Shown here piece by piece: positions 1 to 64,000 of a DNA stretch of 64,000 nt. Every line of letters begins with the position of its first letter. The stretch's first letter is position 1. The position numbers were made by a program, and so were the translations under genes. This DNA is from Spirochaetales bacterium. Lineage in GTDB: Bacteria; Spirochaetota; Spirochaetia; Sphaerochaetales; Sphaerochaetaceae. The DNA is taken from NCBI GenBank assembly GCA_018433865.1, contig JAHDQJ010000002.1, forward strand, positions 1-64,000, given 5' to 3'. Below the pieces are notes generated by a model. The model saw nothing but the letters and a program-made list of their open reading frames with translations. It ran no database searches and was not told the DNA's origin.

Positions 1-100
1 CCGCTCCGAAGGCTTGGAGATACTTGGTAATCTTCCTATCGATCAAACGTGGCAAGTATGATTTCTCATTCATCCATAGCAATTCCTTTTCGTCCACCAT
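1..100 (-). CDS. Partial AAA ATPase, probable DUF4143 family (N-terminus only)
   Basis: An open frame runs leftward off the window edge from an ATG at 98-100. The 33 visible residues begin MVDEKELLWMNEKSYLPRL and continue through a DRKI..YLQAFGA stretch. This resembles the N-terminus of AAA+ ATPases with a C-terminal DUF4143 domain, in which '...YLPRIID..I..YL..FGA' directly precedes the Walker A 'EGPKWCGKT'. The Walker A itself would lie outside the window. Such ATPases are common in spirochaetes and other anaerobes and are often found beside mobile DNA. No clear ribosome binding site precedes the start. The family call rests only on this short N-terminal pattern. Confidence 0.5.
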   Translation of the reverse strand, partial: MVDEKELLWMNEKSYLPRLIDRKITKYLQAFGA

Positions 101-130
101 ACCATGAACACTTGGATTCTTCAACTCCAA

Positions 131-187
131 CCCGACAGATTAGGAACTTACAATCCGATTGTTTCGGATATTTTACCCCGACAGATT
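131..187. repeat. Direct repeat CCCGACAGATT with a hairpin between the copies
   Basis: CCCGACAGATT occurs at 131-141 and again at 177-187. Between them a hairpin ATCCGA-TTGTT-TCGGAT (153-169) is followed by a short ATTTT run, so it could be a weak terminator on the plus strand. The rest of 101-310 is AT-rich and holds no gene that I can support. The function of the repeat is unknown; it may mark an old insertion junction next to the broken radC. Confidence 0.3.
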
Positions 188-310
188 CTAAAATGTGAGT
201 TTTAATTTATTACTTTACATATGTTTATATATTTGAGACTTTATACACTCTTGGTGACTCGCATTTCATAACTTAACAAGTACTTACATTATGGTATTGT
301 TGGCATGTAA

Positions 311-589
311 ACGAGGGAAGAATATAGTATTCCGCTTAGAGAACGAACAACTGCGGTCATCGTAGCCCACAACCACCCCAGCGGAATCCTCACTCCCTCG
401 CTTGATGACCTGATGGTCACCACAAGGTTGGTGAGAGCAGGCGAACTGCTGGGCATCCAATTCCTCGACCACCTGATCTTCTCCGAAAAACACTTCCGTA
501 CACCAAAATGCCCAAAAAAACGCAACAGAACGCCTGATTTGAGGTTTCAGGCATACTGTTGGTGTTTGTCTGGTGTTTATATTTACTAA
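311..589 (+). pseudogene. RadC-type JAB/MPN domain remnant, truncated at both ends
   Basis: In the plus-strand frame starting at 311 the translation reads TREEYSIPLRERTTAVIVAH, then NHPSG, a spacer SLDD and ..LVRAGELLGIQFLDHLIFSEK. This is the JAMM metal-site core of RadC proteins (HNHPSG followed by S..D). An in-frame TAA at 308-310 cuts it off upstream; the same frame before the stop still reads ..GIVGM, which is RadC-like, so the remnant may reach back to about 290. After FSEKHF the sequence stops resembling RadC and runs on to TAA at 587-589. There is no start codon or ribosome binding site, so this is a decayed fragment. RadC genes of this kind travel with integrative elements and phages. 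Confidence 0.75.
532..552. repeat. Inverted repeat at the 3' end of the radC remnant
   Basis: GCCTGA and TCAGGC arms are separated by about nine bases inside the tail of the radC remnant. The hairpin lies where RadC similarity has already ended, so it may belong to the DNA that replaced the radC 3' end. Positions 590-658 hold nothing I recognise. Confidence 0.25.
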
Positions 590-658
590 ACGATAGTTAA
601 CGAAAATTGATGCTATTTCAAGTTTTCAAATCTCTCCAAGGGTCCCCAGCGTGGAAAC

Positions 659-1363
659 CTATCGATCTAAAAAATCCTTGATTCCATTAACCACCATATT
701 TTCATACTCGATCCCTTTTCGACCAGGATGATATGTATTCACGTGAACCTTTCCATCAGTCGTATTGGTAATTGCAGCCCACCACTTACCTGTTTCATCC
801 GTGTATTTTTTCAAGGTACTGTCGACGTCAGTAAATGGGTACTCGTGAAACGGCATATCCCAAGTATTTCCAAAAATGATGATATCAGGATTCGCATCCA
901 ATAATTGCAAATGAACAACAGTGCTCCATAGCTCAGCTTTCTTCTTGAATGAAGCATTTTGTATTGTTGTGCTTCGGGAGGGAGCTTTATTGAGGTTGAT
1001 CCAACAACACAAGCTAAGCCCTTCCTTCAGTTGTTCGGGCGATAGGCCTTTTGTGTCGCAAAATTCGTGGTTGATTGAATAAGCAATGGCTGCACAACGA
1101 GCCAAGGTTGAATCTCTCCTTCCTTTACCAGGCTCCCACTTAGTAAGTATAACCGAAAAGTCCCAGCCCCCACCATACTCTGCTTCATCATCGAAGTCAT
1201 CATATGGCTCGTTTAGAATAAAACAACACTTATGCTTGGAGGCTAAATATGCATCCTCATTCAACACTCCATCTCTGATAGCTCCCTCAATAAGGGGATT
1301 ATTCTCTTTAACAATGCTTTCTATACGCTGATATTCGGATGAAATTTTTTCTCTGAATTCCAT
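659..1363 (-). CDS. Uracil-DNA-glycosylase-fold-like protein of the defence island
   Basis: A 234-residue protein with a good ribosome binding site (GAGGTGATTGT before ATG). I do not recognise a named family with certainty. The layout resembles the UDG superfamily: an early loop FILNEPYDDFDDEAEYGGG in the place of the family 4 'GEGPG..ED..G.PF' loop, a central CCWINLNKAPS in the place of the 'NVVKCRPP' motif, then NPDIIIFGNTW (family: 'P..I..LG..A') and a late VNTYHPGRKG matching the 'THHPS' motif. The true family 4 enzyme at 35988-36752 is a useful comparison. It is the last gene of the leftward restriction cluster and is AT-rich like its neighbours. A role in DNA defence or modified-base processing is inference. 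Confidence 0.5.
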   Translation of the reverse strand: MEFREKISSEYQRIESIVKENNPLIEGAIRDGVLNEDAYLASKHKCCFILNEPYDDFDDEAEYGGGWDFSVILTKWEPGKGRRDSTLARCAAIAYSINHEFCDTKGLSPEQLKEGLSLCCWINLNKAPSRSTTIQNASFKKKAELWSTVVHLQLLDANPDIIIFGNTWDMPFHEYPFTDVDSTLKKYTDETGKWWAAITNTTDGKVHVNTYHPGRKGIEYENMVVNGIKDFLDR

Positions 1364-1471
1364 ACAATCACCTCACTATTTTGGTAACACACCAAGAACC
1401 AACAGCATCAAGGTTATACCTCTTGTTCTGTACATAAAATGCAAAGAGAATCATATTATGAATATGTATCC

Positions 1472-1702
1472 CTAACTTCGCTTTACCCAAGAACGACCAT
1501 CACTTGTAGAATAGTACAAGCCTTTCGATGTCATCGCTAATATCTCCTTACCATTGTCAGTAAGATCTGAAAAATCCCCACAGGCACTACTCGAATACCT
1601 TGTAATCCAGGACCTGCCATCACTTATTGAATACTCAATTTTCTGCTTGTTACTTGGACAGATCCTGATAATCTCTTTTCCCCTTTTAATCATTTGACTC
1701 AT
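1472..1702 (-). CDS. Small protein with tandem S-x-DGRSW repeat
   Basis: A 76-residue protein with a strong ribosome binding site (AGGAGG, 7 bases before ATG at 1702). Two copies of one unit can be seen, KIEYSISDGRSWITRYSS and GLYYSTSDGRSWVKRS, separated by about 28 residues. The S-x-DG-x-S/T-W core is the Asp-box turn of BNR/sialidase-type beta-propellers, but two units cannot build a propeller alone. The protein may bind a partner, form oligomers, or be a fragment. It sits between the restriction helicase and the UDG-like gene and probably shares their transcript. No function can be assigned. Confidence 0.6.
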   Translation of the reverse strand: MSQMIKRGKEIIRICPSNKQKIEYSISDGRSWITRYSSSACGDFSDLTDNGKEILAMTSKGLYYSTSDGRSWVKRS

Positions 1703-1754
1703 TTAAATCCTCCTATTATGTCTTACTCATAAATACAATGCTTTCAAAACGACA

Positions 1755-1770
1755 ATGCAAATTTTTGCAT
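1755..1770. repeat. Near-perfect palindrome between the restriction gene and the repeat protein
   Basis: ATGCAAATTTTTGCAT is a 16-base palindrome with one mismatch pair. It sits in the 134-base gap downstream of the helicase stop (1837) and upstream of the 76-residue gene. It could be an operator or a weak hairpin; there is no clean U-tract. Confidence 0.25.
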
Positions 1771-1836
1771 GCCTCCTAGTTGTCACATTAGGTTTCAAAA
1801 TCAGTCCTCCTCAGCCGATTTGTGAATAAACCTGAA

Positions 1837-4752
1837 TCAAAGCTTTTTGATTGATCCAATAGATAATGAGTGTGGATATTTAAAAACAACCTCTTTATTC
1901 TTATTGGTTTTAAGATACACACAACCTTTTCCAAATCTATTGACGACACAGACACCGTAAAGATCAACTTGAACCTTATCACCAATCCTGAGCTCAGCTA
2001 CAGGAGGGGTTTCTGCTGCCATGGAAGCCCCTTTTTCTTCTATCTTCCTCGTTGTTGAAGTATCGATCGATGGAGTCTTCTTAATAAGCACCACTTTCGG
2101 CTTCAATGGAGTTTTAATCTCTGGGATATCAGAATTCTTTATGACAGGCTTTGAATGCTGCTGTTCTTGTCGTTCCGAAGTCTTCGTAGAAGGAAAGGGC
2201 TTTGTCTCAGGTATAACCGGCCCATAATCCGCTTGATGTGCATAAAGCGCATGGTAGTCGTCTGGAGTCAAAACTGTAGACCAACCACCAACAGGCTCCC
2301 CAGCATGCTTGTTTATACCGGTGTATTCCAAGCTTGCCTCTTCATAGCGCCGGAACTTAAAAATTGCATCGTTCCAAATGTCCTCATTGAAAAGGCCGAT
2401 CGATTTAAGCAACTCAAAATCTTTCACGTACAATCCTGTTACTTTCTTGAAGAGTCCTGGCTCCAGTTTGGTTATGACATCCTGTAGGGTTACTTCTCGG
2501 TAATCAGTTAAGTACATGAATATCGGAATGCGAGTTGAGAATTTGATGAGTTTTTCCTGGATTTCTTTCCGTTTGCTCTTGTATTCCTTCTCAGCCTCGT
2601 TGAGTTCCTTTTTCTCATTCTTTGATTTCCCGTCCAAACCTTCCTTCTTGGCTTTCTTGACCTCTTCAGATTTATTGATGATCGTCTCGATCTCACTATT
2701 CAGATTCCTGAAGCCCTCCATACTCATGAGTGCAGCCAGAGCCTTTGGATTTGCCAGAAGTCGAGCAAGAACATCATTGGTAACATTGACGAGAAGAGCA
2801 GATTCCCACCGACGTGCAAGCAACGTCGCTGAGGTTCCGGACATTGCGATGTCAAGAATCTCCCCTGCATCGATCTGCCTAAGCATATTGCCTTCGTAGG
2901 AGAGGACTGGAAGGAATTTGATGAACTCTCCGACCTTGGTCTCTGGATTTTTTTCCTTTGTGTTCAGCCAGCAGCTGTATTCTGATAACTGCCTGAGTGT
3001 TCTATTAGGGGCAAAGTCAAATACATAACATTCTTCCTTGATAATTTCCTTGCCTGCAGTCCAGGGTGATTGAACTCGGAAAGCCGCCTGGAAGTAGGAT
3101 TCAGGTTGCTTGAGATTCCTCAACATAAAAATGCCAGTCCAAGGTTTTACAGTTACCCCAGTAGTAAGTTTCCCACAGGTTAAAGTTATGGTTTGTGTCT
3201 TTAGCGGGTCATCCATTGCTCTTTCGACTGGGATCATTGCTTCAGCACCCTGCCCAGCTTCACTCCCCGCCGCAACTACTACTCTGTAAGAGTGGTAGAA
3301 ACTATTCTGTTTTTGTTTTAGAAGATTTTTCATCGCATAACATGAATCAACAGAAGGCATATACCAAAGCGTGTGGTTGAGTACTTGGCGGAGTCTTATA
3401 TCGGAGAAAGGAAAAGGTGATCTTCTTCCAGTTTTTAAATCTTCCACCGATGTTTCAAAATACTGTCCCCGAAGCAGGTCCAACCATTTTTGCACATAAG
3501 CCTCAAAAATAAACCGCGCGTCCTTCTTTTTTCCTTCGGTAGAAAAGAAGATGTTTAAGTCAAATTCGTTGAATTCCCCCTGCATGGCAATCTTCCTGAT
3601 TGCCTCAGGCATTTTGTACGTGAGCATTACCATTCGAGGAAGTGCAGCATAAGGATTTGATCCTTGAGAATCATCCCATACTTCCTTCGCTTTCTGTTCA
3701 TCCGAATATGTCCATGAAAAAATTTGTTCTTCTATGAATTCGCCTGAATTTATTGCCCTAAATGGCGTTCCTGAAAGAAATAAATAATGGCTAGTTGATA
3801 TGGGTAGGAAGGATTCGTCGTAGACACTGTCGGGGTCATAGTTTTCATCCTCCAGCCGTTCAACCTCTTGCTCGTCATCTTCTTTCTCAAAAAGTTCCTT
3901 TGCTTTCTCTCTCCATGCACCAAAATGGTACTCATCGAATACCACCAAATCCCAATGAGTTGCATGAATCCATTCATTATGCGCCTTGATGGTACCTGTT
4001 GCCCTATCAACACCAAGTAGGTCCTGAAATGAGCCGAAACAAACTATTGGTTTGTTTTTATCAGCATGAGAAAATTGTTCGTCAATATCATTGGTGAAAG
4101 GAGTTGAAGATGAGGGACGTGAAATAAACTGCCACCCTTCGAAATCCACATGAGTAGAAAGATCATCTCTCCATGCCCCTCTTACCGCAGGTTTAAAAGT
4201 CAGAACAAGTATTTTTTTAAAATTCGAAGCCTTTGCTAGTTGATAGGCTGCGAAGGTCTTTCCAAAGCGCATCTTTGCGTTCCAGAGATATTTAGGAATT
4301 CTGCCACTTCCATCATGTTCTGCTAAGTCATAATAGGCTTTTGTCCGAACTACAGCATCCTCTTGCTCCGGACGCATCTTAAAATCCAAAGTACGATCTG
4401 TTGCTGTATCAAGCCTGTGCTTAACAGCATGGACAGCTCTTTTCAAATCTTCTATCGTACACTTGTACCATTCTCCACCAACACAAGGGCAGTGCATGCT
4501 TTCTAGCATCCTATGCACTTCATGATCCCTGAACACAGAACCATCTGCACGCATAGCACTTTCAGTAAAATCTATTCGATATGGAGGCTCATTTCCTGGG
4601 CGAATCGTGGGGTACTGTTCCTTCACTCGTATCTCAACATCATCACGAGTTGTATCTCCAACTTTGTAATACCCTTCGTACTGGTCTTCGGTGTAGGCAT
4701 AAATTTGGGGTTTTATTCTTGAATCGCGACCAGGAAAGAGTTCTTTAGGCAT
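1837..4752 (-). CDS. GIY-YIG nuclease/DEAD-like helicase restriction protein
   Basis: Probable restriction subunit of 971 residues. Residues 15-90 form a GIY-YIG (T5orf172/MUG113-like) nuclease: IYAYTED...YYKVGDTT, Arg42 in VEIRVKEQ, and Glu78 in FRDHEVH as the likely catalytic Glu. A superfamily 2 helicase follows: MRFGKT (161-166, Walker A with Arg-Phe before GKT), VVFDEYH (270-276, box II), FLSGTPF (325-331), then a later TTGVTVKPW and QAAFRVQSPW (box VI-like). A charged, Lys/Glu-rich coiled-coil segment lies near residues 690-735. The start is taken as the ATG of ATGCCTAA at 4752, which overlaps the methyltransferase stop by 8 bases and implies translational coupling; a longer start at 4803 would lie inside the upstream gene. 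Restriction activity is inferred from domains and context. Confidence 0.85.
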   Translation of the reverse strand: MPKELFPGRDSRIKPQIYAYTEDQYEGYYKVGDTTRDDVEIRVKEQYPTIRPGNEPPYRIDFTESAMRADGSVFRDHEVHRMLESMHCPCVGGEWYKCTIEDLKRAVHAVKHRLDTATDRTLDFKMRPEQEDAVVRTKAYYDLAEHDGSGRIPKYLWNAKMRFGKTFAAYQLAKASNFKKILVLTFKPAVRGAWRDDLSTHVDFEGWQFISRPSSSTPFTNDIDEQFSHADKNKPIVCFGSFQDLLGVDRATGTIKAHNEWIHATHWDLVVFDEYHFGAWREKAKELFEKEDDEQEVERLEDENYDPDSVYDESFLPISTSHYLFLSGTPFRAINSGEFIEEQIFSWTYSDEQKAKEVWDDSQGSNPYAALPRMVMLTYKMPEAIRKIAMQGEFNEFDLNIFFSTEGKKKDARFIFEAYVQKWLDLLRGQYFETSVEDLKTGRRSPFPFSDIRLRQVLNHTLWYMPSVDSCYAMKNLLKQKQNSFYHSYRVVVAAGSEAGQGAEAMIPVERAMDDPLKTQTITLTCGKLTTGVTVKPWTGIFMLRNLKQPESYFQAAFRVQSPWTAGKEIIKEECYVFDFAPNRTLRQLSEYSCWLNTKEKNPETKVGEFIKFLPVLSYEGNMLRQIDAGEILDIAMSGTSATLLARRWESALLVNVTNDVLARLLANPKALAALMSMEGFRNLNSEIETIINKSEEVKKAKKEGLDGKSKNEKKELNEAEKEYKSKRKEIQEKLIKFSTRIPIFMYLTDYREVTLQDVITKLEPGLFKKVTGLYVKDFELLKSIGLFNEDIWNDAIFKFRRYEEASLEYTGINKHAGEPVGGWSTVLTPDDYHALYAHQADYGPVIPETKPFPSTKTSERQEQQHSKPVIKNSDIPEIKTPLKPKVVLIKKTPSIDTSTTRKIEEKGASMAAETPPVAELRIGDKVQVDLYGVCVVNRFGKGCVYLKTNKNKEVVFKYPHSLSIGSIKKL

Positions 4753-6295
4753 TTTCTGTATCTCCAATATCCTTATCTCCAATATCCTTAATCTTTGAAT
4801 CAATTAAGCGCCACTCATCTTCAGATATACCCCAGAGCCTACAGAGATAAGCATCTGTGAATATCTGATCGTATTTAGAAAACGCAGGAATAAAGGCAAA
4901 ACTCTTGATAGAGATATGTTGCGAAACAACTGTTTGAAGAAGTAGGAAGCGAACAACTTTAGTCAACAGATAGGACTTATAGCTTTCAGTTTCTTCTCTT
5001 GTATTAAACGCACCAGCTACCAACCAAGTTTCTGTACAACATGATCCAGGCTCAGCAATCCTTGTATTCCCTTCATAAAAAAAACCAACGGGCTTGGTAA
5101 AGTCTGTTTGTCCTGCAATAGGAGCTGCTGGAATAAGAAATTTCCACTTATCTAAATATCCCCTTGAATCATCAACGTCTTCAACACGAGCAAATTTATA
5201 CCCAATTCTTTGAATGAACCAGCAAGGAATCCCATTATCTCGTGGCTCATAATTCGACGGAAGACCGAATGGTTTTCTGGGTGAAATAATGGCTGATAAG
5301 GTTTCTTTTCCTTGATGCAATTTAGTTACTTTTCGTACAATATCAAGTGCCCTATTATTTCTTATGAAGGTATAAAATTCATCCAGCTTTCTAACCTCAG
5401 TATTTTCTCCTTCTGGAGATTTATTCGTAATAGCACAAAGTCCCCGATTATCCCTGTCCCAAAGGAAATAGCAAGCACCACCTGCTAGATCAACGCCTGG
5501 AAATACATCCTTAAAATTCTCATAATCGACAAGTTTTCGTATACGGTCATCTCCAAGCATAGAAGCTCTAAATTCATCCAAGCCTTTCCCACCAGAGAAC
5601 CATCTAGAGGGAATAATCATCGATAAGTATCTCGGTTTTAACTTCATTGCCTGTTCGACAAATAGTTGGTATATCGGCCTAGCACTTCTTCCACTTCCAC
5701 CATCATCTAATTGATATGGCGGGTTGCTAATAATTAAATCAAATTTCACTTTTTCTAGTTCCTTAGTATTACTGATATGGATAAATTCATAAGCATGTGT
5801 CTCAAGCTCATCACCTCTGTCAAATTGTTCTCTTGAAGCACCACAGAATTGACATTTCCCATTACCATCCCAAGTGTGTTCAATCCGCTTAAATCGAATT
5901 TTACCTGTTGTTTCTTCAAAAGAAGTAACTGAGTAAATGCTGTTAGCATGTTTGCTGCAATAAAGGCTCCGTCTAGTTAATAGACTTGTCAATTCTGTGA
6001 TAGCAAATCCATACAACTGCTTATGAAAAATATGATCTATCCGCTTCTGACGGTCAGGAATGCTATCCTTCAACCCCTCCAATAAGCGCTTCGCAATTTC
6101 TCTTAGGAAGATGCCTGATTTGCACGCAGGATCTAGAAATCTTGCATTTGGGTCTTTAAACAATCCCGGTGGTAGCATATCCAGCATAGCATTTGCAACT
6201 TCAGGAGGTGTTAGTACCTCGTCATTGGATAAGTTTGCAAGACATGATAGAACATCAGGATTATGGTTTACTCGATCTGACACTGAACCCTCCAA
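4745..6295 (-). CDS. Eco57I-type N6-adenine DNA methyltransferase
   Basis: A 516-residue class gamma-like DNA methyltransferase. Motif I is FLDPACKSGIFLREI (residues 53-67, SAM binding), and motif IV is FDLIISNPPYQ (185-195), the NPPY signature for adenine-N6 transfer. A Cys pair CQFC near 148-151, with Cys113, may form a small metal site. The C-terminal half (about 270-505) probably recognises the target. It overlaps the upstream small methyltransferase gene by 28 bases and the downstream restriction gene by 8. Its C-terminus contains an in-frame 15-base tandem duplication (IGDKDIGD). Function is confident; the recognition sequence cannot be read from the DNA. Confidence 0.9.
   Translation of the reverse strand: MEGSVSDRVNHNPDVLSCLANLSNDEVLTPPEVANAMLDMLPPGLFKDPNARFLDPACKSGIFLREIAKRLLEGLKDSIPDRQKRIDHIFHKQLYGFAITELTSLLTRRSLYCSKHANSIYSVTSFEETTGKIRFKRIEHTWDGNGKCQFCGASREQFDRGDELETHAYEFIHISNTKELEKVKFDLIISNPPYQLDDGGSGRSARPIYQLFVEQAMKLKPRYLSMIIPSRWFSGGKGLDEFRASMLGDDRIRKLVDYENFKDVFPGVDLAGGACYFLWDRDNRGLCAITNKSPEGENTEVRKLDEFYTFIRNNRALDIVRKVTKLHQGKETLSAIISPRKPFGLPSNYEPRDNGIPCWFIQRIGYKFARVEDVDDSRGYLDKWKFLIPAAPIAGQTDFTKPVGFFYEGNTRIAEPGSCCTETWLVAGAFNTREETESYKSYLLTKVVRFLLLQTVVSQHISIKSFAFIPAFSKYDQIFTDAYLCRLWGISEDEWRLIDSKIKDIGDKDIGDTENA
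4761..4790. repeat. Perfect 15-base tandem repeat in the methyltransferase 3' end
   Basis: TCTCCAATATCCTTA is repeated exactly at 4761-4775 and 4776-4790, giving the duplicated DIGDK/DIGDT at the methyltransferase C-terminus, just before the start of the restriction gene. The unit is a multiple of three, so copy-number change would not shift frame. Confidence 0.8.
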
Positions 6296-6933
6296 TATTC
6301 TATGGGTTTATACTCAATAATAGGTTGAGGAATATAGGCACCAATCTCTTTATCAAATGATCCAGAGGATAGAAATAGGTCACCTTGCGTTCCAAGGTCT
6401 TGCATCTCAAGCATGGTCGCCAGCTCAAAGTCCCTTCTTTTAAACATTATTCCTGCTACCAACGACCATTCAGAAAAGATGATCGGTCTTCCATCTTTCT
6501 GAAGAAGGGAGAGGGCATCTCCGCATAGAATGTTCCTATGAAATATGTATCTTGCCGCTTCACGACACTCATCTGAAGTATCTTTGCCCATATTTCTTGA
6601 ATATGCTTCATTCCAGACACCAAACAACCGGTCTCTACAATGTTGGGCATTGTCCTCAAGCAACTCAACCCCATAAATGCTGGATACAGCAACAATTGAG
6701 TATTTTTCATAATCGCTATGGTTCTTACTATATCGGAATTTCACAGTGCTCAATTTCCTATTTAGTATTTCTGCAAGGAAATTCCCATCGCCGCAGGCTG
6801 GCTCAAGTACACGACTATCTATACGTTCTGTTTCATCTTTGACTAGGTCACACATTGCTTTGACTTCACGCTCGTGTGTGAAGACTTCGCCAAAATCGGC
6901 AACTCTATCCTTGGACTTGATTAGTTTGGACAT
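6268..6933 (-). CDS. Small methyltransferase-fold subunit lacking NPPY
   Basis: A 221-residue protein starting at ATG 6933 (MSKLIKSKDRV). VLEPACGDGNFLAEIL (residues 42-57) is a textbook SAM-binding motif I, and NILCGDAL (134-141) is a motif II/III-like strand. Where motif IV (NPPY) should follow, the sequence reads PIIFSEWSLVAG, so the catalytic motif is missing. It is first in the operon and its end overlaps the full methyltransferase by 28 bases. It is probably a regulatory or structural partner subunit, or half of a split enzyme, rather than an independent methylase. The frame extends upstream to 7230, but that part encodes no conserved residues and is not used. Confidence 0.75.
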   Translation of the reverse strand: MSKLIKSKDRVADFGEVFTHEREVKAMCDLVKDETERIDSRVLEPACGDGNFLAEILNRKLSTVKFRYSKNHSDYEKYSIVAVSSIYGVELLEDNAQHCRDRLFGVWNEAYSRNMGKDTSDECREAARYIFHRNILCGDALSLLQKDGRPIIFSEWSLVAGIMFKRRDFELATMLEMQDLGTQGDLFLSSGSFDKEIGAYIPQPIIEYKPIEYWRVQCQIE

Positions 6934-6939
6934 GCTTGC

Positions 6940-7001
6940 ACTATAACACATGGCCATTTCTATTACCAAACATAAAACCACATAGTTAACAAAAATGGCC
7001 A
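6940..7001 (-). promoter_or_regulatory. Candidate promoter of the restriction-modification operon with inverted repeat
   Basis: On the minus strand TTGGTA (6964-6969) and TATAGT (6940-6945) are separated by 18 bases. TATAGT ends 6 bases before the ATG of the first methyltransferase gene and no ribosome binding site fits between, so the transcript is probably leaderless. TGGCCATTT (6951-6959, inside the spacer) pairs with AAATGGCCA (6993-7001) as a 9-base inverted repeat, a possible operator. Confidence 0.45.
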
Positions 7002-7068
7002 AAATCGACTTGCTATCTGTGCCAATAAGAGCGTACATACACATACCAAACATCAAGGAGAAAGCAGC

Positions 7069-7236
7069 ATGGGCAAGGATTGGACGAAAGAGGAACTGGT
7101 ACAGGCCAGCAAGGCCATGATGGCAAACGGGCAGATGGGATACGAGGAGTTTTGCGAAATGCTCGCAGACGGAGTGTTTGATACCGATAACTCGGAGGTA
7201 GCAGCCGAAACTAGTGAAACGGAGGTACACTCATGA
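7069..7236 (+). CDS. Small phage/ICE-associated protein (55 aa)
   Basis: A 55-residue acidic protein with ribosome binding site AAGGAG 8 bases before ATG 7069. The sequence starts MGKDWTKEELVQASKAMMAN and continues through a QMGYEEFCEML stretch. Short proteins of this pattern sit beside the 'virulence-related' gene in Firmicutes-type prophages and integrative elements; this is from memory of the pattern and not checked. Its stop overlaps the start of the next gene (ATGA at 7233-7236), so the two are translationally coupled. Confidence 0.7.
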   Translation: MGKDWTKEELVQASKAMMANGQMGYEEFCEMLADGVFDTDNSEVAAETSETEVHS

Positions 7237-7883
7237 AAATGGTCGTCCCCTACCAGATCAGCATCAAGCAACGAAAGCAACTGGCCGAAGATATCGCGGA
7301 TGCATTGCACACCCTGCCGCGGTACATGATGTACCCCACCTGCAACTACGAGATCGGAGGGTGCCTTTTGGACAAGAGAGGCAACCTCAGCATCCCCGAG
7401 AGCATGGACGATGCGACGGTGAACAAGCTGCTGGAGCACCTGAAGAACTGTGGATATGTGAGCGAGGGCATCGAGGGAGAGGACAAACTCACCATCAACC
7501 TACCCCGAGCGGACTTCACCGATTCCCAATTGGATGTGCTCGCTCAGATGGTGAAAGCCAAGGAAGGACTGTTCAAACGGGGATTCCAGACCGACTCGGT
7601 TGAAGTGGTCGTCACCAGCGAATGGGTGAGTTTCCCTTGGTTCACCCTCAGCGGGGAGGCCGACGAGGCACAAGCGTACACCACATTCATCAGCAAACTC
7701 TGCGAGATGACACGCAAACAAAAGCGTGTGTTGGCATCCTCGGTCGGGGGAGACAACGACAAGTATGCAATGCGCTGCTACCTGCTCAGGCTCGGGTTCA
7801 TCGGGGATGAGCACAAGCGCGCTAGAGCCATTCTGCTGGGGAACCTTGGTGGCAATTCGGCATTCAGGCATCCCAAGGGATGA
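7233..7883 (+). CDS. Phage-type 'virulence-related' conserved protein
   Basis: A 216-residue soluble protein beginning MKMVVPYQISIKQRKQLAED. It has the pattern of a family found in many prophages and integrative elements and often labelled 'virulence-related protein' without experimental basis: an N-terminal segment of about 75 residues with PTCNYEIGGCLLDKRGNL, then a second domain from about residue 95 ending KRARAILLGNLGGNSAFR. The conserved C-terminal L.GN.AFR matches that group. Biochemical function is unknown. It is more GC-rich than the restriction cluster to its left, which suggests a separate origin. Confidence 0.65.
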   Translation: MKMVVPYQISIKQRKQLAEDIADALHTLPRYMMYPTCNYEIGGCLLDKRGNLSIPESMDDATVNKLLEHLKNCGYVSEGIEGEDKLTINLPRADFTDSQLDVLAQMVKAKEGLFKRGFQTDSVEVVVTSEWVSFPWFTLSGEADEAQAYTTFISKLCEMTRKQKRVLASSVGGDNDKYAMRCYLLRLGFIGDEHKRARAILLGNLGGNSAFRHPKG

Positions 7884-8100
7884 GACGATATGAAACGATC
7901 CTGCACACAGCCCCCCGAGGGGGGTCTGAATCCCTGGGCACTACACGCTTTACAACGTGCAAGGGCCTTTACACGTAAAAACTGGTATTCAAACGGGGTA
8001 TTGCCCCCCTCCCACACTAGCATATGATGCCATACAAGACTGAACACTACACCACGATACAAAAAAGTGCCTACTCACCAGAGGCTTTCGGCACAGGAGA
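7884..8100. other. Non-coding gap between convergent phage genes
   Basis: No supportable gene. It contains a short GC hairpin CCCCCC-GA-GGGGGG at 7911-7924 without a following T-run, and a CACGCTTTACAACGTG-like imperfect inverted repeat near 7944-7960. Short frames on both strands lack ribosome binding sites. Confidence 0.5.
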
Positions 8101-8128
8101 AAACACGCGCCAACGACACGGCGCGTTT
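8101..8128 (-). terminator. Intrinsic terminator of the capsid gene
   Basis: Reading leftward after the capsid stop, the arms ACGCGCC and GGCGCGT form a GC-rich stem around an 8-base loop and are followed by GTTTTCT. This is the expected layout for a Rho-independent terminator 3' of the gene ending at 8142. Confidence 0.7.
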
Positions 8129-8141
8129 GATTTACGTTTGA

Positions 8142-9083
8142 TTACTCAGCGGCGATCCTGAGGCCCTTAATGGCTTCCTGGCGCATGAGCTTGCCGTCGA
8201 GGAGCTCGAATCCAAGATAGCCGACCTGGTGGTCCAGGATGAACTTCTCGCGCATCACCATGATGCCCACAGGCTTGCGGTCGATGATCCAGTAGTAGCT
8301 GAAGTCCCCGAAGAGGATCGGCATCCTGCCCTCCTCGATATCGGGCATGTGCTCGCTGTACGCCACCGGCTTGCCGAGGATGGAATCATCGCTCGCGCGC
8401 CAGATATGGTTACCGTCCTCATCGGTGAGGGTCCTGAGGGCCAAGGCTGTCTTGTCGTTCATCAGCCACGTTCCCACTTCCCGATACTCTGGCTTGAGCG
8501 AGAGGTATAGGGAGACGATATTGGCATAGGTCAACGTTGGCGCCGACAGAGCCTCCTGTGCGCCCTTGGTGGCGTGCAGCAGGCCGGTGGGCATCGCGAT
8601 GCCGGTTCCCGCGATGAACGCACTGTCCTCGGCCTTCGCGAAGCTCTTGGCGAACCGCCCGATCAGATGCCCCTCGAGATCGAAGAGCTCGTCATTGACG
8701 AAATCCTCGTCCAGCTTCACCAGAGCTCCCAGCTTGTGGCGGTCCAGCGGCACGCGGATGAAGTCCCTCTGACCGTCATGGATGGGGAACGATTCCCCCT
8801 CGGGCACCCATTGGGCAACGTCGTCGCTGTCCTTGGCGTACATCCGGAAGCTAGAGCCCTTGGCATCGACCACGGTCCCGAGTCGCCTGAGCAGGCTCTT
8901 CTTGCCAAGCTGGGAGGCGAAGGGTCCCTCCGCTCCCCTGGGCAGGGCGAAGGTGCCGGTATCGGTGCTCCGGTAGTTCTCGATCGATCCCAGGGCGTAC
9001 TGTTTGGCCCGCATCAGGTTCCAGAAATTCTTGGTGTATTCGCCCGTCCTGGTATAGGAAGGGCGTTCATCCTTGGTGTACAT
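8142..9083 (-). CDS. HK97-type phage major capsid protein
   Basis: A 313-residue major capsid protein. Recognisable HK97-fold features include the N-arm/E-loop region (TGTFALPRGAEGPF, then LLRRLGTVVDAKG), VPLDRHKLGALVKLDEDFVND (P-domain spine helix region), FAKAEDSAFIAGTG and the typical C-terminal ILFGDFSYYWIIDRKPVGIMV with a final strand FILDHQVGYLGFELLDGKL. No protease-cleaved scaffold region is present. Two ATGs lie in tandem (9086 and 9083); AAAGGAGG is only 3 bases from the first and 6 from the second, so 9083 is chosen. It overlaps the zinc-ribbon gene stop. No portal, protease or terminase gene is near it, so the phage is incomplete. Confidence 0.88.
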   Translation of the reverse strand: MYTKDERPSYTRTGEYTKNFWNLMRAKQYALGSIENYRSTDTGTFALPRGAEGPFASQLGKKSLLRRLGTVVDAKGSSFRMYAKDSDDVAQWVPEGESFPIHDGQRDFIRVPLDRHKLGALVKLDEDFVNDELFDLEGHLIGRFAKSFAKAEDSAFIAGTGIAMPTGLLHATKGAQEALSAPTLTYANIVSLYLSLKPEYREVGTWLMNDKTALALRTLTDEDGNHIWRASDDSILGKPVAYSEHMPDIEEGRMPILFGDFSYYWIIDRKPVGIMVMREKFILDHQVGYLGFELLDGKLMRQEAIKGLRIAAE

Positions 9084-9376
9084 CATTTGCCTCCTTTGCG
9101 TCGGGTGCAGCTCCTGCAGACATATTGGCCGAGATCCAGGTGGTTGAGGGGACCGTCCGACGGGCTCAGCGGGGATGAGCATTTGGGACAGCGCACATCA
9201 TAAGCCAGGTAGTCTCGCATCGTGTGGGCGGCACTCGCATGCAATCGATAGTGGTCCGATCCTTCTTCAGTGAGATACAGGTCGTAGAACCTGCGGATGT
9301 GTTCCTCGGTGTTGCCCGAGCTCATCGGCACGAGGACGTCTTCATTCTTTCTTCTACTCAGCGGGTAGCATGCCAT
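9083..9376 (-). CDS. Small zinc-ribbon protein of the phage remnant
   Basis: A 97-residue protein from ATG 9376, preceded by AAAGGAG at good spacing. The C-terminal half has two Cys pairs, CPKC and CRSC, about 24 residues apart, making a zinc ribbon; the tail is basic (RRKGGK). The N-terminal half is charged and helical (TEEHIRRFYDLYLTEEGSDHYR). The frame stays open to 9745, but the upstream part is made of GTGAAT-repeat DNA and lacks a ribosome binding site. It is translationally coupled to the capsid gene (ATGA overlap). Function unknown; it may bind DNA. Confidence 0.65.
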   Translation of the reverse strand: MACYPLSRRKNEDVLVPMSSGNTEEHIRRFYDLYLTEEGSDHYRLHASAAHTMRDYLAYDVRCPKCSSPLSPSDGPLNHLDLGQYVCRSCTRRKGGK

Positions 9377-9422
9377 TGGTGGCTCTCCTTTGGTGGTTTG
9401 TATGCCCACGCGGGGCAGATTG

Positions 9423-9720
9423 GTGAATCCAGTGAATGTTGCGGTGATAGTACTTTCCCCGACTGTCACTGACCTTATTCCTTGCTCCACAGGGAGCTGG
9501 ATACCTTTGGTGAAGGAAGTGAAGGTAAAACCAACTTTATAGTTGCCTTTTGCCCTCCCGTGTACCCTTTGCACCGTGGGTACACACACTTCCGAAATTC
9601 CCCACTGAATTGAAAACACATTCACTACATTCACCAACTGATGATAAGCACTTGCGTGGACATCAGTTATTCTAGTGAATGTTCTCGTTTTCACTTTCAC
9701 CTCACATTCACTAAATTCAC
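9423..9720. repeat. Paired GTGAAT repeats (iteron-like) beside the primase stub
   Basis: The unit GTGAAN-NNA-GTGAANG recurs four times in the 343-base gap 9377-9719: 9703-9720 and 9617-9634 on the minus strand (17 of 18 bases identical), 9423-9438 on the plus strand, and a diverged GTGAAGGAAGTGAAGG near 9513-9528 on the plus strand. Single GTGAATG copies also occur, for example 9675-9681. Spacing inside every pair is 9 bases. The position directly 3' of a P4-type primase fragment makes a replication origin or primase-binding site a possibility. Confidence 0.5.
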
Positions 9721-10232
9721 TAGGCCAGGAAGTCGAAATCATCATGTCCGTACTCCAGGACGTACTCGGCCTTGGTGGTCTCGGTGAGGGTGAGGTCCTT
9801 GTAGAAATTGCCGCCCGACCCGTATCTGACGGTCATCTCGGCAAAGGTGGCACCGAGATGTGATGCCAGCGTATCGCGGAACTCGCGGGCGGTCTTGGCA
9901 TACCCGTTGTTGTTGTCCTTGCACCAGGCCTTGTAAACCTTGTAGACTCTTCCGGTGGTGCACATGTCCTTGATCTTCCCTCCAGGGCGTGTGGTCATGC
10001 ACTCATAGCTGATCCTGTTGCTGGCAGAAAGGAATGGTACGTGCGGATCCAAAGCCGGATTGTACGGTAATAGAGGGTTCTCCCATTCTTTCGGGGATGG
10101 GAGGACATCGTAGGGAACTCCAAACCGTTCGACAGGAGCCTGCCTCGGGAGGTAGGCAATGAACGTGAAGCGTGTGGGGAGAGAAAACGCCCGATTGCTA
10201 TTCTCCGGGTTCATCGTAGACCCAGAAACCAC
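9720..10232 (-). pseudogene. C-terminal stub of a P4-type phage/plasmid primase-helicase
   Basis: The last ~95 residues, from about NRISYECMTTRPGG onward, look like the C-terminal winged-helix tail of D5/P4-family primases: GRVYKVYKAWCKDNNNGYAKTAREFRDTLASHL corresponds to the usual 'VY.AY..WC..NGY...S...F...L' pattern. The Toprim, D5 N-terminal and helicase domains are absent. The frame upstream (about 10050-10232) shows no primase similarity and overlaps a well-supported plus-strand gene, so the apparent N-terminus is probably not translated. This is a deletion remnant marking the right end of the phage-like element. Confidence 0.6.
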
Positions 10233-10599
10233 AGGCAGCTCTTGGTATGTGTGGATCGAGCGTGAACAGCAGCATCGATGGCGAGTTGAGGTCGATGTCG
10301 TCGGGTTCTCGAAGGGACAGGAAGAAACGTTGGAACTCTATGATTTCGATGATGCACAACTGGTGGACTTCGCCATCCTCAGCGATCTTATGATGATAAA
10401 GCCATACGAAAGTGACTGTGATGACACACAACCGTTGAAGACATACTTTACCGGATGGGTAGATACGCATGGCAGGATATTCGATCCGGAGTCACTTCCC
10501 CCGTTCACCAGGAATTTGTTGGGGATTGCAGTGGAGTGGATGTGTCCCGAATTGATTGAGCTGACTAGCGAATTCCTTTGCATCCAAAAGGGGGCATGA
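10159..10599 (+). CDS. Hypothetical protein (146 aa), acidic
   Basis: A 146-residue acidic protein with a strong ribosome binding site (GGGAGGT, 5 bases before ATG). No family recognised. It has alternating beta-strand-like segments (SSWYVWIEREQQHRWRVEVD, LKTYFTGWVD) and no signal peptide or membrane segment. Its 5' end overlaps the dead end of the primase stub frame, so it may have come with the element or mark the first resident gene beyond it. Confidence 0.55.
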   Translation: MNVKRVGRENARLLFSGFIVDPETTGSSWYVWIEREQQHRWRVEVDVVGFSKGQEETLELYDFDDAQLVDFAILSDLMMIKPYESDCDDTQPLKTYFTGWVDTHGRIFDPESLPPFTRNLLGIAVEWMCPELIELTSEFLCIQKGA

Positions 10600-10789
10600 G
10601 ATCGCCAACTTCCCTTGAATCGGTCATCCGTGATCAAGCTGCTTCAGGATCTCTGCCGGAAAAATGGCCATCGCGGATATTACTGTTGACGGTAGTCGGA
10701 CAAAGCAGGATCATAGGGCATGGAGTACATACATGGACCTATTCGTTCGATACCAGTCGGATGGAAAAGTCCATAAAGGATGTAAGATC

Positions 10790-11221
10790 ATGGCAGAACT
10801 GAAGACCAAGCAACACGATGGCGATGTGTTTGCATTCATCAATAGCTTTGCGAACACGGAACAAAAGCGTGCTGATAGCCTTGAGTTGGTGAAGTTGATG
10901 CAAAAGGTTACCGGGCATCCACCCAAGATGTGGGGACCCACGATGATCGGTTTCGGTCTCTACCACTACAAATCGGATCGCAGCAGACAGGAGGGTGATT
11001 GGCCCTTGGTGGCATTCTCCCCACGCAAGGCAGCCATCTCGCTCTACGTATACACGGGGAATCCTGCGCATGCGCACTTGCTGGAGGACCTCGGAACCTA
11101 TACGATCGGAAAAGCCTGCATCTACGTCAAGAATTTGTCCGACATACACCTGGAAGCGCTCGAGAGGCTCATGCGTGCAACGATCGAATTCTTGGAAGAG
11201 ACATACGGAACCATCATGTGA
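10790..11221 (+). CDS. DUF1801 family protein
   Basis: A 143-residue protein from ATG 10790 with AAAGGA 9 bases upstream. KQHDGDVFAFINSFANTEQKRADSLELVKLMQKVTGHPPKMWGPTMIGFGLYHYKSDRS is the DUF1801 (YdhG-like) fold, ending with a helix LERLMRATIEFLEE. These are small cytoplasmic proteins of unknown molecular function. An in-frame extension to 10664 has no ribosome binding site. It is a single-gene unit convergent with the CrtI-like gene. Positions 11222-11361 hold no gene, only the palindrome TCCTGGACCAGGA at 11232-11244. Confidence 0.8.
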   Translation: MAELKTKQHDGDVFAFINSFANTEQKRADSLELVKLMQKVTGHPPKMWGPTMIGFGLYHYKSDRSRQEGDWPLVAFSPRKAAISLYVYTGNPAHAHLLEDLGTYTIGKACIYVKNLSDIHLEALERLMRATIEFLEETYGTIM

Positions 11222-11361
11222 TCCGATTAGTTCCTGGACCAGGATCCGGTGAGCACAACAGACTTCCTGCGTTCAGGGAATTCCTATCGGAGTCACCCCA
11301 TCCGCTGTACAGAACCATGGATGCAGGGATGGTGGCGTTTGTCATTGCCCACCTTTGCCAA

Positions 11362-12876
11362 TCAAGACATCGAGGCCCTGAAAGGCACTGAGTCCTCCCT
11401 GCAGAGCCGGACAGCGAGATCCCTGCCATCCATTGCAGCCGTGGGCAACCCTCCTGCCGGAGTGGTCCACTGCCCGATCATCGAGAAGTTCCTCAGCCCG
11501 GGCAACGTCTTGGGAAGACGTCTGGATAGCGTGGCCTTGGTCGGGGCAAACCCTTCGAAGCTCCCCTGCCAGTTGCCGGTATAGCGGATCACCGAGTGAG
11601 GTGTGGAGACATCGATCATGTCGATATGGCTTGCGATATTGCCTACAGCATGCTCAAGTCGATCGATGACCTCCTCTGCGATATGGACCTTCGCTTTCTC
11701 ATAGGCCTTCTTGTCATGCTCGCGGAAAACTTCCCATTTGTTCCACTCCCATGTATTCATGAGTACCGTCACCAAAGTCTTCCCTGAAGGAGCAAGCGTA
11801 GGATCATACTGGTAGACATTGACGCTGAAGCGATGGTGAACCGTCCCGTCGGGAAGCTCGATCGGTCTGTCCAGATACGGTGAGAATCCGTGAGGAAGGT
11901 CGGAACAGTCCCGGTCAACTCCCAAGGCGACGAATACGGTCGAGGGGAACAGAGGATAGGTCTCGTAGGCACGTTGCAACACTTTCGGCAGATACCTGCC
12001 GCCAAGCATCCCGAAAAGGGTCTGGTATCCATCCGCAGCGCTGACGACATGGTCGGCTTCGATCACCGATCCGTCGGACAGTCGTATGCCGGTAGCAATA
12101 TTGTCCCCAACGATCACCTCCTCCACTCGCGTACCATAGCGCAGCGTGCCACCCATGGCATGTATTCCCCGCTCGATGTTCCGTGCCAGGTTCAACGATC
12201 CCCCGACTGTATATCCCGCACTCTTGGTAAGCTGTTGCGAAAGTCCCATGGTGAGGGAAAGCAAACTCCAATCCTCCGGTATGTCGGAGAGGAGCATCTC
12301 CCTGAGCACAGGGCTCTTGAATCGCCGTGCATAGGTTCCCATCGGTTCAAGGTGCTGCATGATGGTGATGAAGACACCGACTCTATCACGAAGATCGGCG
12401 AACAGACTTCCCAGGGAATGGCGGGGCGCAGTTCTTGGGTTGTCCAGCTTCGACAACCGACCGAGGGAACGACAGAACCGCCGGATCATCCGTTCGTCCT
12501 CGCGAGCGATGCGAATCAATTCCTTCTGCAATGCATCCAGGTCACTATAGAGACGGATGGTTTCGCCTGAGGAGAGGCCGATCGTAGCGAAATCGGAAAA
12601 GTTGACGACCGGAACCAGTGATCCGTCCTTGTTGGTGAACGCGCCGAGTTCCTCCCATAGATGCCGCAGTCGTGAATCCTCACGGGTGCCGATCAACCAA
12701 TGGACACAGTAATCGATCGTATAGCCGGCCCGTTTCCAGGATGTGCACAATCCTCCGGGTTGTGTGTGTTGTTCGACGAGCGTCACGCGATAACCGTTCC
12801 GAAGCAGATACGATGCCGCCGAGAGTCCTGCGATTCCCGCTCCGATGATCACCACATGTTTTCCCGTGTTGCTCAT
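11362..12876 (-). CDS. CrtI-like FAD/NAD(P)-dependent oxidoreductase (phytoene desaturase family)
   Basis: A 504-residue flavoprotein. The N-terminus has a dinucleotide-binding fold HVVIIGAGIAGLSAASYLLRNG followed by the Glu of LVEQHTQPGGLCTSW, characteristic of the amine oxidase/CrtI group; VVSAADGYQTLFG and a late GLPTAAMDGRDLA match the C-terminal FAD region. The substrate is unknown: members include carotenoid desaturases and retinol saturases, and no other carotenoid gene is present in the window. Tandem ATGs occur at 12879 and 12876; AGGAGG spacing favours 12876. It is transcribed alone or after the secreted protein gene. Confidence 0.85.
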   Translation of the reverse strand: MSNTGKHVVIIGAGIAGLSAASYLLRNGYRVTLVEQHTQPGGLCTSWKRAGYTIDYCVHWLIGTREDSRLRHLWEELGAFTNKDGSLVPVVNFSDFATIGLSSGETIRLYSDLDALQKELIRIAREDERMIRRFCRSLGRLSKLDNPRTAPRHSLGSLFADLRDRVGVFITIMQHLEPMGTYARRFKSPVLREMLLSDIPEDWSLLSLTMGLSQQLTKSAGYTVGGSLNLARNIERGIHAMGGTLRYGTRVEEVIVGDNIATGIRLSDGSVIEADHVVSAADGYQTLFGMLGGRYLPKVLQRAYETYPLFPSTVFVALGVDRDCSDLPHGFSPYLDRPIELPDGTVHHRFSVNVYQYDPTLAPSGKTLVTVLMNTWEWNKWEVFREHDKKAYEKAKVHIAEEVIDRLEHAVGNIASHIDMIDVSTPHSVIRYTGNWQGSFEGFAPTKATLSRRLPKTLPGLRNFSMIGQWTTPAGGLPTAAMDGRDLAVRLCREDSVPFRASMS

Positions 12877-13015
12877 CATCTTCCTCCTTCACCGGATGGT
12901 CAGCTTTCATGCAACACAAGAAGGTTGGATGATGGGACCAGGGACCTACACTCGGATGAAGCAGACAGGTTCTGTGGAAATCCCATCGCTTGTATGTGTT
13001 ACTGCTGTGTACCGG

Positions 13016-13621
13016 TCAGAAAAGCCAGAACAAGGCCGTTACCCCGGCCCGCGCCTTCTCCATGTTCGGACCGAGCAGCTCGGAATCATTGTTGGCGAAC
13101 GTGTATCCGACCGTCGGCGCATCCACGGCCACTCCTACCGATATCTTCCCCAGATGCGCATCCACGTGGAGACGATACCCCATCACCGAGTCCGTGAAGA
13201 CCTCACCGAATGTATCCACCACACGGTAGTACCATGATTCGGGATACTCGTCATGGATGAAATGGATGAGCGTGAGGGCCTCTCCGTCTGTGAAACTCAT
13301 GCCATAATAGGGACCGAATCCCAGCCCTATATCGAAAATCCCGAGAAACGGAGTACGGATGCCTAGTGTGATCATGCCATCAAGCCAATGATTGTTGTCA
13401 CCGAACACGCCATTCATCGTGGTTTCCACGAAGAACAATTGGAATCGGGCTTCGGCACCGAATCTGTAGGAGGGAGGATCGAACAGGGTGTCCTCAGGGA
13501 TGCCGTCGTAGATCGATTCCCGATGACGCAGAAGGTTTCCGAAACCCAAGGAGATGGGATCGGAAGAAACCGAGGTGACAAGGATACTGAGGAACAGGAT
13601 GATGCAGACAGTCTTTTTCAT
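13016..13621 (-). CDS. Secreted, probably outer-membrane barrel-like protein
   Basis: A 201-residue protein from ATG 13621 (AGGAG 8 bases upstream). Residues 1-20 are a signal peptide (MKKTVCIILFLSILVTSVSS, cleavage near SSD). The mature part has alternating polar/aromatic strands (YRFGAEARFQLFFVETTMNG, GIFDIGLGFGPYYGMSF, KISVGVAVDAPTVGYTF) and a C-terminal Phe-containing ending (TALFWLF), typical of small outer-membrane beta-barrels. No specific family is recognised. Confidence 0.65.
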   Translation of the reverse strand: MKKTVCIILFLSILVTSVSSDPISLGFGNLLRHRESIYDGIPEDTLFDPPSYRFGAEARFQLFFVETTMNGVFGDNNHWLDGMITLGIRTPFLGIFDIGLGFGPYYGMSFTDGEALTLIHFIHDEYPESWYYRVVDTFGEVFTDSVMGYRLHVDAHLGKISVGVAVDAPTVGYTFANNDSELLGPNMEKARAGVTALFWLF

Positions 13622-13799
13622 GGAACGTCTCCTATGAGGTGATGGCATGGAGAGTCCGGTGTCCTGATGAGTGCATGACGGAACGAGAATGAAACAGGAG
13701 CCCCTGGGCGCTTCGAGATCATTCTAAAGCTGCAGAAAATGCACGTCAACCATTATTTCCCTAGGTTATCAGAATGAATCATGCCAAATACCGGAAAAA

Positions 13800-16760
13800 T
13801 CACTGGGTAAACCGGCCATTCCATAGCTCCTGTTTCATGCTGGTGTCCACCTGGAGGGGACTGCTGTTCCCGTCCGCATCGGAATTCAACGCCGTATCCA
13901 AGCCATCGCTGAACGGATTGAGGTTTGCTTCGGCTCTGGCAGTCATCGAGCTGCCCCTCTGGATGGAAGATTCCACGGAGACTTCCCCTCCCCCGATCGC
14001 AGAACCGACACTTCCTGTTGCCGAGACACTGGTATCGTAGGTCACCACTCCGTTCGGACCTACGGAGACCTCACCCCCGGCACTGAGCGAGGAATCTCCA
14101 GCACTGAGCGAGATCCTCGCGCTTCCGGTAGCTGAGTAGTCGGTCACCACACCCTTGCCGTCCATCGAAACCGATCCACCGACCGATAGGGTGGCACCAG
14201 CGTTGAAACCACTTCCGATATCCCTATCGAATGCCAATTCCATCCCTCCCCGGTGGGTCGTGGCACCTGTTGCAGCACTTTCGGTAAACCCGTAGTCGAG
14301 TTTCGGTCCTCCGATCGAAGAGAGATCGGCCTTGAACTCGACCACCGTCCGGGCACACGAGATGCGTCCGGTCATGAAGGGGATGAACGGGATATCAAGG
14401 TCGGTTCCATAGTCGTCCAGCTTCTTAAACAATGGAGAGGACTCGGGAATCTCTCCGCTTTCGAACCGCTTCTTCTCTCCCCTATTGCGCGCGATGCGTT
14501 CATTCTCCGCTTTCTCGATCGCCTCTTGCTCTTGGTCGTATTGTTCCCGCAGGTTCTTCACGTCGCAACCGCAGTCCCACTCCTCGGCGAAGTTGAGCGC
14601 GGAAAAGGCGTTGAGCACGATCACCAGACCTTGGAACACATTCTGATCGATGATCGCCCGTAAGTTCTTTTCCTTCTGTTCCCGGACATCCGGATCGCTG
14701 ATCATCGCCACATGACGGATCACATCGTAGTACAACGCCTCTACGTTCGGCTTGATCTTCTGCAGATAATTCGTGGCAGCCAGCATCGTCGCCTGGTTCC
14801 ATGCGACGTTCGCGACATTATTGTATTGGTTGTTGTAGGTGACGTGCAAGGAATGCCACCGGAGTCTCCATTGGGCGGTATCGGTATCCTGTCCTGCATC
14901 CCGTGCCGCGGTCTCCTGCTTTGCAAGCTGCTCAGAGGCTGCTTCCTCGCGTTCTGCAATCTTCTTGAACTCACCGGTGACTCCTGCCAGGATCTGATCC
15001 ACCGCCTGCCTTGTCCGGTTGTTGGCGGAGAACAGGTAGGTACCATAGGTATTCACCTTCCGGTTGTGCACCGCAAGGTTGTACTGTTGCATCACGATGT
15101 TCATGGGATCTGCGTAGCGATTGAGATCAAGACCGAACAGTGCGATGGAAGGATCGATCATCGAACCGAGTGCTATGACAGAAGCGGTCTTTCCGGTTGC
15201 CAGTTCCCGTTCGGCTTGCATGGCAAGACGTTCCATCTCAGCGATCCGCGCCTCCAATTGTTCTTCTCCCTCGACCTCGACCTGTGCTTCGAAATCCTCA
15301 TACTTCTCGGGATGCGCCATGACATCCTGCATATCGAAGTTATAGGAAACCGACATGCCGAGATTCTCCATGGTCGTTTCTTTCATGCCGATTTCGCTGA
15401 AACTGGCACGAATTCCGAACAAGTTCACAGCTTCGGCAAAATCATTGAGTGCAGCCAAACCGAGTGGCCCGTTGATGGCCTGCAACGAGGAGAATTGGCT
15501 TACCAGCGTGATGGGAGGGGCTTGGTAGCTTCCTTGGACGGGAAGATTCTCTATGAAATGACGCATCTTGTTCCGGTCGCTTTGGTCCAACTGTCCGATG
15601 AAGTCGGCTGCGGTGAGGATATCCTGGTCCCTCATGGCCGTGAGGGCTTGTTCGAACTGGGCATCAGGTGCATGGGGCGGAATGCCGACATACACATCGG
15701 TCTCCTCCAACGACGCTCCAGCAGCTTTGCGTGCAGCGATCATCGCCGGAACCCTCAACCGCTCATCCTCGAGAATCCTTTTTGCCAAGTCTCTCCTTCC
15801 CTGTGCCTCATAACAGCTGGCAAGGGCCAATGCTGCCGGCCAATCGGTGGGGTCGAGGGTCCTTGCTGCCAAGAGTACCGCCTTGGCCTCTTCCAACTCC
15901 TTCAGGTCGACCAAGAGGTTCCCGAGGTTTACCAAAGAAGTCAGGCTCCTGAGCGTCCAGGAAGGATTTTCGGAGGATCCGGCGAGACTGCACGCCAGTG
16001 CATACGCATAGAGAATCCGGGCATCCTCCCGGTATGGAGCAAGCAGAGGCTCCATTCCCGCATACGGATGACGCCGTTCCCCCGCGCTGAGGATTGCGCT
16101 GGCGAGGTTTCCGATGGAGATGGGATCCTCTACATCAAGTGCGAACACAGAAGCGGCCAAGGCAACGGAAAAATTGGGTCGATCGATATGGTTCACCACT
16201 ACGGAAACCAGATACGAATGCTCCCGGGCGAGCGTGCTGTCCTTCATCATTTTGTCGAACGAGACATCCCATCGGACCAATCGATGGAATTCGCCGAACA
16301 TGTCGGCTTCCAATCCGCTTATTGCCTCTGCATAGCGTGCTTCTGCGATTTCGATCGCTTGGGAACGAAGCGATTCCTTTGGCGATGGCACGTATGGGGA
16401 AATTGCCGAAAGATCATGGACAAGTTCCTCCGAGGCTTTCTCCTCCAGCACGTAATCGGGTTCCTGTGCTGACGATACGGAACTTCCATGATCGGGCAGC
16501 GGCACGAAGACAGGCGAAATGTATGGGGGAGTCTCCACCAAGGGAACGATCTCACGATCCATCGGCTCGAACCATCCTGCATCGATTCCGCGAACATCCT
16601 CCAAAGGAACATGATATGTGTCTGCCATTGGTATCGAAGGGTAATGGGAACTCACCTGTTGCCGGAGGATGGTATCGGTGATGGAAGAACACCCCACTCC
16701 AAGGAACATCATGGCGATGATCACGCACACGCACGCACGACCGGGACGCGAAATGCTCAT
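13800..16760 (-). CDS. Large lipoprotein with TPR-like middle and Gly/Ser-rich beta C-terminus
   Basis: A 986-residue predicted lipoprotein: signal segment with lipobox FLGVGC (Cys24). Residues about 180-370 resemble TPR repeats (for example NLGNLLVDLKELEEAKAVLLAARTLDPTDWPAALALASCYEAQGR). Residues about 480-760 are strongly helical with Glu/Gln/Ala-rich stretches that suggest coiled coil. The last ~150 residues are a regular beta-repeat of Gly/Ser strands (GSVSMDGKGVVTDYSATGSA, then SAGGEVSVGPNGVVTYDTSV). Start chosen at ATG 16760 with GGAGG 7 bases upstream. Function not recognised; cell-envelope assembly or surface role is inference. Confidence 0.65.
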   Translation of the reverse strand: MSISRPGRACVCVIIAMMFLGVGCSSITDTILRQQVSSHYPSIPMADTYHVPLEDVRGIDAGWFEPMDREIVPLVETPPYISPVFVPLPDHGSSVSSAQEPDYVLEEKASEELVHDLSAISPYVPSPKESLRSQAIEIAEARYAEAISGLEADMFGEFHRLVRWDVSFDKMMKDSTLAREHSYLVSVVVNHIDRPNFSVALAASVFALDVEDPISIGNLASAILSAGERRHPYAGMEPLLAPYREDARILYAYALACSLAGSSENPSWTLRSLTSLVNLGNLLVDLKELEEAKAVLLAARTLDPTDWPAALALASCYEAQGRRDLAKRILEDERLRVPAMIAARKAAGASLEETDVYVGIPPHAPDAQFEQALTAMRDQDILTAADFIGQLDQSDRNKMRHFIENLPVQGSYQAPPITLVSQFSSLQAINGPLGLAALNDFAEAVNLFGIRASFSEIGMKETTMENLGMSVSYNFDMQDVMAHPEKYEDFEAQVEVEGEEQLEARIAEMERLAMQAERELATGKTASVIALGSMIDPSIALFGLDLNRYADPMNIVMQQYNLAVHNRKVNTYGTYLFSANNRTRQAVDQILAGVTGEFKKIAEREEAASEQLAKQETAARDAGQDTDTAQWRLRWHSLHVTYNNQYNNVANVAWNQATMLAATNYLQKIKPNVEALYYDVIRHVAMISDPDVREQKEKNLRAIIDQNVFQGLVIVLNAFSALNFAEEWDCGCDVKNLREQYDQEQEAIEKAENERIARNRGEKKRFESGEIPESSPLFKKLDDYGTDLDIPFIPFMTGRISCARTVVEFKADLSSIGGPKLDYGFTESAATGATTHRGGMELAFDRDIGSGFNAGATLSVGGSVSMDGKGVVTDYSATGSARISLSAGDSSLSAGGEVSVGPNGVVTYDTSVSATGSVGSAIGGGEVSVESSIQRGSSMTARAEANLNPFSDGLDTALNSDADGNSSPLQVDTSMKQELWNGRFTQ

Positions 16761-16883
16761 CCTCTTGCCTCCACCCACGTATGACAAGCTTAGACCCGTG
16801 TCAGCGGAAAGTCAAAATAATTATCGAATCATGGGAAGGTATCGTGAGAAGCGTCTCCTGTACAAGTGTTGACCACTTACATC

Positions 16884-16913
16884 AGTATAAATTTGTATAC
16901 CGGCATGCAGCAA
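16884..16913 (-). promoter_or_regulatory. Candidate promoter for the 986-residue lipoprotein
   Basis: Minus-strand TTGCTG (16908-16913) and TATACT (16884-16889) with an 18-base spacer lie about 124 bases upstream of the lipoprotein start. The rest of the gap 16761-16936 shows no gene or terminator. Confidence 0.3.
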
Positions 16914-16936
16914 GGAAATGTCTGGGAACGATGGCA

Positions 16937-17857
16937 TCACCGTACGCATCGGTCATCACAGAACGACTCCTTTCCCGAACAGGGATTGGTGTGTACCATG
17001 ACATGGCGTACCTTGGGGAACTGGTGCTCGATCCTGTCGTGCAACTGTTCAGCGATATCGTGGGCCTCATGCAACCGCAGGTGCCTGCAGCAGGTGATCT
17101 CCACCTCGACCCAATACCCTGATCCGACCGTGCGGGTCCGCAAGAGGTCGATGCGCTTTACCTGCGGATCCGACAGGATGGATTCCCTGAGGGAACGCTT
17201 CGTCTGGGTATCCACCGAAGAATCCATCAGGATCGCAGCGGCTGAGATGAACACTCCGACAGCACTCTTGATGATGAGAAGCGCGATCACGACCGAAGCG
17301 ATCGGATCGAGCAACGGATACCCCAAGCGGGATCCGAGCACGCCGATGAGCGCACCGGTCGAGCTAAGCGCATCGGTGAGGTGATCGGTCGCAAGGGCTT
17401 TCAACGAGTTCAATCCGGTAGAACGGGCGGATGAGGAGGAAATCTTCCAGAGTACCAGCTTCACGATGATGGAAACGGCGGCTCCGATGAGGGGAAATAG
17501 CGTAGGAACGGGAATCTCTGCATCACGCACGATGGTGCTGATCGCAGTGTATCCGATGAGCATTCCGGTGGAGAGGATTGCGATCGCCAGGAAGATGGAG
17601 ACGATACTTTCCAGCTTGTCATGTCCATATTGATGCGTACTGTCAGCTTTCCGGTCGGAGGCGGCCAATCCTCCCGCGACCATCGTGTAGCTGATGATGT
17701 CTCCGAGAGAGTTCACGCCATCGGAGAGGAGGGCTTGGGACTTGCCCATGAGCCCCGCAAGGAGCTTGAGCAGGGAAAGTGCAATGCTCGAGACGATCGA
17801 GATGAGCGATATCCGCACGCCGTTTGCGGCCAAGGTGCGCTTCTTTGCCGTTCCCAT
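16937..17857 (-). CDS. Cation diffusion facilitator (CDF) family metal transporter
   Basis: A 306-residue CDF transporter with about six transmembrane helices (from residue 16 to 220) and a cytoplasmic C-terminal ferredoxin-like domain (about 225-305). Metal-site residues: LSDGVNSLGD (Asp46, Asn49, Asp53 in TM2) and ATDHLTD (Asp158, His159, Asp162 in TM5), the paired intramembrane site of this family; YGHDKLES follows TM2. Having Asn rather than His at the second position of the TM2 site leaves zinc, manganese or iron all possible. It begins 11 bases after the hisIE stop, so it is probably the last gene of the his transcript. Confidence 0.9.
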   Translation of the reverse strand: MGTAKKRTLAANGVRISLISIVSSIALSLLKLLAGLMGKSQALLSDGVNSLGDIISYTMVAGGLAASDRKADSTHQYGHDKLESIVSIFLAIAILSTGMLIGYTAISTIVRDAEIPVPTLFPLIGAAVSIIVKLVLWKISSSSARSTGLNSLKALATDHLTDALSSTGALIGVLGSRLGYPLLDPIASVVIALLIIKSAVGVFISAAAILMDSSVDTQTKRSLRESILSDPQVKRIDLLRTRTVGSGYWVEVEITCCRHLRLHEAHDIAEQLHDRIEHQFPKVRHVMVHTNPCSGKESFCDDRCVR

Positions 17858-17868
17858 GGTGGCTACCC

Positions 17869-18477
17869 CTAGCGGGAGTGCCTTCCCTTGAGCACTTCGA
17901 TCACCTCTTCGAGGCGGACATTCTTCTGTGCCAGGAGGACCAGCAGGTGATAGACGAGATCGGCTGCTTCACCGAGGAAGAGCGGCTTGTGGTCATCCAT
18001 CGCCTCGATGACCAGCTCCACAGCCTCCTCGCCGACCTTCTGGGCAATCTTGTTGATGCCCCGGGAGAACAGATGGTTCGTGTAGGATCCTTCCATAGGA
18101 TGTTCACGACGATCATGGATCACATCCTCGAGATAAAAGAGGAATTCGCTGTTACCCAAGCGTTCCGGATCATTTTCCTCTTCGAAGCAGGTGTCGCTTC
18201 CCGTGTGGCAGACAGGACCGGAGGGAATTGCCTTGACCAACAGGGTATCGTTGTCACAATCGGCGAGAATCTCCCGGACGGTCAGATAGTTGCCGCTGGT
18301 CTCACCCTTCGTCCAGAGCTTCTGCCGGCTCCTGGAGTAGAAAGTCACCAGGCCCCTCTCCTGCGTGATGCTCAGCGCCTCTTCGTTCATGTATCCGAGC
18401 ATGAGTACCCGGCGAGTCACGGCATCCTGTACGATGACCGGAACAAGTCCGTTGCCTTTGTTGAAATCGACCTGCAT
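17869..18477 (-). CDS. hisIE: Bifunctional phosphoribosyl-AMP cyclohydrolase / phosphoribosyl-ATP pyrophosphatase
   Basis: HisIE of 202 residues, catalysing steps 2 and 3 of histidine synthesis in the cytoplasm. The HisI half (1-110) shows LMLGYMNEEAL, TFYSRSRQKLWTKGETSGN and DCDNDTLL with the zinc Cys residues (CDND, GPVCHTG...C). The HisE half (about 112-200) has SYTNHLFSRGINKIAQKVGEEAVELVIEA and GEAADLVYHLLVLL, the MazG-like pyrophosphatase motif. It is the eighth and last his gene; 16 bases separate it from hisF. Confidence 0.95.
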   Translation of the reverse strand: MQVDFNKGNGLVPVIVQDAVTRRVLMLGYMNEEALSITQERGLVTFYSRSRQKLWTKGETSGNYLTVREILADCDNDTLLVKAIPSGPVCHTGSDTCFEEENDPERLGNSEFLFYLEDVIHDRREHPMEGSYTNHLFSRGINKIAQKVGEEAVELVIEAMDDHKPLFLGEAADLVYHLLVLLAQKNVRLEEVIEVLKGRHSR

Positions 18478-18493
18478 AGCGCTCTCCCCCCAC

Positions 18494-19276
18494 CTAACGG
18501 TTCAGGCGTATAGATATACCACGATTCGCCAAAAAAATCTTCAGTTCAGGGATATCAATCTCATGAAAGTGGAATATGGATGCAGCCAACGCGGCGTCTG
18601 CGCCACCTTCTTCGAATACCTGCGTGAAATGTTCCATGGTCCCCGCACCGCCGGAGGCGATGATGGGGATGCCCACGCTTTCAGAGAAACGACGGGTGAG
18701 CTCGACTGCGAAACCACCTTTCGTCCCATCGTGATCCATGGAGGTGAGCAGTATCTCGCCAGCTCCCCGTTGTTCGGCCTCCACAGCCCATGCAAGAGCT
18801 TCCCGTCCGGTCGGAATCCTTCCGCCCGCGACGTAGACCTCCCACCCTTGGAGCAATCCCTGGTCGAACGCGGAATTGGAACGTACGTCGATCGCACACA
18901 CCACACATTGCGAACCGAACTCCCGTGCGAGCGTATCCAGGATGGAGGGGTCATTCACCGCCATGCTGTTGATCGAGATCTTGTCCGCACCCGCTTCGAG
19001 CAACGCACCGACATCCCGCACGCTCCGGATACCCCCCCCCACGGTGAAGGGGATGTCGATCACATCGGCGATCCGCCTGACCAATTCGGTGAAAGTGCCG
19101 CGGTTCTCGATCGTTGCAGTGATATCGAGGAAGGTCAGTTCATCGGCTCCCTGCCTCGCATACAGGCTTGCCAGTTCCACCGCATCCCCTGCATCGCGAA
19201 GATTGATGAAGTTCACACCCTTGACGGTTCTTCCGTCCCGTACGTCGAGACACGGAATGATGCGCTTGGCCAACAT
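18494..19276 (-). CDS. hisF: Imidazole glycerol phosphate synthase cyclase subunit
   Basis: HisF, 260 residues, a TIM barrel that with HisH makes imidazole glycerol phosphate and AICAR. Visible motifs: [23 protein letters not shown] (catalytic Asp in CLDV), GGIRS phosphate loop, SINSMAVN, and DHDGTKGGF with the second catalytic Asp, then [13 protein letters not shown]. The start at 19276 lies one base after the hisA stop; the longer frame to 19372 is inside hisA. The C-terminus is normal for the family. Confidence 0.96.
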
Positions 19277-19277
19277 C

Positions 19278-20018
19278 TCAGGACTCCTTCGCCTGCCATG
19301 CGGCAAGCCGGACGATATCGATCGCCCCCTCATAGATCGCTTTTCCGATGATCGCTCCGGAAAGTCCCGCACGGGAGAGCACTTCCAAGTCCCCGAGGCT
19401 CCTGATCCCGCCGCTTGCGATCAGCTCGATTGCCAATCCATCGCGCGCGGCACGTGACATGATCGCCTCATACAGTGCGAGAGCGGGTCCGCTCATCATC
19501 CCATCCCTGCTGATATCGGTACTGACCACCTTGGTGAAACCTGATGACAGATACCCTGCGATGAAATCCACTACCGGCAGGTCTGTAGTCGATTCCCACC
19601 CCGAGACCGCTATCATGCCGTCACGGCAATCGGCACCGAGGATCAACCGCTCGCTCCCCCACCGGTGAAGAAGCTCCAGCGTCAAGTTCCTGTCACGTGC
19701 AGCGAGCGATCCCACGGTAGCCATCGCCGCTCCCGCATCGAACACCGAAGAGAAATCCTGAGCCGATTGCAACCCTCCGCCGACATCGATCGTGAGATCG
19801 ACCGATGCGCTGATGCGCTCAAGCATATCGAGGTTCCTCACCTGCTTGGCCCGTGCACCATCCAGGTCCACCAGATGCAGACGCCGCAATCCGCTTCCGG
19901 CAAATCGCTTGGCAACCTCGACCGGATCGGTGGCGTACACTTGCTTGGTGTCGTAGTCTCCCATGCGAAGGCGCACGCAGGAACCGCCGATGATGTCCAT
20001 CGCAGGTATGGCAATCAT
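19278..20018 (-). CDS. hisA: Phosphoribosylformimino-5-aminoimidazole carboxamide ribotide isomerase
   Basis: HisA, 246 residues, TIM-barrel isomerase (ProFAR to PRFAR). [22 protein letters not shown] contains the catalytic Asp (AMDI) and the family 'G..VRL..GD' signature; [12 protein letters not shown] is the first phosphate loop, [14 protein letters not shown] has the second catalytic Asp, and [12 protein letters not shown] the second loop. The start ATG overlaps the hisH stop (ATGA at 20015-20018). Upstream in-frame sequence to 20213 belongs to hisH. Confidence 0.95.
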
Positions 20019-20623
20019 GAGCGACCCTCCCCGAGCGCAAGGAAGTTCCTCAAGACTTGCTCGCCAACCGGTCCGCTCTTCTCCGGGTGGAACTGTACCC
20101 CACGATGATTCCCCCTCCCCAAGGCCGCGCTGAAGACCGTATCCCCATAGGTGCACGTCGCAATCGTCTCCCCGCAGAGAGGCACATGATACGAGTGGAC
20201 GAAGTAGAACCACGCGGGATCGGAGATGCCTGCAAACAGCGGATCAGAGGAACAGGAGACGGTATTCCATCCCATGTGCGGGACCTTGAGATGCTCCTTC
20301 CGTGAGAACCGGAGAACCGTCGGATCGAATATCCCGAGACATTCGGTCTGTGCCTCCTCACTGTGTGCGCACATCAGCTGCAACCCGAGGCAGATGCCAA
20401 GGAACGGTTGGGTAAGCTGGTGCAATACCGCATCGAGTCCTACCTCGCGCAGGTACCGCATTGCCGATGAAGCCTCGCCCACGCCGGGGAAGATGACATG
20501 CGACGCATCACGGAGCTTGCGAGGATCGTCGGTCACCTGGGCATCGAGTCCGAGGCGATGCAACGCACAGAGGACTGAGCGGATATTCCCTGCATTGTAT
20601 TTCACGATGGCTACCGAAGACAT
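20015..20623 (-). CDS. hisH: Imidazole glycerol phosphate synthase glutaminase subunit
   Basis: HisH, 202 residues, class I glutamine amidotransferase supplying ammonia to HisF. It has VAIVKYNAGNIRSV at the N-terminus, the oxyanion region VIFPGVGEASSAM, the nucleophile elbow FLGICLGLQLM (Cys in GICLG), and the His-Glu pair in GVQFHPEKSG. AAGGAG precedes the ATG at 20623, which overlaps the hisB stop by one base. All catalytic residues are intact. Confidence 0.95.
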   Translation of the reverse strand: MSSVAIVKYNAGNIRSVLCALHRLGLDAQVTDDPRKLRDASHVIFPGVGEASSAMRYLREVGLDAVLHQLTQPFLGICLGLQLMCAHSEEAQTECLGIFDPTVLRFSRKEHLKVPHMGWNTVSCSSDPLFAGISDPAWFYFVHSYHVPLCGETIATCTYGDTVFSAALGRGNHRGVQFHPEKSGPVGEQVLRNFLALGEGRS

Positions 20624-21579
20624 CAGAGCACTCCTTTCGTACTGGGCAACTCCAGGTTCCCCGGGTAACGGAAGACCGCACGCCTGACGGCCCGGCCGAA
20701 GGCCTTGAACAGTGCTTCCGCTTGATGGTGCGCATTTCCTGCGTTTACCTGCATGTGCAGGTTGCACCGGGATTCATCACTGAATGACTTGAAGAAGTGG
20801 CTGAACAGTTCGGTGGGGAAGGTTCCGATCACATCGCGGGAGAAGCTCACATCCCATGCGAACCAAGATCGTCCCGAGAAATCGAGTGCTACCTGTGCAA
20901 GGCACTCATCCATCGGAAGGATTTCGAATCCATAGCGGCCGATCCCGCGCTTGTCCCCCAACGCCTGCAAGACAGCTTGACCGAACACGATCGCGATGTC
21001 CTCCACCGTGTGGTGTTCATCCACCTCGAGATCCCCCTCGCAACGGAGCTGGATATCGATCTTGCCGTGTCGTGCAACCTGTTGGAGCATGTGATCGAAG
21101 AACGGCAAGCCCGAATCGATGGACGATTTGCCCGTCCCATCGAGATCGATAGCCATCTTGATGCGCGTTTCCTGGGTATTGCGCTCGATCCTCGCCCTTC
21201 TTGGCGGCAGCTCACTGGCCGTTCCCAACAGCTTCAGTACTGTCGGCCAATCGGTGAACGCGATCCTGCGGACACCCTGCGCAGCCTCCTGTGTCCCGAC
21301 AATGCAGGATCTGGCACGATCGAGCATCGGTACCGCAAGCACGGAAGGAACCGCCTCCTCGATGATGATCCCCTGCTCCTGGAGAACCCGGATGAGATGT
21401 CGTACGACCTCTCCTTCCGGTTCATCGCTGAGCAGATAGATACGGAATGTCCCCTCCTGGCAAAGAGTCTTCAATGAGCTGAATACGAGCGGGGTCCACT
21501 CGAACGGAACCGAACCGGTGATCAGTGGTCCTTCAGGCTCAACGAACAGCCCGACGATACGATTGTCCGCAAACTCCAT
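20623..21579 (-). CDS. hisB: Imidazoleglycerol-phosphate dehydratase with degenerate HAD phosphatase domain
   Basis: HisB-type fusion of 318 residues. The C-terminal ~190 residues are a complete IGP dehydratase: EVDEHHTVEDIAIVFGQA and NAHHQAEALFKAFGRAVRRA supply the manganese His/Glu ligands. The N-terminal ~128 residues align in order with the histidinol-phosphatase domain of bifunctional HisB but lack its catalytic residues: the DxDGT loop reads EPEGP (14-18), GDRATD reads GTQEAA (95-100), and no Cys-rich zinc loop is seen. So this half is probably a non-catalytic relic. GGAGGT abuts the first of three tandem ATGs (21585, 21582, 21579); spacing favours 21579. Confidence 0.9.
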   Translation of the reverse strand: MEFADNRIVGLFVEPEGPLITGSVPFEWTPLVFSSLKTLCQEGTFRIYLLSDEPEGEVVRHLIRVLQEQGIIIEEAVPSVLAVPMLDRARSCIVGTQEAAQGVRRIAFTDWPTVLKLLGTASELPPRRARIERNTQETRIKMAIDLDGTGKSSIDSGLPFFDHMLQQVARHGKIDIQLRCEGDLEVDEHHTVEDIAIVFGQAVLQALGDKRGIGRYGFEILPMDECLAQVALDFSGRSWFAWDVSFSRDVIGTFPTELFSHFFKSFSDESRCNLHMQVNAGNAHHQAEALFKAFGRAVRRAVFRYPGNLELPSTKGVL

Positions 21580-21581
21580 CA

Positions 21582-22664
21582 TCATACCTCCAATTCCTCA
21601 AGCGCACCGAGCAGCTGATCGTTCTCATCGGCACTGCCGACGGTGATCCTGACACAACCGTAACATCCCCTGACTGTCGATCGGTTACGGATGATGATGT
21701 GCCGCTCACGCAGAGCGGTACAGAGCCGATCGGGATCGGTCACCCGTACCAACAGGAAGTTCGCGTCGCTGGGAAACACTTTCTGCACGAAGGAGAATTG
21801 CTGCAGGCTCCGAGTCAGCCGGGCCCGTTCGGCTTTCATGAACACGATATAGCGCCTTACATCATCGGCTCGTTCGAGTGCTTCGATCGCGACCTCTTGC
21901 GCGATACCGCTCAAGTTATAGGGGTACTTGACCTTGTGCATCGCATCGATGAGTTCTTTCGGTCCCACGGTGATGCCGATCCTTGCATTCGCAAGTCCCC
22001 AGGCCTTCGAGAGGGTCCTCAGTACGACCAGACGGGGACATCGACCCATGAGGGTGACCGCAGATTCCCGTTCGGAGAAATCGACATATGCCTCGTCGAT
22101 GATGGTCACCCCCTTGAACCTGTTCGCCATGCTCTCGATCTGTTCAAGCGGAAAACTGTTCCCCGAAGGATTGTTCGGCGAACAGATGAAAAGCAGCTTG
22201 TGCATGCCGGTCTCAGGGGTCCCATTGTTCACCATGTGGCAGATGGTCTCCATGTTCGCAAGGTTGAGGGAGAAATCATCCTTGAGCATGCAGTGGGAGA
22301 CCCCCACATCGTTGATATCCGCGAACACCTCATACGCGCCGTAGGTCGGCGACATCAAGAGAACCTTGTCCTTGCGCGGTTCGCAGAATATCCTGAACAG
22401 CAGATCGATCATCTCGTCGCTTCCGTTGCCCAGGACCATACGATCCTCGGGAAGCGACATGACTTTCGACATCATCCGCTTCAGGTCGCGGTGCATGGGA
22501 TCGGGATAGCGGTTGCGCCCATGATTCCCCACGAAATCCCGCCAATGTTCGTTGGCATCGAGGAAGACTTTCGCCGCTCCGGAAAATTCACTTCGGGCTG
22601 ATGAGTAGGGAATCAACCTCACGATATTCGGTCGCATCAGCTCCTTGATCTTGTACTCAATCAT
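21582..22664 (-). CDS. hisC: Histidinol-phosphate aminotransferase
   Basis: HisC, 360 residues, fold-type I PLP enzyme. It has DANEHWRDF for the family 'D.NEN', NRYPDP, GNGSDEMIDLLFR, SPTYGAYEV, ICSPNNPSGN (PLP-binding Asn), IIDEAYVDF (Asp and Tyr), and LRTLSKAWGLANARIG with the Schiff-base Lys. The start ATG at 22664 overlaps the hisD stop as ATGA; the frame upstream to 22769 is hisD sequence. It converts imidazole acetol phosphate to histidinol phosphate. Confidence 0.95.
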   Translation of the reverse strand: MIEYKIKELMRPNIVRLIPYSSARSEFSGAAKVFLDANEHWRDFVGNHGRNRYPDPMHRDLKRMMSKVMSLPEDRMVLGNGSDEMIDLLFRIFCEPRKDKVLLMSPTYGAYEVFADINDVGVSHCMLKDDFSLNLANMETICHMVNNGTPETGMHKLLFICSPNNPSGNSFPLEQIESMANRFKGVTIIDEAYVDFSERESAVTLMGRCPRLVVLRTLSKAWGLANARIGITVGPKELIDAMHKVKYPYNLSGIAQEVAIEALERADDVRRYIVFMKAERARLTRSLQQFSFVQKVFPSDANFLLVRVTDPDRLCTALRERHIIIRNRSTVRGCYGCVRITVGSADENDQLLGALEELEV

Positions 22665-23983
22665 GTGCTCACCTCGCAATTCCTTGACAATCGAATCCGC
22701 ACCGCTTCGGCGTGTGCATCCAGAGACTCTGCTTCGGCCATGATCCGTATGTCCGGACCGAGGGAACACAACGCTTTCCGCTCAAGCCGTTGGAACGTGA
22801 TCTTCTTGAAATAGCTGTCCAGGGAAACTCCGCCGTAGGCTCGCGCCCACCCGTTGGTCGGCAGTGTATGGTTCGTCCCCGATGCATAGTCTCCTGCCGA
22901 TTCGCACGACCAAGGACCGATGAATACCGAGCCGGCATTCCTTACGTAACCGGCCAACACCTCGGCGGTTGCGCTCTGGAGCAACAGGTGCTCCGGCCCA
23001 TACGAGTTGATCACCATCACCGCCTGCTCGGGTTTGGTGACGATCACCGCCTTGCTGTGGCCGAGCGACCGGACAGCGAGATGACGGCGCCCCAAGCGGG
23101 AAAGTTGGTTATCCAGGTGGTGTTCCACCGCATCGACCAACAGGTCTCCTGCGTGCAGATCGTCGGCGATCACGACGAGAATCGCCTGACTGTCCGGCCC
23201 ATGCTCAGCCTGGCTGAGCAAATCTGCTGCAGCGAAGGCAGGATCGGCCGCATGATCGATCACCACCATCACTTCACTCGGGCCTGCCGGCATATCGATC
23301 GCGCATGCGCTACCGGAAACCTGGATCTTCGCCTCGGTGACGAACCGGTTGCCTGGTCCGAATATCTTGTCGACCTTCGGAATGCTCTCGGTACCCCAGG
23401 CCATCGCACCGATAGCCTGTGCGCCGCCTACCGCGAACACCTCGGTGACACCGCTGATGTATGCAGCGTGGAGGATCGCGGGGTGGATGGTGCCATCGGA
23501 CTGAGGCGGAGTACAGAGGATGATACGGGAACATCCCGCGATCGTGGCGGGTACGGCGAGCATCAGGACCGTGGAAAACAGCGGCGCGCTTCCTCCGGGG
23601 ACATAGATGCCGACTTGTTCGATCGGCACGCTCTTGCGCCAACAGAAGATTCCCGGTTCAGTTTCGATGTGCTCGTCATTCGGTTTCTGTGCCTCATGGA
23701 AACGCCTGATGTTATCCCGAGCCCTCGCGATTGCTTGGCGCAAGGCAGCCGGCAACAGAGTTCCTGCATTGGCAAGCTCTTCTCCGGAGACTCCCAGACG
23801 TGCAAGCGATACACCGTCGAATTTGCGGCCGTACTCGAAAAGCGCCTCGTCACCCCGATCTCTCACCTCCCGGAGTATGCGTGCGACCGTAGCCGAGACA
23901 TCCTCACCCGTATCGGTCGGTCGTGCAAGGAATCGTGGCAAATCCAGGTACGAGGGGTCGAATATCCGTTCCAGCCAGTTCAT
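22661..23983 (-). CDS. hisD: Histidinol dehydrogenase
   Basis: HisD, 440 residues, full length for the family. Zinc and catalytic regions are visible: GSAPLFSTVLMLAVPA, VAGCSRIILCTPP, GPGNRFVTEAKIQV, DMPAGPSEVMV, LLSQAEHGPDSQA (Glu/His), the GPEHLLL helix and the SAGDYASGTNHTLPTNGWARAYGGVSLDSYFKK zinc region. It oxidises histidinol to histidine in two NAD+ steps. It starts 15 bases after hisG with only a G-rich ribosome binding site, so some coupling to hisG is likely. Confidence 0.96.
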   Translation of the reverse strand: MNWLERIFDPSYLDLPRFLARPTDTGEDVSATVARILREVRDRGDEALFEYGRKFDGVSLARLGVSGEELANAGTLLPAALRQAIARARDNIRRFHEAQKPNDEHIETEPGIFCWRKSVPIEQVGIYVPGGSAPLFSTVLMLAVPATIAGCSRIILCTPPQSDGTIHPAILHAAYISGVTEVFAVGGAQAIGAMAWGTESIPKVDKIFGPGNRFVTEAKIQVSGSACAIDMPAGPSEVMVVIDHAADPAFAAADLLSQAEHGPDSQAILVVIADDLHAGDLLVDAVEHHLDNQLSRLGRRHLAVRSLGHSKAVIVTKPEQAVMVINSYGPEHLLLQSATAEVLAGYVRNAGSVFIGPWSCESAGDYASGTNHTLPTNGWARAYGGVSLDSYFKKITFQRLERKALCSLGPDIRIMAEAESLDAHAEAVRIRLSRNCEVST

Positions 23984-23998
23984 TGCTTGCCCCCCCCC

Positions 23999-24859
23999 TC
24001 AATCAGCCATCTTCTCGATGGCGGTCACGAGTATGCCTTGCGCACCGAGAGCCTTGAGCTGTTCCAAGACATCCCAAAACCTCTCTTCCCTCACGACAGT
24101 CTGCACTGCGCACCATGCTTCGTCGAGCAGAGGGGTGACGGTAGGACTCTTCATGCCCCCGATGATCGCGGCAGCCTCGTCCAGGTGTTCCTTCGGAAGG
24201 TTGAACATGATGTATTTGTAGTCATCAGCACGCATGACCGCATCGATGCGCAGCAACAACCGGTTGAGTATCGTCCGCTTCTCTGCAAAGAGCCCGGGAT
24301 GACCGATCATCACCGCGGTGGACCAGTAGATCGCTTCGGTCTCCCGCAGTCCGTTGCTCACCAGCGTGGCACCTGTGCTCACGAGATCACAGATGGCATC
24401 GGCGACGCCGATGGAAGGGGTGATCTCTACCGATCCGGAGATCTCATAGATGCGGGCGTTCACGTGCGCCTGCGCCAACTTGCGTGCAAGGATGCCTGGA
24501 TAGCTCGTCGCAATGCGCTTGCCCTCGAGCGAGTTCAGTCCCTCGTAGGCGAAGCCCTCGGGAACTGCGATCGAGAGACGGCATTTGGAGAACCCAAGGT
24601 CGCGCAAGACCTCCAGTTCCAAGCCTTGCTCATCGTATTCATTCCTTCCCACGATCCCGATATCGGCAACACCATCGTACACATAGCGCGGGATATCATC
24701 ATCGCGAAGGTAGAGGAACTCGATCGGGAAATTGTCCGCCTGCTCCTTCAGCAACCTGGAATCGGATCCGAACCGGATGCCGCAGTCCCGTATGATCTGC
24801 AATGACTTCTCGCTGAGTCTTCCGCTTTTCTGCACCGCAATCCGCAATCTGCTCTCCAT
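23999..24859 (-). CDS. hisG: ATP phosphoribosyltransferase (long form)
   Basis: HisG of 286 residues, first enzyme of histidine synthesis. This is the long form with its own C-terminal regulatory domain (about 210-286, ACT-like, binding histidine), so a HisZ partner is not needed. Motifs: IAVQKSGRLSEKS, DDDIPRYVYDGVADIGIVG and DLVSTGATLVSNGLRE, the PRPP loop. GGGAGG precedes the ATG at 24859. The gene begins 18 bases after the U-tract of the attenuator, so expression depends on read-through. In-frame sequence up to 24922 crosses the terminator and is not coding. Confidence 0.96.
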   Translation of the reverse strand: MESRLRIAVQKSGRLSEKSLQIIRDCGIRFGSDSRLLKEQADNFPIEFLYLRDDDIPRYVYDGVADIGIVGRNEYDEQGLELEVLRDLGFSKCRLSIAVPEGFAYEGLNSLEGKRIATSYPGILARKLAQAHVNARIYEISGSVEITPSIGVADAICDLVSTGATLVSNGLRETEAIYWSTAVMIGHPGLFAEKRTILNRLLLRIDAVMRADDYKYIMFNLPKEHLDEAAAIIGGMKSPTVTPLLDEAWCAVQTVVREERFWDVLEQLKALGAQGILVTAIEKMAD

Positions 24860-24876
24860 GACAACCTCCCGAGGGT

Positions 24877-24905
24877 AAAAAAAAGACTCCGCGAAATGCG
24901 GAGTC
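24877..24905 (-). terminator. Histidine operon attenuator terminator
   Basis: GACTCCGC and GCGGAGTC arms (8 base pairs, 5-base loop) are followed by eight consecutive T residues on the minus strand, 18 bases before hisG. The 5' arm and loop can instead pair with GAATGCGAGT (24926-24935), which would prevent this terminator from forming. Confidence 0.92.
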
Positions 24906-24925
24906 GTCAGTTTGCATGTCAACGC

Positions 24926-24973
24926 ACTCGCATTCCATCAAGATCCTGAGATGTGGTGATGGTGATGAAGTGC
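24926..24973 (-). promoter_or_regulatory. his attenuator pre-emptor and antiterminator segments
   Basis: Segment 1, GCACTT (24968-24973, just before the His codons), can pair with GAGTGC (24924-24929) in segment 2. Segment 2, GAATGCGAGT (24926-24935, just after the leader stop), can pair with ACTC-C-GCATTTC of the terminator 5' arm with one bulge. A ribosome stalled at the His codons would cover segment 1 and free segment 2 to form the antiterminator; a ribosome at the stop codon would cover segment 2 and let the terminator form. Confidence 0.7.
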
Positions 24974-24988
24974 CGTATTCCTGTTCAT
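24938..24988 (-). CDS. hisL: Histidine leader peptide (five consecutive His codons)
   Basis: A 16-residue frame MNRNTALHHHHHISGS followed by TGA. Five His codons in a row (CAT CAC CAT CAC CAC, 24953-24967) lie just upstream of a strong intrinsic terminator and hisG, the standard layout for translation-controlled attenuation of his operons. No Shine-Dalgarno sequence is seen; a candidate -10 hexamer ends 6 bases before the ATG, so the leader may be translated from a leaderless or near-leaderless transcript. The function is inferred from the codon run and RNA pairings, both directly visible. Confidence 0.88.
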   Translation of the reverse strand: MNRNTALHHHHHISGS

Positions 24989-24994
24989 GACATC

Positions 24995-25023
24995 AGACTA
25001 CCGAACGGCTTTGGCCGTGTCAA
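24995..25023 (-). promoter_or_regulatory. Candidate his operon promoter
   Basis: Minus-strand TTGACA (25018-25023, perfect -35) and TAGTCT (24995-25000, weak -10) with a 17-base spacer. It lies in the short gap between the DUF308 stop (25028) and the leader peptide ATG (24988). The predicted start site falls at or just before the ATG. Confidence 0.55.
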
Positions 25024-25027
25024 TAGC

Positions 25028-25615
25028 TCAGGACTTCTCACCCGATACTGTTTCGGCACTCCCCACGATCACGTGGGCATTCCTCTTGCGGATCCACAGT
25101 GCAACGAAGCCGACGGTCATGCCGATGACGATGATCGTGATGCCAAGGATGGTCACGAGCAGGTCCGCCACGCTTTTCGGGAACAGGAACAACATCGCGG
25201 CGAGGATGATCGAGACAATGCCTTCGGTCACCAGCGGGGAAGCGGGGAACCCTGCGGAACGTACGGCGATTGCATCGATGAACATGACGATCGCACCCAA
25301 AACCATCTCAGCCGCCAGGACATAGATGATCACTGTCCACGCAGCCTCGCCGGTTGCCAGGGGCATGATGACCGCAAGCACGCCGACGATGATGCCCAAG
25401 ACGCCCTTCACCAAGGTCGTCATATGGTTGAAACGGTTGAAGGAGTATCTGTTCATCGTCGCGAGCGAGGTGATCCCGGTGACGATGGCGACGATTCCCA
25501 ATGCGATCACGAGGATCTGCTTGAACAACTCCTGACGGACCAGGATGAATATGCCCAGGATCACGATCAGTATCGCGATCAGCAGCTGTACGATCCACCG
25601 TCCTTTAGCCTTCAT
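25028..25615 (-). CDS. DUF308 (HdeD-like) multispanning membrane protein
   Basis: A 195-residue integral membrane protein with six hydrophobic helices arranged as the HdeD/DUF308 pattern (IVQLLIAILIVILGIFILV, ILVIALGIVAIVTGITSLA, LLVTILGITIIVIGMTVGF). Family members are linked to acid or envelope stress in enterics, but the function here is unknown. The ATG at 25615 has AAAGGAG 5 bases upstream; a GTG two codons earlier is less likely. It has its own promoter in the divergent region with the HAD gene. Confidence 0.85.
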   Translation of the reverse strand: MKAKGRWIVQLLIAILIVILGIFILVRQELFKQILVIALGIVAIVTGITSLATMNRYSFNRFNHMTTLVKGVLGIIVGVLAVIMPLATGEAAWTVIIYVLAAEMVLGAIVMFIDAIAVRSAGFPASPLVTEGIVSIILAAMLFLFPKSVADLLVTILGITIIVIGMTVGFVALWIRKRNAHVIVGSAETVSGEKS

Positions 25616-25672
25616 ACGCACTCCTTTCTCCGCCCGGGCGTTGCATCTGCCGCCCTTGGTCGGTATAGTAGC

Positions 25673-25701
25673 AGTATCACCTTTTTATCCATTTATGTAA
25701 A
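25673..25701 (-). promoter_or_regulatory. Candidate promoter of the DUF308 gene
   Basis: Minus-strand TTTACA (25696-25701) and GATACT (25673-25678), 17-base spacer, 58 bases upstream of the DUF308 start, in the divergent intergenic region with the HAD hydrolase gene. Confidence 0.4.
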
Positions 25702-25709
25702 GGAATTGT

Positions 25710-26402
25710 ATGTACGATCATGTATTCTTCGATGCCGACGGGACTTTGTTCGACTTCATGGCCGCTGAAAAGTGGGCCATCTCACACTTGCTTACAGAGC
25801 TCGAGCTGACAGCCGACGAAGAGGCGACAGATACCTACAGCCGGATCAACAATGGCGTGTGGTTCGAGTTCGAGCAGGGACTCATCAGCATGGAAATGCT
25901 GAAGACTGAGCGCTTCAGGCGCTTTCATCGCCACTACGGAATCGAACGTGACCCACATCATAGCGCCACCCGCTATGCACAGTTGCTCGGACAGACCTTC
26001 CATCTCTACGATGATGCGATCCCGGTGCTCGATGCCCTATTCGAGGCAAGCATGCCGATGACGTTGATCACCAATGGCATCTCAGCGGTACAGCGAGGCC
26101 GCCTCGAGGCCTCGGGTACAGCCAAGTACTTCACCGCCGTGGTCATCAGCGAGGAGATCGGCATCCAGAAACCTGAAGTCGGCTATTTCACCAAGGCGAT
26201 CGAGATGGCCTCCCGTCATGGTGCGAAGGCATCGAGTCCTCTGGTCGTGGGTGACAGCATCACAAGCGACATCCGCGGCGGAATCGCTGCTTCGCTTGAT
26301 ACTTGTTGGGTAAACCGCTTCGGGATGCGTGCCGACAGACTCTCACTGCCCACCTATGAGATCACTACCCTGTACGACCTCATGCCTATCCTGAAACGCT
26401 AG
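25710..26402 (+). CDS. HAD hydrolase, YjjG/YfnB-type nucleotidase
   Basis: A 230-residue HAD phosphatase. Motif I FFDADGTLFDF (nucleophile Asp and acid Asp), a helical C1 cap (about 16-95), motif II LITNGIS, motif III IQKPEVGYF (Lys), and motif IV VVGDSITSDIRGG. The pattern is that of the YjjG/YfnB group, which dephosphorylates pyrimidine nucleotides including noncanonical ones. Because the HisB phosphatase half is degenerate, a role as histidinol phosphatase is conceivable, but the gene is not in the his operon and this is speculation. AAAGGA precedes the ATG. Its stop overlaps the FKBP gene end by 4 bases, tail to tail. Confidence 0.85.
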   Translation: MYDHVFFDADGTLFDFMAAEKWAISHLLTELELTADEEATDTYSRINNGVWFEFEQGLISMEMLKTERFRRFHRHYGIERDPHHSATRYAQLLGQTFHLYDDAIPVLDALFEASMPMTLITNGISAVQRGRLEASGTAKYFTAVVISEEIGIQKPEVGYFTKAIEMASRHGAKASSPLVVGDSITSDIRGGIAASLDTCWVNRFGMRADRLSLPTYEITTLYDLMPILKR

Positions 26403-27244
26403 CGGGTGATCGAGACCAGTTCCACATCGAAGATCAACAGGGTATTCGGTTCGATGCGGGAGGATCCGGCCTCACCATAGCCGAGCGATGGATGGACATA
26501 GAAGCGGAACTGCGAGCCTGCGGTCATGAGCATGAGTCCCTCCCGGAAACCGGGTATCAGGGAGCTGAGGTTGAAGGTGCTTGGGATGCCGCGGACAGAG
26601 GCGTCACCCTCCCTCCCGTCGAGGTAGGTCAGCCGGTAGTGTACCTGCACCGTGTCAGTTTCACTTGGGTTGTCTCCCTCCGATGCCTTCACAACCTCGT
26701 ACTGCAAGCCGCTGGCCGTGGTGAAGACCCCTTCCCGCTTTCCATTGATCGCGAGGAAGCTCTCGGCATCCTCAAGGTTCTTCTTCGCAAGCTCCTCAAG
26801 TCGCCGGGCAGCCTCGATGATCAGCTTGTCCTGGTACTCATACAATACGTTGTTCATCGCATCGGTGGGAATGAGGGGGGATTCCGAGAGACCGGAATCC
26901 AACGCACCCCGGGCAAAGTAAACCGGGTCGATCCCTTGCACGTCCCGCATCGCGGTGACCATCAGGAGATACCCGTAGGTATAGCTGAAGCGCTCCTCCA
27001 GTGTGACAGGAGCCTCAAGGTACTCGACCATCGAGCTAGCGTCAGCCGAAGCGGAGGACTCGGAATCCTCGCCGGCTGCCGTCGGTTCCGCTTGTGCAGG
27101 TGTCTCGCTTTGCTGGGTGACAGCACGGGTCGTCGGAACGGCATTTTCGGCCGGTTCCTTGGTACATCCGATCGTGATACTCAGGGCAATCAGGATCATT
27201 ACCGTGAGGAGCCTGGGAACAGACCGCCGATTTAATACTGTCAT
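26399..27244 (-). CDS. FKBP-type peptidyl-prolyl isomerase lipoprotein
   Basis: A 281-residue periplasmic lipoprotein. Signal with lipobox SITIGC (Cys27), then a low-complexity Thr/Ser/Ala/Glu linker (about 30-65), a helical FkpA/Mip-like dimerisation region (70-165, RFSYTYGYLLMVTAMRDVQG) and an FKBP domain (about 175-281): VQVHYRLTYLDGREGDAS, FNLSSLIPGFREGLMLM, GSQFRFYVHPSLGYGEAG and LLIFDVELVSI. It should assist folding of exported proteins. Start at ATG 27244 with AAGGA upstream. It is separated from fumarase beta by about 70 bases without a clear terminator. Confidence 0.9.
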   Translation of the reverse strand: MTVLNRRSVPRLLTVMILIALSITIGCTKEPAENAVPTTRAVTQQSETPAQAEPTAAGEDSESSASADASSMVEYLEAPVTLEERFSYTYGYLLMVTAMRDVQGIDPVYFARGALDSGLSESPLIPTDAMNNVLYEYQDKLIIEAARRLEELAKKNLEDAESFLAINGKREGVFTTASGLQYEVVKASEGDNPSETDTVQVHYRLTYLDGREGDASVRGIPSTFNLSSLIPGFREGLMLMTAGSQFRFYVHPSLGYGEAGSSRIEPNTLLIFDVELVSITR

Positions 27245-27314
27245 GCACACATCCTTACGCCCAACCCCATTATCCGATGGTAAACGCAAAATTGCAGACA
27301 GTCCACCAAAATAA

Positions 27315-27839
27315 TCAGCCGAAGACGGAATTTCCCCTGCTGTCGATGCCGACGATCACCGGAAAATCGCGGACGTGGATACGCATCAAGGCCTCGGGCC
27401 CCAGATCCTCGAACGCAACAGTCTCGCTCCCGGTCACCCTCGTCGCGTACAACGCCCCGCATCCTCCGAACGCAACCAAGTACAGCGCACCATGCAACTT
27501 GATCGAGTTGATGACCGTGTCCCCTCTCGGTCCCTTCCCGATCATCGCGACCAGTCCCGCCTCCAGCAAGGATGGAGTGAACGGATCCATTCGTGCAGAG
27601 GTTGTCGGCCCGCATGATCCCATGACCAACTGCGCAGGCGCAGCAGCCGGTCCCATATAATAGATCGTCTCTCCCCTGAGGTCTGCCGGCAGCGGCTTTC
27701 CTTCCCCAAGCAGCTGGCAGAGACGCTGGTGCACTTGATCCCTTCCGACCAAGAGACTTCCGTTGAGCGAGAGCCGGTCATACGCGCCCAATGATTCGAT
27801 CGTCCTCCGGTCGAACGGGAGCGTGATCTCACGTTTCAT
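27315..27839 (-). CDS. fumB: Fumarate hydratase class I, beta subunit
   Basis: A 174-residue protein corresponding to the C-terminal domain of class I (Fe-S) fumarases/tartrate dehydratases: ETIYYMGPAAAP, GSCGPTTSARMDPFTPSLLEAGLVAMIGKG and VAFGGCGALYATRV. GGAGG precedes the ATG at 27839, which overlaps the alpha subunit end by 11 bases. Together the two subunits interconvert fumarate and malate. Tartrate dehydratase is an alternative, since the two cannot be separated by motif alone. The symbol denotes the beta subunit here. Confidence 0.9.
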   Translation of the reverse strand: MKREITLPFDRRTIESLGAYDRLSLNGSLLVGRDQVHQRLCQLLGEGKPLPADLRGETIYYMGPAAAPAQLVMGSCGPTTSARMDPFTPSLLEAGLVAMIGKGPRGDTVINSIKLHGALYLVAFGGCGALYATRVTGSETVAFEDLGPEALMRIHVRDFPVIVGIDSRGNSVFG

Positions 27840-28740
27840 CGCAACCTCCGAGAACGACCGCAGCTTTCCGGTCTGCCCAACAGCTGATCGATACGGCCAC
27901 AGGCAATCCGGCGATATGGGTCTGTTCATGTTCCACCGCGACACCAAGAGCGGTCAAGGGTCCGCCGAATCCCCCAGGGCCGATCCCAAGGGCTTGCACT
28001 GCACGTTCGATCTCTTGTTCGAGCGCAGCATACCGGGGATCGGGATGTGCCTCACCTGTCGGTCTCAGCAAGGCCATCTTCGAAAGGAGCAGTGCCCGTT
28101 CGGCAGTTCCCCCTATGCCCACACCCACGACAATAGGAGGACAGGGTTTTCCTCCCGCCTTCCTGACCATATCGGTCACCGCGACAACCACGCCATCGCT
28201 TCCCGCAGTGGGATTGAGCATGGCGAGCGCAGTACAATTCTCGCTTCCGAATCCTTTCAGCATGAACCGTATGGTCAGACCAGGTTCGTCCGAGGGCAAC
28301 CAGTGGATGACCGGCGGCAGATTCGTACCGGTGTTATGCCTTTCGAACACAGGATCGGCAACCACCGAATTGCGAAAACATCCCTCTCTTGCCGCCATCG
28401 AGATACCCTGATCGATCGTCTTGGACAACCTGGCCATATCGACTTGGATATCCGGACCTACCGCAACGAATGCAACCACCATGCCCGTATCCTGGCACAT
28501 CGGGATCTCCCTGTGGTCTGCCGTCCCAAGGTTCTCCATGATCATCCGCAGGACTTCGAGAGAAGCCTCGTAGCGATTGCGACGGGCATCCCCGGTCGTC
28601 AGCGAGAGCAGCTCCCGTTCGGTCACATCGGCCATGTGCTTCATCCGTGTGATGAGTGAACTCTCGAGATGACGTGAAGCATCGATGAGTGCATCGGCGA
28701 TCTGCCGAGCCAGTTGCGCAGGATCGTATTCACCCATCAT
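27829..28740 (-). CDS. fumA: Fumarate hydratase class I, alpha subunit
   Basis: A 303-residue protein equivalent to the N-terminal domain of class I fumarase. Cys residues for the oxygen-sensitive [4Fe-4S] cluster lie in PMCQDTGMVV and GSENCTALAMLNP, with a third near VSISCWADRK. VGIGGTAERALLLSKMALLRP and GPGGFGGPLTALGV are family hallmarks. GGGAGG precedes tandem ATGs; the first (28740) overlaps the VanZ gene stop. The Fe-S enzyme fits an anaerobic lifestyle. It is the thirteenth gene in the long overlapping leftward run. Confidence 0.92.
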   Translation of the reverse strand: MMGEYDPAQLARQIADALIDASRHLESSLITRMKHMADVTERELLSLTTGDARRNRYEASLEVLRMIMENLGTADHREIPMCQDTGMVVAFVAVGPDIQVDMARLSKTIDQGISMAAREGCFRNSVVADPVFERHNTGTNLPPVIHWLPSDEPGLTIRFMLKGFGSENCTALAMLNPTAGSDGVVVAVTDMVRKAGGKPCPPIVVGVGIGGTAERALLLSKMALLRPTGEAHPDPRYAALEQEIERAVQALGIGPGGFGGPLTALGVAVEHEQTHIAGLPVAVSISCWADRKAAVVLGGCDET

Positions 28741-29171
28741 GAGGACCTCCCTTGATCACGCCCGGCGGCCCATTGCAGAGAAATGAGACCGAAGATGATG
28801 CCAAGCATGCCGCCGATGCCATCAGCTGCGAGATCCAACAACTCGGCACTCCTTCCGTATCGTGGCTGGATCATTTCGACGACACCTCCCACGAGCACGG
28901 TCACCAGTAGCACCAAGGCCATGCGTTTCCCGTTGGCCTTGCACGAAACGACGAATCCTCCCGGGACCACCCGGGCAAGCGCCCACATGAGATTGCAGCC
29001 CAGTGCGGCGTATCCGAGCAGGTGGGCCAGCTTGTCAGACCTCAGCCAGGAGCTGATGAGAGAGACATCGGAGTCCGAGGGGGCGAGTGAGAAGATCACC
29101 AGCACAAGGAGGATCAGGGGACTGAGTATCCTGCCGACCAACAGGAGCGCGCGCGATACCGAGATGTTCAC
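28737..29171 (-). CDS. VanZ-like family membrane protein
   Basis: A 144-residue membrane protein with about four helices. DKLAHLLGYAALG after TM1 and VLVGGVVEMIQPRYGRSAELLDLAADGIGGMLG are the VanZ-family signature (His and Glu/Gln facing the membrane, Asp in the last helix). Teicoplanin resistance is known for a few family members only, so the role here is unknown. It starts at GTG 29171, overlapping the radical SAM gene stop as GTGA, and its own stop overlaps fumarase alpha. Confidence 0.85.
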   Translation of the reverse strand: MNISVSRALLLVGRILSPLILLVLVIFSLAPSDSDVSLISSWLRSDKLAHLLGYAALGCNLMWALARVVPGGFVVSCKANGKRMALVLLVTVLVGGVVEMIQPRYGRSAELLDLAADGIGGMLGIIFGLISLQWAAGRDQGRSS

Positions 29172-30166
29172 CGCAAGTCCCCCTGTCGTGTGCCCGCTTG
29201 CTCCATCCTCTCCCTGAGCAGCGCAAGGAAGGTGTTCTTGTCCCCGAAATCCCGTGGCGCGGCGAGACGGTGCGAAGGCGTATCGCTCAAGAATCGTTGG
29301 ATTACCACCTCGGCAGGTATATGGCGGAGCAACAGTTCACACTCGTGCAGATGACGCTGCATGTCGGATACCTCGAACCCTTCACGGAGATAGTGCTCGC
29401 AGAGCCGTGTGCCGGCTACCACATGGAGATTGTGTATCTTGAGGGCCTGCACGCCGCTTCGTGCGATCACCTCTGCCGTACGCAACACCGCTGCATCATC
29501 CTCGTGCGGAAATCCGAGGATCACATGGGCACAGATGGGCAGATGCGCTGCATGCAACCGCGTACAGGCATCGAGGAAACATTGTACCGTATGTCCACGA
29601 CCGATCCACCGCAAGGTCTCATCGTTCCCACTTTGCAATCCCAATTCCACCCAGACGGTACGGACGCGATCCTGGAAGGAGGTGAGCACGTCGATGGTCT
29701 CGTCCGGGAGGCAGTCGCACCGGGTGCTGACGATGAGCTCTTCGTAATTTCCGCTGTCCAAGGCATGGCGATACAACTCCCTGAGCACTTCGGGATCATC
29801 GTATGTCCCGGTGTAAGCTTGGAAATAGATGCTCCGTGCGGATGCGGGATAGCGGGAATCGAGGAATGCGATTCCGCGCTCGATCTGGCGGGAAAGGGAA
29901 GTCTTGCGTTCCGCTATCGATCGGAAACTCACGCGGGGGATACTCGCGTCGATATCCTGCACGAAGGAGCTCCCACGGCGGTAAGCGCTTTCATCCTGTC
30001 GTTGGTATACAGCCGAGGAACCGCGGGCATCACAATAGATGCATCCGCCTTGCCGGGCGGAGTCCCGGTTGGGACAGGAGAATCCACCGTCCAGACCGAT
30101 CCGATACACCGGTCTCCCATAGCGTTCCATGAGGTATCCCTTGTAGTCACGCCAAGGGAGTGCCAT
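29168..30166 (-). CDS. Radical SAM protein, YhcC/TIGR01212 family
   Basis: A 332-residue radical SAM enzyme. GFSCPNRDSARQGGCIYC carries the cluster Cys residues in the CxxxxxxxGGCxYC spacing specific to the YhcC/TIGR01212 group (related to Elp3 rather than the canonical CxxxCxxC). Further motifs: YFQAYTGTYD, VELGLQSGNDETLRWIGRGH and HVILGFPHEDD. Substrate unknown; tRNA or nucleic-acid modification has been suggested for the group. The ATG overlaps the patatin stop (TGATG). Confidence 0.9.
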   Translation of the reverse strand: MALPWRDYKGYLMERYGRPVYRIGLDGGFSCPNRDSARQGGCIYCDARGSSAVYQRQDESAYRRGSSFVQDIDASIPRVSFRSIAERKTSLSRQIERGIAFLDSRYPASARSIYFQAYTGTYDDPEVLRELYRHALDSGNYEELIVSTRCDCLPDETIDVLTSFQDRVRTVWVELGLQSGNDETLRWIGRGHTVQCFLDACTRLHAAHLPICAHVILGFPHEDDAAVLRTAEVIARSGVQALKIHNLHVVAGTRLCEHYLREGFEVSDMQRHLHECELLLRHIPAEVVIQRFLSDTPSHRLAAPRDFGDKNTFLALLRERMEQAGTRQGDLR

Positions 30167-32493
30167 CAGAGGACCTCCAGGAAGAGCGAGACCCGCAGTG
30201 CATTGTCGATGGCGGTCCCGAAAAGCACGTCGAGGTTGTCGAACGACAGCCCGAGGGCGATGGAGGCCCCGAACTCGAGGTGTGCGAGCGAGGAGAACGG
30301 GAAACCGGAATTTGCCCCGTAACTGTCCGTGGAGAAGATCTCATCGACCGTATCGCCGCGGATTCCCATGACGATCATTGCCTGGGAAAGCACTCCAACC
30401 GAAGCATCGACGAATCGATGCTGGTGTTTCAACCGGAGAAGCAGCATATCGTCGACCAGGGAGGTCGCCCCGTAGGTCGGCATCCCCCGGGAACCACCGT
30501 AATCGAAGTACACATCCTTGCGTGGCAATCCGACGTGGCTGGAGCCAGCATGAAGGTCGAATGCAAGCGTATCACGCTCTCCGACAGGAACGGCAGCTTG
30601 GAATCTGCCCTGGATCAAATAGCCCAGCTTCCCAGTGAGCTCGCCGGAAAGCCTCAAGTCGATCCGGGTCCCTCTTCTGGGGAAGAACCCATATGCCATC
30701 GTATTGCGCATCAGGTCGAACCGTAACGCGTAGATCATCCCGTGATGCGCTTCGATCGGATCACCATACCAGATATAATCGAAATCGGTTGCCAGTTTCA
30801 TCAGGAAACGACTGTTCGGCATGAACTGTATCATCATCTCGGAGAGGATCATCCGATCCCGTTCCTGCGCTCCCTTGACACCCGCGCGAAGGTTTGTCGG
30901 GTGGATACCCCCGGTCCGGTACCCGAGCTCGAACCCATAACGCCAGGACTTTCCGAAAGGACGGGAGAAGATCGAGGAGAATTTAAGCGCATCATCGTTG
31001 GTCACCGCCAATGTCCAGTCCAACGCACCATAGCGCAGGTACCGCAAGGAGAAATCGGGCTTGAACTCGAAGGAGGCAGTACCATCGGCATCCCAGAGCA
31101 CGGAGGTCGCTCCGAACAGACCGGCTGCAACCGCGGAGCGCTTCGGTGCATACGTGCGGGTCCGGATCTCCAGGTTCCCCCACACCGTGTCCGACTTTCC
31201 CAAGGTGACATCGGTATAATCATAGGTCACCGTGGCGTACCGTCCCGATTCGCGCAACTCGTCGAATTGCCTGGCGAGATTGCGTTTTCTCAGGGTGTCG
31301 AGAGGATACCCGACATAGTGAGAGAACGGGGAGAGATCGAACTGTGTTTCCTCTGCGCTTTCCGAAGCGATCGCATCCCGGTGAGAGATCGAACGCACGA
31401 AGACATCCGGCAGAGAGAAGTAGGGTCCGTATCGTTCGGGATCGAGCACGCGCAAGGGCCTGCTCTCCGATACGGAAGTCGCGATCGCTTCCAGATCGGC
31501 AGTGTGGGAGAAGGCGGCCAGCTCACCGATGGCGAGTATCGCATCGACTTCGATGAAGTCCAGGATGCCCTGGTCGGTCAGCTCGGGCGTGATGAGGAGA
31601 TCTGCGTCGTCGCTTTGGGAAACTACGGTGTTCTTGGTGAGAATGACGACCAGTTGTCCGAGAATCGCCGTCAACGATTCGAGTTGCTGCGGCTCGACAT
31701 CGTAGTCGACGGCATTCACATCGACGGCGATGATGATGTCAGCTCCCATTTCGCGGGCCAGCGAGACCGGCAAGTTGTCCACCAGACCTCCATCGATGAC
31801 CAGATGGCCGTCCACCGGGTAGGGAGGGAATACAAGAGGGATGGAGATGCTTCCCCGGATCGCCGAAACCAACGATCCGGAGGAGAACACGATCCGCTCA
31901 CCGGTGACTACATCGGTCCCGATACAGCGGAACGGTATCGCAAGGCGGTCGAAATCATTGATGCCGGCGACGCGTGAAAGGGCATCGTTGAGCATCTGCA
32001 GGATCCTCTGGTCGCCGATGATGCCCGAAGCAGTCCCCAAGCCTTTCTCATCGAAACCGACTTGGAACAGGTTGTCCCGGTACCGTCGCAGGGTGAGCGG
32101 CTCTGGTCGGAGGGGAGGAAGGGCGGAGATGGCGAACATCTCGATCATGTCGTAGGAGGAGATCAGCCTGCGCATGTCCCCCGGGGAGTATCCTGCGGCG
32201 TAGAGGCCTCCGACCAAGCTTCCCATGCTTGTCCCCAGGACCATATCCACGGGAATTCCCATCCTCTCGACAGCCTCGATGATCGGTATGTGTGCGAATC
32301 CCCGTGCTCCTCCACCCGAGAGGACCAGCGCCACTTTCGGCCGTACTTCCCGTTGTGCAGGATTCGGACCGTAAGTCATCACCGTGACCAAGGACTCTCC
32401 CACCCGTAACGAAGGAACATCGGCCGCACCGAGGAGTGCGGGAAGCAAGAGGAGGAATACGAAAGCCGTGCAGAAACTCCTGCGGCTGATCAT
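30166..32493 (-). CDS. Patatin-like phospholipase with BamA-type beta-barrel
   Basis: A 775-residue exported protein. Signal peptide 1-24; patatin domain about 53-310 with oxyanion loop GGGARG (60-65), nucleophile in GTSMGS (Ser89) and catalytic Asp in DGGLVDN (Asp234); then a POTRA-like segment and a C-terminal Omp85/BamA-type barrel (about 400-775, many aromatic alternating strands). The PlpD-type layout places the lipase on a self-inserted outer-membrane barrel in diderms. Start at ATG 32493 overlapping the fmt stop (ATGA). Phospholipase A activity is expected from the intact Ser-Asp dyad; the substrate is not known. Confidence 0.9.
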   Translation of the reverse strand: MISRRSFCTAFVFLLLLPALLGAADVPSLRVGESLVTVMTYGPNPAQREVRPKVALVLSGGGARGFAHIPIIEAVERMGIPVDMVLGTSMGSLVGGLYAAGYSPGDMRRLISSYDMIEMFAISALPPLRPEPLTLRRYRDNLFQVGFDEKGLGTASGIIGDQRILQMLNDALSRVAGINDFDRLAIPFRCIGTDVVTGERIVFSSGSLVSAIRGSISIPLVFPPYPVDGHLVIDGGLVDNLPVSLAREMGADIIIAVDVNAVDYDVEPQQLESLTAILGQLVVILTKNTVVSQSDDADLLITPELTDQGILDFIEVDAILAIGELAAFSHTADLEAIATSVSESRPLRVLDPERYGPYFSLPDVFVRSISHRDAIASESAEETQFDLSPFSHYVGYPLDTLRKRNLARQFDELRESGRYATVTYDYTDVTLGKSDTVWGNLEIRTRTYAPKRSAVAAGLFGATSVLWDADGTASFEFKPDFSLRYLRYGALDWTLAVTNDDALKFSSIFSRPFGKSWRYGFELGYRTGGIHPTNLRAGVKGAQERDRMILSEMMIQFMPNSRFLMKLATDFDYIWYGDPIEAHHGMIYALRFDLMRNTMAYGFFPRRGTRIDLRLSGELTGKLGYLIQGRFQAAVPVGERDTLAFDLHAGSSHVGLPRKDVYFDYGGSRGMPTYGATSLVDDMLLLRLKHQHRFVDASVGVLSQAMIVMGIRGDTVDEIFSTDSYGANSGFPFSSLAHLEFGASIALGLSFDNLDVLFGTAIDNALRVSLFLEVL

Positions 32494-33452
32494 GAACCGA
32501 GGACCGCCCCGATGATGCGGGGATTGCCGTTTACGAACGCGCTGCTGTCCATCTCCTTCTTCTGGGCGAGCTGCAGGCGAGTGACGTACAGCAAGCCGTC
32601 GCCGCAGACGACCGCAAGTCCCTTTCCCTTTGTCAGGCCCACCACGGTGCCCGGCACGAGGCAGGGAGGAGAAAACTCTTCTCCCGCATGCTGGGCATCT
32701 CCCCAGACCGAAGCGATCAAAAGCTGTGTTCCACAGAACGTGGTGCTCGCCTTCGGCCACGGGTTCATCGCCCGAACCTTGCAATGGATCGAACGGGCAC
32801 TCTCGTTCCAATCGATCACCCCATCCGACTTGCTCAGCATCCTGGTGTAACTCGGCTCTCCGGATTGGATACGTCCCTCGATCCGTCCCTCGCACAGTTT
32901 CGCCAGGGTACGTGTGATCAGGTCAGCAGCCTCGGCAGCCACCCGATCGGAGAGGCTTGCAGTCGTCTCCGTACCGTCGAGCGGCAATATCTTCTGGGCG
33001 AGGATATCCCCGCTGTCGATCTCCGCGACGATCCTCTGTATCGTGATTCCCGTCTCGCTCTCCCCGTTGAGCACGGTGAATTGCAAGGGAGCACAACCGC
33101 GATACTTCGGAAGCAGCGAGGGGTGGATATTCGCATTCCCCTCAGGAAAGAGTGCGAGGAACTTGGGTCCGAAATAGTGTCCGCAAGCGAAGGAGAGAAG
33201 GAAATTCGGCCGCAAGGAGGCAACTTTCTCACGCGATTCGCCGAGCAACCGGTCGTATTGCAATACCGGGATTCCGAGCTCAAGAGCCTTTTCCTTCACC
33301 GGAGGCATCTCAAGATGACGGCCCCTTCCTGTCGGTTTGTCGGGATTCGTGAGGACCCCCACCACATGGAAGGACCTGGCTACCGCCTCCAGGGCAGGGA
33401 CGGCAATGGCAGGATTGCCCGCGAACAGGATCCGCAGATCAGCACATTCCAT
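32490..33452 (-). CDS. fmt: Methionyl-tRNA formyltransferase
   Basis: Fmt, 320 residues, formylates initiator Met-tRNA using 10-formyl-THF. RILFAGNPAIAVPALEAV at the N-terminus, NANIHPSLLPKYRGCAPLQFTVLNGESETGITI (catalytic Asn-His and the following Asp in AEIDSGDILAQ) and the C-terminal OB domain (about 210-315, KVRAMNPWPKASTTF) are all present. The gene follows def with 12 bases between, a classic def-fmt pair, downstream of priA as in many bacteria. Confidence 0.95.
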   Translation of the reverse strand: MECADLRILFAGNPAIAVPALEAVARSFHVVGVLTNPDKPTGRGRHLEMPPVKEKALELGIPVLQYDRLLGESREKVASLRPNFLLSFACGHYFGPKFLALFPEGNANIHPSLLPKYRGCAPLQFTVLNGESETGITIQRIVAEIDSGDILAQKILPLDGTETTASLSDRVAAEAADLITRTLAKLCEGRIEGRIQSGEPSYTRMLSKSDGVIDWNESARSIHCKVRAMNPWPKASTTFCGTQLLIASVWGDAQHAGEEFSPPCLVPGTVVGLTKGKGLAVVCGDGLLYVTRLQLAQKKEMDSSAFVNGNPRIIGAVLGS

Positions 33453-33464
33453 GTGGAAACTCCG

Positions 33465-33965
33465 TCATGTTTTCTTTCGCTTGTTGCGCCTCTGATAGGC
33501 GGCAACGAGCTTCGCTCGGGATTCCTCTTCCATCCGGTCGATGAAGAGCACTCCATTGAGATGATCGTTCTCGTGCTGTATGACGCGGGCAAGCATTCCC
33601 GACGCACGCGTGATGAACGCCTTCCCGTTAAGGTCTTGCGCCTGCACGGTGATTTCCGACGGCCTGACAATATCGTAATACATGCCGGGGATGCTCAGGC
33701 ATCCCTCCTCGCGGGAACACACTTCCTGGCTCGTCTCGATGATCTCCGGATTGATGAAGGCCATCTTCTCCCCAGGTCGCCGGGTGTCGACCACGAAAAG
33801 ACGTTTCGACACGCCGACCTGGGGGGCAGCCAACCCGATACCGTCGGCTTCAGCCATGGTATCGAACATCGCATCCACCAATATCGCAAGCGCATTGTCA
33901 AAGACTGTGACCTTCCCTGCGTTCTCGCGCAGTACTTCCTCACCTAATGTATAGATATCCAACAT
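33465..33965 (-). CDS. def: Peptide deformylase
   Basis: Def, 166 residues, iron/zinc hydrolase removing the N-formyl group from nascent proteins. All three motifs are intact: GIGLAAPQVG (42-51), EGCLS (87-91, metal Cys) and HENDHLNG (131-138, metal His and catalytic Glu). Start taken at ATG 33965; the upstream TTG at 34001 gives an extension without family character. No strong ribosome binding site is visible, so translation may rely on coupling to priA, which ends 39 bases upstream. The basic tail (RRNKRKKT) is normal. Confidence 0.95.
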   Translation of the reverse strand: MLDIYTLGEEVLRENAGKVTVFDNALAILVDAMFDTMAEADGIGLAAPQVGVSKRLFVVDTRRPGEKMAFINPEIIETSQEVCSREEGCLSIPGMYYDIVRPSEITVQAQDLNGKAFITRASGMLARVIQHENDHLNGVLFIDRMEEESRAKLVAAYQRRNKRKKT

Positions 33966-34004
33966 GTGACCATAATACTGGCAAAACGGAGGTGTCGTCA
34001 ATGT

Positions 34005-35984
34005 TCAGAGCAGGTGAAGCGGGTCGACGTCGATCTCGAGGTAGAGACCTGAGGAAACCTTGAACTGCTGATGGACCGTGGAGGCGATCTGCAGTACCCG
34101 CGCGATCCGGTACCCCCGCAACACCAGGTGGTAGCGCCAGTTGCCCGCGATCTTCTCGATGGGGCAAGGTGCAGTCCCCAGGATATCGGGAACATCCAGC
34201 GGGTCGGTACACACATCCTTCAACCCTTCGATGCAGGATCCGACCATCAGGCGCAAACTCTCGATTCCCTGGGCACATTTCTCCTTGCTCCTCCCCCTGA
34301 TGACAAAATTCACCAGACGGGTATACGGGGGGAACGCACTCTCCTTCCGGGCTGCCAACTCCTGGCGGTAGAACTCCTCGGGATCACCACCGGTGGCCAG
34401 CCTGATGGCATTGTTGTCGGGGTGGAAGGTCTGGACCACCACACGCCCGTTCGCATTGTACCGCCCTGCCCTCCCGCTCACCTGGACGATCAGGTTGAAG
34501 GTCCTCTCCTGGGAGCGGAAATCGGGAAGATTGAGGGCACTGTCCGCCAGCACGATCCCCACCAGGTCGACCTTGGGAAAGTTGAGTCCCTTGGCCACCA
34601 TCTGCGTCCCGAGCAGGATATCGAGGTTTCCCTCGCGAAACTCGTTGAGCACATCGGTCACCATCGACTTTTCCTTGGCCGAATCGGTATCCAACCGCGC
34701 GATCCGGGCATCAGGGAACATGCGGGACACTTCTTGCTCCACCATCTCGGTACCGAACCCACCGTACCCGACATCCACCGAGTGGCATTCGGGACATACT
34801 TCCATCGGCTTGCGTGAGTTCCCGCAGTAGTGGCACACCATCCTGTCCTTGTCCTTGTGGTAGGTCATGGCGACCGAACAGTGGGGACACACCATCTCAA
34901 ACCCGCAGCTGCGACAGTGGAAGAAATAGGAAAATCCCCTCCGGTTGAGGAAAAGGATCACCTGCCGACCGGCATCCAAGGTCGCTTTCATGCGTGTCAC
35001 CAGGGTACGCGAGAGCATCCTCTGCTCGGTGAGCATGTTCACCACCGTGACTTGCGGTTCTCCGCCTCCGGCAACCCGCCTTGGCAAAAGATGCCGGACC
35101 ACCTTGCCCTCCTCCATCATGAGGAATGCTTCCATCGAGGGAGTCGCGCTTCCCATCACGAGTTTCGCCCCATGCTCGCCGACCCTACGTTGCGCAACCT
35201 GGCGCGCATGGTAGCGGGGGTTGCTCCCCGACTTGTATGCGTGTTCATGTTCCTCGTCGATGATGATCAGCGCAAGCTTCTCGAACGGGGCGAACACCGC
35301 ACTGCGGGCCCCGATGGCAAGGCTGACCTCTCCCCTCCTGATCTTCCGCCAGGCACTGAGCCGCTGTGACGGAGTCATTCCGGAGTGCAATATGGCCACC
35401 TTTCCCTCGAACCGTTGGGAAACTTGCCGCGCGAGCTGGTGGGTCAGGGTGATCTCAGGTACCAGGTAGATCGCCTGCCTACCCGAATCGATCATCCGTT
35501 GGGCGACACGGAGGAAGACTTCGCTCTTGCCCGAACCTGTCACCCCATAGAGATAATGCAGGTTTTCCTCACCGTCACAGATGGAATCGACCGCACGTCT
35601 CTGTTCCTCGGAAAGTGTGAAATCACCATATTCCAGGTCCTCATCTCCGACGACCATGGACGGTACCTCGATTTCCCGCCTTCCACCCGGAATCATCGTA
35701 CTGAGCGCCTCTCCCTCGCTGCAGAGATAGAATCGGGACATCCAACCGGCAAGTTCGATCTCCCGTTCCCCGAAGAGCGGCTCCTTGTCGATCAATCGCT
35801 TGAGCGGCCTGATCACATATCCGACCGGTTCCACATGATCGGTGATCCCTACGATATAGGCGGTGACCTCACGATTTCCGAAGGGAACGACCGCCCTGAG
35901 CCCGACGGACGCTTTCTCATCTTGTCCGAGTGCATAGGTGAACCGCTGCCGCAGCGGGGTGTTCAGTACAACCTCCACGAACAT
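34005..35984 (-). CDS. priA: Primosomal protein N' (replication restart helicase)
   Basis: PriA, 659 residues, 3'-5' helicase reloading the replisome at stalled forks. N-terminal DNA-binding part (1-135), Walker A YGVTGSGKSEVF, box II IIDEEHE, then a zinc-binding insertion with paired Cys (CRSCGFEMVCPHC, later CHYC and CPEC), and helicase C-terminal motifs (GTQMVAKGLNFPKV, QVSGRAGR). The length and domain order are normal. It starts 3 bases before the uracil-DNA glycosylase stop. Confidence 0.95.
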   Translation of the reverse strand: MFVEVVLNTPLRQRFTYALGQDEKASVGLRAVVPFGNREVTAYIVGITDHVEPVGYVIRPLKRLIDKEPLFGEREIELAGWMSRFYLCSEGEALSTMIPGGRREIEVPSMVVGDEDLEYGDFTLSEEQRRAVDSICDGEENLHYLYGVTGSGKSEVFLRVAQRMIDSGRQAIYLVPEITLTHQLARQVSQRFEGKVAILHSGMTPSQRLSAWRKIRRGEVSLAIGARSAVFAPFEKLALIIIDEEHEHAYKSGSNPRYHARQVAQRRVGEHGAKLVMGSATPSMEAFLMMEEGKVVRHLLPRRVAGGGEPQVTVVNMLTEQRMLSRTLVTRMKATLDAGRQVILFLNRRGFSYFFHCRSCGFEMVCPHCSVAMTYHKDKDRMVCHYCGNSRKPMEVCPECHSVDVGYGGFGTEMVEQEVSRMFPDARIARLDTDSAKEKSMVTDVLNEFREGNLDILLGTQMVAKGLNFPKVDLVGIVLADSALNLPDFRSQERTFNLIVQVSGRAGRYNANGRVVVQTFHPDNNAIRLATGGDPEEFYRQELAARKESAFPPYTRLVNFVIRGRSKEKCAQGIESLRLMVGSCIEGLKDVCTDPLDVPDILGTAPCPIEKIAGNWRYHLVLRGYRIARVLQIASTVHQQFKVSSGLYLEIDVDPLHLL

Positions 35985-35987
35985 CAG

Positions 35988-36752
35988 CTACCCCCGCCCT
36001 TTGGCAACAGGAAGGGAGAGCAGGGACGCGACCCGCTTGAGGTCCTCCCATACAGGAGCGCGGAGCTCGAGATTCCGCAGCACTGCTGCGGGGTGGTAGG
36101 TGATGATGGTGGGAATGCCCTCGAACCGATGCACCGTGCTCCGCATGGCGTGCAACGTGTCGTCACGTCCGAGGAGGAAGTGTGCGGCGACTTTTCCGAC
36201 ACAGAGGATCGCATCGGGTTTCACCAATGCAATTTGCCGTTTCAGGTAAGGAATACAGGCTTGTGCCTCCTCGGGATACGGATCACGGTTTTCGGGAGGA
36301 CGACATTTCACGATGTTCGCGATATACGTGTTGAGCGTGCGATCGAGACCGATCGCCGAAAGCCAGGAATCCAGGTACTGCCCGGCCTTTCCCACGAAGG
36401 GCCTGCCGGTCCTATCTTCCTCGGCACCAGGCCCCTCTCCGATCACCATCAGGCGGGCATTCATCGCTCCTTCCCCGCACACGCTTTTCGTCCGTCCGCT
36501 CGCCAACTGACAGAGCGTGCACTCGGCTACCATGCTCTCCACTTGGGCAAGGGAGGCCCGTTGCAACGCACGATCGGATTGTTCGCGTGGTTCGGGAATC
36601 AACTCGACAGCCCTTGCGGCGAAGTCGGGACGATCGCCCTTCACGGTACCGGAGGGAGAGAGATACGATCCGACCTCATCGAAGAGGCTCCACGCCGACT
36701 CAAGCACGGCTTCGGCAGCCATGCGTTTCCGTTCCGTCTCATTCTGGGTCAT
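35988..36752 (-). CDS. Family 4 uracil-DNA glycosylase
   Basis: A 254-residue UDG of the Fe-S type. Cluster Cys residues: CTLCQLASGRTKSV, a third in NIVKCRPPENRDP, and a fourth in AQACIPYLK. Catalytic motif A GEGPGAEEDRTGRPFVGKAG and motif B TYHPAAVLRN are intact. An N-terminal extension of about 75 residues without clear family match resembles the extended form found in several bacteria. Start at ATG 36752 (AGGA upstream); it overlaps the truA end by 14 bases. It removes uracil from DNA. Confidence 0.93.
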   Translation of the reverse strand: MTQNETERKRMAAEAVLESAWSLFDEVGSYLSPSGTVKGDRPDFAARAVELIPEPREQSDRALQRASLAQVESMVAECTLCQLASGRTKSVCGEGAMNARLMVIGEGPGAEEDRTGRPFVGKAGQYLDSWLSAIGLDRTLNTYIANIVKCRPPENRDPYPEEAQACIPYLKRQIALVKPDAILCVGKVAAHFLLGRDDTLHAMRSTVHRFEGIPTIITYHPAAVLRNLELRAPVWEDLKRVASLLSLPVAKGRG

Positions 36753-37551
36753 AGGCAATCCTGTAGAGATACAATCCGCCCGGAGGGGCGGTCCTGAGCG
36801 CTTGCAGCCGGTCCTTCGAGGCCAGCCTGCGGCCGAACTCCCCGGGAGGTGCCGCGTCCTCTCCCAATTGCAGCATCGTGCCGACCATGGAGCGGACCTG
36901 GTGCATCAAGAAGGCGTTCCCGCTCACCCGGTAGACAAGCATCCGTCCTCCCCACTGGGAGTCGGTGTATGAGAACCCGCTGGCATAGATATCCCTGATC
37001 CTCGAATGGCTCTGGTCCCCGGATGCACTGAAGGTGGAGAAATCATGGGTCCCCACGATATATGCTGCATAGGCATTCAGCAGGTCGATGGGAGGAAACT
37101 TCCTGATCCGGCATACCCGGTCACGATCGAACGGAGAGAAGTCGGCGATTTCCTTCACATGGTAGCGATATTCCCGGCTGATGGAGGTGAACCGTGCGTG
37201 GAACCGTTCGTCCACGAGGCTGCTCGAGGTGATGCGTACGTCGTGAGGAAGCAACTGGTTCAATGCTACGGGGAAGACTTCCACCGGTACGCTTTGGTTT
37301 GCGATGTCGAAGTGAGCTACCTGTCCGATTGCATGAACGCCTGCGTCCGTACGTCCGGAGCCGTGCACATGTACGGGAGTTTTCAACATCTTGGCGAGCG
37401 CACGCTCGATTTCTTCCTGGACGGTCCGAACACCCTGTTGGCGTTGCCACCCGCTGAAAAGCGATCCGTCGTAGCTCAGGTCTATCCTGATCCTCCTGTG
37501 TCCCTCCGGCAGGGGGAACTCTGTCGGCCGTTTCCAATCAGAACGAGCCAT
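36739..37551 (-). CDS. truA: tRNA pseudouridine(38-40) synthase
   Basis: TruA, 270 residues. RIDLSYDGSLFSGWQRQ, the catalytic GSGRTDAGVHAIGQVAHFD (Asp in RTDAGVHA), and HQVRSMVGTMLQLGED are the family motifs. It modifies uridines of the tRNA anticodon stem. GGAGG lies 6 bases before ATG 37551; the ATG is inside the acpS 3' end (14-base overlap). Confidence 0.95.
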   Translation of the reverse strand: MARSDWKRPTEFPLPEGHRRIRIDLSYDGSLFSGWQRQQGVRTVQEEIERALAKMLKTPVHVHGSGRTDAGVHAIGQVAHFDIANQSVPVEVFPVALNQLLPHDVRITSSSLVDERFHARFTSISREYRYHVKEIADFSPFDRDRVCRIRKFPPIDLLNAYAAYIVGTHDFSTFSASGDQSHSRIRDIYASGFSYTDSQWGGRMLVYRVSGNAFLMHQVRSMVGTMLQLGEDAAPPGEFGRRLASKDRLQALRTAPPGGLYLYRIAYDPE

Positions 37552-37930
37552 GACGATCCTCCACGATGACGAACGCCAATGCCAGCGGTCCCTCATGGGT
37601 CAGCGAGAGATGGATGGTGGATCGGTCAAGCGAGAACTCCTTGATCACACGCTCGGGAAGCAGGAACTCCGGCCTCCCCTTCTCATTTGTGACCACCGCG
37701 ATCTCAGCGGGAAAGATACCCCGGAATCCACAGCCCAAGGCTTTTACCAACGCCTCTTTCGCAGCGAACCGTGATGCGAGGAACTCGGCTCTGTTGGTGG
37801 TGAGTGCATTCGCATGCTCGACCTCCGTACCGTGGAACAAACGCGCCACCGCATGTGCACGCATCCGCTGTGCGTCCATGCGCTCGATTGCCACGGCATC
37901 AACGCCGATACCCCTGATACCCATCTCCAT
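37538..37930 (-). CDS. acpS: Holo-[acyl-carrier-protein] synthase
   Basis: AcpS, 130 residues, transfers 4'-phosphopantetheine from CoA to apo-ACP. GIRGIGVDAVAIERM has the magnesium Asp, FLASRFAAKEALVKALG the Glu/Lys helix, and STIHLSLTHEGPLALAFVIVED the C-terminal strand pair. Start at ATG 37930, which overlaps the YbbR gene stop as TGATG; a GTG one codon earlier is possible. Confidence 0.93.
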   Translation of the reverse strand: MEMGIRGIGVDAVAIERMDAQRMRAHAVARLFHGTEVEHANALTTNRAEFLASRFAAKEALVKALGCGFRGIFPAEIAVVTNEKGRPEFLLPERVIKEFSLDRSTIHLSLTHEGPLALAFVIVEDRHGSF

Positions 37931-38367
37931 CACTGCCCGACCCCACCCGGATCGTCCTGTGCAGTCGGGCTGGTCGCAATCTGCGCGAAATAGATCCTGA
38001 TGACCTCGGGATCGGTGGAGAAAGAGACTTCGACATCGAAAAACGAGGGGGGCGCCGAGAGGAGGATCGGTACGCTGTGAGCCCCCTCCGAGTCAACGGA
38101 GGAGAAATCCGCGGTGGCGGTGAGCACACTGGGATCGATCATCCCGATATGACGTGCATCGGTCCTGATGACCAATGTGACCGAATCCAGGATGGTGCTG
38201 GTCGCCTCATATCCTCCCGGCAAGACGACTTGCAACGGGATGTCGACCTTGCGCTGGTCCAGCGTCGCATAATTCACCACCAGGTAGATACCGATGGCCA
38301 ATACGAGGGAGAAGACCTTCACCGGCCAATTGAAGATGATCGCACGCCACAGGTTATTCGGTTTCAT
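37930..38367 (-). CDS. YbbR-domain protein, probable CdaA regulator (CdaR-like), short
   Basis: A 145-residue protein with one N-terminal transmembrane helix (FNWPVKVFSLVLAIGIYLVV) and a single YbbR-type extracytoplasmic domain (RKVDIPLQVVLPGGYEATST, RTDARHIGMIDPSVLTATADFSSV). CdaR of Firmicutes carries several YbbR domains and modulates CdaA; this one has only one. The ATG at 38367 (GGAGG, 6 bases) overlaps the cdaA end by 14 bases, supporting a functional pair. The C-terminal tail is Pro/Asp-rich. Confidence 0.8.
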   Translation of the reverse strand: MKPNNLWRAIIFNWPVKVFSLVLAIGIYLVVNYATLDQRKVDIPLQVVLPGGYEATSTILDSVTLVIRTDARHIGMIDPSVLTATADFSSVDSEGAHSVPILLSAPPSFFDVEVSFSTDPEVIRIYFAQIATSPTAQDDPGGVGQ

Positions 38368-39169
38368 CGGATGGAGCCTCCGTGATCTCTTGTGGTGTGA
38401 TGTCATGATAGCTGAACAGCGCCAACAGCATCCGCTTCACCGTCGGCGGATCCAGGTCGTAGTAGAGGTTCGCATTGTAGGTGAGGCTTATGGCCCCGGT
38501 CTCCTCCGACACGATGAGGACGATCGCATCCGACTCCTCAGCCAGTCCGAGCGCCGCCCGGTGCCTCGTACCGAAGCTCTTCTTGATATCCGTCTGTTCG
38601 CTCAACGGAAGATAGCACCCCGCGGCGATGATCTTTCCCCCCTGGATGACCATTGCTCCGTCATGGAGGGGCGTGTCGTGGTCGAATACGGTCAAGATCA
38701 GGGCGGATGAGAGATCGGCGTTCAGCTTGGTTCCGGTATCGACGATTCCCTTGATCCCCAGATGACGGGTGAAGACGATCAAGGCTCCCCGGTTCTTCGA
38801 GACCAGTACGTTGCAAGCGTTGAGGATGATGTCTATCTGCTCCGCGGTGGTTTGGGTCCCGATGCGGAAGAGCGAGCTGCGTCCGCTGAAGAGCTGGGTG
38901 AACGCCCTGCGGAGTTCGGGTTGGTAGACGACGCAGAGGAAGATCGTCACCGGTATGGTCAGGTACCTGAACAGCCAGAGGAAGGTCTGCATCTGCAACA
39001 GGTTCGCGATACTGTATGCACCGACGAGGACAAAGACGATCCTCCCGATCTGCTGCGCCTTCGTCTGGGCGACCGCGGTATGGAAGCGGTAGAAGATATA
39101 GGTGAGCAATCCGATCTCCACGATCGGCCGCAATATGCTCCACACGGTGGCCATGAAAGTTCCGAACAT
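38354..39169 (-). CDS. cdaA: Diadenylate cyclase (CdaA/DacA type)
   Basis: A 271-residue membrane enzyme making c-di-AMP from two ATP. Three N-terminal helices (about 10-82), then the DAC domain with DHDTPLHDGAMVIQGGKI (DGA, 170-172) and GTRHRAALGLAEESDA (RHR, 202-204), the catalytic signatures. The C-terminus (YDLDPPTVKRMLLALF) is family typical. It lies between glpK (9-base gap) and the ybbR-like gene. c-di-AMP usually controls potassium and turgor and cell wall balance; no c-di-AMP receptor can be identified in the window from sequence alone. Confidence 0.95.
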   Translation of the reverse strand: MFGTFMATVWSILRPIVEIGLLTYIFYRFHTAVAQTKAQQIGRIVFVLVGAYSIANLLQMQTFLWLFRYLTIPVTIFLCVVYQPELRRAFTQLFSGRSSLFRIGTQTTAEQIDIILNACNVLVSKNRGALIVFTRHLGIKGIVDTGTKLNADLSSALILTVFDHDTPLHDGAMVIQGGKIIAAGCYLPLSEQTDIKKSFGTRHRAALGLAEESDAIVLIVSEETGAISLTYNANLYYDLDPPTVKRMLLALFSYHDITPQEITEAPSDETE

Positions 39170-39178
39170 CGCTACCCC

Positions 39179-40699
39179 TTATTCCCCATTCCCGTCGGTT
39201 TCCCAATCGAGCGTCCGTTGGATCGCCTTGTTCCAGAAGAGAATCTTCTGCTTCCTCACCGATTCATCCATCGCAGGAACCCATCGCGATTTCTCCCGCC
39301 AATGCTTGGAAAGTTCCTCGAACGAGCTGAAGAATCCGGTGGACAGGCCCGCAGCGTAGGCTGCCCCGAGTGCCGTCGTCTCCACGACCTGCGGTCGGAT
39401 GACAGGGATGCCGAGCAAGTCGGCCTGGAACTCCATCAAGGGCCTGCTGTTCGTCAGTCCACCGTCCACCTTCAACACCTCGACCGATATGCCGGAGTCG
39501 GCCTTGATGGCATCGAAGATGTCCTTCACCTGGAACGCGGTCGACTCAAGGACAGCCCGGCAAATGTGGGCGGCCGTGACATACCCAGTCAGTCCTGCGA
39601 TCACTCCGCGGGCATCGCTGCGCCAGTAGGGGGCGAACAGTCCGGAGAATGCGGGAACGATATAGACCCCTCCGCAATCGGGAACCGACTCGGCCAGCAG
39701 ATCGACCTCCGGTGCGCTCTTGACGATCTTGAGATTGTCACGGACCCACTGGACCAAGGAACCGGCCACCGCGATCGATCCCTCGAGCGCATAGACGGGA
39801 GGCTTGTCCGCTTCCAGGTAGGCAACGGTGGTGAGCAATCCCCGACTTGAGAAACTCGGCTGCATTCCCGTATTGGTGAGCAAGAAGCAACCGGTACCGT
39901 AGGTGCTCTTTCCTTGTCCCGCGGAGAAACAGGCCTGGCCGAAAAGCGCTGCTTGCTGGTCTCCCAGGATGCCACACACCGGAACCGTGCCGCCGACAGG
40001 GCCATCGGCCACGGTATGACCATAGGTTTCCCCGAACGAAGGGACTATCTTCGGCAGACTCGCTCGCGGAATCCCGAACAGTCCGAGCAGACGATCGTCC
40101 CAATCAAGGCTCCTGATATCCATCAGCATGTAGCGGCTGGCGTTGGTAGCGTCGGTGACGATGACCCCAGAGCCGGCTCCCCCGGTAAGGTGCCAGGTGA
40201 GGAAGGTGTCGATGGTCCCGAATATCACGGATCCCGATCGGGCATCCTCGCGAAGACCCTCGACATGCTCGAGCATCCACGCGATCTTCGATGCGGAGAA
40301 GTAGGGGCTCGGGACCAATCCCGTGATCTCCTGCATCCGTTCGGCCTCTCCGGCAACCTTGAGCCTGTTGATCAGGTCGGCTCCCCGGAGGTCCTGCCAT
40401 ACGATGGCGTTGTGACGGATCCTTCCCGTCTTCGGCTCCCAGGCAAGGACTGTCTCCCTCTGGTTGGTGATCCCGATGCCGACAAGATCCTTGTACGTCG
40501 CCCGGGCCTTTTCGAGGGTCTGCCTGATCACAAGGACACTCGCTTCCCATATCTCCTTCGGATCGTGCTCGACCCATCCCGGTTGGGGATAGATCTGCCG
40601 ATGTTCCAGCTGGTGGGAAGCCTTGGGAGTTCCTGCGTGGTCGAACAGGATGAATCTTGTGCTGGTAGTGCCTTGGTCCAACGCACCGACGTATCTCAC
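39179..40699 (-). CDS. glpK: Glycerol kinase
   Basis: GlpK, 506 residues, phosphorylates glycerol to glycerol 3-phosphate. FGGY-family features: VGALDQGTTSTRFILFDHAG (ATP and Mg site), NQRETVLAWEPKTGR, WQDLRGADL, SFSSRGLLTTVAYL, GGVYIVPAFSGLFAPYWRSDARGVIAGLT (FGGY signature 2) and VDGGLTNSRPLMEFQADLL. GAGGAGG precedes the ATG. It is the first gene of the 14-gene leftward run. The glycerophosphodiesterase gene at 46949 could feed glycerol 3-phosphate into the same pathway, but is not linked to it. Confidence 0.96.
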   Translation of the reverse strand: MRYVGALDQGTTSTRFILFDHAGTPKASHQLEHRQIYPQPGWVEHDPKEIWEASVLVIRQTLEKARATYKDLVGIGITNQRETVLAWEPKTGRIRHNAIVWQDLRGADLINRLKVAGEAERMQEITGLVPSPYFSASKIAWMLEHVEGLREDARSGSVIFGTIDTFLTWHLTGGAGSGVIVTDATNASRYMLMDIRSLDWDDRLLGLFGIPRASLPKIVPSFGETYGHTVADGPVGGTVPVCGILGDQQAALFGQACFSAGQGKSTYGTGCFLLTNTGMQPSFSSRGLLTTVAYLEADKPPVYALEGSIAVAGSLVQWVRDNLKIVKSAPEVDLLAESVPDCGGVYIVPAFSGLFAPYWRSDARGVIAGLTGYVTAAHICRAVLESTAFQVKDIFDAIKADSGISVEVLKVDGGLTNSRPLMEFQADLLGIPVIRPQVVETTALGAAYAAGLSTGFFSSFEELSKHWREKSRWVPAMDESVRKQKILFWNKAIQRTLDWETDGNGE

Positions 40700-40769
40700 A
40701 CAACCCTCCTCAGGTCTTACGAGTCATGCTACAGTATATCGGGAATCGCATAAACCTTCCACAGGTAAT

Positions 40770-40800
40770 TTGACACACTTCCGGCAGTACATGGTATACT
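40770..40800 (+). promoter_or_regulatory. Candidate promoter of the DRTGG/sensory hydrogenase operon
   Basis: TTGACA (40770-40775) and TATACT (40795-40800) on the plus strand with a long 19-base spacer, 22 bases before the DRTGG gene start. In the same divergent gap, minus-strand TATACT at 40733-40738 may be the -10 of glpK. Confidence 0.45.
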
Positions 40801-40821
40801 GCCTGCCAAGGAGCTTCCGTG

Positions 40822-41166
40822 ATGAAATTGAGCGATGTGGTACAGATAGTGAACGGGACGGTCCTCTGTGGCCAGGAGAACCTCGAACGTGAGGTTCGCC
40901 TCGGTTTTGCTTCCGACCTCATGAGCGATGTGCTGACACTGCTTGCGGACGACATCCTCCTGATCACCGGGCTTTCGAACAACCAAGCGATCAGGACTGC
41001 CGAGATGTCGGATATCCTGCAGATCCTCTTCGTCCGGAACAAAAGGCCCACGAAGACCATGCTCGATCTCGCGCACGAACACGGCATCACGGTGATCACC
41101 ACTCCCTACTCCATGTTCCGGTCCAGCGGACTCTTGTTCAAGAACGGCTTGGACCCGGTCTACTAG
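40822..41166 (+). CDS. DRTGG-domain protein
   Basis: A 114-residue single-domain protein, the DRTGG fold also found inside phosphotransacetylases and CBS proteins (GLSNNQAIRTAEMSDILQILFVRNKRP is the core). It is first in a three-gene operon with an anti-sigma-type ATPase and an [FeFe]-hydrogenase-like protein. The same association is known from clostridia and Thermotogae, where these genes surround sensory hydrogenases. Probably ligand-binding; the ligand is unknown. AAGGAG precedes ATG 40822. Confidence 0.85.
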   Translation: MKLSDVVQIVNGTVLCGQENLEREVRLGFASDLMSDVLTLLADDILLITGLSNNQAIRTAEMSDILQILFVRNKRPTKTMLDLAHEHGITVITTPYSMFRSSGLLFKNGLDPVY

Positions 41167-41175
41167 GAGCAGTCG

Positions 41176-41607
41176 ATGCATGTATCATACGAAGTCCGTG
41201 CAGGTGATTTCTCCATCGCGGGGAAAGTCTCGAGCACGGTGAAGGGCATACTGAAGCAGCTCAACCTTACCCCAGCTCATGTCAAGCGTATCATCGTCGC
41301 CCTCTACGAGGCCGAAGTGAATGTGGTCGCCCACTCGTTCGGAGGAAAGATCGATTGCGATATCGATTCGGAGCAGGTGGTGATCACCGTCTCAGACACC
41401 GGCCCCGGCATAGCGGACCTCGAGCTCGCGATGACCGAGGGATGGTCCACCGCGACAGCGGAAGTCAGGGAGATGGGCTTCGGCGCAGGCATGGGGCTCT
41501 CGAACATCCGCAAGAACACCGATATCCTGAAAATTGATACCGGCAAGGGCAAACCGACGATCATCAGCATGACCTTCCGCCTTGCCGAAGGGGCAGAGCA
41601 TGCCTGA
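41176..41607 (+). CDS. GHKL ATPase, anti-sigma regulatory factor-like
   Basis: A 143-residue HATPase_c domain related to SpoIIAB/RsbW serine kinases: IIVALYEAEVNVVAHSFGG (N box, with Glu/Asn), ITVSDTGPGIADLELAM (G1 box) and FGAGMGLSNIRKNTD (G2 box). No histidine-kinase dimerisation domain. It may phosphorylate or bind a partner in response to the redox signal read by the downstream hydrogenase-like protein; no anti-anti-sigma or sigma factor gene is nearby. It lies 9 bases after the DRTGG gene. Confidence 0.85.
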   Translation: MHVSYEVRAGDFSIAGKVSSTVKGILKQLNLTPAHVKRIIVALYEAEVNVVAHSFGGKIDCDIDSEQVVITVSDTGPGIADLELAMTEGWSTATAEVREMGFGAGMGLSNIRKNTDILKIDTGKGKPTIISMTFRLAEGAEHA

Positions 41608-42967
41608 CCGCCCGTTCCACCACACGCTCGCAGTCCGGGAGGACCTCTGCCAAGGGTGTACACACTGCATGAAGCGGTGCCCGACGGAGGCCATCCGGAT
41701 CACCGGAGGAAAAGCGCATGTAAATCCCGAGCGGTGCGTCGATTGCGGACAGTGCATGGACGTGTGCCCCCACGATGCGATCGTGATCGAACAGAATGAT
41801 TTCCAACAGATCTTCGGATACCGTCATCGTGTGGCGATCGTCCCCTCGCTGATGATCGGACAGTTCGAGGATGAGGTTGCCGAGATGGACATGATCGGTG
41901 CGTTCCACAGCATCGGTTTCACCCATGTCCACTATGCCGAGTTCGGTGTGGACATACTCAAGACCCTCGGAAACAAGATCAGTGTCTACGCCGATGCACA
42001 TCCTGTGGTCTCCTCCTACTGTCCCGCGGTGGTACGGCTGATCCAACTGCGCTATCCTACCCTGCTGCCCAACGTGAACCTGATGCGTACCCCCGCACAG
42101 ATCACGGCCCTTTACGCGCGGGCCTCACTGGAGGCACACGGGTGTGCTCCAGAAGATATCGGGATATTCTACATCACCCCGTGCGCGGCGAAATATGCAC
42201 AGATCAAGACTCCCGGATCGGCTACCAGCGGACTCATCCAAGGGGGTCTGAACCTCGACCATGTATTCAACCTTCTGCAGCGTGACCTGGCGAAGAACTC
42301 CGACAGGACACGAAAGGGGACCCCTACGTGGGAAAGTCCGGCGATTACCGGTCCGGCATTCCTCTGGAGCCTCACCAAGGGGGAGAGTTCGATGATGCAG
42401 GGCCGTACCCTCTCGGTTGATGAAGTGCACAACGTGATCGAGTTCCTCGAGCTGGTCGAGGACGAACGTCATGAGAATCTCGATTTCCTGGAACTGCGGG
42501 CGTGCGACACCGGATGTACCGGCGGTATTTTGACTCCGAGGAACCGGTTCCTTGCGACCGAGCGGATCAAGCACCACGCGGCGACCCTTCCGAAAGAATT
42601 GCCGGACCGGACAAGGATTGCCATCCTGGAACTTTCCGACAAGCTCATCCACAACCTGAAGGTGGAGCGGATTTCGGCGAAATATTCGTTGCAACTGGAC
42701 GAGGACATCTCGACTGCGATCAGGAAGATGGAGCGGGTGAAACGCATCACGGAGGTACTGCCCGGCATCGATTGCGGACTGTGCGGGAGCCCTACCTGCC
42801 GCGCCCTTGCCGAGGATATCGCACGCGGGAATGCCAGCATCCGCCGCTGCATGGTGATGAAGATGAAGGACCCCACCGGTTTGAACCACCTGGCGAAGAT
42901 CTGGGGGGAAGCGATTCCCAAGGAGTCCCATCCCGCGCCGGTCCCCGATTTCACACCGGAAGCTTGA
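41600..42967 (+). CDS. Sensory-type [FeFe]-hydrogenase domain protein with ferredoxin clusters
   Basis: A 455-residue protein. Two N-terminal [4Fe-4S] motifs (Cys17/20/23/27 and Cys46/49/52/56), then the hydrogenase large-subunit fold. H-cluster loops: SSYCPAVV (Cys141), TPCAAKYA (Cys195) and LRACDTGCTGG (Cys302, Cys306), so all four expected ligands remain, but the proton-transfer Cys preceding Cys141 is Tyr140. A C-terminal 4Fe-4S module CGLCGSPTC...C (Cys392/395/400/417) follows; no PAS domain is present. The pattern fits the sensory rather than catalytic groups. It starts inside the ATPase gene end (ATGCCTGA overlap). It is probably a redox or hydrogen sensor with low turnover. Confidence 0.85.
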   Translation: MPDRPFHHTLAVREDLCQGCTHCMKRCPTEAIRITGGKAHVNPERCVDCGQCMDVCPHDAIVIEQNDFQQIFGYRHRVAIVPSLMIGQFEDEVAEMDMIGAFHSIGFTHVHYAEFGVDILKTLGNKISVYADAHPVVSSYCPAVVRLIQLRYPTLLPNVNLMRTPAQITALYARASLEAHGCAPEDIGIFYITPCAAKYAQIKTPGSATSGLIQGGLNLDHVFNLLQRDLAKNSDRTRKGTPTWESPAITGPAFLWSLTKGESSMMQGRTLSVDEVHNVIEFLELVEDERHENLDFLELRACDTGCTGGILTPRNRFLATERIKHHAATLPKELPDRTRIAILELSDKLIHNLKVERISAKYSLQLDEDISTAIRKMERVKRITEVLPGIDCGLCGSPTCRALAEDIARGNASIRRCMVMKMKDPTGLNHLAKIWGEAIPKESHPAPVPDFTPEA

Positions 42968-45900
42968 CCGAAGGAATCCTCAGCCGCTCGCTCGCAGCCT
43001 TTTCTCGTTCCAACAGCTCCTGACCGGTGATCACCACGCTCTTCGCGTGCGCGTCCATCGATTCCAGCAGATGCCTCGCAGCCTCTTTGACCTGTGCGAC
43101 GGTGGTGGTAAGAATCCAGTTCCTGCGATCGCTGCGGAAGGTATCGGTGATCCCATACAGAGCCCGCCTGAACGCAATCATCGCAGCATCCTTCGGATAC
43201 AGCGGCTTGATCTCACGTCCCACCAAGCTGATGATTGCGAAGTCGATCAGGTCCTGGTCGACACCTTCCTCGGCAACGTGGGCGACGACGTCCCTGAAGT
43301 CACGAAGCGTACCTTCTATCCGCGGATCACGATAGCTGCTGAAAAGACAGAGCCGTTCCAGCATGTCGATATGCGCGCTCACGCCATAGGCGCCCCCCAG
43401 TCCGCGTACTTGTGCCCACAGGTGGTTCGTGGTCAGTACATGGGCGAGGACAGTCTGGTGGGCTTGTACGGGATCGAACGGTTCGGCCGCCTTGCACACA
43501 GTGGCGCTGAAACTCACCGAAGAGGGTATCCTGAAAATTTCCAGCTCTGGTGTCGAGGGCATCGCGAAGGGAGAGGAATCGTTCGCGAGGTTCAACGCCG
43601 GTTCATTGCCATCGGTGAAGGAGAGGACAAACTCGCCGAGGTGCTTTCTCGCCTCCTCTGCCGATTGCTCTGCAACACAGAGATGGAGGAGCATGCGGTG
43701 ACGTCTTGCGATCTTCGTCCGTACGGCCTCGAGTGCCTCTCCAAGTCTCTCCAATGCGAAGCGGTCGTTCGGATCATGGCCTTTCAGGTGGAACCACTGG
43801 GCCAGACCGTTCCAAGCCTCGTTCTGCGCCAGCACACGCGAGAAACTGGCTGAGGCACGTTGGGAAGCGTACATCTGCCCCGCACTGGTGACGTTCGACT
43901 CATAATCGCTCACCAGATCGTTCACGACCGCACCAAGACGTTCGGTGTCACGCACATTCGCACCGTTGAGTATCCTAAAGAGAAGCTGGAGGGCCGGCGC
44001 ATGGTCCCGTTCGAGACATTTCACCCTGAACGCCAGGGCAGAGAGAGACGAATCTGCAAAGCGGACCATCGATGAGCTTTCCAGGAAGAAATACAATCCT
44101 CCGGTCCGCTCCCTGGTCATCACTGCCACCTCGTCGTAGGGAATATCTTCCACTCCGGTCATATGGAGCATGCGGGTCAGCAACGGGAGGAGCAATTGCT
44201 CCTGTGCATCGAGATCTCCCACGCTCAGCATGCCATCGGTGTAGATGATACCGTTTGTTTCCATGCGCTGCACCCAAAGCGGCACTCCCTCAAGATCGGT
44301 ATCCTGCTGGTTCAACACACGGATGCTCTTGGGAAGGTCGTCCTTCCCAAGACGGGGAATCGTGGCAAGCGCCTCCGGCTCGTCCTCAGACTCTTCGAAC
44401 GCGAGGAACCGTTGGTTCTCGGTTTGCAACCTGGCCAGGCCATCCTTGCCGAGCAACTCTGCAACCTGCGAGAGCCGCTGTGAGATCGTCTCCTCGAGCA
44501 ACCGGTTGTGCTCCGCGTCGGGTTTCACTACCAAGAGGCAACGATGCGGGTTCTCCAGCAGTCGGCTTGAGATCCAACGCTCGAAATATCCGTCGGATCC
44601 CTTGCTCTTGCCACCCTTCGCGAACAGTTCGTCCTCATCAGGCATCGATTCGGCAACCAGTTCCTTCAATCGCCCGAGCGCAGCGCTCACGCCGATGGTG
44701 ACGTGCGGCCTCTGGCCTTGCAACCATCCGCGGACCGCACGGTTCATCGCCCGCAACCCGATGGGAATGTCACCGGAGAGTTCCTGGAGGAGAAACTCCT
44801 GCCGCTTGAGCGCGTTCATCACGAGCTTGCGGGGTATGCCCTTCCTTACAATCTCTTCCAGGGTCCTGATCACCAGGTCCTCAGCCTTCTGGGCATCCTT
44901 CGGATCGATTCCCTTGAACCCTACGGTGAATGGCATCTGCCTGAAGCTCGTATCCATCCCGCTTATCTGGGAAATATCTTTGGCGAGGTGCGAGTCGATG
45001 ATCGCCTTGTACAGCGGAGCACCGGGATTTCCCAACAGGATATCGGTGAGCACGGTGAGCGTGAGCACCTCAATGGGATCGTCCACGACACTTGTGGCCC
45101 AGCTGACAGCGACAGATGCATCGTCGGAAGCGCCGCCATCCGCTTCGGCAGGACTGGTCGCGTGCACGGTCTTCGGCTTCGCCCACGGCTTGGCGAGGAC
45201 AGTCGCTCCCGGGCAGCTCATCGCCGAGCTGTCGGCGAGATACAGGTCATCAAGCAACGCCAACTGCCATGAGATCTCTTGGTTTCCGTACAGGAACAGC
45301 CGACAGTTCGATGGGTGGTAATGTGACGCATGGTAGCCGATGAATTGCCGGTAGTTGAGCCTGATGATGTGTGCCGGATCACCTCCCGATTCATAGAAGT
45401 AAGGAGTATCGGGGTAGAGGCTGCGGATGCTCTGCCGGCCCACGATCGAGTCGTGATCTGACAACTCTCCAAGCATTTCGTTGTAGACGACACCGTCATA
45501 CTTCAGCTTCCCCCCCTCGTCGGCCATGATCCTGATGCCCTCCTGCCAGAAGGTCTCCTCACGCAACAGAGGATTGAAGACCGCGTCGGCATAGATGGCA
45601 AAGAGATTCCGGTAATCGTTGGCCAACGGGGAAGCTGCAGGGTAGACCGTGTAATCGGGGTAGGTCATGGCATTCATGAACGTGTTCACGCTCCCCTTCA
45701 GGAGACTCATGAAGGGATCGCGGACAGGATATCTTCCCGATCCTGCGAGGACGCAGTGTTCGATGATGTGCGGTGTCCCGCAATCGTCCACGGGAGGAGT
45801 CTTGAAGATGAAACCGAAGAAATTCTCAGGATCGTCGTTGGCAACGTGATACACTTCCATGCCGGTGATCCTATGCCGGAAAAAATACCCGTATCCATGG

Positions 45901-45995
45901 TAATCGTCGAGTACGTCGATCGAATCGAGGACGAATCCATGCACCTCGTCTCCCGGCAGCAATGACGCGTTCACCTGCTTCTCTGGTTCACCCAC
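42951..45995 (-). CDS. M16C metallopeptidase (presequence-protease/falcilysin type)
   Basis: A 1014-residue M16C peptidase, one chain with four M16 domains. The inverted zinc motif is HIIEHCVLAGS (HxxEH) in the first domain with a downstream Glu in NAMTYPDYTVYPAAS...DAVFNP; the SGDIPIG and VRGLGGAYG regions match the closing inactive half. No signal peptide, so it is cytoplasmic or non-classically located, presumably degrading peptides. Start is GTG 45995 with GGAGG 5 bases upstream; the longer frame to 46160 crosses the nfo promoter and start. It overlaps the hydrogenase-like gene tail to tail by 17 bases. Confidence 0.92.
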   Translation of the reverse strand: MGEPEKQVNASLLPGDEVHGFVLDSIDVLDDYHGYGYFFRHRITGMEVYHVANDDPENFFGFIFKTPPVDDCGTPHIIEHCVLAGSGRYPVRDPFMSLLKGSVNTFMNAMTYPDYTVYPAASPLANDYRNLFAIYADAVFNPLLREETFWQEGIRIMADEGGKLKYDGVVYNEMLGELSDHDSIVGRQSIRSLYPDTPYFYESGGDPAHIIRLNYRQFIGYHASHYHPSNCRLFLYGNQEISWQLALLDDLYLADSSAMSCPGATVLAKPWAKPKTVHATSPAEADGGASDDASVAVSWATSVVDDPIEVLTLTVLTDILLGNPGAPLYKAIIDSHLAKDISQISGMDTSFRQMPFTVGFKGIDPKDAQKAEDLVIRTLEEIVRKGIPRKLVMNALKRQEFLLQELSGDIPIGLRAMNRAVRGWLQGQRPHVTIGVSAALGRLKELVAESMPDEDELFAKGGKSKGSDGYFERWISSRLLENPHRCLLVVKPDAEHNRLLEETISQRLSQVAELLGKDGLARLQTENQRFLAFEESEDEPEALATIPRLGKDDLPKSIRVLNQQDTDLEGVPLWVQRMETNGIIYTDGMLSVGDLDAQEQLLLPLLTRMLHMTGVEDIPYDEVAVMTRERTGGLYFFLESSSMVRFADSSLSALAFRVKCLERDHAPALQLLFRILNGANVRDTERLGAVVNDLVSDYESNVTSAGQMYASQRASASFSRVLAQNEAWNGLAQWFHLKGHDPNDRFALERLGEALEAVRTKIARRHRMLLHLCVAEQSAEEARKHLGEFVLSFTDGNEPALNLANDSSPFAMPSTPELEIFRIPSSVSFSATVCKAAEPFDPVQAHQTVLAHVLTTNHLWAQVRGLGGAYGVSAHIDMLERLCLFSSYRDPRIEGTLRDFRDVVAHVAEEGVDQDLIDFAIISLVGREIKPLYPKDAAMIAFRRALYGITDTFRSDRRNWILTTTVAQVKEAARHLLESMDAHAKSVVITGQELLEREKAASERLRIPSVKLPV

Positions 45996-46050
45996 ACATA
46001 CCTCCGTACACCGATGACACACCCTGTGAAGGTACCATGCCGTTTTCCGA

Positions 46051-46079
46051 TTGACAACCCTCCGGTTCTTCCGTACCTT
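46051..46079 (+). promoter_or_regulatory. Candidate nfo promoter
   Basis: TTGACA (46051-46056) and TACCTT (46074-46079) with a 17-base spacer, 17 bases before the nfo ATG; GAGGT serves as ribosome binding site. It lies between the divergent M16C and nfo genes. Confidence 0.45.
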
Positions 46080-46096
46080 CAACACGAGGTGTAGAG

Positions 46097-46945
46097 ATGC
46101 ATTACATTGGAGCTCACGTAAGTGCTTCGGGCGGAGTCCACAACGCGGTGGAGCACGCACTTTCCATCGGTGCGAACGCCTTCGCGCTGTTCACCAAGAA
46201 CCAGAAACAGTGGAAGGTCCCTCCGCTGGGAGAAGAGCAGATCGCGCTCTTCAAGGATGCGATGGGCGCTGCAGGCTTCAGTGCCGCCCAGGTCCTCCCG
46301 CATGACGGATACCTGATCAACCTCGGGAATCCCGATCCCCAGAAGCGGAGGATCAGTGTCGATGCGTTCATCGACGAAATGCAGCGAGTGGAACAGCTGG
46401 GACTCGATCGCTTGAATTTCCACCCGGGAGCACATCTCAAGCAAATCGATGCCGATGATTGCATGCTCTTGATCTCACAGGGAATCGACGAGGCGCTCGC
46501 GAACACCGAACACGCCTACGCGGTGATCGAGACGACAGCGGGCCAAGGGTCGGCACTCGGAAGATCATTCGAGGAGATCGCGAGGATCATCGAACGATCG
46601 ACCTGCCAGGAGCGCATCGGGGTCTGCATCGATACCTGCCACATCTTTGCCGCCGGTTATGACATCAGGAGTGCAGAGCAGTTCGCGAAGGTGATGGATG
46701 CGTACGACCGGATCATCGGGTTCGACCGGCTCATGGGAATGCACCTGAATGATGCGAAGAGCACCTTCGAGAGCAATGTGGACCGCCACGCACCTCTCGG
46801 CGAGGGAAATCTCGGACTGGAGCCCTTCAAGGCGATGATGACCGATCCTCGGTTCGAGCGTATTCCGCTGATCCTCGAGACCACCGATCCTGATCGTTGG
46901 AAGGATGAAATCGAATTGTTGCGCAGATTCGCACAGGAACGGTGA
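46097..46945 (+). CDS. nfo: Endonuclease IV (AP endonuclease)
   Basis: Nfo, 282 residues, TIM-barrel zinc enzyme cutting DNA 5' of abasic sites. Zinc ligands are visible in order: GAHVSASGG, FHPGAH, VIETTAGQG, CIDTCHIFAAGYD, MHLNDAK, DRHAPLGEGNLG and ILETTD. It is complementary to the uracil-DNA glycosylase of the window in base-excision repair. Three bases separate it from the glycerophosphodiesterase gene. Confidence 0.96.
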   Translation: MHYIGAHVSASGGVHNAVEHALSIGANAFALFTKNQKQWKVPPLGEEQIALFKDAMGAAGFSAAQVLPHDGYLINLGNPDPQKRRISVDAFIDEMQRVEQLGLDRLNFHPGAHLKQIDADDCMLLISQGIDEALANTEHAYAVIETTAGQGSALGRSFEEIARIIERSTCQERIGVCIDTCHIFAAGYDIRSAEQFAKVMDAYDRIIGFDRLMGMHLNDAKSTFESNVDRHAPLGEGNLGLEPFKAMMTDPRFERIPLILETTDPDRWKDEIELLRRFAQER

Positions 46946-46948
46946 CTC

Positions 46949-47713
46949 ATGAAACCATTGTTCGCGGGAGTTCCCCGTCCGCTGTTGTTCGGACATCGCG
47001 GCTATTCATCGGTAGCACCTGAGAACACCATGGAGGCGTTCGATCTCTGTGTCGGGCGAGGCATCCCCGGTGCCGAACTCGACGTGCACCTCTGCAAGAG
47101 CGGAGAGCTGGTCATCATCCATGACCATGAGTTGCAGCGCCTCGCCGGCATCGACGCGGTGGTCGAGGATTTGACCTATGCGGAGCTTCGCCAGCTCGAC
47201 GTCGGATCCCACAAGGATCCCCGTTTTGCCGGGGCCCGGATCCCCCTGCTTTCCGAGTTGTTCTCACGTCACGGGAGGAGCCTCTATTACGACGTGGAAC
47301 TGAAAGTCCGGGGAACCAAGGATACCGGGATTGCCCGGAAGACCTGGGAATTGATCCGATCCCATGGTCTTGAGGACCGTTGTCTGGTCTCCTCTTTCAA
47401 TCCTTTCGCGATCCGCAGGTTCAACGCGGTATCACACAACGCGATCCCCACGGCCGTGATCTACTGCGAGGATGAGGAAGTTCCCAGGATACTGCAGCAT
47501 GGATGGGGTCGCCACATCGCTCGCGCGACGGTATTGAAGCCCGAGTGGATCCAGGTGAACGGGCCCATGATGAACCGTTTCTCCCGCCGCAAGGGATACC
47601 CGGTACTCGTGTGGACCGTCGATGAGAAGGAAAAGGGACTGAAGCTCCTCGAACAAGGTGTGGAGGGGCTCATCAGCAACGATCCTTCCCTGTTCTTGGC
47701 CGATCAGCGATAG
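46949..47713 (+). CDS. Glycerophosphodiester phosphodiesterase
   Basis: A 254-residue GDPD-family TIM barrel. FGHRGYSSVAPENTMEAF (catalytic His and Arg), GAELDVHLCKSGELVIIHDHELQRLAG (Glu/Asp metal ligands and second His) and VLVWTVDEKEKGLKLLEQGVEGLISNDP are family motifs. No signal peptide, so it acts in the cytoplasm on glycerophosphodiesters from lipid turnover, releasing glycerol 3-phosphate (UgpQ-like). Cotranscribed with nfo; its stop overlaps the next gene tail to tail by 10 bases. Confidence 0.92.
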   Translation: MKPLFAGVPRPLLFGHRGYSSVAPENTMEAFDLCVGRGIPGAELDVHLCKSGELVIIHDHELQRLAGIDAVVEDLTYAELRQLDVGSHKDPRFAGARIPLLSELFSRHGRSLYYDVELKVRGTKDTGIARKTWELIRSHGLEDRCLVSSFNPFAIRRFNAVSHNAIPTAVIYCEDEEVPRILQHGWGRHIARATVLKPEWIQVNGPMMNRFSRRKGYPVLVWTVDEKEKGLKLLEQGVEGLISNDPSLFLADQR

Positions 47714-49095
47714 AGGTACCGGTACAACAGGGAGGTGGCGATCAAGCCGAATCGCGAGAACGCCTCGCGCCTCGCCTCCTCCATCGAAGGACCGACCGCA
47801 TTGGCAACCACCGTCTGCGTGGAACCCAATCGGGTGAAGGTACTCATGTCCACCAAGGAGACCTCACCGGTCACCGTGACGGCCCCGCCACGTTCGGTTG
47901 TCCTCTGGTGCGAGACCCCGACATCCCCGTAGAGGGCGAAGGAAACACTCGGGTATGCACTTCGCAACCGGCTCAATTGATCCTCATCCTCAAGCGGAGG
48001 AATCCCCGACACCTGAGTACGGATCCCATCATTCGACAAACGCTTTGCGAAGCTCTGTGCAGTGAATGACGAAGGGAGCACGGCTCCTTGGAGGGTATAT
48101 TCCTGCACCGCGATCAGAAGCGGTTGGTTTCCGACGATCGAAACCCGGGCATAGGGAAATCCGACACGTTTCTGTTCGAGCAGGGAAACAAGCTCTCCAT
48201 GCACCTCGGGATCGGATTCCTTGATCGGGGCAAGATCGTGTTCCAAATCGAGGCCGAACACGATCGAACCTGTCGAGACCAGCGTCGGATTGGTACTGCG
48301 GAACGTGAACTGTCCGTTCGCATCGGTGACGAACCGCTGCGAATCGGCGTACTCCGATCCCATGCCGTCGCGAGCCTGTGCCATGGCGATGACCGGTGCC
48401 TGGACCACTCTCGGGGAAAGCCTGCCGCTTCCCCTCCTGAGCGTGACCTCTACCGTCGGGATCGCAGGATTTCCTTGGGTGACGGAAATGGTCAGGGGCC
48501 TGAGGATCGTCCGCACACGGTCCAGGGCCTCGACCCTCCGCTGTTCGCCCCTGTCTACCGGCAACGTCCGCGCGATGCCGGCAATCCCCAGATACTGTTG
48601 TACGGCCAGGATATCCTTGTTCTCACGATAGTATCGTGAACCGAGCGCTGCCAGTTCGTCCATCCGCCTCACGTTCTCGAGCAACTGTATCTCGGATTCG
48701 GTCCTTGCGGTCTCCAGAAGCGTCCTGTCTGCGACCGCGAGGAACCAGACCGTCACCACTTCATCCTCCTGCTTGACGAATTCCTGGGTAACCCTGAGGA
48801 GGTACTCCTCGACAGCACCGCGGGAGGAGAGCTGTGCGATATGGCGCCCGGTGACGTCTTCACCGATGTACGTCGAGATTTCCGTGAGGATGGACTCGTA
48901 CGCCAAGACCCGGGCACGGTTCTCAGCTGTCGCACGGCCCTCGCCCACGAAGGCCGTCTGGTTGCGACCTACCTGCGGCTCAAAGACCCAGACCGGTACT
49001 CCCTCAAGATTGGATTTCACCCATGTGCTCAAGGAAGAACAACCGGTGAAGATGATCATGAGCAGCAGCGACAGGAGCCAGAACGTCCTTCTCAT
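47704..49095 (-). CDS. LPP20-like lipoprotein
   Basis: A 463-residue lipoprotein with lipobox IIFTGC (Cys19). VPVWVFEP...TAFVGEGRATAENRARVLAYESILTEIS (about 33-75) is an LPP20-like segment, followed by helices (110-165) and beta-rich domains to the C-terminus, including a GSTQTVVANAVGPSMEEARREAF repeat of the LPP20/flagellar FlgT-like pattern. Probably periplasmic; no function can be assigned. No clear ribosome binding site is present at ATG 49095, which lies 10 bases after the stop of the upstream gene, so coupling is likely. Confidence 0.7.
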   Translation of the reverse strand: MRRTFWLLSLLLMIIFTGCSSLSTWVKSNLEGVPVWVFEPQVGRNQTAFVGEGRATAENRARVLAYESILTEISTYIGEDVTGRHIAQLSSRGAVEEYLLRVTQEFVKQEDEVVTVWFLAVADRTLLETARTESEIQLLENVRRMDELAALGSRYYRENKDILAVQQYLGIAGIARTLPVDRGEQRRVEALDRVRTILRPLTISVTQGNPAIPTVEVTLRRGSGRLSPRVVQAPVIAMAQARDGMGSEYADSQRFVTDANGQFTFRSTNPTLVSTGSIVFGLDLEHDLAPIKESDPEVHGELVSLLEQKRVGFPYARVSIVGNQPLLIAVQEYTLQGAVLPSSFTAQSFAKRLSNDGIRTQVSGIPPLEDEDQLSRLRSAYPSVSFALYGDVGVSHQRTTERGGAVTVTGEVSLVDMSTFTRLGSTQTVVANAVGPSMEEARREAFSRFGLIATSLLYRYLYR

Positions 49096-49105
49096 GTCGT
49101 GCAGT

Positions 49106-50239
49106 CTACCATAACCACCCGATGGTGGGCGATAGGGTGATTCCCCGCTCATTCGATTGGATGCTCGAAACGGATCCGTTCTCGCGCACAGCGACATAGC
49201 GGTACCCGATGCCGACTCCCCAGAAGAACCGTGAGCTGTCATGATGGGAGAATTCGATCTGTGCATCCGCACCGTACAGGAAACGTACCTGCGTAGAATC
49301 GGAAAGTTCGATTCCGAACCCCACATGTACCTTTCCATCCAGATGGAGATTGGTCCACCATTGCCCGATCCGATCGGGATCGCGGGTGAGTTCACCGAAC
49401 GAAAATCCTCGCGAGATTCCGGCCAGGAGCATCAGTTCGACATGTGCATCGTCCCACCGATACGCTCCGGTGGCTGCAGCGGAGAAACGGAACAGAGAGG
49501 AGGGAAGCGAACCCTCATAGCCAAGTCTGGCTCCTGCGCGCCCTGAGGATGCCGTCGGAGCGATCGACCATGACGAACCGGCCCCTGTCAGCGAAAGGCC
49601 CATGCCCTTGGTGATCGGCCGGCTTGCCCACACGGGAAGCAACTCCACCACGGGAGTATCCTCCTGACCCTCTTCTTGATGGACAAACCGATCCGCAACC
49701 GTCATCAGGGCGATCGTCCGTCCACGGACATCTTTCACCGGAACACGGCGGCCCTTGCGAAGCTGTTCGTCTCCAGTGGCCACCCAATACCCCGAAGGCA
49801 ATGCATGGGTGATGGTCGGTGCTCCCGGCACGGAGAAGATTTCGGGTAGGTTTTCCCTGACACACGCCCGCAATGTCCTGCTCCACACCTCCTCGAACCG
49901 CTCTCCTTGGCGTACGAGGAATGCGAGGGGAAACTGCTTCGAACCGTGGCTGAACGTAGTCCGATACAACGATGCCCCGGAAAAGGTATCGTCATCCCGT
50001 GTGGTATCATCGAGGACAAAGACCAAGGAATCCAAGGCCTTTGCATCGAAGACGAACAACCAATCGAGTTCCTCGGAGAGGACGCTGCGCGCGACTGCGG
50101 CCATTCGATCCGCATCAAAGGAAGAGATGCCCGGAGCCACGACATCCACCCGGATGCTCACGGGAGCCGAGCTGCCGAGGGCGAACCGGCCCAACAGGAG
50201 AAAGAGGAAGATCGGCAGGCAGCGTCTCAACCGTCTCAA
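49106..50239 (-). CDS. Exported protein with C-terminal beta-strand domain
   Basis: A 377-residue protein starting at TTG 50239, overlapping the pepT stop (TTGA) with GGGAGA upstream. An N-terminal hydrophobic segment (LPIFLFLLLGRFALGSSA) looks like a signal peptide. Residues 30-150 form a mixed domain; the last ~150 residues contain regular aromatic strands (ALYRWDD-like, GISRGFSFGEL, FFWGVGIGYRYVAV, TLSPTIGWLW) with a terminal Trp, suggesting an outer-membrane barrel. No family recognised. It is coupled to the LPP20-like gene, so the two may act together in the envelope. Confidence 0.6.
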   Translation of the reverse strand: MRRLRRCLPIFLFLLLGRFALGSSAPVSIRVDVVAPGISSFDADRMAAVARSVLSEELDWLFVFDAKALDSLVFVLDDTTRDDDTFSGASLYRTTFSHGSKQFPLAFLVRQGERFEEVWSRTLRACVRENLPEIFSVPGAPTITHALPSGYWVATGDEQLRKGRRVPVKDVRGRTIALMTVADRFVHQEEGQEDTPVVELLPVWASRPITKGMGLSLTGAGSSWSIAPTASSGRAGARLGYEGSLPSSLFRFSAAATGAYRWDDAHVELMLLAGISRGFSFGELTRDPDRIGQWWTNLHLDGKVHVGFGIELSDSTQVRFLYGADAQIEFSHHDSSRFFWGVGIGYRYVAVRENGSVSSIQSNERGITLSPTIGWLW

Positions 50240-51489
50240 GCATCGTCTCCCGCCCACTGGGCCATGATCTGTCGGACAAGAAGCGCCGATTCCACCATCG
50301 CGGGGACCGCAACCCACTCGTATCGCGAGTGAAGGTTGTGTGATCCGGTGTAGAGATTCGGTGCGGGAATGCCCATCTGTGCCAACCGTGCACCATCGGT
50401 ACCGCCCCTGATGATCTTCTCGTGCAACCGGATACCCAGATGCTCGCCAGCTTTCCAGATCGCATCCATGATCCGCCCATCCTTGCCGATCGCCTCATGC
50501 ATGTTGCGATAGACGATCTTCGTGGCAAGCTCCACCTTGCCGTTCGGGAACAGCTTCTCCGTGGTCCGGGCGAGGCTCTCAAGCGCATCAATGCGCCGTT
50601 CGAGCTCTTTCATGTCGAAATCGCGAAGATAGAAGGTCACCTGCGTCATGGCGCTCGTTCCCTTGATCTCTTCCGCACAGTAGTAACCGTACCGTCCATC
50701 GGTGGCTTCAGGACTTTCGCTCCGGGGAACCGCCGCGATGAAGGAGACCGCCATCGAGACGCTGTTGACCATCCTTCCCCGCGCGGCTCCCAGGTGATAG
50801 GGAACTCCGTGGAACGTGACGTTCACCGTGGCCGCATTGAAGCACTCGGCCTCGATCTCACCCTGCTCTCCTCCGTCGATCGTGTAGCAACAGACGGAGC
50901 GAAGCATGCCGACATCGAACGCATCCATCCCTCCTCCGGTCTCTTCGTCCGAGGTGAAGACAAGCTCGATATCCCCGTGGGGTACGGCATCCGGTCCCAT
51001 CAGATGCTCCGCCACCGACATCAGGATCGCCACTCCGGCCTTGTCATCCCCGCCAAGGAGCGTCGTGCCATCGGTCACCACCAATTGTGCTCCTTCGTAG
51101 CGGGCAAGCAACGGATTGTCAGCGACCTTGAGGACATGGGAGTCACCGAGGGTGATATCCTTGCCATCGTAGGCATCGATCACGCGGGCTTTCACTCCGT
51201 TCCCCATGATATCGTCGGCAACATCGACGTGTGCCATGAACCCGATGGTCGGAACCTGTTTTCCCTCTCCGAGATTGGAAGGGATCCGGGCCACGAGATA
51301 GCCTTGTGCATCGAATGTCAGGTCTGTGACTCCCATTCCCTCCAGCTCATCCTGCAGCATCCGCAACAGGTACACCTGACCTTCGGTCGTGGGCCGGTGA
51401 TCGGTGACATGCGGATCGCTCATCGTATCTACGGCCACATAGCGCAAGAACCGGTCCAACATCCTCTCTGCAAACGCATCCTGCCTCAT
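50236..51489 (-). CDS. pepT: Peptidase T (tripeptidase)
   Basis: PepT, 417 residues, zinc aminotripeptidase of family M20B. TIGFMAHVDVADDIMG (metal His and Asp), LLGGDDKAGVAILMSV (bridging Asp), FTSDEETGGGMDAFD (catalytic and metal Glu), CYTIDGGEQGEIE, and the final NLYTGSHNLHSRYEWVAV (metal His). All ligands are intact. It probably recycles tripeptides in the cytoplasm. First gene of a three-gene leftward unit with two envelope proteins. Confidence 0.95.
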   Translation of the reverse strand: MRQDAFAERMLDRFLRYVAVDTMSDPHVTDHRPTTEGQVYLLRMLQDELEGMGVTDLTFDAQGYLVARIPSNLGEGKQVPTIGFMAHVDVADDIMGNGVKARVIDAYDGKDITLGDSHVLKVADNPLLARYEGAQLVVTDGTTLLGGDDKAGVAILMSVAEHLMGPDAVPHGDIELVFTSDEETGGGMDAFDVGMLRSVCCYTIDGGEQGEIEAECFNAATVNVTFHGVPYHLGAARGRMVNSVSMAVSFIAAVPRSESPEATDGRYGYYCAEEIKGTSAMTQVTFYLRDFDMKELERRIDALESLARTTEKLFPNGKVELATKIVYRNMHEAIGKDGRIMDAIWKAGEHLGIRLHEKIIRGGTDGARLAQMGIPAPNLYTGSHNLHSRYEWVAVPAMVESALLVRQIMAQWAGDDA

Positions 51490-51580
51490 GAGTCCTGCTT
51501 CTCCTTTGTCATGGTTTCTGTAGCATTATTCCATATTTGCAGGACCCGGGCAAGGCAAAGCACCTTGCAGGGGATATCTC

Positions 51581-52444
51581 TTACGCGTTGAAGTTGTACT
51601 TCTTCAGCATCGGCTTCACCATGTCCATCACTTGGTAGATGGAAAACACGACGATGATGAGTCCGGTCACGACCGGTCCGTTCGTCATCGTCTTTCCCAA
51701 GGTCGTCATCGATGCGGCCACCGCATAGGAAGCGGCAGGATCGGTCGTCACATCCACGATCCACTCCTGGAACGATTGGGAAAGCGATTCTTCATCGTAC
51801 TTGTAGTATCGGTACAATGACATGATGGTCGTTGCGGTTATACCTGCTGCAATGGAAATCGCGGCAGCAGCCGTGATCTTCCCCCATACGACCACCTTCG
51901 GGATGCACGCATAGACGATCCCTGCGACCATCAGTACGAGCGTCTTCGTGACAAGCTTCTGCAGGTCACGCATGAAAGCAGGCCTTTGGCTCGGAGGTAT
52001 GGCCCGCATATGGGTCTCGGCATCAGCACGCAACGTACGTTCAGCACTGATCATCCTCCCTCGCAATTCTTCGAATTCTTCGGATCCGAGCAGCGCTTCC
52101 GACTCTGCCAGCACTTCATCTGCCGTGGCACCGCTCATTACGGCATGGCTGAACCGCAGGTAATCCTCTCCCCCCTCTTCGGCGAGCATCCTGTCGACGA
52201 TCGTGGAACCTTGTGCAGCCATCAGCGGATCACGCAGGGCAGGGGGCAAATCCCCGTTCTCTGCGAGCACGGGTCCGACCAGTGCCAGCTGTTCGTCAAG
52301 CACACGTGCCACCACAGGCTTCATGGTCTTGCTGTCAAGGATCGGATTCGACACCGGTTCCCAGGCCAATGAACATCCGAGCAGGCTCATTGCCACCCAG
52401 ATGCAGATGAATTCGGTGCACATGTTCCTGAAGCGTCTTTTCAT
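51581..52444 (-). CDS. Membrane-anchored lipoprotein of unknown function
   Basis: A 287-residue protein with signal and lipobox MSLLGC (Cys24), AAAGGAGG upstream of ATG 52444. Residues 30-150 are helical and acidic (AMKPV-like to AETHMRAIPPSQRPAFMRDLQKL). Then come two or three strongly hydrophobic stretches (about 160-178, 190-212 and 257-275). A lipoprotein with several internal membrane helices is unusual. No family recognised. A GC hairpin without U-tract lies just downstream (about 51552-51572). Confidence 0.6.
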   Translation of the reverse strand: MKRRFRNMCTEFICIWVAMSLLGCSLAWEPVSNPILDSKTMKPVVARVLDEQLALVGPVLAENGDLPPALRDPLMAAQGSTIVDRMLAEEGGEDYLRFSHAVMSGATADEVLAESEALLGSEEFEELRGRMISAERTLRADAETHMRAIPPSQRPAFMRDLQKLVTKTLVLMVAGIVYACIPKVVVWGKITAAAAISIAAGITATTIMSLYRYYKYDEESLSQSFQEWIVDVTTDPAASYAVAASMTTLGKTMTNGPVVTGLIIVVFSIYQVMDMVKPMLKKYNFNA

Positions 52445-52467
52445 GATCTTGCCTCCTTTGCTGGGCG

Positions 52468-53019
52468 TCATTCTGTTTCGATCGTCGCGAAATTCCATCC
52501 GAACTCCATGCAGAACCGCAGTCTTCCGTAACTGGGAATCAACCCTTGGATGTATGCGTGGCTTTCGGGAAATCCGTTGGAGGGATCCCTGAGGAGGATC
52601 GAAGGCTGCACGAACCATCCCGGAAGGAATTCCCAGGAGTAACCGAACTCGAGTTCATTGAGGTAGTGGATCCGTTCCTGCGGAAGATATGGTCCCACGA
52701 AGAGGCAGACACGTACCAAGGAGATACAGATGAAGGGTCCTGCAGACCATGGAAGGCAAAGCAGCTTCACCGCGCTTTCCAGCAACGCCTCCCCTCCTCC
52801 CGATCGATCGAGTGTCAGCGACAGGGGAATTTTCAGTCCGATCCCGCTTTGATGCCTCATCTCGAAACCGAGCTTGAAGATGGCATGCATGTCCCATACC
52901 GCATCGATCGATGCTGCATCGAGCGTCAGGATCAGGTCGACTTGACTTTCGGTTTCCGATGCCGCGACGGGAATCGTGAGGAACAGGAGGATCAACATGA
53001 GTACGGATGGAAATTTCAT
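52468..53019 (-). CDS. Small exported beta-rich protein
   Basis: A 183-residue protein from ATG 53019 (CAGGAG upstream). Signal peptide MKFPSVLMLILLFLTIPVAA. The mature part shows repeated strand patterns (FKLGFEMRHQSGIGLKIPLSLTL, ELEFGYSWEFLPGWFVQPSILL, GRLRFCMEFGWNFA) that suggest a small outer-membrane barrel. It probably shares a transcript with the lipoprotein gene 23 bases downstream. Function unknown. Confidence 0.6.
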   Translation of the reverse strand: MKFPSVLMLILLFLTIPVAASETESQVDLILTLDAASIDAVWDMHAIFKLGFEMRHQSGIGLKIPLSLTLDRSGGGEALLESAVKLLCLPWSAGPFICISLVRVCLFVGPYLPQERIHYLNELEFGYSWEFLPGWFVQPSILLRDPSNGFPESHAYIQGLIPSYGRLRFCMEFGWNFATIETE

Positions 53020-53067
53020 TGCGACTCCTGAGGCGAACCTATCATCGTCCGCCTTCGGTCGCAATCG

Positions 53068-53571
53068 TCAATTCATGCTAGCATCCTCAGCCCAGCCGAG
53101 AGCTTTGGCAAACCGCTGTTTGTGTCTCTTCATGAAAAAGATGGCGAATGCAGCTTCCTGTCCATCGTCGAATTTCACCGTGAGCCCGCCACGCAATCCT
53201 ACGACCTTCCCCACGGAGAAGCTGGAAACCTGATCGATGCGCGCACTCCAGATTTCCTTCGCACGCGCTCCCGTCTCGCGCCTTCCTGTTTTCTGGTAGA
53301 GCACCAGACGATCGGCGGTCACCACGAGACGGCCACGCACCAGGTCCTCGGTGGTCATCGGGGGAATCTTCCCCGCAAAGATGCTGAACCGGTATTCCCC
53401 GATCGGCAAATCCTTCTCGCCTACCCAATACGAGAAACGGTAGTACAGATAGAGGACCACGAACATCAGGATGAAGAGGGACCAGTACAGTTGCTGGGAG
53501 AGGCGCCCCATGGGCATGAACACCACGAGGGCGAACAGTGCCAGGAGCAAGATTTTCAACAAGGTTTTCAT
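53068..53571 (-). CDS. Membrane protein with two N-terminal helices and a PH-like domain
   Basis: A 167-residue protein starting MKTLLK at 53571. Two hydrophobic segments (about 4-20 and 25-47) precede a beta-rich domain (about 55-150: TEDLVRGRLVVTADRLVLYQK, VSSFSVGKVVGLRGGLTVKF, AAFAIFF) that resembles a bacterial PH domain. Function unknown. The upstream frame to 53667 overlaps the divergent DUF2156 gene and is not used. Confidence 0.6.
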   Translation of the reverse strand: MKTLLKILLLALFALVVFMPMGRLSQQLYWSLFILMFVVLYLYYRFSYWVGEKDLPIGEYRFSIFAGKIPPMTTEDLVRGRLVVTADRLVLYQKTGRRETGARAKEIWSARIDQVSSFSVGKVVGLRGGLTVKFDDGQEAAFAIFFMKRHKQRFAKALGWAEDASMN

Positions 53572-53665
53572 GGCAGTACTATAACAAATGCACATCGTTG
53601 CGTCAGCCATGAAGGACCGAATGCCTACCCTTGCCCCTCGTACGGGTTTGGAGTATCTTGGAATC

Positions 53666-54574
53666 ATGCATTCAATTCCACCCTATCCTGAAGAGACGCC
53701 GCTTACGCTGGAACATGCTTCGGAGTTGCAACCATACCTGCTTGACAACCGACATGGGGTCAGTGAGTTCTCCATGGCCTCGCTGCTCCCTTTCACCAAG
53801 AAACGCCATTATTCGGTCAGCAGCTACACAGACCCTGAGGGCAAGCGGGCATTCATGATCTTCGGCTTGCAGTGGACCGATGGCAAGGAGGAACGCTTCG
53901 CGATGCTACCCTCCGGATATCCTGGGAAGGAGCTGCTCGCAAACGTGCTCTCCCGTGTCCATGAGGTGAACACCATCGCTGAGGATTCGGCAGATTCCTG
54001 GAAAATCGCGTTACGGAAGGACAACCTCCCCTTCACCTGCGAGGAGGATCGTGACAACGCCGATTACCTCTATGACCGAAGAAGTCTCGTCGATCTCGTG
54101 GGCCAGAGCCTGCACAAGAAACTTGCCCATGCCTTGCACTTCGCAGAGGATCATCCTGACCGCATACTTGTCCCATCGCATCTTGCGAAGCAGGAGGACA
54201 TGGTCGCGGTACTCGATTCATGGGCCGAAGGAAGGGACTTGGTCGAGGATTACCAGGCGACGCTCTTGGCAATCACGCACCAGAAAGAGCTCTCACTCAA
54301 GGGCGTGGTCCTGTATACCGGCAATACACCGGTAGCCTTCACCCTGGGAGAGGAGGATGGTCCGTCCCGGTTCATCATCCATATCGAGAAAGCCATCGGA
54401 AGCTACCGGGGAGTCTACCAGTACATAAACCGGGCATTCGCCTCGGAGCTTCCTGAGCGGATTGCGGAGATCAACCGGGAACAGGACCTGGGCATTCCCG
54501 GCCTGCGGCAGGCGAAGATGACCTACAAGCCCTCCCGCCTGCTCATGAAGTACAGGATCAGACGCGCCGTCTAA
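53666..54574 (+). CDS. DUF2156 (phosphatidylglycerol lysyltransferase-like) domain protein
   Basis: A 302-residue soluble protein with the DUF2156 GNAT-related fold: an N-terminal half (FSMASLLPFTKKRHYSVSSY) and a C-terminal acyltransferase-like half (KGVVLYTGNTPVAFTLGEEDG, IHIEKAIGSYRGVYQYINRAFA, INREQDLGIPGLRQAKMTYKPS, FLMKYRI-like end). It lacks the flippase helices of MprF. Family members transfer aminoacyl groups or are uncharacterised. The start is uncertain; ATGs at 53588 and 53612 are alternatives and no ribosome binding site decides. It overlaps the antiporter gene tail to tail. Confidence 0.8.
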   Translation: MHSIPPYPEETPLTLEHASELQPYLLDNRHGVSEFSMASLLPFTKKRHYSVSSYTDPEGKRAFMIFGLQWTDGKEERFAMLPSGYPGKELLANVLSRVHEVNTIAEDSADSWKIALRKDNLPFTCEEDRDNADYLYDRRSLVDLVGQSLHKKLAHALHFAEDHPDRILVPSHLAKQEDMVAVLDSWAEGRDLVEDYQATLLAITHQKELSLKGVVLYTGNTPVAFTLGEEDGPSRFIIHIEKAIGSYRGVYQYINRAFASELPERIAEINREQDLGIPGLRQAKMTYKPSRLLMKYRIRRAV

Positions 54575-56193
54575 TCCTCCTTCGCCTGTTGGGTCGCAAA
54601 CATGTTCATCAACAATCCCGCCCCCATCATCTCGGGCTGCTCCATGCTCTTGATGCTGTCTACGAATTCCTGGAAATCGACCAAGGTCTCGAGCATCATG
54701 AGCCGAGCGAATGCCTCATGCTCGTGTTTGGCTGCTAGCTCGAGGTGTGCCGTACGGCGGCGCATCACGAAGATCATGTCCTCCTTGCGGATCTGCCACG
54801 AACGTACCGATCCCTCGATCGCACGGATGAAGAACCCTTCGCTCCGGAACGCATCGGAGAGTGAGCGCCGGACGAAATCCGCCGTTCTCTCCGAGGGAAA
54901 TTCCAACTCGATGGTCACCATCGACGCGCCATCCGATTCCACCAGTTGCTCGCGATAGCCGGACCCTCCCTTGAAGGTCTGCACCAACAACGGCGGTGCC
55001 GCGACAGAGGCGAGCAACATGGTCATGACCGCGACTCCGAACATATCGGGACCGATCGCTCCGCTTGCCAATCCGATACCTGCGACGATGAGCGTAACCT
55101 CTCCCCTGGGGAGCATTCCCGCTCCGATGCGCAACGCCCCCCGCAGATTGAATCCGACGAAGAGCGAGGGAAGGCCGCATCCGACAAGCTTGCCCACGAA
55201 CGCGATGAGACTGAAAAGAATGCCGAAACCGAGCACAGAACCGACCGCCTGGAAATCGACCATCATGCCCATGACCGCGAAGAAGACGGGTATGAAATAT
55301 TCGCCCACCGCCTTGACCCGTTCCGTGATCTCCATGGAGACATCGGTCTGGCTGAATGAAAGACCCGTGATATAGGCACCGATGATCATCGCGAGCCCGG
55401 CCATCTCCGAGAGTCCCGCCAGCAACAACGCGATGCCGAAAGAGATCTCGGCCATCACACCCAACGATTCCAATCCCTTCAGGCGCTTGGTCACATGGGG
55501 TGCCGCGATGATACCGACGATCATGCAGATTGCCCAGAAACCGACGGCCTTGAGCGCGACCATACCGATGCTTCCCCAAGCGATCGCTTGACCTCCCATG
55601 GAGACGGCTGAGATCCCGACCACCACCGAAAGGAGGATGATGCTGATGACATCGTCCAAAACCGCCGCAGCGAGGATCGTGACTCCCTCGGGACTCGAAA
55701 TCCTGCGGATCTCTCCCAAGATCCTGGCAGTGATGCCGATCGAAGTGGCGGTACAGATGGTTCCGAGGAAGAGCGCCTCGGGAGCCATGATCGAACCCAC
55801 CTCCGGATGGAGCAGGACAGTGATGCCTGCACCGAGGAAGAAGGAGGCGATCACTCCGCCGAACCCGACCACGGAAGCCTTTCCACTGAAGCGGAGGAAC
55901 GTCGGCAGATCGGTCTCCAATCCGCTGGTGAAGAGCAAGAGGATCGAACCCACCGTCGCGATCCCGTAGAGCTCCGGTGAAACGGGAATCGTTCCCCCGA
56001 CCGGAGGAAACAACGGACCGAGGGATCCCAAGGGAATCGCACCAAGGACATACGGACCGATCAGCATGCCTGCGACAAGCTCGCCAAGGACCCTGGGTTG
56101 TTTCAGCTTCCGTGAGAAAAACCATCCGTTCAGCTTGGTCGCGACCAGGATGACACCCAGTTGCAATGCCAGCAACATCATCTCATGTGCCAT
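54571..56193 (-). CDS. CPA2-type cation:proton antiporter
   Basis: A 540-residue monovalent cation antiporter. About 12 helices (1-405) with family motifs KLKQPRVLGELVAGMLIGPYVLG, LLLFTSGLETDLPTF (Kef/NapA-like), AAVLDDVISIILLSVV (LDD ion site) and GAYITGLSFSQTDV. A cytoplasmic tail (about 425-540) contains MVTIELEFPSERTADFVRRSL. The KTN/RCK domain of KefB/C is not evident. It follows the EIIA-like gene by 12 bases, suggesting regulation by that protein. Sodium or potassium specificity cannot be decided. Confidence 0.9.
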   Translation of the reverse strand: MAHEMMLLALQLGVILVATKLNGWFFSRKLKQPRVLGELVAGMLIGPYVLGAIPLGSLGPLFPPVGGTIPVSPELYGIATVGSILLLFTSGLETDLPTFLRFSGKASVVGFGGVIASFFLGAGITVLLHPEVGSIMAPEALFLGTICTATSIGITARILGEIRRISSPEGVTILAAAVLDDVISIILLSVVVGISAVSMGGQAIAWGSIGMVALKAVGFWAICMIVGIIAAPHVTKRLKGLESLGVMAEISFGIALLLAGLSEMAGLAMIIGAYITGLSFSQTDVSMEITERVKAVGEYFIPVFFAVMGMMVDFQAVGSVLGFGILFSLIAFVGKLVGCGLPSLFVGFNLRGALRIGAGMLPRGEVTLIVAGIGLASGAIGPDMFGVAVMTMLLASVAAPPLLVQTFKGGSGYREQLVESDGASMVTIELEFPSERTADFVRRSLSDAFRSEGFFIRAIEGSVRSWQIRKEDMIFVMRRRTAHLELAAKHEHEAFARLMMLETLVDFQEFVDSIKSMEQPEMMGAGLLMNMFATQQAKED

Positions 56194-56205
56194 GTTCCCG
56201 CACCC

Positions 56206-56652
56206 CTATGCGCCGAAGACCGCAAGGACTTCCTGCGCCGTCTTCGCCTGGAGAATCTTCGCCCTGGCTTCCTCGGTCTTGATCACCATGCTTACCTCCG
56301 CGAGGAATTGCACGTGCGGTCCGACCCGATCGATCGGAGAGAGCGTCATGATGAAGATACGGCTCGGTTGTCCGTCCAGGGAGTTGAAGTCCACACCTTC
56401 CGGTTTCAAGCCGATGCAGGCGACAAGGTTCTTCACCGCCTTCGTCTTCGCATGGGGGATGGCGACTCCGTGTTGGATTCCTGTCGACATCTTCCGTTCA
56501 CGCTCCATGAGCGCGGCGAAGACCTCATCCTTGTCGGAGACGTAGCCTGCAGAAACGAGCAGGTCGAGCAATTCGCGGATGATCTCCTCCTTCGTCGAAC
56601 TTTTCAACGAGGTGGAAACTACCGCCGGAGAGAGTATCTGTTTGATTTTCAT
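56206..56652 (-). CDS. PTS EIIA-like regulatory protein (fructose/nitrogen type)
   Basis: A 148-residue EIIA domain of the fructose/mannitol/Ntr superfamily. KMSTGIQHGVAIPHAKT carries the phosphorylatable His (in IPHAKT); an upstream acidic region and IFIMTLSPIDRVGPHVQFLAEVSMV complete the fold. No EIIB/EIIC genes are next to it; instead it is paired with a cation antiporter, so regulation of transport rather than sugar uptake is likely (inference). EI and HPr are not in the window. Confidence 0.9.
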   Translation of the reverse strand: MKIKQILSPAVVSTSLKSSTKEEIIRELLDLLVSAGYVSDKDEVFAALMERERKMSTGIQHGVAIPHAKTKAVKNLVACIGLKPEGVDFNSLDGQPSRIFIMTLSPIDRVGPHVQFLAEVSMVIKTEEARAKILQAKTAQEVLAVFGA

Positions 56653-56739
56653 ACCTGAGTGATACCATCATAACCTTCTTCTTTCAAGATGGTGAGAAGC
56701 ATGAAGCGAAGCACAGAGGTATGTTTGGCGGAGGTACGT

Positions 56740-58779
56740 ATGAAAAGGCAAAGACAGTACATCATCGTCATTCTGCTTCTCGCCGTGTGTGCGTTCACCG
56801 CATGTGAGGATGCACGGGGTTCCACGACACTCAGGCTCAGGTTCTCTTCCGGGATCCTCGGCCGGTCGGAGACACGGGAGGTGATCAGCCCGGAGGGGCA
56901 GAGCCTCGCCATCACCGCCTATACGGTGAGCGGTACCGGTCCGCATGACAATTCGTTCAGTGTCTCGACCAACAGTACCCAAGTCGATATCAACGGGTTG
57001 GTGATCGGTACGTGGGATATCGCGGTGACGGGAGTGAACCAACAGGGCAAGGCGCTCGCCCACGGATCGGTCTCACACCTGCTTACCACAAGGGACAACA
57101 CCGTGGAGGTATCGCTGGACGAATTCATCGGCTCAGGCTTCGTCGACCTCGATTTCCACTGGACCGACACGGAGTATCCGGATATCCAGTTCGATCTCCG
57201 CTTGAAACCGCAAAACGGAATCGAGCAGGTGATCACCACGGGCAAGACGGTCAATCCCAGCGCGGGAACGGCACGGTACCATGCAGAGTTGCCGACCGGC
57301 TCGTATGATCTCTCTTTCTCCCTCAGCAGCGCGGGGACGAGGATAGCGGGAGGGGTGGTCGCAATCAGGATCCTCGATGAACTGACCAGTGAGAAGGACA
57401 TCGCCATCGTCGTCGACAAGTTGACACCGGATGCCACGGCTCTGAACATCCGCAGTTCAGTAGCCGAACCGGTCGAAGGGGACATAGATGGCGTTCCTTC
57501 CACGGTACTGCCGTACCAGACGGTAGGAGCAACCTTCATCCGCAGCAAGGGTGGCGGCGACATGCCGACCATCGTCGATTGGTATCTGGATGGAGTGCAC
57601 CTGGGAACGTCCCCGTCCATCGAGTTCTCCACCCATACCGGCAATCATAGGCTCGATGCCATCGCACGCACGGAGCTCCTCGGAAGCGTCGGATTCGCCA
57701 CCCAGCCCTTTCGTGCCACGGTGGGAGAACTCGATGGAGTGCCGGTCATCGTCTCGGACATCACGATGGGGGATCGGGACGAAAACGACACGCCATACCG
57801 ACTTTCCGGTATCACCGATTGTGCATTTCTCCGTGATGGCAGGATGCTCATCGCCAGCGGGGAGGGACTGCAACTCTGTGAGATCATACAGGACAAGATC
57901 CATGTCGTGAACAACTTCACCTCGTCGGGAGCCACCATGCCTCCGACGACCGACCCGTTTCCCACGAACGGCCTGTCCGACCTGTTGGTCGATACCGCCG
58001 ATGATCTGGTGATCAGCGGAGCGAGGGGAAACGGAACCGTGGCGATCTATCGTTACGATAACCAAGGAAAGACGCTCAATAAAATCGGAACGCTTACGGA
58101 TGAAGGTGCTCCGTGGGGAAGCAACATCCTCAACATCGTCGCCGATTTCGGAGCGAACCGGCTGTTCATCGCCGACCCCGTGAGCAAGAAGGTACATCAT
58201 GTCACCTACGATGCAACCGGATTCGGCACAGTCGGGACCTCATCCATCACGGCATCTGCCGATCCGACCCATCTTTCGATAGCTCCGGACGGACAGAGCC
58301 TCGGCATCATGTGTGCAAGCGACCACTCGTTCCAGGTGTATGCAATCTCGTTCCTCATGGGTAACATACTTATGCCGAACACTGGCGACACGGCTCTTGC
58401 AGCTTCACCTCCGACAGACCTGTGCAGGATCTTCCTCCTCGGGAACGTGGCGCTTGTCAACGAATCCGACGGCATGTATCTGTACAGCGTCCCACAGAGC
58501 GGGAAGATATGGACCATGATCAGGAAAGTCTCCACGGAGAACCGTATCGTCGGCGACATCGCGTGTTCGACCACGTACGATGCATTCTGGCGGCTGGAGG
58601 GGGGAACAAATCCGAAGGTCGTGAAGGGAACGATGAGCAGCGCGGTCCCCGGATACGATGTGGGCACGATGCCGAGCGGTTCTTTGTCGGCTACCGACAT
58701 CTGCCACTCACCACGGGGCGATTTCCTTGTCATCAACGGCGACAACCGACTCATGCTCCTGAGGATCTCAGACGGGTAA
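56740..58779 (+). CDS. Lipoprotein with beta-propeller-like C-terminal domain
   Basis: A 679-residue lipoprotein, lipobox FTAC (Cys22), GGAGG 5 bases before ATG 56740. The N-terminal 260 residues look like two or three Ig-like beta domains (LRLRFSSGILGRSETREVIS, STRLTAR-free; VNQQGKALAHGSV, GSYDLSFSLSSAGTRIAGG). Residues about 350-679 have repeated blocks of the kind seen in seven-bladed propellers (LVDTADDLVISGARGNGTVAIYR, RLFIADPVSKKVHHV, LSIAPDGQSLGIMCASD, SPRGDFLVINGDNR). No family recognised; a surface binding role is plausible. The upstream ATGs at 56689 and 56701 lack ribosome binding sites. Confidence 0.65.
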   Translation: MKRQRQYIIVILLLAVCAFTACEDARGSTTLRLRFSSGILGRSETREVISPEGQSLAITAYTVSGTGPHDNSFSVSTNSTQVDINGLVIGTWDIAVTGVNQQGKALAHGSVSHLLTTRDNTVEVSLDEFIGSGFVDLDFHWTDTEYPDIQFDLRLKPQNGIEQVITTGKTVNPSAGTARYHAELPTGSYDLSFSLSSAGTRIAGGVVAIRILDELTSEKDIAIVVDKLTPDATALNIRSSVAEPVEGDIDGVPSTVLPYQTVGATFIRSKGGGDMPTIVDWYLDGVHLGTSPSIEFSTHTGNHRLDAIARTELLGSVGFATQPFRATVGELDGVPVIVSDITMGDRDENDTPYRLSGITDCAFLRDGRMLIASGEGLQLCEIIQDKIHVVNNFTSSGATMPPTTDPFPTNGLSDLLVDTADDLVISGARGNGTVAIYRYDNQGKTLNKIGTLTDEGAPWGSNILNIVADFGANRLFIADPVSKKVHHVTYDATGFGTVGTSSITASADPTHLSIAPDGQSLGIMCASDHSFQVYAISFLMGNILMPNTGDTALAASPPTDLCRIFLLGNVALVNESDGMYLYSVPQSGKIWTMIRKVSTENRIVGDIACSTTYDAFWRLEGGTNPKVVKGTMSSAVPGYDVGTMPSGSLSATDICHSPRGDFLVINGDNRLMLLRISDG

Positions 58780-60057
58780 GCGGGGAACCCTGATGGTGAC
58801 GACGGTTCCCGTCTTTTCGGTGCTGGCGATCGAAACGGATCCTCCGTGCAGGCGGGCGATCCTGTCCACGATCGTCAGCCCGAGGCCTGAACCGGCTGAA
58901 TTGCGTGCATATTCCCCACGGTAGAGACGTTCGAATACTCTCGGCAACTCTTCAGGAGGAATAGGCTTGCCGCTATTCGTCACTTGGAGAAACACATCAG
59001 TACCCTCCACATTCATGCGCAATTCGATATGCCCTCCATCCTCAGTGTGCCGGACAGCATTCGCAAGCAAGTTGGCACACGATCGCATGAGCAACTGTTC
59101 ATCGGCATGCAGCGTCTCGATTCCGATCATCCGTGAGTACCGGATATTCTTGCGGAGCATCTGAGCCTCGAACCGTTGGAACAGTTCCCTGGAGAAATCC
59201 TCGGCATCGATCTCGGCAGGAACGAGCTTGGTCTCAGGCGATTCGAGACGCATGAGCATTTCCAGCGACTCTATCAGATCCTCCATGCGACCGAGTTCCC
59301 TGATGGTACGGTCGAGGCGATCCTTCGAAGGCGCCAAGATCCCATCGGACATTCCTTCCAACTGCGCTTTCATCGATGCTACGGGTGTCCGCAGGTCATG
59401 CGCCACATCCTGCGACCATTGCGAGCGGACCGTCCTCTCCTCCTCCAGTCTTCGACGGAGGGACTCGATCAAGGCAGCGATGCGGGACATCTCGTCGGTC
59501 CCTTCGGCATCCACGCGCACAGAGAGATTCCCTTCGTTCATGGTATGCAAGGATCGGGCGATCCGATCCGCCGGATGGGAAAACTTCCTGGACACATACA
59601 GCGCGGCGAACAGTGCGATACCCAAGGAGAACACCAAGGAAGCAACCAGAGCGAAGATCATCGATCTGATGAGTTCTTGGTTGGCACTATCCTCCGCGAA
59701 CGAGAGGTTCCCGGTTGCGTAGTATCCGATCTGCACTCCTTGATGTGTCACCGGGTATTTCGTTGCGAAGGAGAGGGTGCGGCTCATCGCTTGCCGCATG
59801 CCCATGCCCCTGTTCGTTGCCACGAGATTGCCCTGCAGGTCATAGACGGCAAGTTGTCCCGCGTACTCGATTCCCCCAGTACGATCCGCTTCACCGGTCA
59901 AGATGAGACGGGCCGTTTCGGAGGCTTGCCGATCCTTGATCTCCCTCCAGGAGAGATCCGAATGCCGATACCCGAAGAACAGCAATACGCTGATCACCGC
60001 AAGTTGGATGATGAACACGAGGATGAACACCAGGAAAGTCTTCCGTACCAAGGTCAT
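58768..60057 (-). CDS. Sensor histidine kinase
   Basis: A 429-residue HisKA-type kinase. TM1 (8-30), a periplasmic sensor loop (about 31-131, AGQLAVYDLQGNLVATNRG), TM2 (132-155), HAMP, then the dimerisation helix WSQDVAHDLRTPVASMK with phospho-His220 and an HATPase_c domain (ANLLANAVRHTEDGGHIEL, ERLYRGEYARNSAGSGLGLTIVDRIARLHGG). Its ATG overlaps the response regulator stop (ATGA). The signal is not known. The class resembles BaeS/CpxA-type envelope sensors. Confidence 0.92.
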   Translation of the reverse strand: MTLVRKTFLVFILVFIIQLAVISVLLFFGYRHSDLSWREIKDRQASETARLILTGEADRTGGIEYAGQLAVYDLQGNLVATNRGMGMRQAMSRTLSFATKYPVTHQGVQIGYYATGNLSFAEDSANQELIRSMIFALVASLVFSLGIALFAALYVSRKFSHPADRIARSLHTMNEGNLSVRVDAEGTDEMSRIAALIESLRRRLEEERTVRSQWSQDVAHDLRTPVASMKAQLEGMSDGILAPSKDRLDRTIRELGRMEDLIESLEMLMRLESPETKLVPAEIDAEDFSRELFQRFEAQMLRKNIRYSRMIGIETLHADEQLLMRSCANLLANAVRHTEDGGHIELRMNVEGTDVFLQVTNSGKPIPPEELPRVFERLYRGEYARNSAGSGLGLTIVDRIARLHGGSVSIASTEKTGTVVTIRVPRLPV

Positions 60058-60773
60058 TCGCGTTCCTCGCCCATGAACCGATACCCGAAGGCACGTACCG
60101 TCTCTACCCACTCATTCACGCCCAGCTTTCCCCTGATGTTCTTCATATGGGTATTGATTGCCCGCTCGGATCCCTCTGCGAGGTAATCCAGGCAGATGCC
60201 CAACAGCTGCTCGCGACTCACCACCATCGCCGGCCGGGCCGCAAGGAATGCGAGTATCTTCCACTCGGTCGCGGTCAAGCGTATCTCGATACCGTCATGC
60301 TCGCACCGGTGTGCCTGCTCATCGAGAAGCAGTGTGTGTCGCTTCCCATCACCAGCCGCTTGAGCCGGGAGATACCACATCGATGCACCCGTTTCTTCCG
60401 TAGGCTTGCCGCGCATACTGCGGTTGATGATCGAACGGACGCGGAGCACCAGTTCCCGCATGGAGAACGGCTTGACCACATAATCATCCGCACCGATTTC
60501 GAATCCTGTGATCCGGTCCGACTCGCTTGAGCGCGCAGTGAGGAAGAGGATCGGAATGTCCTGTTCTTTCTTCAACTTGCGGGCAAGATGGAAGCCATCT
60601 CCGTCCGGAAGCATCACATCGAGGATGATGAGATCGGGTACCGCCATCCTTGCAGCCTCGGCAACCCCACCCAGCCGGTCGAACGACACCACATGATGAC
60701 CGTCCACCTCGAGATACGAGACGATCGCCTCATTGAGTCCTGCATTGTCCTCGACGACGAATATCCTTGCCAC
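60054..60773 (-). CDS. OmpR/PhoB-family response regulator
   Basis: A 239-residue regulator. Receiver: VVEDNAGL (acidic pocket), LIILDVMLPDGDG with phospho-Asp52, FLTAR and DDYVVKPFSM (Lys). A winged-helix domain of about 100 residues follows (EIRLTATEWKILAFLAARP, RAINTHMKNIRGKLG, VRAFGYRF). Start is GTG 60773 with AGGAGG. A direct repeat TTTACC-N5-TTTACC (60846-60862) upstream may be its own binding site. Confidence 0.94.
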   Translation of the reverse strand: MARIFVVEDNAGLNEAIVSYLEVDGHHVVSFDRLGGVAEAARMAVPDLIILDVMLPDGDGFHLARKLKKEQDIPILFLTARSSESDRITGFEIGADDYVVKPFSMRELVLRVRSIINRSMRGKPTEETGASMWYLPAQAAGDGKRHTLLLDEQAHRCEHDGIEIRLTATEWKILAFLAARPAMVVSREQLLGICLDYLAEGSERAINTHMKNIRGKLGVNEWVETVRAFGYRFMGEERE

Positions 60774-60832
60774 CCGAACCTCCTGACTTGCGTCTATCCT
60801 ACACCTCCACCATACGCAGGAAAAGAGTCATC

Positions 60833-60862
60833 ATGATATGCAGACGGTAAAGATTTGGTAAA
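60833..60862 (-). promoter_or_regulatory. Candidate response-regulator box and promoter
   Basis: On the minus strand TTTACC-AAATC-TTTACC (60846-60862) forms an 11-base-period direct repeat, typical of OmpR/PhoB-type binding sites. A TATCAT hexamer (60833-60838) lies 7 bases downstream as a possible -10, about 60 bases before the regulator gene. Confidence 0.4.
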
Positions 60863-60868
60863 GAATGA

Positions 60869-62137
60869 TCAGCTTTCCTTCGGCTCAACAGGAAGACGGA
60901 GGAGAAATGCCAAGACCAGACAGATTCCCGATACCACCAACAGTCCTGCACCAAGGCCCATCATGTTGCTGAAGAAACCCAACAGCAGAGCGATGAATAC
61001 GGCGAAAAGCGTCTCCGCCTGTGATTCCACGGACAACGCGGAGGCCATGGAACTCTGTTCCATCCTTTCGGTCACATAGGCGATTCCCATGGGCTTGCGC
61101 AAGTTCTCCACGAGATAGATGCCGATGTAGAAAAGGATCGCGATGATGGGGACTCCAAGAAGATAGGCAACACCACTGATGATTCCACAGAGGATGCCGG
61201 CTACCAGGTAACGGTTCAGGGGAACTGCCAGCGTATGGTATCGTCGTGAGATTTTCCCCGATGAGCTTGAAGCCCACGCAGTCAGGGCATAGAGGATCGC
61301 ATAGATGACCCCGGTGATGATCGCGGTCCTCTGGTCATCCTGGAGTGCCAGGAGCACGGGGATGGCAAGTGCGAAGCTCTTGAGGATCGGTTGCAGATAA
61401 TCCTTGAAGGCTTTGTAGTAGCCACTGTAGAGCGCCTGGTTTGCGATTGCCCGCCACAAATCGCCCTTTTTAATACTTTTCCACAAGGAATTGAAGACGA
61501 AGGCGAACTCCTCGGCGATCGTCCGGTCGCTGTGGTGCCGCTGTCCATCGAGCTCCTTCGGGTAGCTGAGGATCAGCCCGAGATCGAGCACGTACGGAAT
61601 GATGGTGAAAAGGAAGATCGGCGCGTAGGAACCACGCCAGAAGACGAGAAAGGCGGCGATCAGCGAACTGAGCGCAGCACCTGCTTGGCTCCACGCACGC
61701 GTATGCCCATAATAATGCGTTTTCTGGTTTCCCCACCCATGCATCTGCAGGTATTCGAAGATCATCGCCTTGTGCGTACCTGTCCTGAATGCCTCACCCC
61801 CTGCATAGACGATCATCGCCGCGAAAAGTACCCAATAGGATCGTGCAAAGAAGAACACGATGAAAGAGAGGATGTAGGAAATGAACGAAACTGCCATGGA
61901 GCGGCGGCGGCCGAGCGTGTCGGCAACAATCCCGCTGGGAATCTCCACGATGTTGATCGCAAGCTCCCGAGCGGCATAGAGCGTTCCGATCTGCAGGTAG
62001 CTCAATCCCTTCTCCAGGAAGAAGAGCATGAGAAACGGTTCATAGAACCGCAGGTTCTTCAAGAATCCATACATGCAGAACTTATAGAACTGCATGTTCC
62101 GTGCGAATGTGTCGGTCTTGTCATCCCTGCGTGTCAT
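60869..62137 (-). CDS. MFS transporter
   Basis: A 422-residue major facilitator protein with about 12 helices. The N-terminus has NLRFYEPFLMLFFLEKGLSYLQIGTL, then IPSGIVADTLGRRRSMAVSFISY, the loop 2-3 signature G-x-x-aDxxGRRR. A basic cytoplasmic loop (about 190-225) separates the halves. Drug or sugar efflux is possible; the substrate is not predictable. GAGGT precedes ATG 62137. It lies upstream of the two-component genes in the same direction, with about 95 bases between them. Confidence 0.85.
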   Translation of the reverse strand: MTRRDDKTDTFARNMQFYKFCMYGFLKNLRFYEPFLMLFFLEKGLSYLQIGTLYAARELAINIVEIPSGIVADTLGRRRSMAVSFISYILSFIVFFFARSYWVLFAAMIVYAGGEAFRTGTHKAMIFEYLQMHGWGNQKTHYYGHTRAWSQAGAALSSLIAAFLVFWRGSYAPIFLFTIIPYVLDLGLILSYPKELDGQRHHSDRTIAEEFAFVFNSLWKSIKKGDLWRAIANQALYSGYYKAFKDYLQPILKSFALAIPVLLALQDDQRTAIITGVIYAILYALTAWASSSSGKISRRYHTLAVPLNRYLVAGILCGIISGVAYLLGVPIIAILFYIGIYLVENLRKPMGIAYVTERMEQSSMASALSVESQAETLFAVFIALLLGFFSNMMGLGAGLLVVSGICLVLAFLLRLPVEPKES

Positions 62138-62219
62138 GGCTTCTACCTCGATGATGATGTCTCCATCATAGCCGAATAGGCAAACTTGCGACAATCATGA
62201 AAATGAGCGTGTGATGTGC

Positions 62220-62248
62220 TTGACAAAACTAGAGTGTTAGTGTACTAG
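62220..62248 (+). promoter_or_regulatory. Promoter of the ABC/GntR operon
   Basis: TTGACA (62220-62225, perfect) and TACTAG (62243-62248) with a 17-base spacer, about 44 bases before the ABC ATPase gene. The -10 lies inside the inverted repeat at 62239-62262. Confidence 0.6.
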
Positions 62249-62262
62249 TTAGATAGAACACT
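62239..62262. promoter_or_regulatory. YtrA/GntR-type operator
   Basis: AGTGTACTA-GTTAGA-TAGAACACT is an inverted repeat with 9-base arms matching at 8 positions, overlapping the -10 of the ABC operon. YtrA-subfamily GntR repressors bind long inverted repeats of this kind and are encoded with the ABC genes they control, as at 63900. Confidence 0.6.
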
Positions 62263-62291
62263 AAGAATCCAATTCATGAAGGAGTCATCAT

Positions 62292-63137
62292 ATGATTCGG
62301 ATGAAAGACATCAGGTTCCAATACGGCAAGAAACCCTTGTTCGCCGGCTTGGATCTCGAAATTCCCAAAGGCAACATCTATGGCTTGCTCGGGATGAACG
62401 GAGCAGGCAAGACCACCCTGCTCAAACTGTTCTCGGGGCAGCTGTTCCCGCTCGAGGGTACCGCCCGGGTCTTGGGATACGATCCGGTACGGCGCAGTCC
62501 CGACATGCTCTGCGATCTGTTTCATCTTCCCGAGGAATTCCTGTTGCCACGCATGCGCGCAGATGAGTACCTCAAGATCAACGCACCCTTCTATCCCCGG
62601 TTCGACCACGAAGCGCTGCACCGGTACTGCAACGAATTCGGACTCGACCTCACCCAGAAACTCAATGAACTCTCGTTCGGCCAGAAGAAAAAATTCCTCC
62701 TCTCATTCGGGCTTGCCTCGAACACATCGCTGCTCATCCTGGACGAACCGACCAATGGTCTCGACATCCCTTCGAAAAGCCAGTTCCGCAGGACTGTCGC
62801 TTCGGCGATGACAGAGGACCGGACGTTCATCATCAGCACCCATCAGGTGCGTGACATGGAGAACCTGATCGACCCGATCATCATCATCCATGAAGGAAAG
62901 GTGGTGTTCCACAACGACATGGAATCGGTGTCCGAGCGACTCGTCATGAACCTGGAGCACATGGAGCCACATGCGAACGAGGTGCTCTACAGCGAGAAGG
63001 TTCCCGGAGGATGGATGACCATCCGGGAACGGAAGGATGACGAAACCGAGACCCAAGTTGACCTGGAGACCCTGTTCAACGCGGTCATCACCCATAGCCA
63101 GGCATTCGCCGACGCCATGAAAGGAGGCCGCTCATGA
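62292..63137 (+). CDS. ABC transporter ATP-binding protein (YtrB-like)
   Basis: A 281-residue ABC ATPase. Walker A GMNGAGKT (34-41), signature LSFGQKKKF (a divergent LSGGQ), Walker B LLILDEPTNGLD and an H-loop STHQ. The C-terminal extension (about 210-281) is as in YtrB/EcsA-type exporters. AAGGAG precedes the ATG. It pairs with the permease whose start overlaps its stop (ATGA). In Bacillus similar operons respond to cell-wall-active peptides; the substrate here is unknown. Confidence 0.92.
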   Translation: MIRMKDIRFQYGKKPLFAGLDLEIPKGNIYGLLGMNGAGKTTLLKLFSGQLFPLEGTARVLGYDPVRRSPDMLCDLFHLPEEFLLPRMRADEYLKINAPFYPRFDHEALHRYCNEFGLDLTQKLNELSFGQKKKFLLSFGLASNTSLLILDEPTNGLDIPSKSQFRRTVASAMTEDRTFIISTHQVRDMENLIDPIIIIHEGKVVFHNDMESVSERLVMNLEHMEPHANEVLYSEKVPGGWMTIRERKDDETETQVDLETLFNAVITHSQAFADAMKGGRS

Positions 63138-63913
63138 GACTGGCACTCGTACTCAACAGGGAAGTTCAGGAGAGCAAGAGGAACCTCCTGATCTACTCAC
63201 TCACCATCTTCCTCGTCCTGCTGTTCCAAGAGATGCTCGCTGCGTTCCTCACGAGGATGGCACGCGGTGACATCGGCGACTCGGCCTATCTGGCGAACTT
63301 CCCCGGATTCCTCTTTCTCGGCGGATTCATCGTCACCAGCGTGTTCTTCTCAGATGACATGTTCAGCAGGATCGGTCAGCATAACTGGCTTACGTTGCCC
63401 GCCTCCCCGCTCGAGAAGTTCCTTGCGAAGGCACTATTGACCTCCGTGGCGTACCCACTGGCGCTGGTGGCGCTGTTCACCCTTTCCTCGGTCGTCATCG
63501 AATTGTTGGCATTGCTGGTCTTCGGCAGCCCGTTTTCGATGTTCAACCCCTTCACGATACCGATCGGACAGATGATCCTCCACTATCTCGCAACCCAATC
63601 GATCTTCCTTCTCGGGGCGACGTACTTCAGGAAAGCACACTTCATCAAGACAGTGCTCGCGCTCGGCCTGCTCGGCGTTCTCATGGGTATCGTGGCGACC
63701 ATCTTCGTGCGGATCCTGTTCGCACCGTACATCTCAGGCATGTTCGGTTTCAATTTCACCTTCGACGACAGGATCCTGTACCAGTATGAGGGGCTGCTCA
63801 CTGTCGCCGAGTGGATCGGCCGTATCGTCTATTGGTTCATGCTTCCGGCATTCTGTTGGGTGACTTCGTATCTCAGGGTGAAGGAGGTCCAGGCTACCGA
63901 TGCAATTCAATAA
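63134..63913 (+). CDS. ABC transporter permease
   Basis: A 259-residue membrane protein with about six helices (LLIYSLTIFLVLLFQEML, FPGFLFLGGFIVTSVFF, ALVALFTLSSVVIELLALLVF, VLALGLLGVLMGIVATIFV, WIGRIVYWFMLPAFCWV). The layout fits the permease of a YtrB-type ABC exporter; no periplasmic domain is present. It is translationally coupled to the ATPase gene and overlaps the GntR gene by 14 bases. Confidence 0.88.
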   Translation: MRLALVLNREVQESKRNLLIYSLTIFLVLLFQEMLAAFLTRMARGDIGDSAYLANFPGFLFLGGFIVTSVFFSDDMFSRIGQHNWLTLPASPLEKFLAKALLTSVAYPLALVALFTLSSVVIELLALLVFGSPFSMFNPFTIPIGQMILHYLATQSIFLLGATYFRKAHFIKTVLALGLLGVLMGIVATIFVRILFAPYISGMFGFNFTFDDRILYQYEGLLTVAEWIGRIVYWFMLPAFCWVTSYLRVKEVQATDAIQ

Positions 63914-64000
63914 ACACACATCCATCTATCTGCAGATCGCCGACTACATGTATGACCGCATCCTGTGCGGTGAGTGGCCGGACGGGCAGAGGATACCATC
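63900..64000 (+). CDS. Partial GntR-family (YtrA-type) transcriptional regulator
   Basis: The start of a GntR regulator cut by the window end. The 33 residues visible begin MQFNKHTSIYLQIADYMYDR and continue ILCGEWPDGQRIPS, the first helix and turn of the GntR winged helix ('PIY.QI...I...I..G....G..LPS'). AAGGAGG lies about 12 bases upstream of the ATG. It overlaps the permease gene end and is the probable ligand of the operator at 62239-62262. Confidence 0.9.
   Translation, partial: MQFNKHTSIYLQIADYMYDRILCGEWPDGQRIP

Follow-up and report, generated by a model that had tools for sequence, protein, structure and literature searches.

In the window, by which we mean the whole 64 kb stretch of DNA analysed here, transcription of the his operon is very probably controlled by ribosome-mediated attenuation, with a leader peptide translated from a leaderless transcript. 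Transcription is predicted from the sequence to start at the leader ATG, the leader to be translated, and the RNA to terminate before hisG in response to histidine. This would be a leaderless His attenuator in a phylum, Spirochaetota, where such a device seems to be undescribed. A frame of His codons precedes hisG here and in 70 relatives, and an intrinsic terminator lies between the leader and the structural genes, as is characteristic of this functional class. All of the elements described below are present on the minus strand (Table 1). An earlier note on this DNA, which did not state the strand, had pointed to a 16-residue frame with five consecutive His codons, a strong intrinsic terminator and hisG, and each of them was found.

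Table 1 Features of the his locus in the window and the proposed roles of the leader segments
Feature	Position	Strand	Remarks
-35 box TTGACA	25018..25023	-	Exact consensus; at most one mismatch in 60 promoter-bearing relatives
-10 box TAGTCT (TANNNT)	24995..25000	-	17 bp 3' of the -35 box; position and TANNNT form conserved
Leader frame MNRNTALHHHHHISGS	24938..24988	-	16 codons; ATG at 24988, 6 nt after the -10 box; predicted leaderless
Five His codons in a row, CAT CAC CAT CAC CAC	24953..24967	-	Putative sensor
Segment 1 GCACTTCAT	24965..24973	-	Putative 5' strand of the 1:2 (protector) hairpin, lying in codons that a stalled ribosome would cover
Segment 2 GGAATGCGAGT	24926..24936	-	Putative partner of segment 1, or of the terminator 5' arm and loop (antiterminator)
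Intrinsic terminator GACTCCGC-ATTTC-GCGGAGTC, segments 3:4	24885..24905	-	8 pairs, 6 of them G-C; loop ATTTC
Run of eight T ending the terminator	24877..24884	-	
Shine-Dalgarno site of hisG, GGGAGG	24865..24870	-	hisG is Shine-Dalgarno-led in 37/37 loci, unlike the leader
hisG, long-form ATP phosphoribosyltransferase	23999..24859	-	286 aa; ATG at 24859; TIGR00070 and TIGR03455 over cut-off
hisD, hisC, hisB, hisH, hisA, hisF, fused hisIE	17869..23983	-	From NCBIfam models and reading frames

Promoter and leader frame of the his locus

The -10 box in the window agrees with TATAAT at three of six positions and was overlooked by a generic promoter scan. The 6 bp that separate it from the leader ATG read GATGTC on the minus strand, and no Shine-Dalgarno site was found 5' of this ATG. 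No other His run as long as this His5 run is present in any of the six frames of the window, but runs of four occur at three other places, so that a His run by itself is weak evidence.

Two minor observations concern the surroundings of the promoter. A frame for a small hydrophobic protein (25028-25621, minus strand), for which no NCBIfam match was found, stops 5 nt short of the his -35 box. At the fifth position of the -10 box, 44 of 59 his leaders, counting the window (24995-25000) and its relatives, have G (TANNGT), compared with only 5 of the 28 other promoters of leaderless type in the window's genome; this perhaps reflects a deliberately weak promoter or a constraint on the start site.

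Conservation of the leader across relatives

A His-rich leader (a short frame with at least three His, including a His run) was present in 46 of the 51 hisG loci examined first, some of which were copies of one genome from two collections, and a terminator followed the leader in 37 of 37 distinct loci. Wider sampling yielded 70 distinct His-run leaders with a terminator upstream of hisG, coding for peptides of 10–22 aa; their longest His run measured 2–6 residues, and in 67 of the 70 this run comprised at least three His. The residues around the run, N-terminal ones included, vary freely, while the frame and the run are constant. Each of the first five His positions is encoded by CAT in some leaders and by CAC in others (totals of 175 and 90), and this use of both codons at the same positions indicates selection on the amino acid. 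It is conservation in relatives that raises the His leader above chance. Tallies from a first whole-family pattern search, which mixed true leaders with chance matches inside genes, are excluded from this evidence.

Beyond Sphaerochaetaceae, leaders were found in families f3, f4 and f17, as well as in f5, there without a clear promoter. Eight more candidates from f24 and f42 precede hisG genes only ~29–32% identical to that of the window; their promoter-ATG gaps are 6–9 nt, and one candidate (L166) lacks a clear terminator. No His leader was found at a further set of hisG loci (L048, L160–L165, L167–L169, L171, L174–L176; most of f24), nor at any of the hisG loci tested in several further families.

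The equivalent pattern with Trp codons (TTGACA...ATG...TGGTGG) gave only chance-like matches in 21 genomes, and no parallel trp attenuator was found. The window's genome also has no match to trpE (PF04715), while two species of the same genus have one; a tryptophan auxotroph or an assembly gap are possible explanations.

Evidence for a leaderless start

Where a promoter could be recognised (60 leaders), the first in-frame ATG followed the -10 box after 6 nt in 51 cases, 7 nt in seven, 8 nt in one and 10 nt in one, three of these gaps having been read by eye. The distance from the -35 box was 35.9 ± 0.8 nt to the leader ATG and 117.8 ± 6.5 nt to the terminator. Since transcription from sigma-70 promoters starts ~7 nt 3' of the -10 box, a gap of 6–7 nt would place +1 at the A of the leader ATG or immediately next to it. 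For the window, the predicted +1 coincides with that A or falls within about 1 nt of it, in keeping with the 'nearly leaderless' ATG that had been suggested earlier, and the leader is predicted to be leaderless.

A Shine-Dalgarno-like site before the leader ATG was absent in 36 of 37 loci; at one of these 36, L043, inspection by eye revealed an AAGGAG slightly further upstream. In the window, the first T of TAGTCT lies 12 bp before an ATG that has no Shine-Dalgarno site, as expected for leaderless mRNA: leaderless genes have been predicted genome-wide in Spirochaetes, their sign being a TANNNT ~12 bp before the start (PMC3160421). The promoter-plus-ATG pattern matched 29 times in the window's genome versus 3 times for a reversed-pattern control, and most matches open long, genuine gene frames. 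A leaderless start would therefore seem to be the normal state in this lineage, with leaderless genes common in the same genome. It had been seen at the outset as unusual and a possible weakness of the attenuator, an objection that falls away given this background and the leaderless attenuators known in Sinorhizobium, Streptomyces and mycobacteria.

Some two dozen ordinary genes in the window's genome (loci L082–L110) appear leaderless; judging from their first residues, genes of this type include what we take to be leuS, alaS, glmS, rnhB and the gene of a CCA-adding enzyme. At one his leader (L158, genome G193), an ATG directly follows the -10 box and an in-frame GTG lies 6 nt after it, which suggests a leaderless GTG start.

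Terminator and alternative pairings

The three mutually exclusive pairings proposed in the earlier note fold as drawn, that is, GCACTTCAT with ATG.GAGTGC, GGAATGCGAGT with ACTC.CGCATTTC, and the terminator. The leader folds with -33.7 kcal/mol (z -3.25 versus shuffles). Mean upstream pairing of the terminator 5' arm was 0.67 with a stalled ribosome, 0.29 without a ribosome and 0.44 with a ribosome at the stop codon; when spacers were shuffled, the stalled state gave 0.49 (paired tests p < 1e-7, a significance that is overstated because the relatives are not independent). Segment 2 paired with the leader frame at 0.63, versus 0.44 for shuffled leaders.

Partner-swap tests were used instead of column-wise covariation counts. 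When partners were exchanged between 52 loci, a locus's own pairs were better for the antiterminator (z -7.6), hairpin 1:2 (z -4.4) and the terminator (z -14.9), and 0 of 20000 permutations were as good as the own partners, although the relatedness of the loci inflates the significance of this test as well. A compensating change from GGAATGCG/CGCATTTC in L024 to GGGATGCG/CGCATTCC in L029 was found, where the duplexes listed for these and other loci are the best found and hence complementary by construction. The terminator loop was consistently recruited by the antiterminator. Mutually exclusive antiterminator and protector pairings are thus present and better than in shuffled and swapped controls. 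Covariation counts from a MAFFT alignment of eight leaders were dropped, as terminator loops of unequal length were misaligned.

Even with a stalled ribosome, the terminator remains the favoured fold at equilibrium in most loci (mean 0.70–0.76, 37 loci), so the switch decision must be kinetic, which is also a property of classical attenuators. The window's own gain in the stalled state is modest (0.86 versus 0.72 without a ribosome). Where leaders are short, segment 2 would stay uncovered by a ribosome at the stop codon.

Proposed mechanism and rival explanations

We propose that RNA polymerase would start on the A of the leader ATG or on an adjacent base, so that a ribosome could load on the 5'-terminal AUG. 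With ample His-tRNA, the ribosome would pass the His codons, reach the stop and either cover segment 2 or allow the 1:2 hairpin to form; the terminator would then fold, and transcription would stop before hisG after ~110 nt. With scarce His-tRNA, the ribosome would stall on the His codons and cover segment 1, leaving segment 2 to pair with the terminator 5' arm and loop, and the polymerase would enter hisGDCBHAF-hisIE. If no ribosome were loaded, the 1:2 hairpin would form and termination would be the default. The same default should apply to readthrough RNA from the same-strand frame upstream, in which the leader would have no ribosome-binding site; this would be an attractive consequence of the arrangement. 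The earlier view of the locus as a case of his attenuation has survived the conservation test, with His runs, both codons, terminators and compensating pairings recurring across the class. As regards a transcription start downstream of 24938, which would contradict this view, the promoter in relatives keeps a fixed place relative to the leader ATG.

A bolder reading, which we consider rather improbable, takes leaderless attenuation to be the way in which the class Spirochaetia generally controls its his genes, and to be ancestral there. It would antiterminate only RNAs started exactly at the ATG, because the leader has no Shine-Dalgarno site, and reject readthrough; besides His-tRNA, it would report the choice of start site and the capacity for leaderless (70S-type) initiation.

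The same attenuator might instead have a conventional leader start on a 5'-leadered transcript, arising from an unseen upstream promoter or from readthrough of the upstream gene. Such readthrough is conceivable given how close the small same-strand frame ends to the -35 box, and Shine-Dalgarno-led leaders do exist in eight species of genus g12. However, the leader ATG lacks a Shine-Dalgarno-like site both in the window and in almost every relative outside g12, unlike hisG with its site in 37 of 37 loci, and the spacing between promoter and ATG is fixed; we therefore judge a conventional start to be improbable to a high degree. That an ordinary terminator merely happens to follow a His-rich frame with no regulatory role can be given almost no weight: runs of at least four His are indeed present four times in the six frames of the window, but the idea is contradicted by the comparative data, with the run, its distance and the terminator conserved in 70 loci, the flanking residues variable and the pairings compensating.

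The T-box regulation of his genes in Firmicutes (PMC9413887) brings to mind a His T-box, or some other element that senses a tRNA or a ligand. Either is very unlikely here, as no T-box or riboswitch covariance model matched positions 24700–25200 up to E 5, the RNA from promoter to terminator is only ~110 nt long with nearly half of it coding frame, and the His codons are its most conserved part. A question of origin rather than of mechanism, which would be unchanged, is whether the attenuator is not native to spirochaetes and came with a horizontally acquired E. coli-type his operon. The gene order hisGDCBHAF-hisIE is as in E. coli, the bifunctional E. coli-type model is the best match to HisB without reaching its cut-off, and the nearest solved structure to HisG is 1h3d. 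On the other hand, leaderless-type His leaders also precede the distant hisG genes of f24 and f42, so the device is independent of any single operon, and the RNA is not recognised as a member of the proteobacterial RF00514. We see transfer as possible but unlikely.

Relation to known attenuators

Attenuation of his operons is classical in Gammaproteobacteria. The window's leader reached 15.9 bits with the Rfam model His_leader (RF00514), against a gathering score of 49 (E 4.3). Like the enterobacterial RF00514 leaders, it has consecutive His codons and protector, antiterminator and terminator alternatives before hisG of a hisGDCBHAFI operon. Unlike them, it has no 5' leader or Shine-Dalgarno site before the ATG, and its antiterminator uses the terminator loop as well as the 5' arm. 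It would work like His_leader while standing outside the RF00514 sequence-structure family.

In Firmicutes, His attenuators have been predicted in three lineages, the Bacillus cereus group, Peptostreptococcaceae and Erysipelotrichales (PMC9413887), and hisZ/hisS leaders have been predicted as well (PMC2965389). They resemble the present case in having three to five His codons in a row, a terminator and an antiterminator, and in being comparative predictions; the Firmicutes leaders belong to another phylum and partly to other genes, and the available parts of the two sources report no leaderless start. The broad survey of 2010 (PMC2965389) knew leader-peptide systems only from Proteobacteria and Actinobacteria, to which it added bacilli; spirochaetes go unmentioned in its main text.

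Leaderless attenuators have precedents elsewhere. For trpL of Sinorhizobium meliloti, leaderless attenuation was shown experimentally: as predicted here, the 5' end of the RNA is the leader ATG (of a 14-aa peptide) and regulation of a biosynthetic gene is ribosome-mediated, but the amino acid is tryptophan and the host an alphaproteobacterium (PMC7298713). Leaderless leader peptides are known for leu, trp, ilv, met and thr in Streptomyces lividans (PMC8079986), and mycobacteria have polycysteine frames that are leaderless (Canestrari et al. 2020, cited in PMC9031893). Like the His leader, these frames are short and leaderless, abound in the amino acid that is sensed and precede metabolic genes; they differ in belonging to Actinobacteria and in the amino acids, and several have no clear intrinsic terminator. 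A search of the open-access literature found neither a His attenuator nor a leaderless attenuator described in Spirochaetota. The present data would add this phylum to those predicted to use leader-peptide attenuation, as an unusually clean comparative case.

Shine-Dalgarno-led leaders in genus g12

In eight species of genus g12, the locked promoter is missing and an AGGAG-like Shine-Dalgarno site precedes the leader ATG; several of these leaders have a promoter further upstream, and the His run and the terminator are retained. Leaderless leaders occur all around this subclade and in other families. On the hisG tree, the Shine-Dalgarno-led leaders require two changes. The preferred interpretation is a single switch, in a g12 subclade, from leaderless starts to Shine-Dalgarno-led ones, together with one reversal or retention (G062). 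A lock between promoter and ATG held over many genera and released in one subclade constitutes a natural experiment, and the contrast within g12 lets one ask how the mode of ribosome loading affects the timing of attenuation.

The his operon and its proteins

The genes are ordered hisGDCBHAF-hisIE, and the relatives of the window's hisG come from Sphaerochaetaceae and other Spirochaetota. The best solved relative of HisG is 1h3d, as noted above. In HisB (20623-21585, minus strand), ~108 N-terminal residues without a family match are followed by a good dehydratase domain. As a whole, the protein fits the model of the bifunctional E. coli-type HisB best, though with a score below the cut-off, and the unmatched part may be a decayed phosphatase domain.
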